Of a stretch of DNA of 34,799 bases, positions 1-34,799 are shown in pieces. This DNA comes from Bdellovibrio sp. (GTDB lineage Bacteria > Bdellovibrionota > Bdellovibrionia > Bdellovibrionales > Bdellovibrionaceae): the NCBI GenBank assembly GCA_025359945.1, contig JANYDD010000026.1, positions 1 through 34,799 on the forward strand, written 5' to 3'. A model generated the notes under the pieces. It was not told the origin of the DNA. It worked only from the letters and a program-made list of their open reading frames with translations, and did no database searches. The position numbers and the translations under genes are program-made. The first letter of the stretch is position 1. The number at the start of each line of letters is the position of its first letter.

Positions 1-74
1 ACCGCTTTTACAGCGCGTACTCTCATATCTTCTAGGGTTTGATGGTCTAATTTTCTGCCGTCAGTTTTTTTCAT
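1..74 (-). CDS. IS630-family transposase, N-terminus only (runs off left edge)
   Basis: An ATG on the minus strand opens a frame that stays open to the window edge. It encodes about 24 residues beginning MKKTDGRKLDHQTLEDMRVR. This matches the start of IS630-family transposases, where a basic 'DGRKL.H.TLE..R.RAV' segment begins the helix-turn-helix that binds the terminal repeats. The DDE catalytic domain would lie outside the window. Family assignment comes from this short stretch only. The element probably ends within the next 60 bases, because the neighbouring secreted-protein gene breaks off there. Confidence 0.6.
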   Translation of the reverse strand, partial: MKKTDGRKLDHQTLEDMRVRAVKA

Positions 75-103
75 AACCAATTAAAACATATCTGAAAATT
101 AAA

Positions 104-178
104 TCAATGTTTATGTATACTATCTAACGCACTTATTAATAGTAGGCCCATAAATCGCAGAAAACCTCTGAGGTTCAT
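104..178 (-). pseudogene. Truncated exported-protein gene, signal peptide only
   Basis: A strong Shine-Dalgarno (GCAGGAG, about 5 bases before the ATG) precedes a 24-codon frame. It starts MNLRGFLRFMGLLLISAL and then stops. The first 18 residues look like a Sec signal peptide: a basic start and a leucine-rich core. The rest (DSIHKH) looks like read-through into foreign DNA. The frame lies 52 bases downstream of the fibronectin-III-like gene on the same strand, so it was probably the next gene of that operon. I infer it was cut by the IS630-type element at the left edge. A genuine 24-residue peptide is the alternative. Confidence 0.5.
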
Positions 179-230
179 TTTTCTCCTGCGAATGCAGAGC
201 CAAAGAGGAATCGAGCGATTTATGAACCTC
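163..230 (-). repeat. Competing inverted repeats around a start codon
   Basis: Plus-strand positions 170-178 (gaggttcat) are the exact reverse complement of 222-230 (atgaacctc). Positions 163-168 and 170-175 form a second small palindrome (aacctc-t-gaggtt). On the minus-strand transcript, the 222-230 segment could pair with the first nine bases of the truncated exported gene, including its ATG. Whether this has any regulatory role is unknown. Confidence 0.35.
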
Positions 231-1079
231 CTAGTCATGAAAAAAATCCTTTTTAGATTTTACGAAAAATTGCCTGTCGGCGGGCAAGCTGGGCAATCGC
301 GTAGGCGATTCCGATATCACCCGAATTCGATATTCACGCGTGGGAAGAAAATCAAAAGGGATCTTGGTCGCTTTTTGCCGGCCTTGATAAAAGATCGTCC
401 AATCGCTTTCATCCAGATAACGATAATCAATCTGAATTTTGTAACTGCCTGCCTTTTCAACTGCAGTCCAAGAAAAGTTCGAATCCTGCAATTCGATTTC
501 AAATGGAGGAGGCAATCGATCACCAATAATCATAAAACTAAAAGCTTGGTCACTATTGTCGTACACAACGCCCGAATCACTTCGCGCGGTAACGATCCAG
601 TAATAGGTAATCCCCGACTTCAATTCTATATCGATTTCCTTTTTATCCAAAAGTGCCGTTTTGACTTCGCCGTCGGCAGTCCACAATCGAAAGTAGAATT
701 TTTTTAATCCTGCACGCGCCTTCCAGCGAAACTTAACGATACGGCCACGCTCGGTGGCAGCGATCAGTCTTGCTTCATTCGCGGGCTCTTCGATGACAAG
801 GTCCATGGGCATGGCCTCAAGGGCCATTGGTGCACTCCACTTTCCTACTTTCTGATCTTTTCTAATCGATCTGATGCGAACTTTGTACATACCAATCGGC
901 ACATCCTCGGATAAGTAGGGTTCGGTTTTTTTAAAATTCAGAATCTTTCCGGACTCGTCTTTCAATTCGACTTCGTAACCAGAACTCATGGGTACCGCAT
1001 CCCATTCCATCTCGATTTTTGAAGTCATCTGTGCGGATGCAAAAAAATTAAAAATAAAAAGTAAGAACATCATGGCCAC
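231..1079 (-). CDS. Exported fibronectin-type-III-like protein
   Basis: A 282-residue protein with a short, very hydrophobic start (MAMMFLLFIFNFFASAQ) that fits a Sec signal peptide cleaved after ASA. The mature part looks like three consecutive beta-sandwich repeats of fibronectin-III type. Hallmarks are 'EWDAVPMSSGYEVEL' near residue 25, 'VKFRWKARAGLKKFYFRLW' near 113, and 'FSWTAVEKAGSYKIQI' near 203; each has the Trp-Ala/Lys...Tyr/Phe pattern. No catalytic motif is visible, so a surface or periplasmic binding role is inferred. It overlaps the upstream gene by a few bases. A second ATG at 1075-1073 forms an ATGA overlap with the upstream stop and may be the real start. Confidence 0.6.
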   Translation of the reverse strand: MAMMFLLFIFNFFASAQMTSKIEMEWDAVPMSSGYEVELKDESGKILNFKKTEPYLSEDVPIGMYKVRIRSIRKDQKVGKWSAPMALEAMPMDLVIEEPANEARLIAATERGRIVKFRWKARAGLKKFYFRLWTADGEVKTALLDKKEIDIELKSGITYYWIVTARSDSGVVYDNSDQAFSFMIIGDRLPPPFEIELQDSNFSWTAVEKAGSYKIQIDYRYLDESDWTIFYQGRQKATKIPFDFLPTREYRIRVISESPTRLPSLPADRQFFVKSKKDFFHD

Positions 1080-1435
1080 GTCTTGATCTCAAGAGTCGAC
1101 AGTGGCTTCACAGAATTGGAAGCCATTTTCAATGCCACTTCGAAAGCCTGGGGACGACCCAGCTTTAAACCCTTTTCGCTCATAGCAAATTGGTAAGCAG
1201 TTAAAAAATTTTGCGCCTCTCGTGGACCAAACTGAATAACCCTAAGAGAAATGTGCAGGGCGTCCCAGATGGATAAAAAATATTCGTTGTCGTTACGAAG
1301 TTTTTCATAAAGCTCCCTGAAGGATGCATAAACTCCTGCTTCAAAATAAATATTGTACTGAATTGCTTCTAAAGAAACCTTGAAACAAAGATTCAGCGGA
1401 AGCTGATCTTTTTTGGCGCCTAAACAAAAATCCAA
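1070..1435 (-). CDS. Small protein, paralogue of the upstream exported protein, without signal peptide
   Basis: A 121-residue helical protein that I do not recognise. Its C-terminal half ('AQNFLTAYQFAMSEKGLKL', then 'AFEVALKMAS') follows the same pattern as the C-terminus of the upstream gene product ('VQKNFVEIFQDIYSPEMY', then 'KFAVEMALKLSKE'). The two therefore look like tandem duplicates. Unlike its neighbour it has no signal peptide. The only available start is a TTG without a clear ribosome site, 10 bases after the upstream stop and in the same frame. An ATG just upstream (1440) reads MFWIFV and then stops, so a frameshift that destroyed the signal peptide is possible. Confidence 0.5.
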   Translation of the reverse strand: MDFCLGAKKDQLPLNLCFKVSLEAIQYNIYFEAGVYASFRELYEKLRNDNEYFLSIWDALHISLRVIQFGPREAQNFLTAYQFAMSEKGLKLGRPQAFEVALKMASNSVKPLSTLEIKTWP

Positions 1436-1444
1436 AACATTTTT

Positions 1445-1891
1445 TTAATCTTTTCGAACTGTGCGCGTCGATCCTTTGAACTCTTTGGATAGCTTCAAGG
1501 CCATTTCTACCGCAAATTTATAGTCTTGATTGTACATTTCAGGCGAATAAATGTCTTGAAAGATTTCGACAAAATTCTTTTGCACGTCCTTGGGTAGTTT
1601 TGAAAACTCAAGACAAAAGCGAAGGCTTCCCGCAGAACTTAAGCCCGCTTTTTTTAAAAGCAAGATCACTTCGATAAAACGCTCAGCAGCTCCGTTGCAC
1701 CCTTCCGAGACAATTTCGGCCACTCGCAAATTCTGCTCTTCTGTTGTTGGAACTTCTTTTTGTTCTTTCAGAAATTCATAAGTACGAATCAATTCTGGCG
1801 TTGAATCGCAAAAATCAAAATGAACGTCTTCTTGTGCCCAAGCCCACGGGCCGATTAACGTAACAACGCCGCTTAAAAAAAATGTTTTCAT
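1445..1891 (-). CDS. Small exported protein of unknown function
   Basis: A 148-residue protein starting with a typical Sec signal peptide (MKTFFLSGVVTLIGPWAWAQ, likely cleaved after AWA). The mature part is predominantly helical and has three cysteines, in FDFCDST, SEGCNGA and LRFCLEF. I do not recognise the family. The start is supported by an upstream AAGGGTG. It begins 28 bases after the stop of an outer-membrane-protein remnant on the same strand and is followed by a related protein and the fibronectin-III-like protein. It is thus the first intact member of an operon for envelope proteins. Confidence 0.6.
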   Translation of the reverse strand: MKTFFLSGVVTLIGPWAWAQEDVHFDFCDSTPELIRTYEFLKEQKEVPTTEEQNLRVAEIVSEGCNGAAERFIEVILLLKKAGLSSAGSLRFCLEFSKLPKDVQKNFVEIFQDIYSPEMYNQDYKFAVEMALKLSKEFKGSTRTVRKD

Positions 1892-1919
1892 TTTTTACAC
1901 ACCCTTGCAAAGTGGGGTG

Positions 1920-2120
1920 CTAAAACGACCAGTTCAAAGTCAGCAACAAAACTGTTTCTTTCTGGGTTGGTACCACCATGTAAGACGTTATCGGCGTATA
2001 GATACGCCTTTTATAGTCTTGGTGCCGGTCATAGGTTTCAATGTATCTATGGTCCTTGCAAAGTGGAATCGGTGGCGGATGAATCCTTGTTTTTAAAGTC
2101 CTAGTTTTAATTAAGGGCAG
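1920..2120 (-). pseudogene. C-terminal remnant of an outer-membrane beta-barrel protein
   Basis: The last ~55 residues of this minus-strand frame alternate polar and aromatic/hydrophobic residues and end in 'TVLLLTLNWSF'. A terminal phenylalanine on an amphipathic strand is the classical signal of Gram-negative outer-membrane barrels, recognised by the BamA machinery. The frame stays open further upstream, but through an inverted repeat (2121-2237) and into the ISAs1 element, so that part is not the original gene. There is no start of its own. I infer that the body of the gene was lost when the IS and its flanking DNA rearranged. Confidence 0.5.
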
Positions 2121-2237
2121 AGTGCCAGGCCCTGTTTCCGCAGGCTTCACGCCCAACCAATTTGGAAAAAATTGAATCTCCAGAAAATCAAATTGCAGAT
2201 AAAACGATTCCTTGCACCAAGAAACACGGCCTGGCAC
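2121..2237. repeat. 117-bp element with ~17-bp terminal inverted repeats
   Basis: Positions 2121-2138 (agtgccaggccctgtttc) are repeated in inverse orientation at 2221-2237 (gaaacacggcctggcac). One internal mismatch interrupts the matching arms, with 82 bases between them. The right arm ends exactly at the first base of the ISAs1 element. The layout resembles a MITE or REP-type repeat. No coding sequence can be assigned inside it with confidence. Confidence 0.5.
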
Positions 2238-2256
2238 AGGGTTGACGCATTTAAAA
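2237..2256. repeat. ISAs1 left terminal inverted repeat
   Basis: CAGGGTTGACGCATTTAAAA, matching the right end at 18 of 20 positions in inverse orientation. Confidence 0.8.
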
Positions 2257-2322
2257 GTCGAATGATTACAAGCCTTTAATTTTGTGAAACTATTTTGATT
2301 CAGCTTTGACAAGGAGGTCAAG

Positions 2323-3483
2323 ATGGTGAATCAAGCACAAATGTTAGTCGATCTTTTCGAAAAAATTGAAGACCCCAGAATTGAAAGAAGACGCGCGCAC
2401 AAATTGGTCGATGTTCTTGTGATCACATTTTGCGGCGTATTTTGTGGGTATCGAAGTTGGTATGAGATAGTGGACTTTGCTTCGGTTCGGGAAGACTTTT
2501 TTAGAAGTATTTTAGAATTACCAAATGGAATTCCTTCGCACGATACTTTGAACCGAGTTTTTCAGCTGCTAAATTTTGGTGAGATAAGCAGAATTCTCTC
2601 CGAATGGTTAAGTCATTTTCCGAAAGCAAATGGAGATAAGGATCAGCTCGTTCACATCGATGGAAAGTTTATAAACGGATCAAATAAAAAAAATAATAAT
2701 TCAAGGTCAACGCTTGGAATGGTGTCAGCATTTGCCTCTGAAACTGGAATTTGTTTGGCCTCAGTGATGACTCGCTTGGAAAAAGATCATGGCGAAAAAA
2801 AGTCGATGGAAAAGCTCATTGACGGACTTAACTTAAGAAAGACCATCGTGACAATTGATGCTGCTGGCGCGAGTCCTGAGATCGTTAAAAAAATCGTAAA
2901 ACAAAATGGGAATTATTTAATTGCATTAAAGGCAAATCAGAAAAGCTTTTTAAATCTTTGTGAAAATCATTTTTTAGAGCATGGGAATCACGCGGAGTCC
3001 TTCAGTACAGATGAAAAATCCCATGGCCGTCATGATAACAGAACGTATCAGCAGCTATCGATTCACGATGGCGTATCTCTTGGATTTGCGAAGACATTAA
3101 AAACACAACTTGAAAAATGGCCTGGTATTGAAACGTTAGTTAAAGTCACCAGAAAACGAAAAGTCGGAGGCAATCCGAGTACCGAAAAAGTCCATTACTA
3201 TTTTGGAAGTGTTAAAAAAGACATCCGTGAAATCGGAAACGCGGTTCGTTCACACTGGGCTATTGAAAATAAACTACATTGGATTTTAGACGTTCACTTT
3301 ATGGAAGACCATTGTCGAACTAGGACTGGATACGCTGACGCCAATCTAGCGTTACTGAGAAGACTCGCTATCAGTGTTATGAAAAAAAATAACCCGATGA
3401 ACAAACGCACGAATCTTTTGATGCTCAGATGTTCGATCCGCGACGATTTTTTGCGAGATATGCTATTTAGTTCAGCATTTTAA
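2323..3483 (+). CDS. ISAs1-family DDE transposase
   Basis: A 386-residue, apparently intact transposase that catalyses cut-and-paste movement of the surrounding element. The N-terminal half has the family pattern 'EDPRIERRRAHKLVDVLVI' (residues ~17-35) and 'GIPSHDTLNRVF'. The catalytic core follows: first Asp in 'HIDGK', second Asp in 'VTIDAAGASPEIV', and Glu in 'HWAIENKLHWILDVHF', which is the usual ISAs1 signature. Length is normal for the family. The start is an ATG with a strong AAGGAGG 6 bases upstream. The final Phe codon and stop lie inside the right terminal repeat. No frameshift or internal stop is seen, so it may be active. Confidence 0.92.
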   Translation: MVNQAQMLVDLFEKIEDPRIERRRAHKLVDVLVITFCGVFCGYRSWYEIVDFASVREDFFRSILELPNGIPSHDTLNRVFQLLNFGEISRILSEWLSHFPKANGDKDQLVHIDGKFINGSNKKNNNSRSTLGMVSAFASETGICLASVMTRLEKDHGEKKSMEKLIDGLNLRKTIVTIDAAGASPEIVKKIVKQNGNYLIALKANQKSFLNLCENHFLEHGNHAESFSTDEKSHGRHDNRTYQQLSIHDGVSLGFAKTLKTQLEKWPGIETLVKVTRKRKVGGNPSTEKVHYYFGSVKKDIREIGNAVRSHWAIENKLHWILDVHFMEDHCRTRTGYADANLALLRRLAISVMKKNNPMNKRTNLLMLRCSIRDDFLRDMLFSSAF

Positions 3484-3497
3484 ATGCGTCGGCCCTG
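3478..3497. repeat. ISAs1 right terminal inverted repeat
   Basis: Reads CAGGGCCGACGCATTTAAAA from 3497 inward. It overlaps the last codon and stop of the transposase. Confidence 0.8.
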
Positions 3498-3542
3498 GGC
3501 GGGTCGACTATAGAGCGGCCAACGGATTCACTCTACGAGCAT

Positions 3543-3971
3543 TTGAAAGATGGCTCAATTCAGCTGTCCGCTTCGCCCGATGAAATGACCATTTTCGTTT
3601 TGTTCACCAATGCTGAAGACCAAAGCCAAGTTGATCCTATCGACGTGCTGGCAAGCTTACTTTTTCAAAGTGGCTACGGAGTCCGTATGGATGGAGCAGT
3701 TCCAAGCGTAGAATCAGCCCCTCGGGCCTACGCCAGACATCTGTTGGGTCAGGAATCATTTCGTATAGAAAGAAAAATCAGTTTCGTTGGAATTTTAATA
3801 GGATCATCAGAAACGGATAGTGTTGGGCCTGGTTGTCAACGGGACGACGATGCAAAACCAGTTCGGATCGAAGCTTTGTCAGCGGCTTTGGCGGGATCCT
3901 ACATCAATCTCTGTTCCTCTAAGTTAGACTTGGAGATCAAGGCTCAACTTGTAAAGCAACTGAACTTATAG
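3543..3971 (+). CDS. 3' part of an interrupted gene, unknown protein
   Basis: The frame begins with TTG at 3543 but stays open leftwards across the ISAs1 right end to the transposase stop. The original gene therefore very likely started further upstream and lost its 5' part. About 142 residues remain, acidic and mixed alpha/beta in appearance, with 'MTIFVLFTNAEDQSQVDP' and 'RKISFVGILIGSSETDS' as possible strands. I do not recognise the family. It lies on the opposite strand to the barrel remnant at the other side of the IS, so the two cannot be halves of one gene. A good terminator follows directly. No ribosome site precedes the TTG. Confidence 0.45.
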   Translation: MKDGSIQLSASPDEMTIFVLFTNAEDQSQVDPIDVLASLLFQSGYGVRMDGAVPSVESAPRAYARHLLGQESFRIERKISFVGILIGSSETDSVGPGCQRDDDAKPVRIEALSAALAGSYINLCSSKLDLEIKAQLVKQLNL

Positions 3972-3979
3972 TTAGGGAC

Positions 3980-4008
3980 GGGATCGCGGCAAATAAGCGA
4001 TCCCTTTT
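3980..4008 (+). terminator. Rho-independent terminator
   Basis: A perfect 8-bp stem (gggatcgc at 3980-3987 with gcgatccc at 3997-4004), a 9-base loop and TTTTCT directly after. It lies 9 bases past the stop of the interrupted plus-strand gene. The opposite strand lacks a T tract, so it acts in one direction only. Confidence 0.8.
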
Positions 4009-4023
4009 CTAGGAACATCGTTT

Positions 4024-6003
4024 TCAGCGACGCCGACGGTTTGGCGAAAATGGACAATCTCCGGTAGTTTTTTTACGGAAGAAATAGTTTCTGTACCAGG
4101 GCGAAGTTTTTTTCCAAAGCGCGAACCATCCGTCTTTTGGAAAAATATTTACGCGGAAAATGCTGAAAGGGTTTTCGGGCAATGTTGAGCCGCCTTGGTC
4201 TGTGTTGACAGCGAAGACGTACCCGGCTTTCGCGACGAATTCTTCTAAGCGAGCTTCTCGATGTCCGAAGGGGTAGGCGAATGCCACCACAGAAGTCTGG
4301 AATTCTTTTTCCAAATCTTTTTTGGAATTAAAAAGCTCTTGAGAAATTTCTTCATCCGGCAGCTGAAGCAACGATCGGTGAGTGCTACCATGGCTGCCGA
4401 TTTCAAATATTTCAAGATTTAATTTTTTTCGATCTTCGGCGCCAAGAAGTTGCGAAGCTTCGGGATCCTCGCCCAGGTCCCAAAAATTTTTTTGAATTTT
4501 TGAATCTGAAAGTAAAAAAAGACTGGCCTTGAATCCAAATTTTTCCAGCAGTGGTTGCGCATGCGTTAAGTTGTCCAAATAGCCGTCATCAAAAGTAAGT
4601 ACGAAGGGCTTCTTAGGGAATTCATTAAAAGACTTTTTAACCAACCAAAAATCGGCCAGCTGACTCCAGTGCAAGCTGGTCAATCCCCGCCGCTTAAAAA
4701 AGCGCAAATGACTTTCGAAACGCGATTTTGTCACCCAGATTTTGTGCTGGCTTTCTAACTCTTGGATTGGAATTTTGTGATACATCAAGACAGGGATCCA
4801 GTTCGGTGCAAAAAATTCAAACCGCACTCGGCGATAAATTTGCTGAAACTGAAAAAATATTTTTGCCGGTTCAAAATCTTCCGCAAGTAGTAGGTGTAGC
4901 CCTTCTTTGGTTGGCGTGTGCGCATCTGGTCCAATACCGCCGGTGGTGCCGGTTTGGGGCAGGCCGCTTCTTTCGATGCCAGAATTAGAACTTCCGGTTC
5001 GATCAGTGATTTTAATTTTTATAGAATTCGAGATTTGTTGAATTGCCTTTTTCCAATCGACAACTTCCTCGCGAACACCCAATCCGACATCGCCGAAGTT
5101 ACTGGCCAAGCAAGCTTGCCAATTTTCCCACATTGGCCCGTGCCATGTGTTCTCTCCCAGAACAAAAACGTGTGCTCCGCCCAGCGCGGCTTCGATCGCC
5201 ACGCGGCCACCGCCGATCACAAAAGACATCTGTTGAAACCAACTCTGCAAATCAGCCGAAGAATCCTGGTGGACAAATCGCTTCGGGAACTTCGCATGAA
5301 GTTTTGAAATTTGGCTTTTTAGATTTTCAATTTCTAAGTTTGCCGACCCAGAAATTGAACCCGCCCACAATCCCGAACAAATTATTTCAATTTTCAAGTC
5401 CGGAAATTCCGCCAACAGCGACGGAAAAACCTGGGTCACCAGAGCTAGCAATCGTTGCCCTTTGGGACCAGAAGCACGCCCAACCCAGCCCAAATTTAAA
5501 GTTCTTTCAGGAATCGATTTTGATTTGGGCTGCGGCACAGGATTTCGAACTAAACTTAAAACCTTTGGCGAAAAGCCAAATTTATTCTGTAAATCCAGAA
5601 AAATATTCTCACAAACACAGGTGATATGATCGCCAAAACTTTTTTTAATAAAACGCTTTGAATAAGAATAATGCTGGCGCCCGTGAAGAGTCGTTACCAT
5701 CGGCACGCGCAATCCGATTCTGGCTGCGGACGCATGCCGGCTGGCGCCTCGGGAATGGCAATGAAGAATATCGGGCCGTAAATCTTGAATTAGTTTTTTC
5801 AAAAAAAAATAACTTCTGAATTTAGACCTTAGGCCAGCTGGCGACAACGGCCATTGCACTTTATCGCACGCAAAAGGCAGATGAAATTGGTCCGACACCA
5901 CTGTGACGTGGTCGCCCGCGGCTAGCTGTTGCTGAATAAGATGAAACGCAAACACTTCGCTGCCTGTCAGCTCGGTTTGCGTTAGAAAATGAAGCACTCG
6001 CAT
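4024..6003 (-). CDS. Fusion: GT4-type glycosyltransferase + NodB/CE4 polysaccharide deacetylase
   Basis: A 659-residue two-domain protein. Residues 1-~330 form a GT-B glycosyltransferase: N-terminal 'RVLHFLTQTELTGSEVFAF', 'DILHCHSRGASRHA' (~78-91), 'LGWVGRASGPKGQ' (~171-183), and 'GGGRVAIEAALGG' (~264-276), whose Glu271 matches the GT4 nucleotide-sugar motif. A Gly/Thr-rich linker (~333-370) follows. Residues ~400-635 form a carbohydrate-esterase-4 domain: 'PVLMYHKI' (404-411), 'TFDDGY' (470-475; catalytic base and metal Asp), 'SHGSTH' (537-542; metal His pair) and 'AYPFG' (576-580). All CE4 motif 1-3 residues are present. Expected roles are sugar transfer and N-deacetylation in envelope polysaccharide synthesis; acceptor and sugar are unknown. 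It is transcribed divergently from the oligopeptidase gene, 59 bases apart, and no polysaccharide cluster surrounds it. Confidence 0.85.
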   Translation of the reverse strand: MRVLHFLTQTELTGSEVFAFHLIQQQLAAGDHVTVVSDQFHLPFACDKVQWPLSPAGLRSKFRSYFFLKKLIQDLRPDILHCHSRGASRHASAARIGLRVPMVTTLHGRQHYSYSKRFIKKSFGDHITCVCENIFLDLQNKFGFSPKVLSLVRNPVPQPKSKSIPERTLNLGWVGRASGPKGQRLLALVTQVFPSLLAEFPDLKIEIICSGLWAGSISGSANLEIENLKSQISKLHAKFPKRFVHQDSSADLQSWFQQMSFVIGGGRVAIEAALGGAHVFVLGENTWHGPMWENWQACLASNFGDVGLGVREEVVDWKKAIQQISNSIKIKITDRTGSSNSGIERSGLPQTGTTGGIGPDAHTPTKEGLHLLLAEDFEPAKIFFQFQQIYRRVRFEFFAPNWIPVLMYHKIPIQELESQHKIWVTKSRFESHLRFFKRRGLTSLHWSQLADFWLVKKSFNEFPKKPFVLTFDDGYLDNLTHAQPLLEKFGFKASLFLLSDSKIQKNFWDLGEDPEASQLLGAEDRKKLNLEIFEIGSHGSTHRSLLQLPDEEISQELFNSKKDLEKEFQTSVVAFAYPFGHREARLEEFVAKAGYVFAVNTDQGGSTLPENPFSIFRVNIFPKDGWFALWKKTSPWYRNYFFRKKTTGDCPFSPNRRRR

Positions 6004-6062
6004 AACCTAGACCAAAGTGCATTAGGCCTTTGCATTCGTCAAGCCGATGATACCCTTAGAGA

Positions 6063-8327
6063 ATGAGAATATTTTTTCGCTCAACGGTGTGCCTGTCGTT
6101 TTTCTGTGTGAGTTCCTTTTATTCCTTAGTTAAGGCCGTGGACAAAACCCAGGACACTTATGGAATTGTGTCAAAACAGGAAGGATTGATGAAAACCAAA
6201 AATCTTGCTGAGAAAAAAATCCCAACGGGTGAACTCAAGCCTCCGCAGGCAACTCAAAAACCTTATGCGCACACCAAGTTTGAAGATCGCCGCGAGGACC
6301 CTTATTTTTGGATGCGCGATCGTGAAAATCCGCTGGTGCTAAAACACCTGAAGGCCGAAAACGCATACACCAAGACCGTGTTGGCAGACCAAGACCATCT
6401 ACAGAAAAAAATTTTTCAAGAGCTTAAATCCCGCATAGCGCCCGATGATGCTTCTTCGCCGGTCAGGCAGGGAAAATATTTTTACTCGTGGAAGTATAAA
6501 GCTGGAAAAGAACATCCGATTTTAATCAGGAAGACTTCGCTGAGCGCAAAAAAAGAAGAAGTTCTATTGGATGAAAATGTGTTGGCCAAGGGGAAAAAAT
6601 TTTTTCAGTTGGGGGCGGCAGAAGTTTCACCCGATGGTCAAAAACTAGCTTACACGTACGATACTCAAGGCCGCCGTCTTTTTTCGTTGGCGGTAAAAGA
6701 TTTAAGCACTGGAAAAACCAAAGATTTAGGACTGAAAAATATTTCTGGGCAAGTGGTTTGGGCCAATGACAATGCGACTTTATTTTACGTTGGCAAAGAC
6801 ACTCAAACATTGCGTGCTGATCATGTGTTTCGTCGAACGCTGAATGAAAAAATATCACGTTTAGTGACGATCGAAAAAGATCCAGAATTTCAAATTGGCA
6901 TTGGTAAATCCATTTCTGGAAAATATATTTTCTTGTCCAGCGAGGCCACGCTAACCCAAGAGTATTCTTTAATTCCCGCAGATCGCCCGACAGAATCACC
7001 AATCATGTTTGAACCCAGGGAAAAGGGTCACGACTACAATTTAGAGCACGCGCACGGCCAGTTTTATATTCGTACCAATTGGAACGCGCCCAACTATCGG
7101 ATGATGGTGGCGACGGAAAATAATTTTCCAAGAAAAAATTGGCGCCAGATTTTAGCAGCGTCAGAAAAAGTTTTGTTAGAAAATTTTCTAGTGATTCGAC
7201 CAGCTTTGGTTATTGAAAAACGCGAGCTTGGACTTTTAAGTTTGGTCGTTTACAAATTAGATTCTCAAGGGCAACAGATTGACCAAGGCCAATCTATTCC
7301 TGCCCAAGATCAAGCGTACTCGATGAGTTTAGGCGCCAATCGAGAATTTGAAACGGATCGATTTCGCTACCAATACGAATCGCCGATTCGGCCACCCAGC
7401 GCATTTGATTTTGTCTTAGCCGACGGAAAACCAATTTTAATAAAAGAAAAGAAAATACCCAATTATAAAAGTGAAAAATATCAGGTACTTCGAAAATTCT
7501 ACCCCGCACGGGATGGCACAATGGTGCCGGTGACTCTCATCAGCCAAAAAGAAAAACCTGACAAAATGCCAGCGCTGCTTGTTTATGGCTACGGGTCTTA
7601 CGGGTTGTCGATGGATCCCGATTTTGGATCAAAAATCTGGAGCTTAGTCGATCGGGGTTTTGTTTTTGCTATCGCTCACATCCGCGGCGGCCAAGAGCTG
7701 GGTCGTGCTTGGTACGACGGCGGAAAATTATTAAACAAGAAAAATACTTTTTATGATTTTATCGATGTCACTCAACGTTTAGTTGAGGACAATCAAGGCG
7801 ATCCCAATCGCGTCTACGCTATGGGAGGCAGCGCCGGGGGCCTGTTGATGGGCGTGGTCGCCAATATGTCGGGCCAGTCGTACAAAGGAATGGTCGCGCA
7901 AGTTCCCTTCGTCGATAACTTAACAACGATGCTTGACGATACAATTCCGCTGACCACCGGTGAATACAACGAATGGGGAAATCCCAACGAAGAAAAATTT
8001 TATCGCTATATAAAATCCTATTCCGTGTACGATAATATCGAACGCAAACCCTACCCCGCGATGCTGATCACCACCGGATTTCACGATTCACAAGTGCAAT
8101 ATTGGGAGCCCATGAAATGGGTCGCAAGACTGCGTGAAATGAAAACCGATCAAAACCCATTGCTATTTCATACTACTTTGGATGCCGGCCACGGTGGGTC
8201 CTCGGGCAGATACGAAGCCCTGAAAGATGCAGCACTAACGTACACTTTTTTGCTTTGGCTGGATGGACAAGGCCTGCCGCAAAAGAATCAGGGAAAAAAA
8301 CCCAGACTCGCTCAGCCTGCCGAATAA
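6063..8327 (+). CDS. ptrB: Exported oligopeptidase B / prolyl oligopeptidase family (S9A)
   Basis: A 754-residue serine peptidase of the S9A family that cuts short peptides, typically after basic residues. Residues 1-25 look like a Sec signal peptide (MRIFFRSTVCLSFFCVSSFY...), which is unusual for oligopeptidase B and would place it in the periplasm. Residues ~60-470 are the 'PYAHTKFEDRREDPYFWMRD' start and the seven-bladed propeller; ~475-750 are the alpha/beta-hydrolase. The catalytic triad is visible: Ser590 in GGSAGG, Asp675 in FHDSQV and His710 in DAGHGG. 'GYGSYG' (~509-514) and 'HIRGGQELGR' (~539-548) are family hallmarks. A later ATG at 6189 would give a protein without signal. Not part of an evident operon. 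Confidence 0.88.
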   Translation: MRIFFRSTVCLSFFCVSSFYSLVKAVDKTQDTYGIVSKQEGLMKTKNLAEKKIPTGELKPPQATQKPYAHTKFEDRREDPYFWMRDRENPLVLKHLKAENAYTKTVLADQDHLQKKIFQELKSRIAPDDASSPVRQGKYFYSWKYKAGKEHPILIRKTSLSAKKEEVLLDENVLAKGKKFFQLGAAEVSPDGQKLAYTYDTQGRRLFSLAVKDLSTGKTKDLGLKNISGQVVWANDNATLFYVGKDTQTLRADHVFRRTLNEKISRLVTIEKDPEFQIGIGKSISGKYIFLSSEATLTQEYSLIPADRPTESPIMFEPREKGHDYNLEHAHGQFYIRTNWNAPNYRMMVATENNFPRKNWRQILAASEKVLLENFLVIRPALVIEKRELGLLSLVVYKLDSQGQQIDQGQSIPAQDQAYSMSLGANREFETDRFRYQYESPIRPPSAFDFVLADGKPILIKEKKIPNYKSEKYQVLRKFYPARDGTMVPVTLISQKEKPDKMPALLVYGYGSYGLSMDPDFGSKIWSLVDRGFVFAIAHIRGGQELGRAWYDGGKLLNKKNTFYDFIDVTQRLVEDNQGDPNRVYAMGGSAGGLLMGVVANMSGQSYKGMVAQVPFVDNLTTMLDDTIPLTTGEYNEWGNPNEEKFYRYIKSYSVYDNIERKPYPAMLITTGFHDSQVQYWEPMKWVARLREMKTDQNPLLFHTTLDAGHGGSSGRYEALKDAALTYTFLLWLDGQGLPQKNQGKKPRLAQPAE

Positions 8328-8336
8328 CCGCTCAAG

Positions 8337-8403
8337 GGTACCGCATCCCTTTTTACGTGACGGGGCGTTTGGCAACCCGTTACGTAAAAAGGGATGCGGT
8401 ACC
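8337..8403. repeat. 67-bp near-perfect palindrome (REP/MITE-like hairpin)
   Basis: Arms 8337-8364 and 8376-8403 are 28 bp each and differ at one position; the loop is 11 bases (gcgtttggcaa). The arms begin ggtaccgcatccctttt. Weak matching continues outward (ctcaag... / ...tttgag). It lies between the oligopeptidase stop and the ferredoxin start. No T tract follows, so it is not a canonical terminator, though such a stem could still stabilise or end the upstream message. The shape fits a dispersed palindromic repeat. Confidence 0.75.
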
Positions 8404-8459
8404 TTTTGAGATGGAAATGTCTCTTGAATTTTGTTCATTCAAAACGCAAAGTTAGGCCT

Positions 8460-8741
8460 ATGACAAAATTGAAAACGCATTTGTTTATTTGTAGCAATGG
8501 TCCGGATCGGGCCGAGAAATGTGGTGGAAAAAATTCTGAGGAACTGCGCCAGAAGCTAAAAGCGTTATGCAAAACCGAATCCTTCGCAGGCGAAATTCGG
8601 GTTAACAGCGCAGGGTGTTTGGGTCAATGCGAACACGGCATAGCTTCTGTTTTTTATCCCCAAGCCGAATGGAATCTGAATTTAAAATCCACCGATGTCG
8701 ACTTTATGATGAAAAAAATTCGAAAGAATATAGAACAGTAA
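8460..8741 (+). CDS. Thioredoxin-like [2Fe-2S] ferredoxin
   Basis: A 93-residue small iron-sulfur protein. Cysteines 11, 21, 53 and 57 give the C-x9-C ... C-x3-C pattern ('ICSNGPDRAEKC' and 'AGCLGQC') of the thioredoxin-fold [2Fe-2S] ferredoxins (NuoE-like / Aquifex Fd type). It is cytoplasmic, with no signal. The start is the ATG at 8460, which directly precedes the family's usual beginning. An upstream in-frame ATG at 8394 lies inside the palindrome and would add unrelated residues, so I rejected it. The redox partner is unknown and no linked oxidoreductase is visible. Confidence 0.85.
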   Translation: MTKLKTHLFICSNGPDRAEKCGGKNSEELRQKLKALCKTESFAGEIRVNSAGCLGQCEHGIASVFYPQAEWNLNLKSTDVDFMMKKIRKNIEQ

Positions 8742-8769
8742 ATTTTGTAATTCACAGATCCAAGCATCC

Positions 8770-8828
8770 GAACCATTCGAACCATTCGAACCATTCGAAC
8801 CATTCGAACCATTCGAACCATTCGAACC
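8770..8828. repeat. 9-bp tandem repeat, unit gaaccattc, ~6.6 copies
   Basis: Six perfect direct copies of gaaccattc (8770-8823) followed by a partial copy. Each junction contains the palindrome ttcgaa. It lies in the gap between the ferredoxin and PilZ genes. Copy number of such arrays can vary by replication slippage. Confidence 0.9.
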
Positions 8829-8908
8829 TATTGTCTCTAGGAATAATCAGCTCCCCTGTGTTTCCAAACCCTTATTTTGCACAAACACTTCGCCAAGATT
8901 TTCCCAAG

Positions 8909-8927
8909 TTGTCTCAACATGAGACAA
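8909..8927. promoter_or_regulatory. Perfect operator-like palindrome upstream of PilZ gene
   Basis: TTGTCTCA-aca-TGAGACAA: 8-bp perfect arms and a 3-base centre, 72 bases before the PilZ start. It could be a dimeric repressor or activator site. No regulator gene is adjacent. Confidence 0.4.
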
Positions 8928-8998
8928 GCCTTCCGCGTTTCGCTGGGAATGTTGCACACGAAATTGTAAGCTTTAGGTCAAGCAACAAGGGAGGGACT

Positions 8999-9298
8999 TT
9001 GTCGGCGACTCGTTTTGAAACCAAAGAAACAGTTCAATTGCAGATTTACGGCAAGTCCGGAGAAGTGCTCCTTCATATGCGAAATGTCTCGAAGTCAGGT
9101 GCGTGCCTAGAATGTTCGCCGTCGCGAGTTCCATTAAAAAAAGGCGATCTGGTAAGAATGATTGTCGAGCTTCCAGAAGTCAGCAAAAAACACAAAGTGA
9201 GCGGCGAGGTTATTTGGTGTGATGGCCACCGGACCGGGATCACATTTTTATCCAAACAAAAAGTGATCCAAAAAATTATGGGCCGATCAGCTTTTTAA
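8999..9298 (+). CDS. PilZ-domain protein
   Basis: A 99-residue protein that is essentially one PilZ beta-barrel, the fold that reads the second messenger cyclic di-GMP. The D/N-x-S-x-x-G motif is present ('NVSKSG', residues ~29-34), followed by 'KKGDLVRMIVELP' and 'VSGEVIWCDGHRTGITF', typical of the C-terminal strands. The N-terminal RxxxR motif that clamps c-di-GMP is not seen: only 'RFETKE' precedes the barrel. Ligand binding is therefore doubtful. The start is TTG at 8999, chosen because GGGAGG lies 4 bases upstream. The stop overlaps the convergent sodC stop by 4 bases. Confidence 0.7.
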   Translation: MSATRFETKETVQLQIYGKSGEVLLHMRNVSKSGACLECSPSRVPLKKGDLVRMIVELPEVSKKHKVSGEVIWCDGHRTGITFLSKQKVIQKIMGRSAF

Positions 9299-9903
9299 TT
9301 TTTATCTAATTCAATCACTCCGCACGCAATGCGCGTGCCCGAGTTGCCGCTGGGTTGGGTTTTAAAATCATCCGGCATTCCATGGATCACTAGTGACTTA
9401 CCAACGATCGAATTTTTTCCGCTAAATTCTAATCCATCAATGACATATTCGCGAAGAGCATCGCCATTGGCATTCGTCGACAAATTTCCTAAATCACCGG
9501 CATGTCGATCTGGACCGGTGGTCGCCCCGTGTAAATGCCCCAATGGATTAAAATGTCCCCCTGCCGAGGCCGCATCTGGGGCCGAGCAATCACCTTTTTC
9601 ATGAATGTGAAATCCGTGAAGACCATTTTTCGACAATCCTTTGATTTGCACCAAAAAGCTTGCTCGTCCCGGTTCTTCTTTGATCACGACGGTTCCGCTA
9701 ACAGTTGATTTAGACTTGGCTTGCATTTTCACGGTCGCAGTGCGGCCTTTGAAATTTTCGGTGAGGTTCACTTTTTCAGTCACACACCCCGATAAAGTGT
9801 GCGCTGCGATCAATATAAAAACATGAGCAAGGTAGAAGCTAAAATGCGCCGCGGGTTGTGGATCAAATGGCCATTCCTGAACCCATTTTAAATAGTTTCT
9901 CAA
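9295..9903 (-). CDS. sodC: Cu/Zn superoxide dismutase, lipoprotein
   Basis: A 202-residue enzyme that converts superoxide to oxygen and peroxide in the periplasm or outer envelope. Copper ligands His99, His101 (GFHIH), His117 (GGHF) and His174 (VIHG) are present. Zinc ligands His117, His125, His134 and Asp137 (RHAGDLGN) are present too, with family spacing. Cys106 and Cys194 form the conserved disulfide. 'TLSGC' at 37-40 is a lipobox, so the mature protein is probably lipid-anchored at Cys40. The start is TTG with AAGGAG 7 bases upstream. The region before the lipobox is unusually long and contains tryptophans. It converges with the PilZ gene. Confidence 0.92.
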   Translation of the reverse strand: MRNYLKWVQEWPFDPQPAAHFSFYLAHVFILIAAHTLSGCVTEKVNLTENFKGRTATVKMQAKSKSTVSGTVVIKEEPGRASFLVQIKGLSKNGLHGFHIHEKGDCSAPDAASAGGHFNPLGHLHGATTGPDRHAGDLGNLSTNANGDALREYVIDGLEFSGKNSIVGKSLVIHGMPDDFKTQPSGNSGTRIACGVIELDKN

Positions 9904-9998
9904 AATATTTCTCCTTCTGAAAGCGCCGTTATGCGGCGACTCACTTTTAAATTCAATGTTTCAATTGTATGTTTAAATTCTAAGTTTAAATTTCATTT

Positions 9999-10100
9999 TC
10001 AAAACTTCGTCTTCCAAACTTGATTGCTTTCGTTGCGCACTTCTGAAATACCGATCATATCTTGAGCCTTGCCATCGGCACCTGTCAACCTGATCGCCAA
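9999..10100 (-). other. 33-codon open stretch directly after the stop of the rRNA-modification fusion gene
   Basis: Immediately after the TAG of the upstream gene, in the same frame, a stretch beginning TTG reads as coding-like sequence ('TGADGKAQDMIGISEVRNES', then a short basic tail) and ends in TGA. It has no ribosome site of its own. It could be a relic of a longer C-terminus, a short peptide, or chance. The rest of the gap to sodC (9904-9998) is AT-rich and contains only a small hairpin (cgccg-cataa-cggcg) near sodC. Confidence 0.25.
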
Positions 10101-11774
10101 CTACATTTTTTTCCGAATCAAAAAAGTTTTTAATAGAAGATTTTCATCAGGCTTTTCAAAATCCAGCATTTGCTTGGGAACAACAGGGCCAACTGAGCTC
10201 TGGCCAAAATTTTTACGAAGTTCATTCTCCCATTCGGCCGAGGTCCATTTTTCTAAATTCGTGCTAAAGAGCAATGCGCCATCTTCTGTCAAAATATCCA
10301 GTGCGCTTTGAATCAGTCTTTGAAAATCTTTTTCGATCGAAAAAGCACCGCGATCAGATCTTGAAAATGAGGGTGGATCGCAAATAATCAAATCAAATTT
10401 CAAATTTTTCTTTGCGGCCATCTGCAAATATTCAAAAGAATCGCGCGCGAAAAACAGATGCCCGTCGATCCCCAATTGATTGAGCTGAAAATTTCTTTTT
10501 CCGTGCTCTAAATATTTTTTGCTGGTGTCGACCGAAACCACTTGCGCTGCGCCCCCATCAGCGGCGGCAACACTAAATCCACATGTATATGCAAATAAAT
10601 TTAATACTTTTTTTTTCGAAGAGTTTTTAAAAACCCAATGCCTGTTTTCGCGTTGATCTAAAAAAAGTCCGGGAGACAAGCCCAGATCGTTTCGCAGGTA
10701 AAATAAAAACTGATTTTCTTGGGTGATCCATTCATAGGGTTGATCTTGAAGTTCGGCAGTTCGCGCCCATAGTTGGCTGGTTGTCGGAGTTTTCCCACGA
10801 TTTTTCATTTGTCGCACAAAAACTGGCGCCTGCAAAAAATCCGACAAAAAATAAAATCTTGAAAAATCATCTTCCATGGGGTCGTTATCTGCGTACCAAT
10901 AAACCCACAAATGCCGCCCCAATAAATCGATTTTAAAACTGGGATTTTCTAAATGCATCAGCCGCAACGACTGATCTTTGTGTTTTAAAAAATCGTAAAG
11001 CCTTTGTCTAAAATCTAAAGCCGAAAGAATTTCGCAAAGCCTTTGATCTCGGATCAATCCCATTCTTCCAAAAAAAGCGGGAGGTTCGGATGAAAACTTC
11101 TGTCCACCAACCTCAATCATCTGAGAATGCAGACAGCGATGCGGAAAACGAATCCCACCGTACATCCGATCGCCCAAGATCGGCATCCCGACCATACTGG
11201 CGTGAAGGCGAATCTGATTGGGCCGTTCAGTTGATGGGGTAGCCTGCCATAGATTGTAGAAAGCATTTCCTTTCAGCCTTTTAAAATGAGTCTTGGCGCT
11301 GACCATTTCTTTTTTCTTTTCAAAAAGTATAATTCTCATCAAAGCTTCGGGATCGTGGCGACGTTGACAATAAAAACTTTCTTTTTGTTCGGGCAGCAGT
11401 GTTGCGGGCAAAGAAGCTTCCACGATCAGCTCGTTATCTGAAATACGATCAATGCGAACTTCAGATGCGGAACATAATTCTTGAAGTTTGGTGTCGGTCT
11501 GCGCGCTTGTTATCATCTGATAGGTTTTTTTCACATTTTGGTCTTTAAAATCTGCCGAGAGTTTTTGCGTAGTTTCAAGGGACATCGAAAAAATCATTGC
11601 TCCGGTGGTGTCGCGATCCAAACGATGCAAAGTCTGGACGGGGCGTCCGATCTGTTGCTCTAGCAGTTGCTGAATTGAATCGGACGGGGAGTCTTTGCTA
11701 GAATCCAGTCCCCGGGGTTTATTGACAAAAACCAAATCATCATCAGATTCTAGTTGGAAGAATGAAAATTTCAT
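10101..11774 (-). CDS. Fusion: RluA-type pseudouridine synthase + RlmI/RlmK-type rRNA methyltransferase
   Basis: A 557-residue protein from the ATG at 11774. Residues ~1-240 are an RluA-family pseudouridine synthase. 'HRLDRDTTG' (50-58) carries the catalytic Asp53, followed by 'RPNQIRLHASMVGMPILGD', the RluA C-terminal motif. Residues ~270-557 resemble RlmI/RlmK 23S rRNA m5C/m7G methyltransferases. There is an EEHEE-like segment with 'RLMHLENPSF', then 'LGLSPGLFLDQRENR' (~364-378), the SAM motif 'LNLFAYTCGFS' (391-401) and 'CDPPSF' (465-470). Both active sites look intact, so it probably carries out two rRNA (or tRNA) modifications. A farther ATG at 11810 abuts lemA and lacks a ribosome site. 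It is divergent from lemA. Confidence 0.85.
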   Translation of the reverse strand: MKFSFFQLESDDDLVFVNKPRGLDSSKDSPSDSIQQLLEQQIGRPVQTLHRLDRDTTGAMIFSMSLETTQKLSADFKDQNVKKTYQMITSAQTDTKLQELCSASEVRIDRISDNELIVEASLPATLLPEQKESFYCQRRHDPEALMRIILFEKKKEMVSAKTHFKRLKGNAFYNLWQATPSTERPNQIRLHASMVGMPILGDRMYGGIRFPHRCLHSQMIEVGGQKFSSEPPAFFGRMGLIRDQRLCEILSALDFRQRLYDFLKHKDQSLRLMHLENPSFKIDLLGRHLWVYWYADNDPMEDDFSRFYFLSDFLQAPVFVRQMKNRGKTPTTSQLWARTAELQDQPYEWITQENQFLFYLRNDLGLSPGLFLDQRENRHWVFKNSSKKKVLNLFAYTCGFSVAAADGGAAQVVSVDTSKKYLEHGKRNFQLNQLGIDGHLFFARDSFEYLQMAAKKNLKFDLIICDPPSFSRSDRGAFSIEKDFQRLIQSALDILTEDGALLFSTNLEKWTSAEWENELRKNFGQSSVGPVVPKQMLDFEKPDENLLLKTFLIRKKM

Positions 11775-11810
11775 CTTCAGTTGACTAACAAACTCAAAAA
11801 GGAATGTCAT

Positions 11811-12464
11811 ATGACTTTAAATTGGTCTTCAAAATTAAAACACAACTTAAAACACAGCTTAAAAAGCAGCTTGAAAGTTGGCCTTGTCGCCAGCGCGATC
11901 GCAGTGTCGACGGGTTTTTTGTCAGGATGTGGAATCCAGTCGATTCCCCAATCAAAAAATCAGGTCGAGGCTTCGCTGGCCGAGATGATGAATCAATACA
12001 AACGGCGCGCCGACTTGATCCCTAACTTGGTCCAAGTCGTAAAGGGCTACGCGACCCATGAAAAAGAAACTCTAACCGCGGTCACCGAGGCCCGCGCCCG
12101 TGCTACCGCTGTCACCATTGACCCTTCGAAAGTGTCGGCTCAACAATTGGCCGAGTTTCAAAAAGCTCAAGGCCAGTTGTCGCAAGCTTTGGGAAAGCTT
12201 TTGATGGTTTCAGAAAACTATCCCCAGCTAAAGGCCGATAGTCAGTTTATGGGATTGCAAACTCAGTTAGAGGGCACAGAAAACCGTATCACCATTGCTC
12301 GTCAGCGATATATCGAGTCAATCAAGGGTTTCAATGATCTGGTGACAGTGCCGCCCACTAGTTGGACCAACGGATTGATTTACCATCATGAGAAAATGCC
12401 TCAGTGGGATGTTGACCCGTCTGAAAAAGAAAAAGTATCAAAACCACCTGAAGTTAAATTCTAG
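11811..12464 (+). CDS. lemA: LemA-family lipoprotein
   Basis: A 217-residue LemA-family protein with a coiled helical bundle, role not established. 'GFLSGC' at residues 35-40 is a lipobox, so it is probably anchored through Cys40. The body has the family signature 'YKRRADLIPNLVQVVKGYA' and 'HEKETLTAVTEARARA', then 'LKADSQFMGLQTQLEGTENRI' with 'ARQRYIESIKGFN'. The start ATG has AAAGGA 7 bases upstream. The codons for residues 8-22 are internally repetitive (Lys/Leu/Ser-rich, period ~12 bases). It begins a three-gene operon with two TPM-domain proteins, an arrangement seen in many bacteria. Confidence 0.9.
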   Translation: MTLNWSSKLKHNLKHSLKSSLKVGLVASAIAVSTGFLSGCGIQSIPQSKNQVEASLAEMMNQYKRRADLIPNLVQVVKGYATHEKETLTAVTEARARATAVTIDPSKVSAQQLAEFQKAQGQLSQALGKLLMVSENYPQLKADSQFMGLQTQLEGTENRITIARQRYIESIKGFNDLVTVPPTSWTNGLIYHHEKMPQWDVDPSEKEKVSKPPEVKF

Positions 12465-12466
12465 TA

Positions 12467-13219
12467 ATGAATTTAAGATTTAAATTCATTTTTTGTGGAA
12501 TCTTGTGGGGATTTCTAGCCCGCGCGAATTTTGTTGTTCCACGCCTGAACGGCCCGGTGATCGACCAAGCTGGAATCATCAGCCCTCAGGCTCAAGCAGA
12601 AATCGCGCAACTTTTGGCGGCCTTTAGTCAGTCGCAGCGAGCTCAAATTCAAGTTTTAATTGTACCAAATCTGGATGATCTGCCGATCGAGCAAGCGTCT
12701 ATTAAAATTGTCGAACAATGGAAGCTGGGTGACGCCAAAAAAGATAACGGCCTACTTTTTCTGGTCAGCGTGCAAGATAAAAAAATGCGGCTAGAGGTGG
12801 GTCAGGGGCTTGAAGGCGATCTGACCGATATTGAGGCCCAGCAAATTATTTTCAATGTTGTGCGACCTTATTTTAAAGCCGGCCAGTTCGATCAAGGAAT
12901 TTATTTTGGTGTGGCAAGCATCATTCAAAAACTAGACCCTACTTTTTTTGAAAAGCATCAAAATTTTGCTGGCGCTGTTGAAGGCAAAAAAAAGTTAAGC
13001 CCTTTGCAGTCATTGATGTTGTTGTTGGTTTTGATTTTTATCGTGATTCCATTGCTTCGATTTTCTTCCAGAGCCGGCGCTTTTGCTGCTGGAGTAGGAC
13101 TTGGTACTGGTCTTGGTCGTGCAGGCTGGGGCGGTGGCGGCTTTGGCGGAGGCAGTGGCGGCGGCTGGTCAGGCGGTGGCGGCGGATTTAGCGGCGGAGG
13201 CTCTAGTGGCAGTTGGTAA
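12467..13219 (+). CDS. TPM-domain membrane protein with glycine-rich tail (YgcG-like)
   Basis: A 250-residue protein. Residues 1-20 form a signal peptide. The TPM domain (~25-155) begins 'VPRLNGPVIDQAGIISPQAQ', the usual 'V.D.AG.L' start, with 'KLGDAKKDNGLLFLVSVQDKKMRLEVGQGLEG' as its core. One membrane helix (~182-198) follows, then a Gly/Ser-rich tail ending SSGSW. TPM proteins act at the membrane or in the periplasm; some have phosphatase activity, but the role here is unknown. It starts 2 bases after the lemA stop and is translationally coupled. The glycine-rich tail is cytoplasmic or periplasmic depending on topology. Confidence 0.85.
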   Translation: MNLRFKFIFCGILWGFLARANFVVPRLNGPVIDQAGIISPQAQAEIAQLLAAFSQSQRAQIQVLIVPNLDDLPIEQASIKIVEQWKLGDAKKDNGLLFLVSVQDKKMRLEVGQGLEGDLTDIEAQQIIFNVVRPYFKAGQFDQGIYFGVASIIQKLDPTFFEKHQNFAGAVEGKKKLSPLQSLMLLLVLIFIVIPLLRFSSRAGAFAAGVGLGTGLGRAGWGGGGFGGGSGGGWSGGGGGFSGGGSSGSW

Positions 13220-13868
13220 AAAAAATTTATGGCTGAAGCGATGTTTGAAAAGCGGCGATTTGGAGCGCATTCAAATGGCGGTAAAAATCGCAGAAAGCAA
13301 AACCACCGGCGAAATTGTTCCAATGCTAGTTCAAAGATCCACTCCGGTTGGGCATTTACCTGTGGTCCTGGCTTTGATAGGTTTTGTGTTTTTTTTACTG
13401 CTAGACTTGGAATGGATTTTTCATTCAGCGGATCAAAGATATTTTTGGCTGATCCCAGGCTTTTTTATTTTAAGTTTTTTGCTGGCTATTCCCATTGCAA
13501 AATTTTTGTGCGTTCAGCGCTGGTTGACGTCAAAGACCGATCAAGAAGTCGAAGTCTGGGAAAAGGCCGAGCTTGAATTTTACCGTGGCCGCTTCACTGA
13601 AACCTCAAAGCACACAGCGATTCTTTTATTTGTTAGTTTAATGGAGCGAAAAGTTGTCGTGCTAGCGGATAAAGGAATTTCATCAAAGCTTCCGCCCGAG
13701 ACCTGGAAAGAAGTCGTGCAATTGCTGACAACTCAACTCAAACAAAAAAAACTGGCGCTAGGCTACGTGAATGCCATCGAGAAATGTGGCCAAATCCTGG
13801 CGCAATATTTTCCAGCAGAAGCTCATGATAAAAATGAGATTCCTAATGGGTTGGTGGTTCGGGATTAA
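13206..13868 (+). CDS. Second TPM-domain membrane protein
   Basis: A 220-residue protein related to the upstream TPM gene but without signal peptide or glycine tail. A short TPM N-terminal part ('IQMAVKIAESKTTGEIVPMLV') leads into two hydrophobic helices ('LPVVLALIGFVFFLLLDLEWIF' and 'YFWLIPGFFILSFLLAIPIAKFL'). The rest of the TPM domain follows ('AELEFYRGRFTETSKHTAILLFVSLMERKVVVLADKGI'). The start is GTG at 13206: GGAGG lies 5 bases upstream, inside the glycine-rich end of the previous gene, giving a 14-base overlap. Frames opening earlier only reflect the glycine-rich repeat. Third gene of the lemA operon. Confidence 0.8.
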   Translation: MAVGKKNLWLKRCLKSGDLERIQMAVKIAESKTTGEIVPMLVQRSTPVGHLPVVLALIGFVFFLLLDLEWIFHSADQRYFWLIPGFFILSFLLAIPIAKFLCVQRWLTSKTDQEVEVWEKAELEFYRGRFTETSKHTAILLFVSLMERKVVVLADKGISSKLPPETWKEVVQLLTTQLKQKKLALGYVNAIEKCGQILAQYFPAEAHDKNEIPNGLVVRD

Positions 13869-13939
13869 TTCTAAGGTCGTGAAGGTCTATAAAAAATTTT
13901 TCAATAGATGTTTTATTATCTAGTTCACAGATAAGATTT

Positions 13940-15055
13940 TTACCTTGTGGTTTTACGCAAGGAAGCCTGATAAAGGGCATCACTCATGGTTAGCTTTTTT
14001 CCTTCTGAATCCGCTTTTTCCCTAAGTTCGATGGCTGCAATTAAAAGTCCCTCCTGAGAGTTCAAAAAAGCGAAATCGCTTGAAATAGCCATGCGGCTTA
14101 GGGTGTCGCGAACAAGTTGAGATGGAAATTCTGCACGATATCTAAAGTAAGGGTCGACGGAAGTCGTCGACTCATTCATTTTTGCGATAAAATTGATAGC
14201 TACAAGTGCAGAAAAATCAGATGGTAAGCCTTCAGACTTTTCGATTCTGGAGTAAAGTAGTCCCATGATAAAATCTAATTTACCGGCTTTTGTAGCACTC
14301 ACTAATCTACGGGTAAAGGATGAGGCCGCAGCGTATGGGTTTGCCGCGGCAATAGCTCGCGCCAATTGCTCACGACTTTTTTTATGCGAATCTTCTAAAT
14401 TTGACTCGCTATTCTTGCGGGTTATATAAAGAACTTCATTTACGGCCGATGTATTCATTTGTTTTCCGAGTGCTTCCCCTGGTTCAAGGTTCTGATACAG
14501 CCTGTAAGTTTGATCAAAAAGGAGACCTAGCTCTTTATATTTTTTTGGATCGCGGGTCAGCATAGCGGTCTTAAGCAGCAAAAGGGCGTCCACGGACAGA
14601 GGTCTACGACCCCCGACAGATCCATAGAGAGAGACAAAGGACATGATATCGGTCAAGAAGTCCCGCTCCTCTCTGGATCGCTGATTTTCAAATCTTAGAG
14701 ACAAATTTTCCAAAAAAACCAAAATGTCCTGAGTGGAATTTTTTCTTATAAACGATTCAAGCGCGGACTGATTCAAGTCTGGGAACTGACTCTTAAAATT
14801 TTTTAATATTCTTGCTTTGATCAAATTTCCATCGATGCCCATGGTCCAAGCTTTGGTAGCTCCGAATTCAAGTTCTGCATCACGATCTTTGCCTGAAAGT
14901 TTATCCCCCGCGCTTGAGTCTAGGGCGTCTGAACCTACAGTGCTTCTGCCTTTACAAGGTTTTGCTTTCCCGAGTTCTTTCGCCAAAACCAAGACCGGAG
15001 CTAAAGAAAAAATCACGGCTGCTGATAAAAAATTTCTTAATAAACTAAGGGCCAC
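13940..15055 (-). CDS. Exported helical protein of unknown function
   Basis: A 371-residue protein with a Sec signal peptide (LLRNFLSAAVIFSLAPVLVLA, cleaved near residue 25). I do not recognise the family. The mature protein is mostly helical and charged, with one cysteine soon after the signal (KPCKGRS). A low-complexity acidic segment (~38-62) precedes helical repeats such as 'LSVDALLLLKTAMLTRDPKKY' and 'LVSATKAGKLDFIMGLL'. The start is GTG with GGGAG 7 bases upstream. It stands alone: the lemA operon converges from one side and nrdJ ends 185 bases upstream. A periplasmic role is inferred from the signal only. Confidence 0.65.
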   Translation of the reverse strand: MALSLLRNFLSAAVIFSLAPVLVLAKELGKAKPCKGRSTVGSDALDSSAGDKLSGKDRDAELEFGATKAWTMGIDGNLIKARILKNFKSQFPDLNQSALESFIRKNSTQDILVFLENLSLRFENQRSREERDFLTDIMSFVSLYGSVGGRRPLSVDALLLLKTAMLTRDPKKYKELGLLFDQTYRLYQNLEPGEALGKQMNTSAVNEVLYITRKNSESNLEDSHKKSREQLARAIAAANPYAAASSFTRRLVSATKAGKLDFIMGLLYSRIEKSEGLPSDFSALVAINFIAKMNESTTSVDPYFRYRAEFPSQLVRDTLSRMAISSDFAFLNSQEGLLIAAIELREKADSEGKKLTMSDALYQASLRKTTR

Positions 15056-15240
15056 TTCATAACTCCCGCGAGACCAGTGCTTTAAATCCAGTTAATTTAA
15101 GATGCCTGGATCTACGATTTAAACTTGGTCAGATCAAGTATCAGATCTAATATACGTTGCGAAATGGGTGCCAAAGACAGAAAATTTTTTAGCCATAGCG
15201 AAGGTTTCCGGGTTGTCGAATTTGTGAACAGGCGCTGCTT

Positions 15241-17547
15241 TTAGGCGCACGATGAAACATGACCACAATTAATACAGCGCCAGCAGTTGGCCTGAAGTTC
15301 GCACCATGATCCACACTCGGGGCACCGGTGCGGAGAACTCAAAGGGCTGGCCACGGCATTCGCGGGCGATCTGAGCGGCTGGGACAATTTAGAGGCATCC
15401 CTGTAGATAGAAACGGACTTCAACCCCATTTTCCAAGCTTGAAAATAGATCGTTGAAATATCTTCGACAGTGGCGTCAGCGGGCAGGTTGATCGTTTTTG
15501 AAATGCCGCCACTGACAAATTTTTGGATTTCAGCCACCATTTTCAGATGATCCATCGGGCTAAGGTCATGAGCGGTCTGCAGTATCTTTAGCCGATTTTT
15601 CCATAAATTTTTGTGTGGGCTAGTATTAGAAATTCGCTTAAGGTCTGCTTGGCCAAATTCGATTTTTCCGGTCCAACGCAAATTCTCGATCAAGTTTTTG
15701 ATGGCCTCTTGAGAAAGATTCCACTTTTTCAAAAGCTGTATCAAAGACTCGGAAACAAAAGTCATCTGGCCACCGCCACTTAAATTTTTAGTTCTTAGCA
15801 GCGAAAATTCAGGTTCTACCCCGGTGGTTTCGCTGTCCATAACTAGGCCAATCGTTCCCGTCGGAGCCATCGCGGTTATCTGGGAATTTCTAAGGCCATA
15901 TTTTGAAATGCTAGAAATCAAGCGATTCCAGTCTGAGGGAATGCTGTCGGCATCAGCGCCAAACCGCGAGAGAATTTTATTTTTAAAAAGATCGTGTGCC
16001 AAAAGATTGTGTTTTTGAATCACCCCCAGATGCGATTTTTTATTTTTTTTAAAAGCCGCGTAAGGTCCGTGAGATTTTGCAATTTCGTGGCTTGTTTGTA
16101 GCCCCCCGTAGAAGAGTAAAAAACTTAAACCCTGGGCCGTCTTTCGACCTTCGTCGCTGCTGTACGCAAGCTGCATCCGCATCAGCAGCGCGCCCAGTCC
16201 GCAAAATCCCAAACCCAATGGCCGATACTGGTTGCTGTTGGCCGCAATTTTTTCCGTCGGGTATCCGGCCAAATCAACTAAGATTTCTTGCGCCAAAAAA
16301 ATAATTTTAGCGGTATGCAAGAAATCCTGAACTTGAAAAACATCATTGCGCCAAAACGCCAAAAGATTTAACGAAGCCAAATTGCAGGCAGTGTCGTCTA
16401 AAAAGAAAAACTCGCTGCACGGATTGCTGGCGCGAATTTCGGCATCGGCCGCGCAGGTGTTCCAGGCGTTGATCGTGGTTGAAAATTGCACGCCAGGGTC
16501 AGCACATTTCCAGGCGGCTTGGCAAAGCTTGCGCCAAATTTCGGCCTCGGTCCCGTTGACTAAAGACTTTGATAGTTTCTGCATCATTACGGCAGAAATA
16601 CGGATTGAATTGTTGGCGTTTTGACCCTCAAGAAAACTTTCGAGCGATCCCGTTTTGTTTTTAAAAAATTCCAAATCCCGCAACTGAAATCCCAATTCTT
16701 CTTGTTCTGATTTCCATCGAATTAAATCTAAAACTTCGGGGTGATCGGCGTCGACGCAAACCATTTTAGCGGCCCGTCTTGTAGTGCCCCCAGATTTGAC
16801 GGCGCTGGCGGATTGATCAAAAACGCGCAAGAATGAAATCAGCCCCGAGCTTCGGCCGCCCGATTTCAGTCGGTCAAAGCGGCTTCTAAGCCTAGAAAAA
16901 TTAGTTCCACTTCCAGAACCAAATTTAAAAATTTTGGCTTCGTTACCTAACAGCTGGTAAATAGATTCTAGCGAGTCTTCAACAGACTGAATAAAGCAGG
17001 CAGACACTTGCGGGTGTTGGTAGGAATTATCCGATAGCTTAGTTTTATTTTCTTTTTTGTCCCAAAACCACAGGGGGGTATCCCCTGCGATCCCATACTT
17101 ATGAAAAAGTCCGCAGTTGTACCAAACAGGAGAATTAAAAAAAGCCTTTTGCTGCAGTAGAATATATTTTAATTCTGCCGAGAATATTTCTGCATCGATT
17201 TTTCGATCAAAGTATTTATTTTTTTTCCCAAAATCTTTGATGGTATCGACAACACGATCCAAAACTTGCTTAAGGCTTGATTCCAGCTGATGCGTTTTTT
17301 GATTTTTGATCCGCAAGTATTGTGAAGCAAAAATGGTCGTGGCGTTTTGAGACCAGAACGACGGCACTTCAACGTTGTCGGCTGAAAAAATCAATTCTCC
17401 GGAAGTGTTTCTAATCTGCACGGATCGTTTCTCCCAATTCCAATCTTTACTAAAGTACGGATTTTTAATTTTACCAAGGACGGTTTCGGGGAATGTTTTG
17501 GCAGAAGGCCTGGCAGTAGGCTTTAAAAAATAAGCTTCGATTTTCAT
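15241..17547 (-). CDS. nrdJ: Adenosylcobalamin-dependent (class II) ribonucleotide reductase
   Basis: A 768-residue enzyme reducing ribonucleotides to deoxyribonucleotides with coenzyme B12 as radical source, independent of oxygen. Active-site features: Cys184 in 'VSACFI' (redox partner), the 'NPCSEF' loop with Asn375, Cys377 (thiyl) and Glu379, and 'PTGTIGLVMD' near residue 580. The last 27 residues hold three Cys-rich pairs (CPEC, CWRC, CINC) typical of the redox/zinc tail of NrdJ proteins. Its ATG overlaps the phoR stop (TAATG), so translation is coupled to the sensor kinase. No B12 riboswitch is possible directly upstream because there is no intergenic space. No class I nrdAB appears in the window. 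Confidence 0.92.
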   Translation of the reverse strand: MKIEAYFLKPTARPSAKTFPETVLGKIKNPYFSKDWNWEKRSVQIRNTSGELIFSADNVEVPSFWSQNATTIFASQYLRIKNQKTHQLESSLKQVLDRVVDTIKDFGKKNKYFDRKIDAEIFSAELKYILLQQKAFFNSPVWYNCGLFHKYGIAGDTPLWFWDKKENKTKLSDNSYQHPQVSACFIQSVEDSLESIYQLLGNEAKIFKFGSGSGTNFSRLRSRFDRLKSGGRSSGLISFLRVFDQSASAVKSGGTTRRAAKMVCVDADHPEVLDLIRWKSEQEELGFQLRDLEFFKNKTGSLESFLEGQNANNSIRISAVMMQKLSKSLVNGTEAEIWRKLCQAAWKCADPGVQFSTTINAWNTCAADAEIRASNPCSEFFFLDDTACNLASLNLLAFWRNDVFQVQDFLHTAKIIFLAQEILVDLAGYPTEKIAANSNQYRPLGLGFCGLGALLMRMQLAYSSDEGRKTAQGLSFLLFYGGLQTSHEIAKSHGPYAAFKKNKKSHLGVIQKHNLLAHDLFKNKILSRFGADADSIPSDWNRLISSISKYGLRNSQITAMAPTGTIGLVMDSETTGVEPEFSLLRTKNLSGGGQMTFVSESLIQLLKKWNLSQEAIKNLIENLRWTGKIEFGQADLKRISNTSPHKNLWKNRLKILQTAHDLSPMDHLKMVAEIQKFVSGGISKTINLPADATVEDISTIYFQAWKMGLKSVSIYRDASKLSQPLRSPANAVASPLSSPHRCPECGSWCELQANCWRCINCGHVSSCA

Positions 17548-18980
17548 TAGGGCGGGCCCTTTCGAAAAGGAAATTCACAAATTAACTGAGTGCCACGGCC
17601 CACTTCAGATTTGGCTTCAACGGTCCCACCATGGGTTTGTACGATGTGCTTTACGATCGCCAGTCCTAAACCTGAACCTCCGGCATCTCGCGAGCGGCCT
17701 TTGTCGATCCGATAAAAGCGTTCGAACAAGCGCACTAAATGTTCGCGATCAATTCCAGGGCCGTTATCGATCACTTGCAGTTGCACTTTTTGGGATTCAG
17801 GCAAAAAGATCCAGCGGATTTCGATTTGGCCGCCTTCGGGAATATATTTAATTCCGTTGCCAATTAAATTGACCAACACTTGATCGATCTTGGCGATATC
17901 TGCAGCGAACGGCGGGCATCCCACAAAGGATCGCAGCACGATGCGCCTTTCGGTGGCCAAAGACGAAAGCCTTTCAATCACTTCTTGCGTGTGGGCGGCG
18001 GGATCGAAATCTCCCCAGGTGAGCTGCGGGGAATGTTCCAAGTTAGACAGGGTCAAAAGGTCATTAACAATCTCGGTCAGGCGATCAACATTTTTTGAAA
18101 CGGTTTTTAAAAAATGCGGGATCATTTCATATTTTTGCTCGTCGAAATCTATGCGAATTGTTTCAACAAAACCTTTAACGGCGGTCAATGGGGTCCTTAA
18201 TTCATGGGACGCGTTTTCCACAAATTCATTGCGCATTCTTTCAATTGTTTTTTTCTCGGTGACGTCATGAAATAGTCCCAAGATTCCGGTCATTTCGCGG
18301 GTTTTTTCGTGGCGAATCGGCGATAGCGTAACAGCAAAAAATCGTTCTTCATCGTGCATAAAAGTTTTTAGCCGAAGGTCTTTTCTTTGCGTGGTTGTTG
18401 AACTGATGCAGGCCTGCAGCAACTCGTTGCTGGCGGGATCTCGAAACACTTGCGAGAAAAGCAATGAACCCTCGTCGTTAAAAATCTTCAACTGTTCCCG
18501 AGGTAAAAAATGACTGACGAAGGAAGAATTGAAATGAACGGCCTTGCCGTCGACGGTCAAAGTAAGTACCGCGTCCTCTAAAGCTGACATCAAAGCTTGC
18601 GATTCTTGCCGCTCGATGGCCAGTTGAATGCGGCGTTTTTTTAACTTTTTTTGAATTTGATCCAGGGCATGTTCTAATTCCGAGTACTCGCCGTATTCGG
18701 TTTTGAATAAATCCTCGCCTTCGTCGGGCGCTAATTTTAATTCTTTCTTTCGTGTCATGCGAAGTGTTTTTAAAATCACCCGTTTTAGCGGCACTGAAAA
18801 TCGATAAGATAAATACCAAGATGAAAGCAAAATTAAAAAAAAAGCCGCTACAAAAAGCCCTTCAAAAGTACCCTTCCATAAAAATGAAAGTCCAAACACC
18901 AAAGCCCAGGTGACTAATTGACCCAGCCAAATCCGAAAAAAGAAATTTTTAAAAAGTTTCCACGGGAAAAACGAATTCAT
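17547..18980 (-). CDS. phoR: PhoR-like sensor histidine kinase
   Basis: A 477-residue membrane kinase. Two adjacent hydrophobic helices lie near residues 18-60 ('LVTWALVFGLSFLW', 'LFVAAFFLILLSSWYLSY'). A HAMP-like linker and a PAS domain (~125-240) follow. The HisKA box 'NASHELRTPL' places the phosphorylated His at 259. The ATPase domain has N-box 'NLIGNGIKYIPEGG', G1 'DNGPGI' and G2 'GGSGLGLAIVKHI'. Architecture and the phoU-phoB neighbours indicate the phosphate-starvation sensor. The start is the ATG at 18980, which overlaps the regulator stop as ATGA; the longer open frame is not needed. Confidence 0.85.
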   Translation of the reverse strand: MNSFFPWKLFKNFFFRIWLGQLVTWALVFGLSFLWKGTFEGLFVAAFFLILLSSWYLSYRFSVPLKRVILKTLRMTRKKELKLAPDEGEDLFKTEYGEYSELEHALDQIQKKLKKRRIQLAIERQESQALMSALEDAVLTLTVDGKAVHFNSSFVSHFLPREQLKIFNDEGSLLFSQVFRDPASNELLQACISSTTTQRKDLRLKTFMHDEERFFAVTLSPIRHEKTREMTGILGLFHDVTEKKTIERMRNEFVENASHELRTPLTAVKGFVETIRIDFDEQKYEMIPHFLKTVSKNVDRLTEIVNDLLTLSNLEHSPQLTWGDFDPAAHTQEVIERLSSLATERRIVLRSFVGCPPFAADIAKIDQVLVNLIGNGIKYIPEGGQIEIRWIFLPESQKVQLQVIDNGPGIDREHLVRLFERFYRIDKGRSRDAGGSGLGLAIVKHIVQTHGGTVEAKSEVGRGTQLICEFPFRKGPP

Positions 18981-19756
18981 GACCCGCGAATTCGGTAACC
19001 AACACCCCGAATTGTTTCGATCCACTCGCTGCAAGCGCCTAGTTTTTTGCGCAAGCCAAACACATGAGTGTCAATGGTTCGACCCGTGACCGAAATTCCA
19101 TCCCCCTGAACAACAGAAATCAAATAATCCCGGGTCAGTACGCGCCCTTGTTGGGAGGCCATTTGGCTTAAGATTTTAAATTCTGACGGGGTCAAGTGCA
19201 GTGCCTCGTTCAGGCAAGTGACTTCGTAACTAGCTAAATTTATTTTTAGACCACCGACCTCTAAAGTTTCTATTTTTGGAGTGCTTGCCGGTACGATAGA
19301 GCTTGCAGACAACTTCTGAGCTTGGCCACGACGAATTAAGGCCTTGACCCTGGCAGTAAAAATCGCGGGCTCGAAAGGCTTTGTGATGTAATCATCCGCA
19401 CCGGCCTCGAGCCCCAAAATAATATCTTGAGGTTCGGCTTTGGCGGTGACCATCAAAACCGGGGACTTATCAGCGTTAAGAGTTTTTAAAAATTCGATGC
19501 CGCTGATCTGCGGAAGCATCCAATCCAAAACAATCAAGTCAAAAAGGCTTTTCGAAAGTTGCAGCTGAGCTTCAGGTACACTGGCCGCCAACTGCACCCG
19601 ATGTCCCAAGCGCAATAACAAAAGCGAAATCAATTCTCGGATTTCAGCTTCATCTTCGACCACTAAAATCTGCGCCGACTGCAAGGAATTGCTTAAGTTA
19701 TCCATAGGTTTCTCCAATTGGAAATTCGTTTTTTTTTCGGTGGTGTGAATTTCCAT
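18977..19756 (-). CDS. phoB: PhoB-like response regulator
   Basis: A 259-residue OmpR/PhoB-family transcription factor. The receiver domain is at ~28-145, with acidic pocket 'VVEDE', phospho-acceptor Asp78 in 'LIVLDWMLP', Thr in 'LMVTAK' and Lys in 'YITKPF'. The C-terminal winged helix (~165-257) has 'LHLTPSEFKILSQMASQQGRVLTRDYLI' and 'TIDTHVFGLRKKLG', as in PhoB. The N-terminus is extended by ~25 polar residues. AGGAGG 8 bases before the ATG supports that start. It sits between phoU and phoR, 23 bases after phoU. Confidence 0.88.
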   Translation of the reverse strand: MEIHTTEKKTNFQLEKPMDNLSNSLQSAQILVVEDEAEIRELISLLLLRLGHRVQLAASVPEAQLQLSKSLFDLIVLDWMLPQISGIEFLKTLNADKSPVLMVTAKAEPQDIILGLEAGADDYITKPFEPAIFTARVKALIRRGQAQKLSASSIVPASTPKIETLEVGGLKINLASYEVTCLNEALHLTPSEFKILSQMASQQGRVLTRDYLISVVQGDGISVTGRTIDTHVFGLRKKLGACSEWIETIRGVGYRIRGS

Positions 19757-19779
19757 AGAGCTACCCTCCTAAAAAAAAA

Positions 19780-20463
19780 TTAGAAAGTCGAGGTGTCTTT
19801 TGCTTCTCCGCCGTGGCGGATGTCTTTGCCTGTGGAAACAAAGATCACGTCTTCGGCAATATTTGTCGAATGATCGCCAATACGTTCAAGGTTACGCGCC
19901 ACCAAAATTAAATCTAGTGCGGCCAACGCGGCCGTGGGGTTTTTCTCGATGTAATTCGAAAGATTTTGAAAAACCGAATCTTTCCGGTGATCCACCTGAT
20001 CATCCATCAGCAATATTTCACGAGCTAACTTCATGTCTTCGCGAATAAAGGAATCCAAAGAGTCTTTAACCATCTTACGAACGATCTGTGACATTTCTGG
20101 AATTTCTTTTGGCAGCGAAATTGTCTTTCGATTGAAATAATCTTTGCCGGTATATGCCATGTTGACGCATTGATCGCCCATGCGTTCAAGATCCGCATTG
20201 ATCTTGATGCAAGAAACCACCCATCGAAGATCTTTGGCCACAGGTCCCTGTTTAGCTAAAATATTCAGGCAAATCTGATCGATTTCTTTGTGTCCCTGAT
20301 TGATTTTTTCTTCGACTTGATGAACTTCAGAAAATTTCTGCGGCGAATTTAGTGAAAAAGCTTCGGTCGAAACTTGTAAGGCGTGCTCGACTAACCCGCC
20401 CATCATCATCAAAGTTTTTTTAAGGTGGTCTAAATCAGAATCAAAAACGCGCTCCAAACTCAT
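19780..20463 (-). CDS. phoU: PhoU phosphate signalling protein
   Basis: A 227-residue protein made of two three-helix repeats, each with the PhoU acidic metal motif region: 'INADLERMGDQCVNMAY' in the first and 'LILVARNLERIGDHSTNIAEDVIF' in the second. Length is normal. PhoU links the Pst phosphate transporter to PhoR and damps PhoB output when phosphate is plentiful. The Pst genes are not in the window. It is the first gene of the phoU-phoB-phoR-nrdJ operon and is divergent from the Ppx/GppA gene. The upstream region shows no obvious Pho box by eye. Confidence 0.93.
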   Translation of the reverse strand: MSLERVFDSDLDHLKKTLMMMGGLVEHALQVSTEAFSLNSPQKFSEVHQVEEKINQGHKEIDQICLNILAKQGPVAKDLRWVVSCIKINADLERMGDQCVNMAYTGKDYFNRKTISLPKEIPEMSQIVRKMVKDSLDSFIREDMKLAREILLMDDQVDHRKDSVFQNLSNYIEKNPTAALAALDLILVARNLERIGDHSTNIAEDVIFVSTGKDIRHGGEAKDTSTF

Positions 20464-20607
20464 AGCTAAGTGTACCCGGGGATTGTCGAACTGCCTACAA
20501 ACTTTTTTAACCTTTCAACCGGGGCTCGACGATCTGCATCCTGGCCTGGATGGAAGTGCGCTTGCTCAACCTGAATCTGTCCTTCATCCTGAAGTCAGCG
20601 GGTGTAA
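20464..20607. promoter_or_regulatory. Divergent phoU / Ppx-GppA intergenic region with a GC-rich patch
   Basis: 144 bases between two divergent starts. Positions ~20519-20600 are clearly GC-richer than their surroundings. On the minus strand they contain a 26-codon frame (20587 to 20507) with very basic composition, starting MKDRFRLSKR. I recognise neither the peptide nor any CTGTCAT-like Pho box. Promoters for both genes are expected here but none is clear. Confidence 0.35.
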
Positions 20608-21522
20608 ATGCAAATTCAAAAACGACTAGCAGCAATTGATATCGGTAGTAACGCCATTCGCATGGTGATTTCGGACTACACACCCAAAGGTTTTCGTTTT
20701 TTAAAAAAATTTCGCTTTCCCATCCGCTTGGGCGGCGATGTTTTTGAAAAAGGAAAAATTTCCGGAAAGAACATGAAAGAATCAGCACGAACTTTCCGCA
20801 AGTTCAAGGAGTTGACTAGCGAATTCAAGGTCACAGGACTGCGTGCTGTGGGGACCAGCGCGCTTCGAGAAGCCAAAAATCAAAGTTCATTTGTCGAACT
20901 GATTCGAAGAAAAAGCCAAATCAATATCGAAGTGATCGACGGGGTCGAAGAGGCCCGGCTGATTCATTTGGCAGTGAAGAAGGAAATATATCTTGAAAAT
21001 CATATTTGTCTTTTGATTGATGTTGGCGGTGGAAGCGTTGAACTGACCCTCAGTCAAAAAGGGCAAATGATCGGAACGCAAAGTTTTCCCATGGGCACGG
21101 TTAGAATTTTAGAGCGTCTGCGCAAACGCGATTTGGCCGAATCCCAAATGGCCCTTGTGTTGGATGAATTTATGGAGCCCATCAGTCATTTTCTAAAATC
21201 TATTCCCACCGACGGAAAAATTGATTTTGCGGTGGGCACCGGAGGAAACTTAGAGACCTTGGGTAAGCTAAAGCCCGTGCTTTTGCGAAAAGCGTCTAGA
21301 AATTTGCTGACTCTTGCCGAGACCTCGGAAATCGTCGCGCGATTGACGCGAATGACTTACAAAGATCGTGTTGAAAAGTTAAAGCTTCGAACCGATCGGG
21401 CCGACGTGATTGTTCCCGCCGCCCGGTTAATTTATATGATTATGTCGATAGCTTCGATCGATAAGATCTATATTCCAGGAGTAGGTCTAAAAGATGGTTT
21501 GTTGTGGTCAATGCTGACCTAG
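20608..21522 (+). CDS. Exopolyphosphatase / pppGpp phosphatase family (Ppx/GppA)
   Basis: A 304-residue ASKHA-fold phosphatase that removes terminal phosphate from polyphosphate or pppGpp. The hallmark motifs are present: 'AAIDIGSNAIRMVI' (phosphate 1), 'GLRAVGTSALREAKN', 'LLIDVGGGSVELTL' (phosphate 2) and 'AVGTGGNLETL'. It ends after the catalytic domains and lacks the ~200-residue HD-like C-terminus of E. coli Ppx, as in the short actinobacterial-type enzymes. Substrate preference cannot be told from sequence. It is divergent from phoU, so polyphosphate or alarmone turnover lies beside phosphate sensing. Confidence 0.88.
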   Translation: MQIQKRLAAIDIGSNAIRMVISDYTPKGFRFLKKFRFPIRLGGDVFEKGKISGKNMKESARTFRKFKELTSEFKVTGLRAVGTSALREAKNQSSFVELIRRKSQINIEVIDGVEEARLIHLAVKKEIYLENHICLLIDVGGGSVELTLSQKGQMIGTQSFPMGTVRILERLRKRDLAESQMALVLDEFMEPISHFLKSIPTDGKIDFAVGTGGNLETLGKLKPVLLRKASRNLLTLAETSEIVARLTRMTYKDRVEKLKLRTDRADVIVPAARLIYMIMSIASIDKIYIPGVGLKDGLLWSMLT

Positions 21523-21573
21523 AATTAAATGCTTGAGGAAGTTTGTTTTTGTTTGAACCATGGAGAGGGTTTT

Positions 21574-22542
21574 ATGGAAAAAAGTGGGATCGAGCCAGAA
21601 AAAAATGAAGTAGAAAAAAAACTGCAAAAAAAAACAAGGTCCATCTTTGCAGAGCACCTAAAGTCAGCTGATTTGGCGCCGTTTGCAAATTCCGATCAAA
21701 AGAGGCCCACTGGGCTTGGGCCTGCGCAAGCGCGGAAGTTTTTAGCGCAAATGGGATTTCAATTTCCAAAGAAAAATATTTCTTTTCAGATGCTTAAAGG
21801 CGGAGTTGCCAAAACGACCTCGGCATTGAACTTGGGTTTGCGGGCCGCCATGTACGGCGCCAAAGTCTTGTTTATCGATTTAGACCAGCAGGCCAATTTA
21901 AGTTTTGCCTTGGGTGTTGAAGATGAAAACAATCCGGTGTGGGTCGATGTTTTTGAAAAAAAAATCGCCGTCGAACAAGCGATTTTGAAACTCAGTGACC
22001 AGATTGATCTGATCCCGTCCAGTTTGAATAATTCGGTGCTGGATCGTGCGATGTTGAATTCTCAAAGACACTGGATTAAATCGATCGAAATTTCTTTGGC
22101 CCCCATTCAGGCGCGCTACGATTTAGTTATTATGGACACGGCCCCGCACTTGTCAGCTGTGAATTCCGCGGTCAGTTATGCTTCGGACTTGGTTATTTTG
22201 CCGATCAATCCGGATAAATTCTCACTTTCGGGCGCGCGAAAAAACCTGGATGAATTACAAGAAATCAGAAAAGAATTCGCGCGGGATTTTGAAACGAAAA
22301 TTTTGTTTTCAAAATACGATGGCCGAGAAAACGCCAGTCGCGAAATCTTAAGTCAATGCATTGATATTTTTGGCGATCAGTTGCTGAATTCCTATATTCG
22401 GCACTCTGCCGATGTCAAAAACACAATTGCGTCGACAAAAAGTATTTTTTCTCATGCTTCATCCGCAAAAGAAGACTATGATGCTTTGACTTGCGAAATT
22501 TTGGGTTGGACCGACCGAATGGCCGGCCCCACCCCAGCTTAA
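21574..22542 (+). CDS. ParA-family ATPase with N-terminal extension
   Basis: A 322-residue deviant-Walker ATPase of the ParA/Soj/MinD group. The Walker A is 'LKGGVAKTT' (~74-82), with the signature lysine at 75 and Ala where Gly is common. Then come 'VLFIDLDQQANLS' (A'), 'YDLVIMDTAPHLSAVN' (Walker B) and 'LPINPDKFSLSGA'. Residues 1-70 are highly charged, ending in a helix-turn-helix-like 'GPAQARKFLAQMGF', as in ParA proteins that bind DNA or cargo adaptors. The start is ATG at 21574, behind GGAGAGGG. There is no ParB and no parS-like repeat nearby, so it is probably an orphan cargo-positioning ParA. It is followed 18 bases later by an unknown protein and bolA. Confidence 0.85.
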   Translation: MEKSGIEPEKNEVEKKLQKKTRSIFAEHLKSADLAPFANSDQKRPTGLGPAQARKFLAQMGFQFPKKNISFQMLKGGVAKTTSALNLGLRAAMYGAKVLFIDLDQQANLSFALGVEDENNPVWVDVFEKKIAVEQAILKLSDQIDLIPSSLNNSVLDRAMLNSQRHWIKSIEISLAPIQARYDLVIMDTAPHLSAVNSAVSYASDLVILPINPDKFSLSGARKNLDELQEIRKEFARDFETKILFSKYDGRENASREILSQCIDIFGDQLLNSYIRHSADVKNTIASTKSIFSHASSAKEDYDALTCEILGWTDRMAGPTPA

Positions 22543-22560
22543 ACGAAAACAGGAGATCCC

Positions 22561-23085
22561 GTGCCTTCAGTAAAAGATTTCGAGAAAAACAAAAAAACCA
22601 AAACCGCCCCTGTCCATTCACAGCCGCTCAAGGCTGAAAAGAAACGAAGGCCAGGTCGTGATCCCCTAGAAGAATCTGAAACTCAGGCCGAATCAAAAAT
22701 CAAAGTTATGGACGTAGAAAAAGAAAAAGTGACGTCCACAGCACCCAGCGCTAGCAAGGCCCACGAACCATTCACTGCCCAAAACCCTGACCGAAGAAAA
22801 GTGACTTTTCCTGGCAGCGAAAGCATTCGCACTTTGCAGCCACTGCTTTTTGATCTGGCTGAAACTATTTACAATGATTGGTTGGATGAACGTGATTTTT
22901 CGAATTTACCCATTCGCAATTCACAGATAAGAGAAAAAGTGCAATCGGGTTTATTGACAGCAAAAGGAATCGAGAAAAAACTCCTAGAGTCGCCGACGAC
23001 AGAAAAAGTATTAACTCAAGTCTTAACCTACGCATTTAAAGCGCAAGAAACCTATAAGAATTTTGAAAAAAAATGGAAAAAGTAA
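22561..23085 (+). CDS. Unknown protein in ParA operon
   Basis: A 174-residue protein that I do not recognise. Residues 1-~80 are charged and low in hydrophobics, probably disordered. Residues ~88-174 look like a compact helical domain ('IRTLQPLLFDLAETIYNDWL', then 'NSQIREKVQSGLLTAKGIEK', then 'KVLTQVLTYAFKAQETYK') with a lysine-rich end. The start is GTG with AGGAG 6 bases upstream. A disordered basic tail plus a helical domain beside a ParA fits a ParA-stimulating partner or cargo adaptor, but this is inference from position only. The stop overlaps the start of bolA by 13 bases. Confidence 0.65.
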   Translation: MPSVKDFEKNKKTKTAPVHSQPLKAEKKRRPGRDPLEESETQAESKIKVMDVEKEKVTSTAPSASKAHEPFTAQNPDRRKVTFPGSESIRTLQPLLFDLAETIYNDWLDERDFSNLPIRNSQIREKVQSGLLTAKGIEKKLLESPTTEKVLTQVLTYAFKAQETYKNFEKKWKK

Positions 23086-23402
23086 AAGGTCCACTGGAAA
23101 TCGCCATTCAAAATAACATCCGCCAAGGCTTAAACGTGACCGAGCTTCTGCTGGTGAATGAAAGCCACATGCATTCCAGAAACCCAAAAGGTGAATCTCA
23201 CTTTAATTTGCTTGTCGTTAGCCCCGATTTTGAAAATAAAAAACTGGTTGAACGCCATCGCCAAGTGCAGGCGCTGCTAGCTGACCAGCTCGCCAGCGGA
23301 CTGCACGCGGTCACGCTTCGAACGTTGACTCCAGAAGAATGGTCTAAAGACCCTGCAAATTTGCAATCACCAGCGTGTAGCACATCGAAAACAAAAACGT
23401 AA
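23073..23402 (+). CDS. bolA: BolA-family protein
   Basis: A 109-residue BolA protein. The core 'LLLVNESHMH', 'GESHFNLLVVSPDF', 'LVERHRQVQALLADQL' and 'LHAVTLRTLTPEEW' matches E. coli BolA closely, including the C-terminal 'SPAC'. BolA proteins bind monothiol glutaredoxins through a shared [2Fe-2S] cluster and can bind DNA; they affect cell shape and stress response. The invariant His in 'RHRQ' is present. It overlaps the preceding gene and is probably co-translated with it. This places an iron/morphology factor in an operon with a ParA-type positioning ATPase. Confidence 0.88.
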   Translation: MEKVKGPLEIAIQNNIRQGLNVTELLLVNESHMHSRNPKGESHFNLLVVSPDFENKKLVERHRQVQALLADQLASGLHAVTLRTLTPEEWSKDPANLQSPACSTSKTKT

Positions 23403-23416
23403 ATCAGGTTTAAAAA

Positions 23417-23725
23417 TCAGCCCGAAAGATCGCGCAGTTTGCGCTGTACTTCCTTCAGTAATTCCTGATGTTCTGCGCTGGGAGGATGCACTCGGGAAGA
23501 CCTTGTTGAAACAGTTGCTTTGTTGGGGGCAATTGCTTCAGCGCTAGGGGATTCCCAAAGCTTCATTGCTTTTTCCAATTCAGTCGCGGCGTTAATCCAG
23601 GTCGTTTTTGCAATCGGCTTTGTGGTGGGATTTGTGGTGCGCTGTTCAAACGCTGAAAGTGAGTTAGGTTGAATTGGCGTAATGTTTTTTTTATCTTCTT
23701 CCATGGCGGTTCTATCAGTTTTCAA
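23417..23725 (-). CDS. Small hypothetical protein
   Basis: A 102-residue, polar, low-complexity protein without signal or membrane helix. The middle has 'INAATELEKAMKLWESPSAE' and the end a basic helix ('HQELLKEVQRKLRDLSG'). I do not recognise it. The start is TTG with GAAGG very close upstream; an ATG at 23704 is the alternative. It is convergent with bolA, 14 bases apart. It could be non-coding; the support is an open frame and coding-like composition only. Confidence 0.45.
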   Translation of the reverse strand: MKTDRTAMEEDKKNITPIQPNSLSAFEQRTTNPTTKPIAKTTWINAATELEKAMKLWESPSAEAIAPNKATVSTRSSRVHPPSAEHQELLKEVQRKLRDLSG

Positions 23726-23841
23726 CGCCTTCGTTTTGGAATCAACAAAAAATAAAAAGACTTCTAGATAATCTCATCGCTTGTGTGTTTATCAAAACTT
23801 AAGTACAAACTTCAGAGTTCAAACTCGCTGGGAGGTTTCAG

Positions 23842-25518
23842 TTGTCGCAAGAAATAATTTATACCATGAAGGGTGTTTCGAAAGTTTATCCTCCGCAAAA
23901 ATATGTTTTGAAGAACATCTATTTATCTTACTTTTACGGAGCAAAAATTGGAATTTTGGGTCTGAACGGATCGGGAAAATCGACGCTGCTTAAAATCATG
24001 GCGGGTATCGATCAAGATTTTCTTGGAGAAGCTCTGCCGTCAAAAAAAATTCGAATTGGTTTTTTACCGCAAGAACCTCAGCTGGATCCAGAGCTTACCG
24101 TAAAAGAAAATATTTTCGCCGGCATGGGTGAACTCCCCGCTCTGATGAAGGAATTTCAAAAAGTATCAGATCAATTCAACGACCCTGATTTAGACCCAGA
24201 TCTTATGGAAAAGCTGATTGAAAAGCAGGGCCAGCTGCAAGAAAAAATCGAAGCCCTAGACGGTTGGAGTGTCGATCAAAAACTTGAGGTGGCCATGGAC
24301 GCGCTTCGATGTCCCGAAGGCGATTCAAAGGTGTCTCATTTATCGGGTGGTGAAAAAAGACGTGTGGCTTTGTGCAGGCTTTTGCTTTCGCAGCCAGATA
24401 TTTTATTGTTGGACGAGCCCACGAATCACTTGGACGCCGAGAGTGTTTCGTGGCTTGAGCAGTTTTTAGCTAAATTTCCAGGCACCGTGATCGCGGTAAC
24501 CCATGATCGTTATTTTTTAGACAACGTCGCCGGTTGGATATTAGAGCTTGATCGCGGCGAGGGCATTCCGTTCAAGGGCAACTATTCTTCTTGGTTGGAA
24601 CAAAAAGAAAAACGTTCACAAGTCGAACAGCAAAGTATGGATCGCCGCCAAAAAACTCTGCAAAAAGAGCTTGAGTGGATTCGCATGGCTCCAAGGGCCC
24701 GGCACGCTAAATCCAAAGCGCGGATTTCTAACTACGAAAACTTGATCAAAGAACCTACTGCAGAAAAAATGCAGGAACTGAGTCTTTATATTCCACCGGG
24801 GCCAAGGCTTGGTCAGGTGGTGGTCGATTTCGAAGGGGTCACCAAAGGCTTTGAACACAAATTATTATTTGATAATTTGTCGTTCTCGCTGCCCCGGGGA
24901 GCTATTGTGGGCGTGGTCGGACCCAATGGCGTAGGAAAAACCACTTTGTTTAAAATGATTGCCGGTTTAGAAAAACCGGATTCAGGCACTATTCGCCTTG
25001 GCGAAACCCTAAAGTTGGCCTACGTCGACCAAAATCGCGAAAGTTTAAACCCCGACAAAACCGTTTGGGAAGAAATCTCGGGTGGCCACGATTTGATTCA
25101 GCTGGGTTTACGCGAAGTCAATTCTAGAGCCTACGTTTCATGGTTTAATTTTAGCGGAACTGACCAGCAAAAAAAGGTGGGGTCATTGTCGGGCGGAGAA
25201 CGCAATCGGGTTAATTTAGCAAAGGTCTTAAAGACCGGCGCAAACTTACTGCTTTTGGATGAGCCCACCAATGATCTAGACGTCAATACCATGAGGGCGC
25301 TTGAAGACGCATTGTTGGAATTTGGAGGCAGTGCCGTGGTGATTTCTCATGATCGTTGGTTTTTGGATCGCATCTGCACGCATCTGTTGATTTTTGAAGG
25401 CGACAGTAAGGTTGAGTTTTTTAACGGAAACTTCAGCGACTACGAAGAAGATCGCAAAAAACGCCTGGGCGAGGACGCCCTTCGCCCCAAACGCATTCGA
25501 TTTCGAAATATCCAGTAG
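23842..25518 (+). CDS. ettA: ABC-F translation factor EttA
   Basis: A 558-residue ATPase with two ABC domains and no membrane part. It binds the ribosomal E site and gates entry into elongation according to energy state. First domain: Walker A 'GLNGSGKST' (40-48), signature 'LSGGEKRRVALCRLLL', Walker B 'ILLLDEPTNHLD'. The linker includes the arginine-rich 'EWIRMAPRARHAKSKARI' typical of EttA. Second domain: 'GPNGVGKTT', 'LSGGERNRVNLAKVL', 'LLLLDEPTNDLD'. Length equals the E. coli protein (~555). The start is TTG preceded by GGGAGG. It is monocistronic; a GC-rich hairpin follows the stop. Confidence 0.93.
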   Translation: MSQEIIYTMKGVSKVYPPQKYVLKNIYLSYFYGAKIGILGLNGSGKSTLLKIMAGIDQDFLGEALPSKKIRIGFLPQEPQLDPELTVKENIFAGMGELPALMKEFQKVSDQFNDPDLDPDLMEKLIEKQGQLQEKIEALDGWSVDQKLEVAMDALRCPEGDSKVSHLSGGEKRRVALCRLLLSQPDILLLDEPTNHLDAESVSWLEQFLAKFPGTVIAVTHDRYFLDNVAGWILELDRGEGIPFKGNYSSWLEQKEKRSQVEQQSMDRRQKTLQKELEWIRMAPRARHAKSKARISNYENLIKEPTAEKMQELSLYIPPGPRLGQVVVDFEGVTKGFEHKLLFDNLSFSLPRGAIVGVVGPNGVGKTTLFKMIAGLEKPDSGTIRLGETLKLAYVDQNRESLNPDKTVWEEISGGHDLIQLGLREVNSRAYVSWFNFSGTDQQKKVGSLSGGERNRVNLAKVLKTGANLLLLDEPTNDLDVNTMRALEDALLEFGGSAVVISHDRWFLDRICTHLLIFEGDSKVEFFNGNFSDYEEDRKKRLGEDALRPKRIRFRNIQ

Positions 25519-25543
25519 GCCGCCAAGCGCGCCTTTTGGCGGC
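25519..25543 (+). terminator. Hairpin after ettA, without T tract
   Basis: An 8-bp perfect stem (gccgccaa at 25519-25526 with ttggcggc at 25536-25543) immediately after the stop codon. No U-run follows, so it may act as a weak or Rho-assisted terminator or protect the 3' end. Confidence 0.4.
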
Positions 25544-25609
25544 GATGGGTTTGTGAACCTCAAGGTAGCTGGTCACGAGGCTCTATTTTTTAGGTATTTT
25601 TTTTAGGTA

Positions 25610-26122
25610 CTATTTCGAAATTGAATTTAAAAACTTTTTTAAAATGGAATAGTTTTTCCGTAAGGTCTGGAAGGCTTCGGAAGTTCCGCCGTAGTCTGGA
25701 TGCTTCTGAAAACAAAGTTTTCTAAATTTTCGTCGCAGCTCTTCCAGAGTGAAAGCTGGGGTCAGCGAAAGTCCTTGCTCTGAAAAATACTCTGAAGCTT
25801 TCAACTGCTCAACCTGAAGTTTATGGGGAACACAGGCTTTATCATCAAACTCCATTGATCTGCCGAAGGTATTTTCGCCTTCGATCGATTTGGGGTTTTG
25901 AGGTTTTCCTTCAAATCCCGAAAACGCATTGCTTTGGTTCTTTTTTTGCGGACGGGGGTAAGCATCTTGAGTTTTCTTTTTCGTATTGGCTTTTAGAAGT
26001 TCAAAGTCGAAGCCAAAAAATAAATTTTCTGCAGCTGAATTGGTAAAGAAACTGTCGCTCGGGATGGCACTCAAGACCTGCTGTTCGGATAACTTTTCGG
26101 CCAGAATATCTGCGAATTTCAT
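25610..26122 (-). CDS. J-domain protein with C-terminal J domain
   Basis: A 170-residue protein. The last ~55 residues form a J domain: helix II 'TLEELRRKFRKLCFQ', then the invariant HPD (141-143) and 'EAFQTLRKNYSILKKFL' as helix III. J domains stimulate ATP hydrolysis by Hsp70/DnaK. The N-terminal ~110 residues are polar and probably disordered, with no zinc finger or substrate domain, so this is a class C (DjlA/specialised) co-chaperone and not DnaJ. Its client is unknown. The ATG has little upstream ribosome-site support. Convergent with ettA. Confidence 0.8.
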   Translation of the reverse strand: MKFADILAEKLSEQQVLSAIPSDSFFTNSAAENLFFGFDFELLKANTKKKTQDAYPRPQKKNQSNAFSGFEGKPQNPKSIEGENTFGRSMEFDDKACVPHKLQVEQLKASEYFSEQGLSLTPAFTLEELRRKFRKLCFQKHPDYGGTSEAFQTLRKNYSILKKFLNSISK

Positions 26123-26280
26123 ACCTTCAGATCGGTCGTGAACTTAAGTTTCTCGAGGGGAAATCACCAAAAACTAGTCTTTACCCACCTACTTTCAGAG
26201 GAGAAAATGCCTTTTAAGACCGTTTTTCAGAGGGAAAAGGGGCTTTTTTACGAAAAAACCGAGCTCTTTGCAATTTTTTT

Positions 26281-26309
26281 TTGGACAAACGGCTAGAAGT
26301 GTTTACACT
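26281..26309 (+). promoter_or_regulatory. Sigma70-type promoter for the SWIB gene
   Basis: TTGGAC (26281-26286), a 17-base spacer, and TACACT (26304-26309), about 45 bases before the SWIB start, preceded by A/T-rich DNA. Good consensus match by eye. Confidence 0.6.
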
Positions 26310-26354
26310 AATCACGTAGAGAGACAACAAACCAACACCATTCGGAGGAAAGAA

Positions 26355-26702
26355 ATGGCGAAAAAAGCGACAAAGAAAGCAGCAAGCAAAAAAACTTCTG
26401 CAAAAAAAGCGGCTCCAAAAAAGGCTTCTGTAAAGAAAGCTACTGGCGCAAAACGAAAACCGAATCCGGCTTTCATGAGACCTTTAACTCCTAGTTCGAC
26501 ATTAGCTGCCATCGTGGGTGCTGCAGCATTGCCAAGAACTCAGGTTGTTAAAAAACTTTGGGATTATATCAAGAAGAACAAACTTCAAGATGCTGCAAAC
26601 CGAAGAAACATCAATGCTGATGACAAATTGAAACCAATCTTTGGAAAAGCCACTGTTTCAATGTTTGAAATGACCAAATTGGTTAGCAAACATTTGAAAT
26701 AG
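26355..26702 (+). CDS. SWIB-domain protein with histone-H1-like lysine tail
   Basis: A 115-residue protein. Residues 2-~38 are Lys/Ala repeats (e.g. KKATKKAASKKTSAKKAAPK), resembling bacterial histone-H1-like tails that bind DNA nonspecifically. Residues ~42-115 are a SWIB/MDM2 domain: 'RPLTPSSTLAAIVGAAALPRTQVVKKLWDYIKKNKLQD' then 'ADDKLKPIFGK'. SWIB proteins are common in Chlamydia, Bdellovibrio relatives and some others and are thought to be chromatin-associated. The start is ATG with GGAGGAAAGAA upstream. It has its own promoter and a strong terminator, so it is a monocistronic and probably abundant transcript. Confidence 0.88.
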   Translation: MAKKATKKAASKKTSAKKAAPKKASVKKATGAKRKPNPAFMRPLTPSSTLAAIVGAAALPRTQVVKKLWDYIKKNKLQDAANRRNINADDKLKPIFGKATVSMFEMTKLVSKHLK

Positions 26703-26739
26703 TCCTGTCAGTTTTTAAAATTATTAATTAGTTTTTAAA

Positions 26740-26767
26740 CCCCCGGCCCAAAAGTCCGGGGGTTTTT
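26740..26767 (+). terminator. Rho-independent terminator of the SWIB gene
   Basis: cccccgg (26740-26746) pairs with ccggggg, followed by a run of seven T. A strong canonical terminator. Confidence 0.9.
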
Positions 26768-26884
26768 TTATTCCTAGGTAGGGATACAATAATGACTTGA
26801 TGATCCGTGGATCTGAATATGGACCTGAATCGCTATCCTGAACTTCATTCTACCAAAAAAATGCTTTTTCAGTTAACATGAGAA

Positions 26885-27655
26885 ATGCTTAAATCCAAAT
26901 CCCAACCCCTAAGCCTTGAAGAAGTCAAAAAAATGCAAAACGTTGGGCGATTGGCTGGTCAAACTTTATTGTTTATTGCCCCTTACGTTCAGGCGGGAAT
27001 TTCAACCAACGAACTGGATCGATTGGTCTATCAGTACACGATTGATAACGGAGCGCAGGCCGCACCCTTGGGCTATCACGGCTACCCTAAGTCGGTGTGC
27101 ACTTCGATCAACGATATTGTCTGCCACGGCTTGCCCGATGAGACGATTTTAAAAGACGGGGATATTATCAATGTCGATGTCACTTGCGTAAAAGACGGAT
27201 TTTTTGGCGACACTTCCAAAACTTTTATGGTTGGAAATGTTTCGGAAAACGCCAAAAAACTAGTTGAAGCCGCAGAAGCAGCTATGTTCAAAGGGATCGA
27301 GCAAGTGGCGCCATTTAATACCACCGGCGATATTGGTTTTGCTATAGATAGGTTGGTCACGCGATCTGGATATTCCACAGTAAAAGAGATCGGCGGCCAT
27401 GGCATTGGTCGCAAGTTCCACGATGACCCTTTCGTGCCGTCCTTCGGAAAAAAAGGAAAGGGCGACGTTCTAAAGCCCTGGCACTGCATTACCGTGGAAC
27501 CCATGGTGAATGAAGGCGTCGAAGAAGTCGACGAGTTCCCTATCTCAGGGTCGACAATCAGATACTATCGCACCAAAGACCGAAAGCTTTCGGCGCAATT
27601 CGAACACACGATTTTAGTGACGGATAAGGGCTTCGAAATTTTGACTCGTGTGTGA
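26885..27655 (+). CDS. map: Methionine aminopeptidase, type I
   Basis: A 256-residue metallopeptidase removing the initiator methionine from new proteins in the cytoplasm. Metal ligands are all present: Asp98 (NVDVT), Asp109 (GDTSKT), His172 (GGHGIG), Glu205 (TVEPM) and Glu240 (QFEHT). Substrate-site His65 (GYHGYP) and 'CHGLPD' are also conserved. Length fits type Ia enzymes, with no zinc-binding N-terminal extension. The start ATG has little ribosome-site support; no better upstream start exists in frame. It lies alone between the SWIB terminator and ahcY. Confidence 0.95.
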   Translation: MLKSKSQPLSLEEVKKMQNVGRLAGQTLLFIAPYVQAGISTNELDRLVYQYTIDNGAQAAPLGYHGYPKSVCTSINDIVCHGLPDETILKDGDIINVDVTCVKDGFFGDTSKTFMVGNVSENAKKLVEAAEAAMFKGIEQVAPFNTTGDIGFAIDRLVTRSGYSTVKEIGGHGIGRKFHDDPFVPSFGKKGKGDVLKPWHCITVEPMVNEGVEEVDEFPISGSTIRYYRTKDRKLSAQFEHTILVTDKGFEILTRV

Positions 27656-27811
27656 GCGTCGAATTGATTCCGTAGTCTTTTCTTAAGTCCGCCCGACTTT
27701 GAGTCAAAGTGCAAAAGCGCAAAAAATTAGAATTTTTTATTTAATTGCTTCTTTCTCTCAGAAAAATTACTTTATCCTGAATTCCAACCCAAAAAATGAA
27801 AAAGGAAAAAT
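27656..27811 (+). promoter_or_regulatory. Upstream region of ahcY with palindrome
   Basis: Contains actttga-g-tcaaagt (27696-27710), a palindrome with perfect 7-bp arms that could be an operator or weak attenuator, and then AT-rich DNA. I saw no conserved SAH-riboswitch pattern. Confidence 0.3.
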
Positions 27812-29293
27812 ATGGCTTCATCTCCGCAATCCAATCCGACCAATCCTCCTCAAACCAAAAGCAACACCAACGCGGGTGTTTTGGCGAAGCAAAATTTAAA
27901 ATCAAACGGAAAAGCTCAACCCAAAGAACTCAAAGAAGGACAAGCAATGGCTAAGAAAACCACTGGCGCGACTAAAGATTACAAAGTCTGCAAAGAAGCG
28001 ATGAATGACCCAAAAGTATTTGCCGAGTTGGCACGCTGGGGTCGCGAAGAAATTAAAATCGCCGAAAAAGAAATGCCAGGCCTCATGGCGCTTCGAAAAG
28101 AATTCGGAAAACAACAACCGTTCAAAGGTGCTCGCATCACCGGTTGTTTACATATGACTATTCAAACTGCGGTTTTGATTGAAACCTTAACTGCCCTGGG
28201 CGCCGAAGTCCGATGGTCGTCTTGTAATATTTTTTCAACTCAAGACCATGCGGCTGTTGCGATTGCTGCTGCCGGAATTCCGGTGTTTGCATGGAAGGGT
28301 GAAACCGAAGAAGAATTCAACTGGTGCATCGAAGAATCCATCCGCGGGTGGGGCTCGGAAGGATATAATTTAATTTTGGACGACGGTGGTGATCTGACCA
28401 ACATGATGCACACTCCAAAATACGCGGCTCAGTTGAAAAAAATTGTTGGTCTGTCAGAAGAAACCACAACCGGAGTCCACAATTTGACCCGCATGTTAGA
28501 AGAAGGAAAACTGAAGGTTCCTGCGATCAACGTTAATGACTCGGTAACAAAATCAAAATTTGATAATTTGTACGGCTGCAAAGAATCTTTGGCCGATGGA
28601 ATTAAGCGCGCCACTGATGTGATGTTGGCAGGGAAAATTGTTGTGGTTGCCGGATTTGGCGACGTTGGAAAGGGCAGTGCTAACTCGGTTCGCGCCTATG
28701 GTTCGCGGGTTTTGGTGACAGAGGTTGATCCCATTTGCGCGCTACAAGCTTCGATGGAAGGTTTTGAAGTTGTGACTATGGATGAAGCGGCTTCAATCGC
28801 TGATATTTTTGTCACTGCAACTGGATGTTGTGACATCATCACTAAAGAACATTTCTTAAAAATGAAAGACAACGCGATCGTTTGCAACATCGGACATTTC
28901 GATATCGAAATCGATATGGCATGGTTAAATAAAAATTCAAAAATGCGCGAGATTAAACCTCAGGTTGATATGCACACATTCCCAAGTGGTCGAAGCATTA
29001 TCGTCCTAGCCAAAGGCCGATTGGTCAATTTGGGTTGTGGAACTGGTCATCCCAGTTTTGTGATGAGTAACTCATTCACCAACCAGGTTTTGGCTCAAAT
29101 TGAACTGTTCACCAACCGTGACAAGTACCAAGAAATCCAAATCTACCGACTACCAAAACACTTGGACGAAAAAGTGGCGGCACTTCATTTGGAAAAACTG
29201 GGAGTTCACTTAACAAAACTCAGCAGCAAACAATCCAAATATCTAAATATGTCACCCCAAGGCCCCTTCAAGCCTGAACACTATCGATATTAA
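27812..29293 (+). CDS. ahcY: Adenosylhomocysteinase (SAH hydrolase)
   Basis: A 493-residue NAD-dependent enzyme splitting S-adenosylhomocysteine into adenosine and homocysteine, which recycles the inhibitor made by methyltransferases. Substrate-site motifs: '[16 protein letters not shown]', '[16 protein letters not shown]', '[11 protein letters not shown]' and '[13 protein letters not shown]'. The NAD fold has '[10 protein letters not shown]' and '[11 protein letters not shown]'. The C-terminus 'KPEHYRY' is the family hallmark that completes the NAD site. The first 45 residues (Ser/Asn/Pro/Lys-rich) are not part of the fold. A second ATG at 27947 with AAGAAGGA 6 bases upstream would give the usual length, so the true start is uncertain. 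A terminator follows. Confidence 0.95.
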
Positions 29294-29306
29294 TAACTAG
29301 AAATCG

Positions 29307-29335
29307 GGGCTTCAATTATTTTGAGGCCCTTTTTG
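29307..29335 (+). terminator. Rho-independent terminator of ahcY
   Basis: gggcttcaa pairs with ttgaggccc (one G-U), followed by TTTTT; 14 bases past the stop. Confidence 0.8.
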
Positions 29336-29365
29336 TTTGAGGGAAAGCATGCCCCCGCCAAAGCT

Positions 29366-29399
29366 GCGGTCAATTTTTCCAAATGAAAAGTTGGACCGC
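29366..29399. repeat. Imperfect hairpin between ahcY and pirin gene
   Basis: gcggtc (29366-29371) pairs with gaccgc (29394-29399), continuing with bulges into ttttt/aaaag. There is no T tract on the minus side, so it is not a clear pirin terminator. Confidence 0.35.
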
Positions 29400-29439
29400 G
29401 GATTCTGTGTTAGTTTGAATATCAATTGGTGGATGCTGA

Positions 29440-30138
29440 CTAATTCAAATCGAAAAACAAGATTTCGGTCTTTTCTGCGAAAGTCATTTTAACTGATTCC
29501 GCTTGCGAAACGGCTAGTGCGTCGCCTGATTGAAGCTTGAATTGATCAACGTGCATTTCTCCGCGGATCACATGGATCCACGAGTGTCTTTCAGGCCCTA
29601 AACTTTGCTGCCAACTATCGCCAGCGGCGAATTTTCCCAAATAGAGCTGGGCATCCTGGTTTATTTTCAGCGAACCCAATCGGCCATCGTTTGATACAGC
29701 TAATACAAACTTTTTTTGCACTAGATCGTCGGCAAATGACTTCTGCCCATAAGATGGTGTGACACTATTTTTTGTTGGCATGATCCAAATCTGCAACAAA
29801 TGAGTTTTTTGATCGTTAGAAGGATTGTACTCGGAATGCTGAACGCCCGTTCCGGCGCTCATGGTTTGGACCTCACCAGGCAGAATCAGCTTTTTATTTC
29901 CCATCGTGTCCTTGTGTTCCAGCTTGCCGTCGACGACGACTGAGATAATTTCCATATCCCGATGGCCGTGGGTCCCAAAGCCCATGCCTTGGTCGATAAA
30001 GTCTTCGTTGATGACCCGAAGATCACGAAAGCCCATATGCTTGGGGTCGTAGTAATCCGCAAATGAAAACGTGTGGTACGAGTCCAACCAGCCGTGATTG
30101 GCGTGGCCCCGCTCTTGAGATCGTCTTATTTGCATCAT
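29440..30138 (-). CDS. Pirin-family bicupin (YhhW-like)
   Basis: A 232-residue double-cupin protein. Metal-site residues lie in the N-terminal cupin: 'THGHRDMEIIS' (two His and Glu region) and, further on, 'GTGVQHSEYN'. The segment 'HANHGWLDSYHTFSFADYYDP' is diagnostic of pirins. Some members are quercetin dioxygenases, others are redox-sensing regulators; the substrate here is unknown. Cytoplasmic. The start is one of two consecutive ATGs preceded by GAGGA. It lies 25 bases downstream of the oligoribonuclease start region on the same strand and may be co-transcribed with orn or read separately. Confidence 0.88.
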   Translation of the reverse strand: MMQIRRSQERGHANHGWLDSYHTFSFADYYDPKHMGFRDLRVINEDFIDQGMGFGTHGHRDMEIISVVVDGKLEHKDTMGNKKLILPGEVQTMSAGTGVQHSEYNPSNDQKTHLLQIWIMPTKNSVTPSYGQKSFADDLVQKKFVLAVSNDGRLGSLKINQDAQLYLGKFAAGDSWQQSLGPERHSWIHVIRGEMHVDQFKLQSGDALAVSQAESVKMTFAEKTEILFFDLN

Positions 30139-30163
30139 AAAATCCTCCGCGGTCGAAGAGTCG

Positions 30164-30715
30164 TCAGCTAATTTTGATAAACTGAGTATAAAATTTCAGT
30201 TCGTCAAGGCTCTCGAGAATATCTTCCAAAGCACGGTGGGCGTTTTTTTTCTCGTACTTGCGTTGGTACTTGTGGTTGAACAGAACCTTCCACGACGATA
30301 CATCCAGCACTCGATAATGCAGCAGCGGCGAAAGTTGTTTCATATATTTATCGATAAACAGCCGATCTTGTGAGATCGAATTTCCGGCCAACACCGGGCG
30401 GTCTTCGGTGTCAGAGTAATTTTTTTTAATCATTTGAATTAGACTTTGTTCGACGGACTGCAGATCTTTTCCGTAGGGAATTTTTTTAACCAATCCCGAA
30501 TCGTTGTGGTGCTTTGTATTCCATTCATCCATTCGGTCTAGATATTCTTGGGGCTGCTTCACGACGGCCTCGAACTGATCCATGGGATTGAATTCTAGAT
30601 CGGTGATGATCGCGGCCACTTCGATGATGACTTCTTTTTCGACATCCAAGCCGGTCATTTCCATATCGATCCAAAACAATTTGCGAGTCGGAAGTGCTTT
30701 TTTATCCTGAGTCAT
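30164..30715 (-). CDS. orn: Oligoribonuclease
   Basis: A 183-residue DEDDh 3'-5' exoribonuclease that degrades 2-5 nt RNA, including the pGpG from cyclic-di-GMP turnover. Catalytic residues are visible: Asp17 and Glu19 in 'FWIDMEMTGLD', Asp in 'NSISQDRLFIDKYM', and the His/Asp of 'NAHRALEDILESL'. Length is that of E. coli Orn. The start is the ATG at 30715, with GAAGGAGG 7 bases upstream; an upstream TTG-type extension is not needed. Its pGpG role connects it functionally with PilZ/c-di-GMP signalling. Confidence 0.94.
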   Translation of the reverse strand: MTQDKKALPTRKLFWIDMEMTGLDVEKEVIIEVAAIITDLEFNPMDQFEAVVKQPQEYLDRMDEWNTKHHNDSGLVKKIPYGKDLQSVEQSLIQMIKKNYSDTEDRPVLAGNSISQDRLFIDKYMKQLSPLLHYRVLDVSSWKVLFNHKYQRKYEKKNAHRALEDILESLDELKFYTQFIKIS

Positions 30716-30840
30716 GCGGGGGCCTCCTTCGCCTAAAGATTCATACAGAACATCCTTAAAATTGAAAAGCAAAGAGATCCAATTCAACAATGGACTTTAT
30801 TTTTTTGACGGCCCAGATTTAATTTGTTTAATAAACTGCG

Positions 30841-31689
30841 ATGACAACAACAAATCTTTCTGGAAAACGGGCCTTAGTTTGCGGCGCTTCTCAAGGAATA
30901 GGTTTGGCCATTGCTAAACGTTTGGCCAGCGAAGGGTCGCAAGTTTTACTGTTAGCTCGAACGGCGGATAAGTTGGCCGAGGCGCTGAAATCATTGCCGG
31001 GCCATGGCCACTTGCTGTTTCCGATGGATCTGCAGTTTTTGGCAGAAGATTTAGCTGCTGTAAAGACAACTGAACTAACGGGCAATTCACCAAAAGATTC
31101 CCAATTGCGACTGGCGATCCTTAGAAATTTACTTTCAGAAATTCAATCCGCACCGGTTGAAATTTTAATCAACAATGCAGGTGGGCCGGCGGCAGGGTCC
31201 CTTTTGGAATCGCAAGTCCAAGGCTTTGCAACGGGTTTTTCTTCCCATGTGTTAGCCAGTCATTGCTTGCTTCAGCTGCTGGCTCCAGCGATGAAACAAA
31301 GTGGCTACGGTCGCGTGGTCAATATTATTTCGACATCTGTCAAAACCCCGATCGTCAATTTGGGAGTTTCCAATACCATTCGCGGGGCGATGGCATCGTG
31401 GTCAAAATCCATGGCTAACGAGCTTGGCCCTTTCGGGATCACCGTGAACAATGTGCTGCCCGGCTATACGATCACGCCCAGAATGGAGAACCTTAGAAAA
31501 AATTCCGCGGTATCAACCAGGACCTCCGAGCCCGAAGTGGAAGAGTCTTGGAAAAAGCAAATTCCGCTACGAAGATTTGCACGGGCTGAAGAGATCGCTA
31601 ACGCTGTTTATTTTTTGGTTTCAGACCAGGCCTCGTATATCTCGGGAATCAATCTGCCAGTCGACGGCGGCCGGACACCTACTTTATGA
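30841..31689 (+). CDS. SDR-family oxidoreductase with altered active site
   Basis: A 282-residue Rossmann-fold protein. The NAD(P) motif 'GASQGIG' (15-21), 'NNAGG' (111-115) and Ser164/Ser166 in 'IISTS' are present. Where classical SDRs have Tyr-x-x-x-Lys, this protein has 'SNTIR' (177-181), so both catalytic Tyr and Lys are replaced. The C-terminal 'PVDGG' fits FabG-like members. A known SDR subgroup shows the same 'SNTxR' change and may use different chemistry. About 30 residues (~75-100) are inserted before the NNAG strand. It overlaps the next gene by 4 bases (ATGA), so the two are probably co-translated and work together. Confidence 0.85.
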   Translation: MTTTNLSGKRALVCGASQGIGLAIAKRLASEGSQVLLLARTADKLAEALKSLPGHGHLLFPMDLQFLAEDLAAVKTTELTGNSPKDSQLRLAILRNLLSEIQSAPVEILINNAGGPAAGSLLESQVQGFATGFSSHVLASHCLLQLLAPAMKQSGYGRVVNIISTSVKTPIVNLGVSNTIRGAMASWSKSMANELGPFGITVNNVLPGYTITPRMENLRKNSAVSTRTSEPEVEESWKKQIPLRRFARAEEIANAVYFLVSDQASYISGINLPVDGGRTPTL

Positions 31690-32975
31690 AATTTGATCTT
31701 TTTCTTTCGATTTGCCAGACCGAAGTTGACGGGTACCTGCCTTCCGAGGCGAAAATGTTTCAGAATTTTTTCAATCAGGTGGAACTTGCCGATCAACTTT
31801 CCTACGGCACGGCGTGGGTGGCAGAAACTCATTTGTCATGCCAGATTCAAAAAGAAAATCGCAATGCAGTGATCCCCAATTTTAAGGGCGAAATTGGTCT
31901 GAACACCGATATCTTGCAATTGGCTAGTCTGATTTTTTCAAAAACAAAGAAAATTAATGTCGGGTCGGCGATTCGAAATATTATTTGCAATGGCGGGCCC
32001 ATCGCCCATGCCGAAATGATCCGAACGTTTTTGTTTTTGCAGACTTATTCTGCGCAACCTGACCGGATTTTAAATGTGGGTTATGCGGCAGGACGATTTC
32101 CGTTCTCGAATACCGCGTTTGGATTTTATCCAAAAACGGCGTTAGAAAAAAAGTTTTGGGAGCCCATTAAAAATAAATATTTTTCTCAGGGTTCTGAGAT
32201 TTTTTTACGATTTTTAACTGGAGAAAAATTATCTAGTCAGGATCTGTCCCCCACTTTTTTGCGAAGGACTGATTTTCGTGACCCTGAAGATTTTCAAAAA
32301 GCCTTGAGCTTGTGTGACTTGACCCACGAATCCGGTGCAAGCCAACCGCAATTTAATCATTTTCTGGACCAGTCTTCACCGCAAACTTCGATCGGATTTC
32401 CGCGTGAGGAATATATTTTATTAAATCCCCATTGGAGCTTTGAAAAAGTGGGATTGATTCCTCAGGATGTTTCACTAAAAAACTTGAAACTGACCATCGG
32501 ATCCCACGACCCACTGATTCAGAACGAGGCCAATCGCTTTTTGCCGGTCGGAGTTTTTAATCTGTCGATCACGCCCGAGTCCGTGATTGATGAAACCCAT
32601 ATTAGGATGCGCCAGAAATTTCATCCGCACGGAGGCGCCTGGAAACGGGAATACATGCCGCGAACGGTGATGCTTTATTTAAACGATGACACGGCAGTTT
32701 CGGATGCCGAAAATTCTAGTCGCGCCCAACAAAAAGCTCAGCGAGCTTGGGAAAATTATTGGACCGCAATGGAAAAAACTTTAGATCCCGAGAAGGTCAA
32801 AAAAGCAGTCAGTAACACTGTTGCTGGAAATCCTGCGCAAGTTTTAGAATTATTGAAACTAAAATATCACCGCGATGATCAGTTGATGTTGTGGTTTGAC
32901 TTTAATTTACACGACAACGAAGAAATTCGAAAAAGCATGATTTGTTTCGAAAACAAAATCGCGCCATTTTTGTAG
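31686..32975 (+). CDS. Luciferase-like (LLM-class) flavin oxidoreductase
   Basis: A 429-residue TIM-barrel flavoprotein of the bacterial luciferase-like family. It starts 'MKFDLFLSICQTEVDG', then 'ADQLSYGTAWVAETHL' (LLM signature 'A..LGFD..WV.EHH'), 'INVGSAIRNIICNGGPIAHAEMI' and 'LNVGYAAGRFPF'. The C-terminus holds 'VAGNPAQVLELLKLKYHRDDQLMLWFDF', the usual 'G....V...L' end. It is longer than typical LLM enzymes because of a large insertion (~145-330). FMN or F420 as cofactor and the substrate are unknown. Its ATG overlaps the SDR stop. Confidence 0.8.
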   Translation: MKFDLFLSICQTEVDGYLPSEAKMFQNFFNQVELADQLSYGTAWVAETHLSCQIQKENRNAVIPNFKGEIGLNTDILQLASLIFSKTKKINVGSAIRNIICNGGPIAHAEMIRTFLFLQTYSAQPDRILNVGYAAGRFPFSNTAFGFYPKTALEKKFWEPIKNKYFSQGSEIFLRFLTGEKLSSQDLSPTFLRRTDFRDPEDFQKALSLCDLTHESGASQPQFNHFLDQSSPQTSIGFPREEYILLNPHWSFEKVGLIPQDVSLKNLKLTIGSHDPLIQNEANRFLPVGVFNLSITPESVIDETHIRMRQKFHPHGGAWKREYMPRTVMLYLNDDTAVSDAENSSRAQQKAQRAWENYWTAMEKTLDPEKVKKAVSNTVAGNPAQVLELLKLKYHRDDQLMLWFDFNLHDNEEIRKSMICFENKIAPFL

Positions 32976-32981
32976 GCGCGA
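32959..32981 (+). terminator. Hairpin spanning the stop of the LLM gene
   Basis: tcgcgcc (32959-32965) and ggcgcga (32975-32981) form a perfect 7-bp stem over the stop codon, without a T tract. Weak evidence for termination. The remaining gap to 33120 has no gene. Confidence 0.3.
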
Positions 32982-33120
32982 ACAAAGAGCGGGGGCTGAT
33001 CCTAACCACGAAACAAAACTTCGAGATGTTCGCTAGGCGAAAGCTTCTAGTGCACTAACTGTTGACGAACCAACCTGTTTCGAAGAGTTTAAGCTTGTTA
33101 TTTTCAGAAAGGGGGTGGTC

Positions 33121-33993
33121 GTGATTGTAAAATGTTTTGATTTATTTCCATTTCAGTTGAACCTAAAATATTCGGTATTTAAATATCTGGTAGCGGGCCT
33201 TTTCTGCGCGCCAGTTGTGAATGCAGGGGCTGGTGAGTGCCGATCGAAGGGTTGGTCTTCGCCTGGTGCAACTGTGGTGAGATATGATTTATTGACGAAG
33301 CACGAATTGCAGCAGCTTCGCTGTGCGAGTTCAGCCATCCGAGATTATACTGATCCCCAAGATTTATTGATTTATTTGGGGCAAGAATCCTCGTGGTTTT
33401 TCTATAACGGTCAAGATTATCTGCACGACGGTGAAAATTACCGACAGCAAAAATTTGTTTCGTTCTCTAGCCGCTCTAATGAAGGCACGGATCAAAAGCC
33501 CAATCGATCTCAAATTTTAGCGTATCGAAGTTATTTAGAGTTCATTGGCGTTACTCCGAAAATTATTAGTGAAACCAAAGGCTCAATTGTCTTTGTACAG
33601 CGTTTGGGTAGTGGGTTAGAGTTTCAAAAATTCTTCGAGATTATTTCTGACTGGGTCGAAGAGCTCAGAACCACTCGACAAGCTGTGCACGCTCTTCCAT
33701 CATTTACCAGTTTGGTTAGAAAAATTCGGGTGATCAATCTTACTGATCGCGAAAGCTCAAAAAAACTTTCAACGTACTTGCACTTCAAATTGGGTTTTTG
33801 GGTGACACCATTATTTATTGATGAATCCAGTCTGAATCGTCTTACACGTCAAAACGCAAGACGATCTTTTTTGGTCGCAGAATTTCCACCCGGCGAATGG
33901 GATGATCCCAAACGCAACCCCGGGAACTTTGTAAGTGCTGATTCTGGGCAACAAGTTTTGCGTCAAATTCACGAACTTAATCATCCCAATTGA
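33121..33993 (+). CDS. Exported protein of unknown function
   Basis: A 290-residue protein that I do not recognise. A hydrophobic stretch (~18-36, 'SVFKYLVAGLFCAPVVNAGA') with an unusually long basic/aromatic lead looks like a Sec signal peptide. The mature protein has an N-terminal Cys pair (ECRS ... LRCASS), then a mixed alpha/beta body with 'LLIYLGQESSWFFYNGQDYLHDG' and 'FHFKLGF'-like aromatic patches (actual text LHFKLGFWVTPLF). The start is GTG at 33121, with AAGGGGG about 6 bases upstream; a GTG six bases earlier is also open. The stop overlaps the start of the next small membrane protein (TGATG), so they are coupled. Confidence 0.6.
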   Translation: MIVKCFDLFPFQLNLKYSVFKYLVAGLFCAPVVNAGAGECRSKGWSSPGATVVRYDLLTKHELQQLRCASSAIRDYTDPQDLLIYLGQESSWFFYNGQDYLHDGENYRQQKFVSFSSRSNEGTDQKPNRSQILAYRSYLEFIGVTPKIISETKGSIVFVQRLGSGLEFQKFFEIISDWVEELRTTRQAVHALPSFTSLVRKIRVINLTDRESSKKLSTYLHFKLGFWVTPLFIDESSLNRLTRQNARRSFLVAEFPPGEWDDPKRNPGNFVSADSGQQVLRQIHELNHPN

Positions 33994-34214
33994 TGATGGA
34001 TTTTACCCTTTCAAATATTTTATCGGGTTTAATCTTTGGCGGAGTTGGCCTTTGGCTATTTCGCGAGGCCAAACGGTTTTCAAATCTTTATCTGATGGTG
34101 ATTGCTTTAGCCTTGATGATTTATCCCTACTTTTCGAATTCGGTTTGGATGGACTGGGGCGGGGGGCTAGCCTTGTGCTGGCTAGCCTTTGAGATTAAAA
34201 AATCACAACGGTAA
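33993..34214 (+). CDS. Small two-helix membrane protein
   Basis: 73 residues with two hydrophobic helices ('ILSGLIFGGVGLWLF' and 'YLMVIALALMIYPYF'), the second followed by an aromatic turn and a third short hydrophobic stretch ('LALCWLAFEI'). The pattern 'G..LALMIYPYF' resembles a widespread family of ~70-residue proteins loosely labelled amino-acid transport proteins, with no proven function. The start is ATG overlapping the upstream stop; a second ATG follows directly. The end overlaps the convergent cytochrome gene by 12 bases. Confidence 0.65.
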   Translation: MMDFTLSNILSGLIFGGVGLWLFREAKRFSNLYLMVIALALMIYPYFSNSVWMDWGGGLALCWLAFEIKKSQR

Positions 34215-34799
34215 GTCTTCTGGATATTTTGTAATATCAGCTTTTTCGCGAAGTTCACCTTTCAGCCAGTTCTCTAGCATTCGCTGCTCGTTTCTTGGAA
34301 GTGGACCGGTCATTGGCATCGCACCCTCAGTCCCCGGCTTTCGGGAAATTCGATCCAGCATACTTTCTTTTTTTGCCACCACGTTTGAAAATAAAAGCCA
34401 GTTAGGCATGCACGTGGCACCTTCTGTCGCACAAATATCAGATTCGGCGTTATGGCACATCTTACAGCGTTTTTCGAAAATATAGGGACGGTACTTGTCT
34501 TCGAAAGTATTTGGCAGCCCTGAGGGGATCTCTGAATCCTCGGGGATGGGAATTGCTGAAGGTGTATCGACCTCCGGAGTAGCTGCTGCGGGACCTTGAG
34601 GTGGCACTACGGGCGGAGGCGTAGCCTGAGGATTTGATCCACCACCGTCACCACCACCACTACCGCCGTCATTTGGTTTTTCGGTAGCCTCCTTCGGCGC
34701 ACCTTGATCGATCCAAGCGATGATTGTGGCTTTCTGATTTGCAAGAATTTTTACAGGCGGCCTGGGCATATTTCCGCTTTTCAAATATTGCTTAATTAG
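34203..34799 (-). CDS. c-type cytochrome, C-terminal part (5' end beyond right edge)
   Basis: The frame is open to the window edge. The beginning visible here ('SGNMPRPPVKILANQKATIIAWIDQGAP') is the end of a cytochrome-c-like domain. A Gly/Pro-rich linker (~30-85) follows, then a second domain with a CxxCH heme site ('RCKMCHNAE') and a distal Met candidate ('GAMPMTG'). It ends 'RNEQRMLENWLKGEL', as in planctomycete/myxobacterial-type c-cytochromes. Expected location is periplasm or outer membrane. Heme number and signal sequence cannot be seen. Two more Cys (ICATEGATC) suggest an extra disulfide. It overlaps the convergent small membrane gene. Confidence 0.75.
   Translation of the reverse strand, partial: LIKQYLKSGNMPRPPVKILANQKATIIAWIDQGAPKEATEKPNDGGSGGGDGGGSNPQATPPPVVPPQGPAAATPEVDTPSAIPIPEDSEIPSGLPNTFEDKYRPYIFEKRCKMCHNAESDICATEGATCMPNWLLFSNVVAKKESMLDRISRKPGTEGAMPMTGPLPRNEQRMLENWLKGELREKADITKYPEDLPL

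Follow-up and report, generated by a model that had tools for sequence, protein, structure and literature searches.

Genetic organization of the locus

The window analysed here (i.e., the whole stretch of 34,799 nucleotides of contig JANYDD010000026.1) belongs to a 2.74 Mb draft genome and carries three successive genes on its forward strand, encoding a ParA-type ATPase, a small protein referred to here as Mid, and a BolA-family protein, with an ABC-F ATPase gene (referred to as ettA) further downstream (Table 1). The longest parA open reading frame begins at an in-frame ATG at position 21529, but the start listed in Table 1, which follows GGAGAGGG, is the likelier one. The stop codon of parA and the start codon of mid are separated by 18 nt and share the same frame by chance, while bolA overlaps mid by 13 nt, so that the overlapping frames ascribed to the trio in a preliminary description are found between mid and bolA and not between parA and mid. 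A scan for promoters and terminators yielded no more matches than were obtained in shuffled sequence.

Table 1. Features of the parA-mid-bolA locus (positions in the window)
Feature	Position	Strand	Support or remark
ParA/MinD-family ATPase, orthologue of B. bacteriovorus ParA1 (Bd1326)	21574..22542	+	AAA_31, 121 bits
Mid, 174 aa, candidate ParA adaptor, Bd1327 orthologue, GTG start	22561..23085	+	
First ParA-linked Mid motif, MPSVKDFEKNKK, residues 1-12	22561..22596	+	36/39 genomes with ParA vs. 0/20 without
Second ParA-linked Mid motif, RRP, residues 29-31	22645..22653	+	39/39 genomes with ParA vs. 0/20 without
Mid residues 86-174, helical body and putative domain for cargo binding	22816..23082	+	pLDDT about 90
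BolA-family protein, neighbour by ancestral synteny	23073..23402	+	PF01722, 85 bits
ABC-F ATPase (EttA-like), ancestral bolA neighbour	23842..25518	+	name EttA-like from sequence

Among the genomes compared, G004, which we take to be Bdellovibrio bacteriovorus HD100, carries the orthologous locus with the same three genes in the same order. In HD100 this operon, parA1-bd1327-bolA (bd1326–bd1328), was reported to yield a joint transcript at 3 h, and parA1 was most highly expressed at 3–4 h (Milner et al. 2020, PMC7186360). Bd1327 showed no homology to known proteins, and a parA1 deletion mutant was viable, neither deletion nor tagging of ParA1 leading to a measurable phenotype (PMC7186360). The operon is in that sense not the undescribed one it had been taken for, and what is new here is the evidence on how the locus is built.

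Upstream of parA lies a gene for a Ppx/GppA-type phosphatase (positions 20608–21522, forward strand), at a position that in several relatives is occupied by a gene for a UvrD-like helicase; it reflects a local rearrangement in the lineage of the window. Because among the loci compared a Ppx gene adjoins parA only in the window's own genome, a link to polyphosphate was dropped. Downstream, a 102-aa ORF convergent with bolA (23417–23725, reverse strand) matched no family, but does match short ORFs in the corresponding position of genomes G026 and G058. Beyond ettA are a reverse-strand gene (25610–26122) for a 170-aa protein with a long N-terminal extension and a weak DnaJ-like stretch at its C-terminus (25.2 bits, below the cut-off of 27.8), relatives of which occur near bolA-ettA in several Bdellovibrionaceae, and a forward-strand gene (26268–26702) in which a lysine-rich, histone-H1-like tail is fused to a SWIB/MDM2 domain (PF02201, 101 bits).

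A ParA/MinD-type ATPase without ParB or parS nearby

The first protein of the trio is a ParA/MinD-type ATPase by its profile, its deviant Walker A motif and its switch aspartates. Besides the AAA_31 match, the Pfam family CbiA was matched with 51 bits. The deviant Walker A motif KGGVAKT and the motifs DLDQQAN and DTAP are invariant or nearly so among 27 orthologues, in which D102/D104 and D188 are conserved as well. Moreover, the structure model of the protein matches Soj/ParA structures (TM-score by target up to 0.88), and its named relatives are from Bdellovibrionaceae.

As had been anticipated, this ParA stands apart from any ParB or parS. No parS site was found in the window within three mismatches, and the only ParB (ParB_N) of the genome is encoded on another contig (C103), where its gene adjoins that of another ParA; the locus thus has neither the ParB CTPase gene nor the parS site of a ParABS system. 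Likewise, no convincing array of iteron-like repeats or palindromes was seen beside the operon, either in the window or at the HD100 locus, and Mid shows no helix-turn-helix above the cut-off, so that the locus lacks both the iterons and the recognizable DNA-binding partner body of a plasmid partition module.

Mid combines a disordered basic tail with a helical body

The second protein had been characterized as disordered and helical and as a member of no known family, and both points hold. Searches of Mid against Pfam, NCBIfam and PHROGs gave no family above the cut-off, a family search with 55 orthologues gave no convincing one, no relative was found among PDB sequences, and a fold search of the Mid body against the PDB returned no match with E < 1. 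A resemblance to the C-terminus of PopZ, suspected by eye, found no profile match. In the structure model, residues 1–80 are disordered (pLDDT 43–54 over residues 1–70) and residues 86–173 are helical, with four helices predicted at residues 86–92, 94–108, 121–143 and 145–173. This body is conserved in genomes with and without ParA; in Bd1327 it corresponds to about residues 110–202.

In partners of ParA/MinD ATPases, a charged and disordered N-terminus contacts the ATPase while the remainder of the protein serves the cargo (PMC10241942, PMC12204374, PMC12462528). The N-terminus of Mid is of that kind, being disordered and carrying a net charge of +7 over residues 1–35 in the window. It starts with MPxIKxF/Y..KKK and further on contains RRP, which is invariant in alignment A4. 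A single-chain model of ParA and Mid (read through the in-frame TAA) displayed a good ParA fold and no usable docking.

ParA is paired with Mid in the Bdellovibrionaceae

Mid was found in 59 of 66 Bdellovibrionaceae genomes and in none of the genomes from other families of the same class, and a profile search across 369 genomes of the phylum yielded one further, stand-alone relative of the Mid body. The latter is encoded in a genome from a distant family of the phylum (G365, L290:4209–4682, forward strand), with no adjoining ParA or BolA gene. A ParA of the window type is present in 40 of the 66 genomes, 39 of which have a complete locus, and in all 39 the mid gene adjoins parA, at the place expected for an adaptor (gap of –47 to +135 nt). 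This arrangement is far beyond chance, and ParA and Mid belong together.

The intact trio occurs in 34 of the 66 genomes, mid and bolA without parA in 20, parA and mid without an adjacent bolA in five, and bolA alone in three, while four genomes were not assigned to any class. Separation of the three genes in most relatives had been named beforehand as an outcome that would count against a joint system; by these figures, it is seen only in part. Losses of ParA affect genera g9, g12 and g17 as well as five g4 genomes, and G044, which we take to be Pseudobdellovibrio exovorus, is one of the genomes without this ParA. With the ABC-F (EttA-like) protein as marker for the species tree, parsimony counts five changes, or four if g9 and g17, the order of which is unsettled, share one loss.

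The N-terminal motifs of Mid are lost together with ParA

Scored as RR[PL] within the first 75 residues and as MPx[ITVFS][KRS], the two motifs of the Mid tail follow the presence of ParA closely (Table 1), the latter being absent from only three ParA-bearing genomes (G031, G065 and G066); both patterns were picked post hoc, with the alignment already viewed. Inside genus g4, both motifs are found in 18 of 18 Mids with ParA and in none of the five without. A Pagel-type two-trait Markov test on the ABC-F tree supported correlated evolution with ParA for RRP (LR 38.7, p = 8 × 10−8) as well as for MPxIK (LR 20.4 to 28.4, p = 4 × 10−4 to 1 × 10−5), figures that draw on only four to five independent losses of ParA, while a sign test on independent pairs had too few pairs and hence low power.

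Each loss of ParA could have taken the 5′ end of mid with it in one deletion. However, decay of the tail is favored over such a deletion, because genome G005, which has lost ParA, keeps a decayed Mid tail (MPHVTTHYENNKKR) that is devoid of RRP.

Several partners of related ParAs share the opening of Mid but not its body

Relatives of the window ParA outside the Bdellovibrionaceae were found on plasmids, on IMG/VR contigs and in other genomes, with a partner gene situated directly downstream. The partner at L252, where the ParA is 56% identical to that of the window, opens with MPDINEFLK..QRRPGR, and Mid-like openings were also seen at L244 (MPSFDEF), L280 (MPQITDY), L284 (MPLIADL) and L241 (MPNIDDY). 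When 16 partners were scored with a matrix derived from Mid tails, five reached the best 0.4% of a background of 756 N-termini and 11 did not, some of the latter being without the motif (L283 and L286). Alignment of Mid with the partner profiles by hhalign gave a sole match, located on the Mid N-terminus, with a probability of 3.6%. Outside this scoring set, a 98-aa partner (L234:4862–5155, forward strand) combines MPKVSDF..RRRRPGRE with a short, amphipathic-looking C-terminus, and the adjoining ParA is 54% identical to that of the window.

Beyond their openings, most partners have a winged-helix-like stretch (LVGLQ..KGRGGW) in their bodies, as judged from weak Pfam matches and the look of the sequence. 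On inspection, the 127-aa partner at L241 (4852–5235, forward strand; MPNIDDY..KRRVW) ends in a hydrophobic hairpin, possibly pointing to a membrane cargo or anchor. A tree of ParA proteins unites those of the trio in one clade (support 99/97), and the ParAs with winged-helix-like, short or membrane-type partners branch outside of it (L252 and L234, then L241, L127 and a plasmid ParA). The simplest history would be that of a mobile-element partition pair whose partner switched its body at the base of the Bdellovibrionaceae.

Two further loci were noted in this survey. In addition to its chromosomal ParA-Mid pair at another position, genome G058 harbors a second ParA of the same lineage with a plasmid-type partner (L127:2305–4910, forward strand; MPSLDELL.., 539 aa), and no MPxIK tail was seen in the ORFs adjoining ParA2 of HD100 (L134).

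The plasmid and viral contigs on which close ParA relatives reside, the DNA-binding-like partners encoded there, and the small, helical and terminally basic body of Mid are all compatible with a locus that is still engaged in DNA partition, in which the Mid body would bind a chromosomal site and ParA-Mid would segregate or tether that site. This alternative is nevertheless unlikely, given that no helix-turn-helix family was found in Mid, that parS and iteron-like arrays are missing beside the operon (the arrays at the HD100 locus as well), and that a canonical ParAB pair is encoded elsewhere in the genome.

BolA belongs to an older neighborhood

The third protein of the trio is a BolA-family member by PF01722 (84.9 bits), while its score against the NCBIfam BolA equivalog (66.9 bits) is below the cut-off of 137. 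In the other families of the class, without ParA and Mid, bolA of this long type has an ABC-F gene (ettA) nearby in 15 of the 20 loci and a gene for a UvrD-like helicase (Pfam UvrD) nearby in seven of them. Since bolA and ettA are thus found near each other where ParA and Mid are missing, their association is ancestral and ParA-Mid entered an existing neighborhood.

The preliminary description had envisaged a positioning or growth-form system made of the trio; as a single three-part system, ParA-Mid would position BolA or a BolA complex. In its favor, the two genes mid and bolA are direct neighbors in 54 of the 59 genomes with Mid (gaps of –51 to +19 nt), mid remains beside bolA in all 20 genomes without ParA, and HD100 transcribes the whole trio jointly (PMC7186360). 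The persistence in those 20 genomes is no strong signal, however, because 34 of the 39 ParA-bearing genomes have mid beside bolA as well. Moreover, bolA-ettA predates the insertion of ParA-Mid, BolA is retained across the whole class in the absence of ParA and Mid, and of the five genomes that keep ParA-Mid without an adjacent bolA, four encode a BolA of the other type alone and the fifth has its BolA elsewhere. In the window's genome, a CGFS monothiol-glutaredoxin-like ORF (assigned from sequence) adjoins the gene for a second BolA (L288, 4005–4644) instead of that of the trio, which accordingly does not form a BolA-glutaredoxin pair. Neither a working role for BolA nor the three-part system is supported by these data; positioning of BolA by ParA-Mid is improbable, and BolA is probably outside the ParA-Mid machine.

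A putative positioning system with an exchanged adaptor body

The pairing of the genes, the joint loss of the motifs and ParA, the likeness of related partners in their opening but not in their body, and the branching order of the ParAs together make Mid most likely an adaptor of ParA, one that appears to have kept the docking tail of plasmid partners and gained a helical body specific to the Bdellovibrionaceae. The dedicated adaptor that had been suspected thereby gains evolutionary support, from N-terminal motifs that track ParA and resemble those of partners of related plasmid ParAs. ParA and Mid probably constitute a two-component positioning system that descends from the partition genes of some mobile element, such as a plasmid, with the body of Mid exchanged.

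In such a system, ParA would be present on the nucleoid as an ATP-bound dimer, presumably in a gradient. Through its basic, disordered tail (MPxIKxF..KKK and RRP), Mid would contact this dimer and stimulate the ATPase activity of ParA, while the helical C-terminal body would bind a cargo, which would in this way be spaced out or segregated over the nucleoid. The body of the ancestral partner was probably a winged-helix-like DNA-binding domain that held the plasmid, and would have been swapped for the four-helix body at the base of the Bdellovibrionaceae, with the ParA-Mid pair landing upstream of the existing bolA-ettA cluster. With its body replaced in this way, Mid would probably no longer have a plasmid or the ancestral DNA site as cargo. 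More tentatively, predatory bacteria may have co-opted a plasmid partition ATPase by swapping the cargo domain of its adaptor, and a single ParA lineage may have come to work with adaptors alike in their docking tail and different in their bodies (winged-helix-like, short amphipathic, membrane-hairpin or four-helix), with an as yet unseen protein cargo in the Bdellovibrionaceae and a second, ParA-independent job of the adaptor that would persist after ParA loss.

ParAs of type Ia carry an N-terminal helix-turn-helix part and autoregulate. That the three genes would be unrelated and merely co-oriented in one transcript, with ParA acting alone (e.g., as a regulator via an N-terminal helix-turn-helix-like part), could be read from the HTH_17-like N-terminal part (below the cut-off) of the related ParAs at L127 and L284 and from the parA1 deletion without phenotype (PMC7186360), but is very unlikely, as it explains neither the loss of the Mid motifs together with ParA nor the similar motifs in partners of related ParAs.

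Cargo switching by ParA-type motors has so far mostly been inferred from unrelated adaptors, whereas the loci compared here offer one ParA lineage that can be followed across partners with a common docking tail and different bodies, and in which natural losses of the motor reveal the ParA-linked part of the adaptor. They also make the phenotype-less orphan ParA of B. bacteriovorus, a model predator, amenable to testing, with K5, R29 and R30 of Mid (window numbering) as residues to mutate and with bolA weakened as a lead.

Comparison with known systems

Chromosomal ParABS systems have the ATPase fold and the deviant Walker A motif in common with the window ParA, but the window locus has no ParB or parS near it and a separate canonical parAB is present in the same genome. 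The report on the HD100 operon (PMC7186360) describes these genes but covers neither the Mid motifs nor the relatives on plasmids, and neither the exchange of the body nor the older bolA-ettA setting. Closer in design is the McdAB system for carboxysome positioning (PMC12204374, PMC6328274), which resembles the ParA-Mid pair in consisting of a ParA-type ATPase and a small adaptor with a basic N-terminus, without parS; Mid differs in that family libraries gave no McdB-like match, and there is no carboxysome. Finally, the partition modules with a winged-helix-like partner on plasmids of Piscirickettsia, Megaera and Legionella and on IMG/VR contigs have a ParA homologous to that of the window (33–39% identity for the plasmids and 56% for L252), a partner gene directly downstream and, in several cases, the N-terminal motif. 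Unlike the plasmid partners, with their C-terminal DNA-binding-like part, Mid carries a four-helix body and is encoded on the chromosome, adjoining bolA-ettA.
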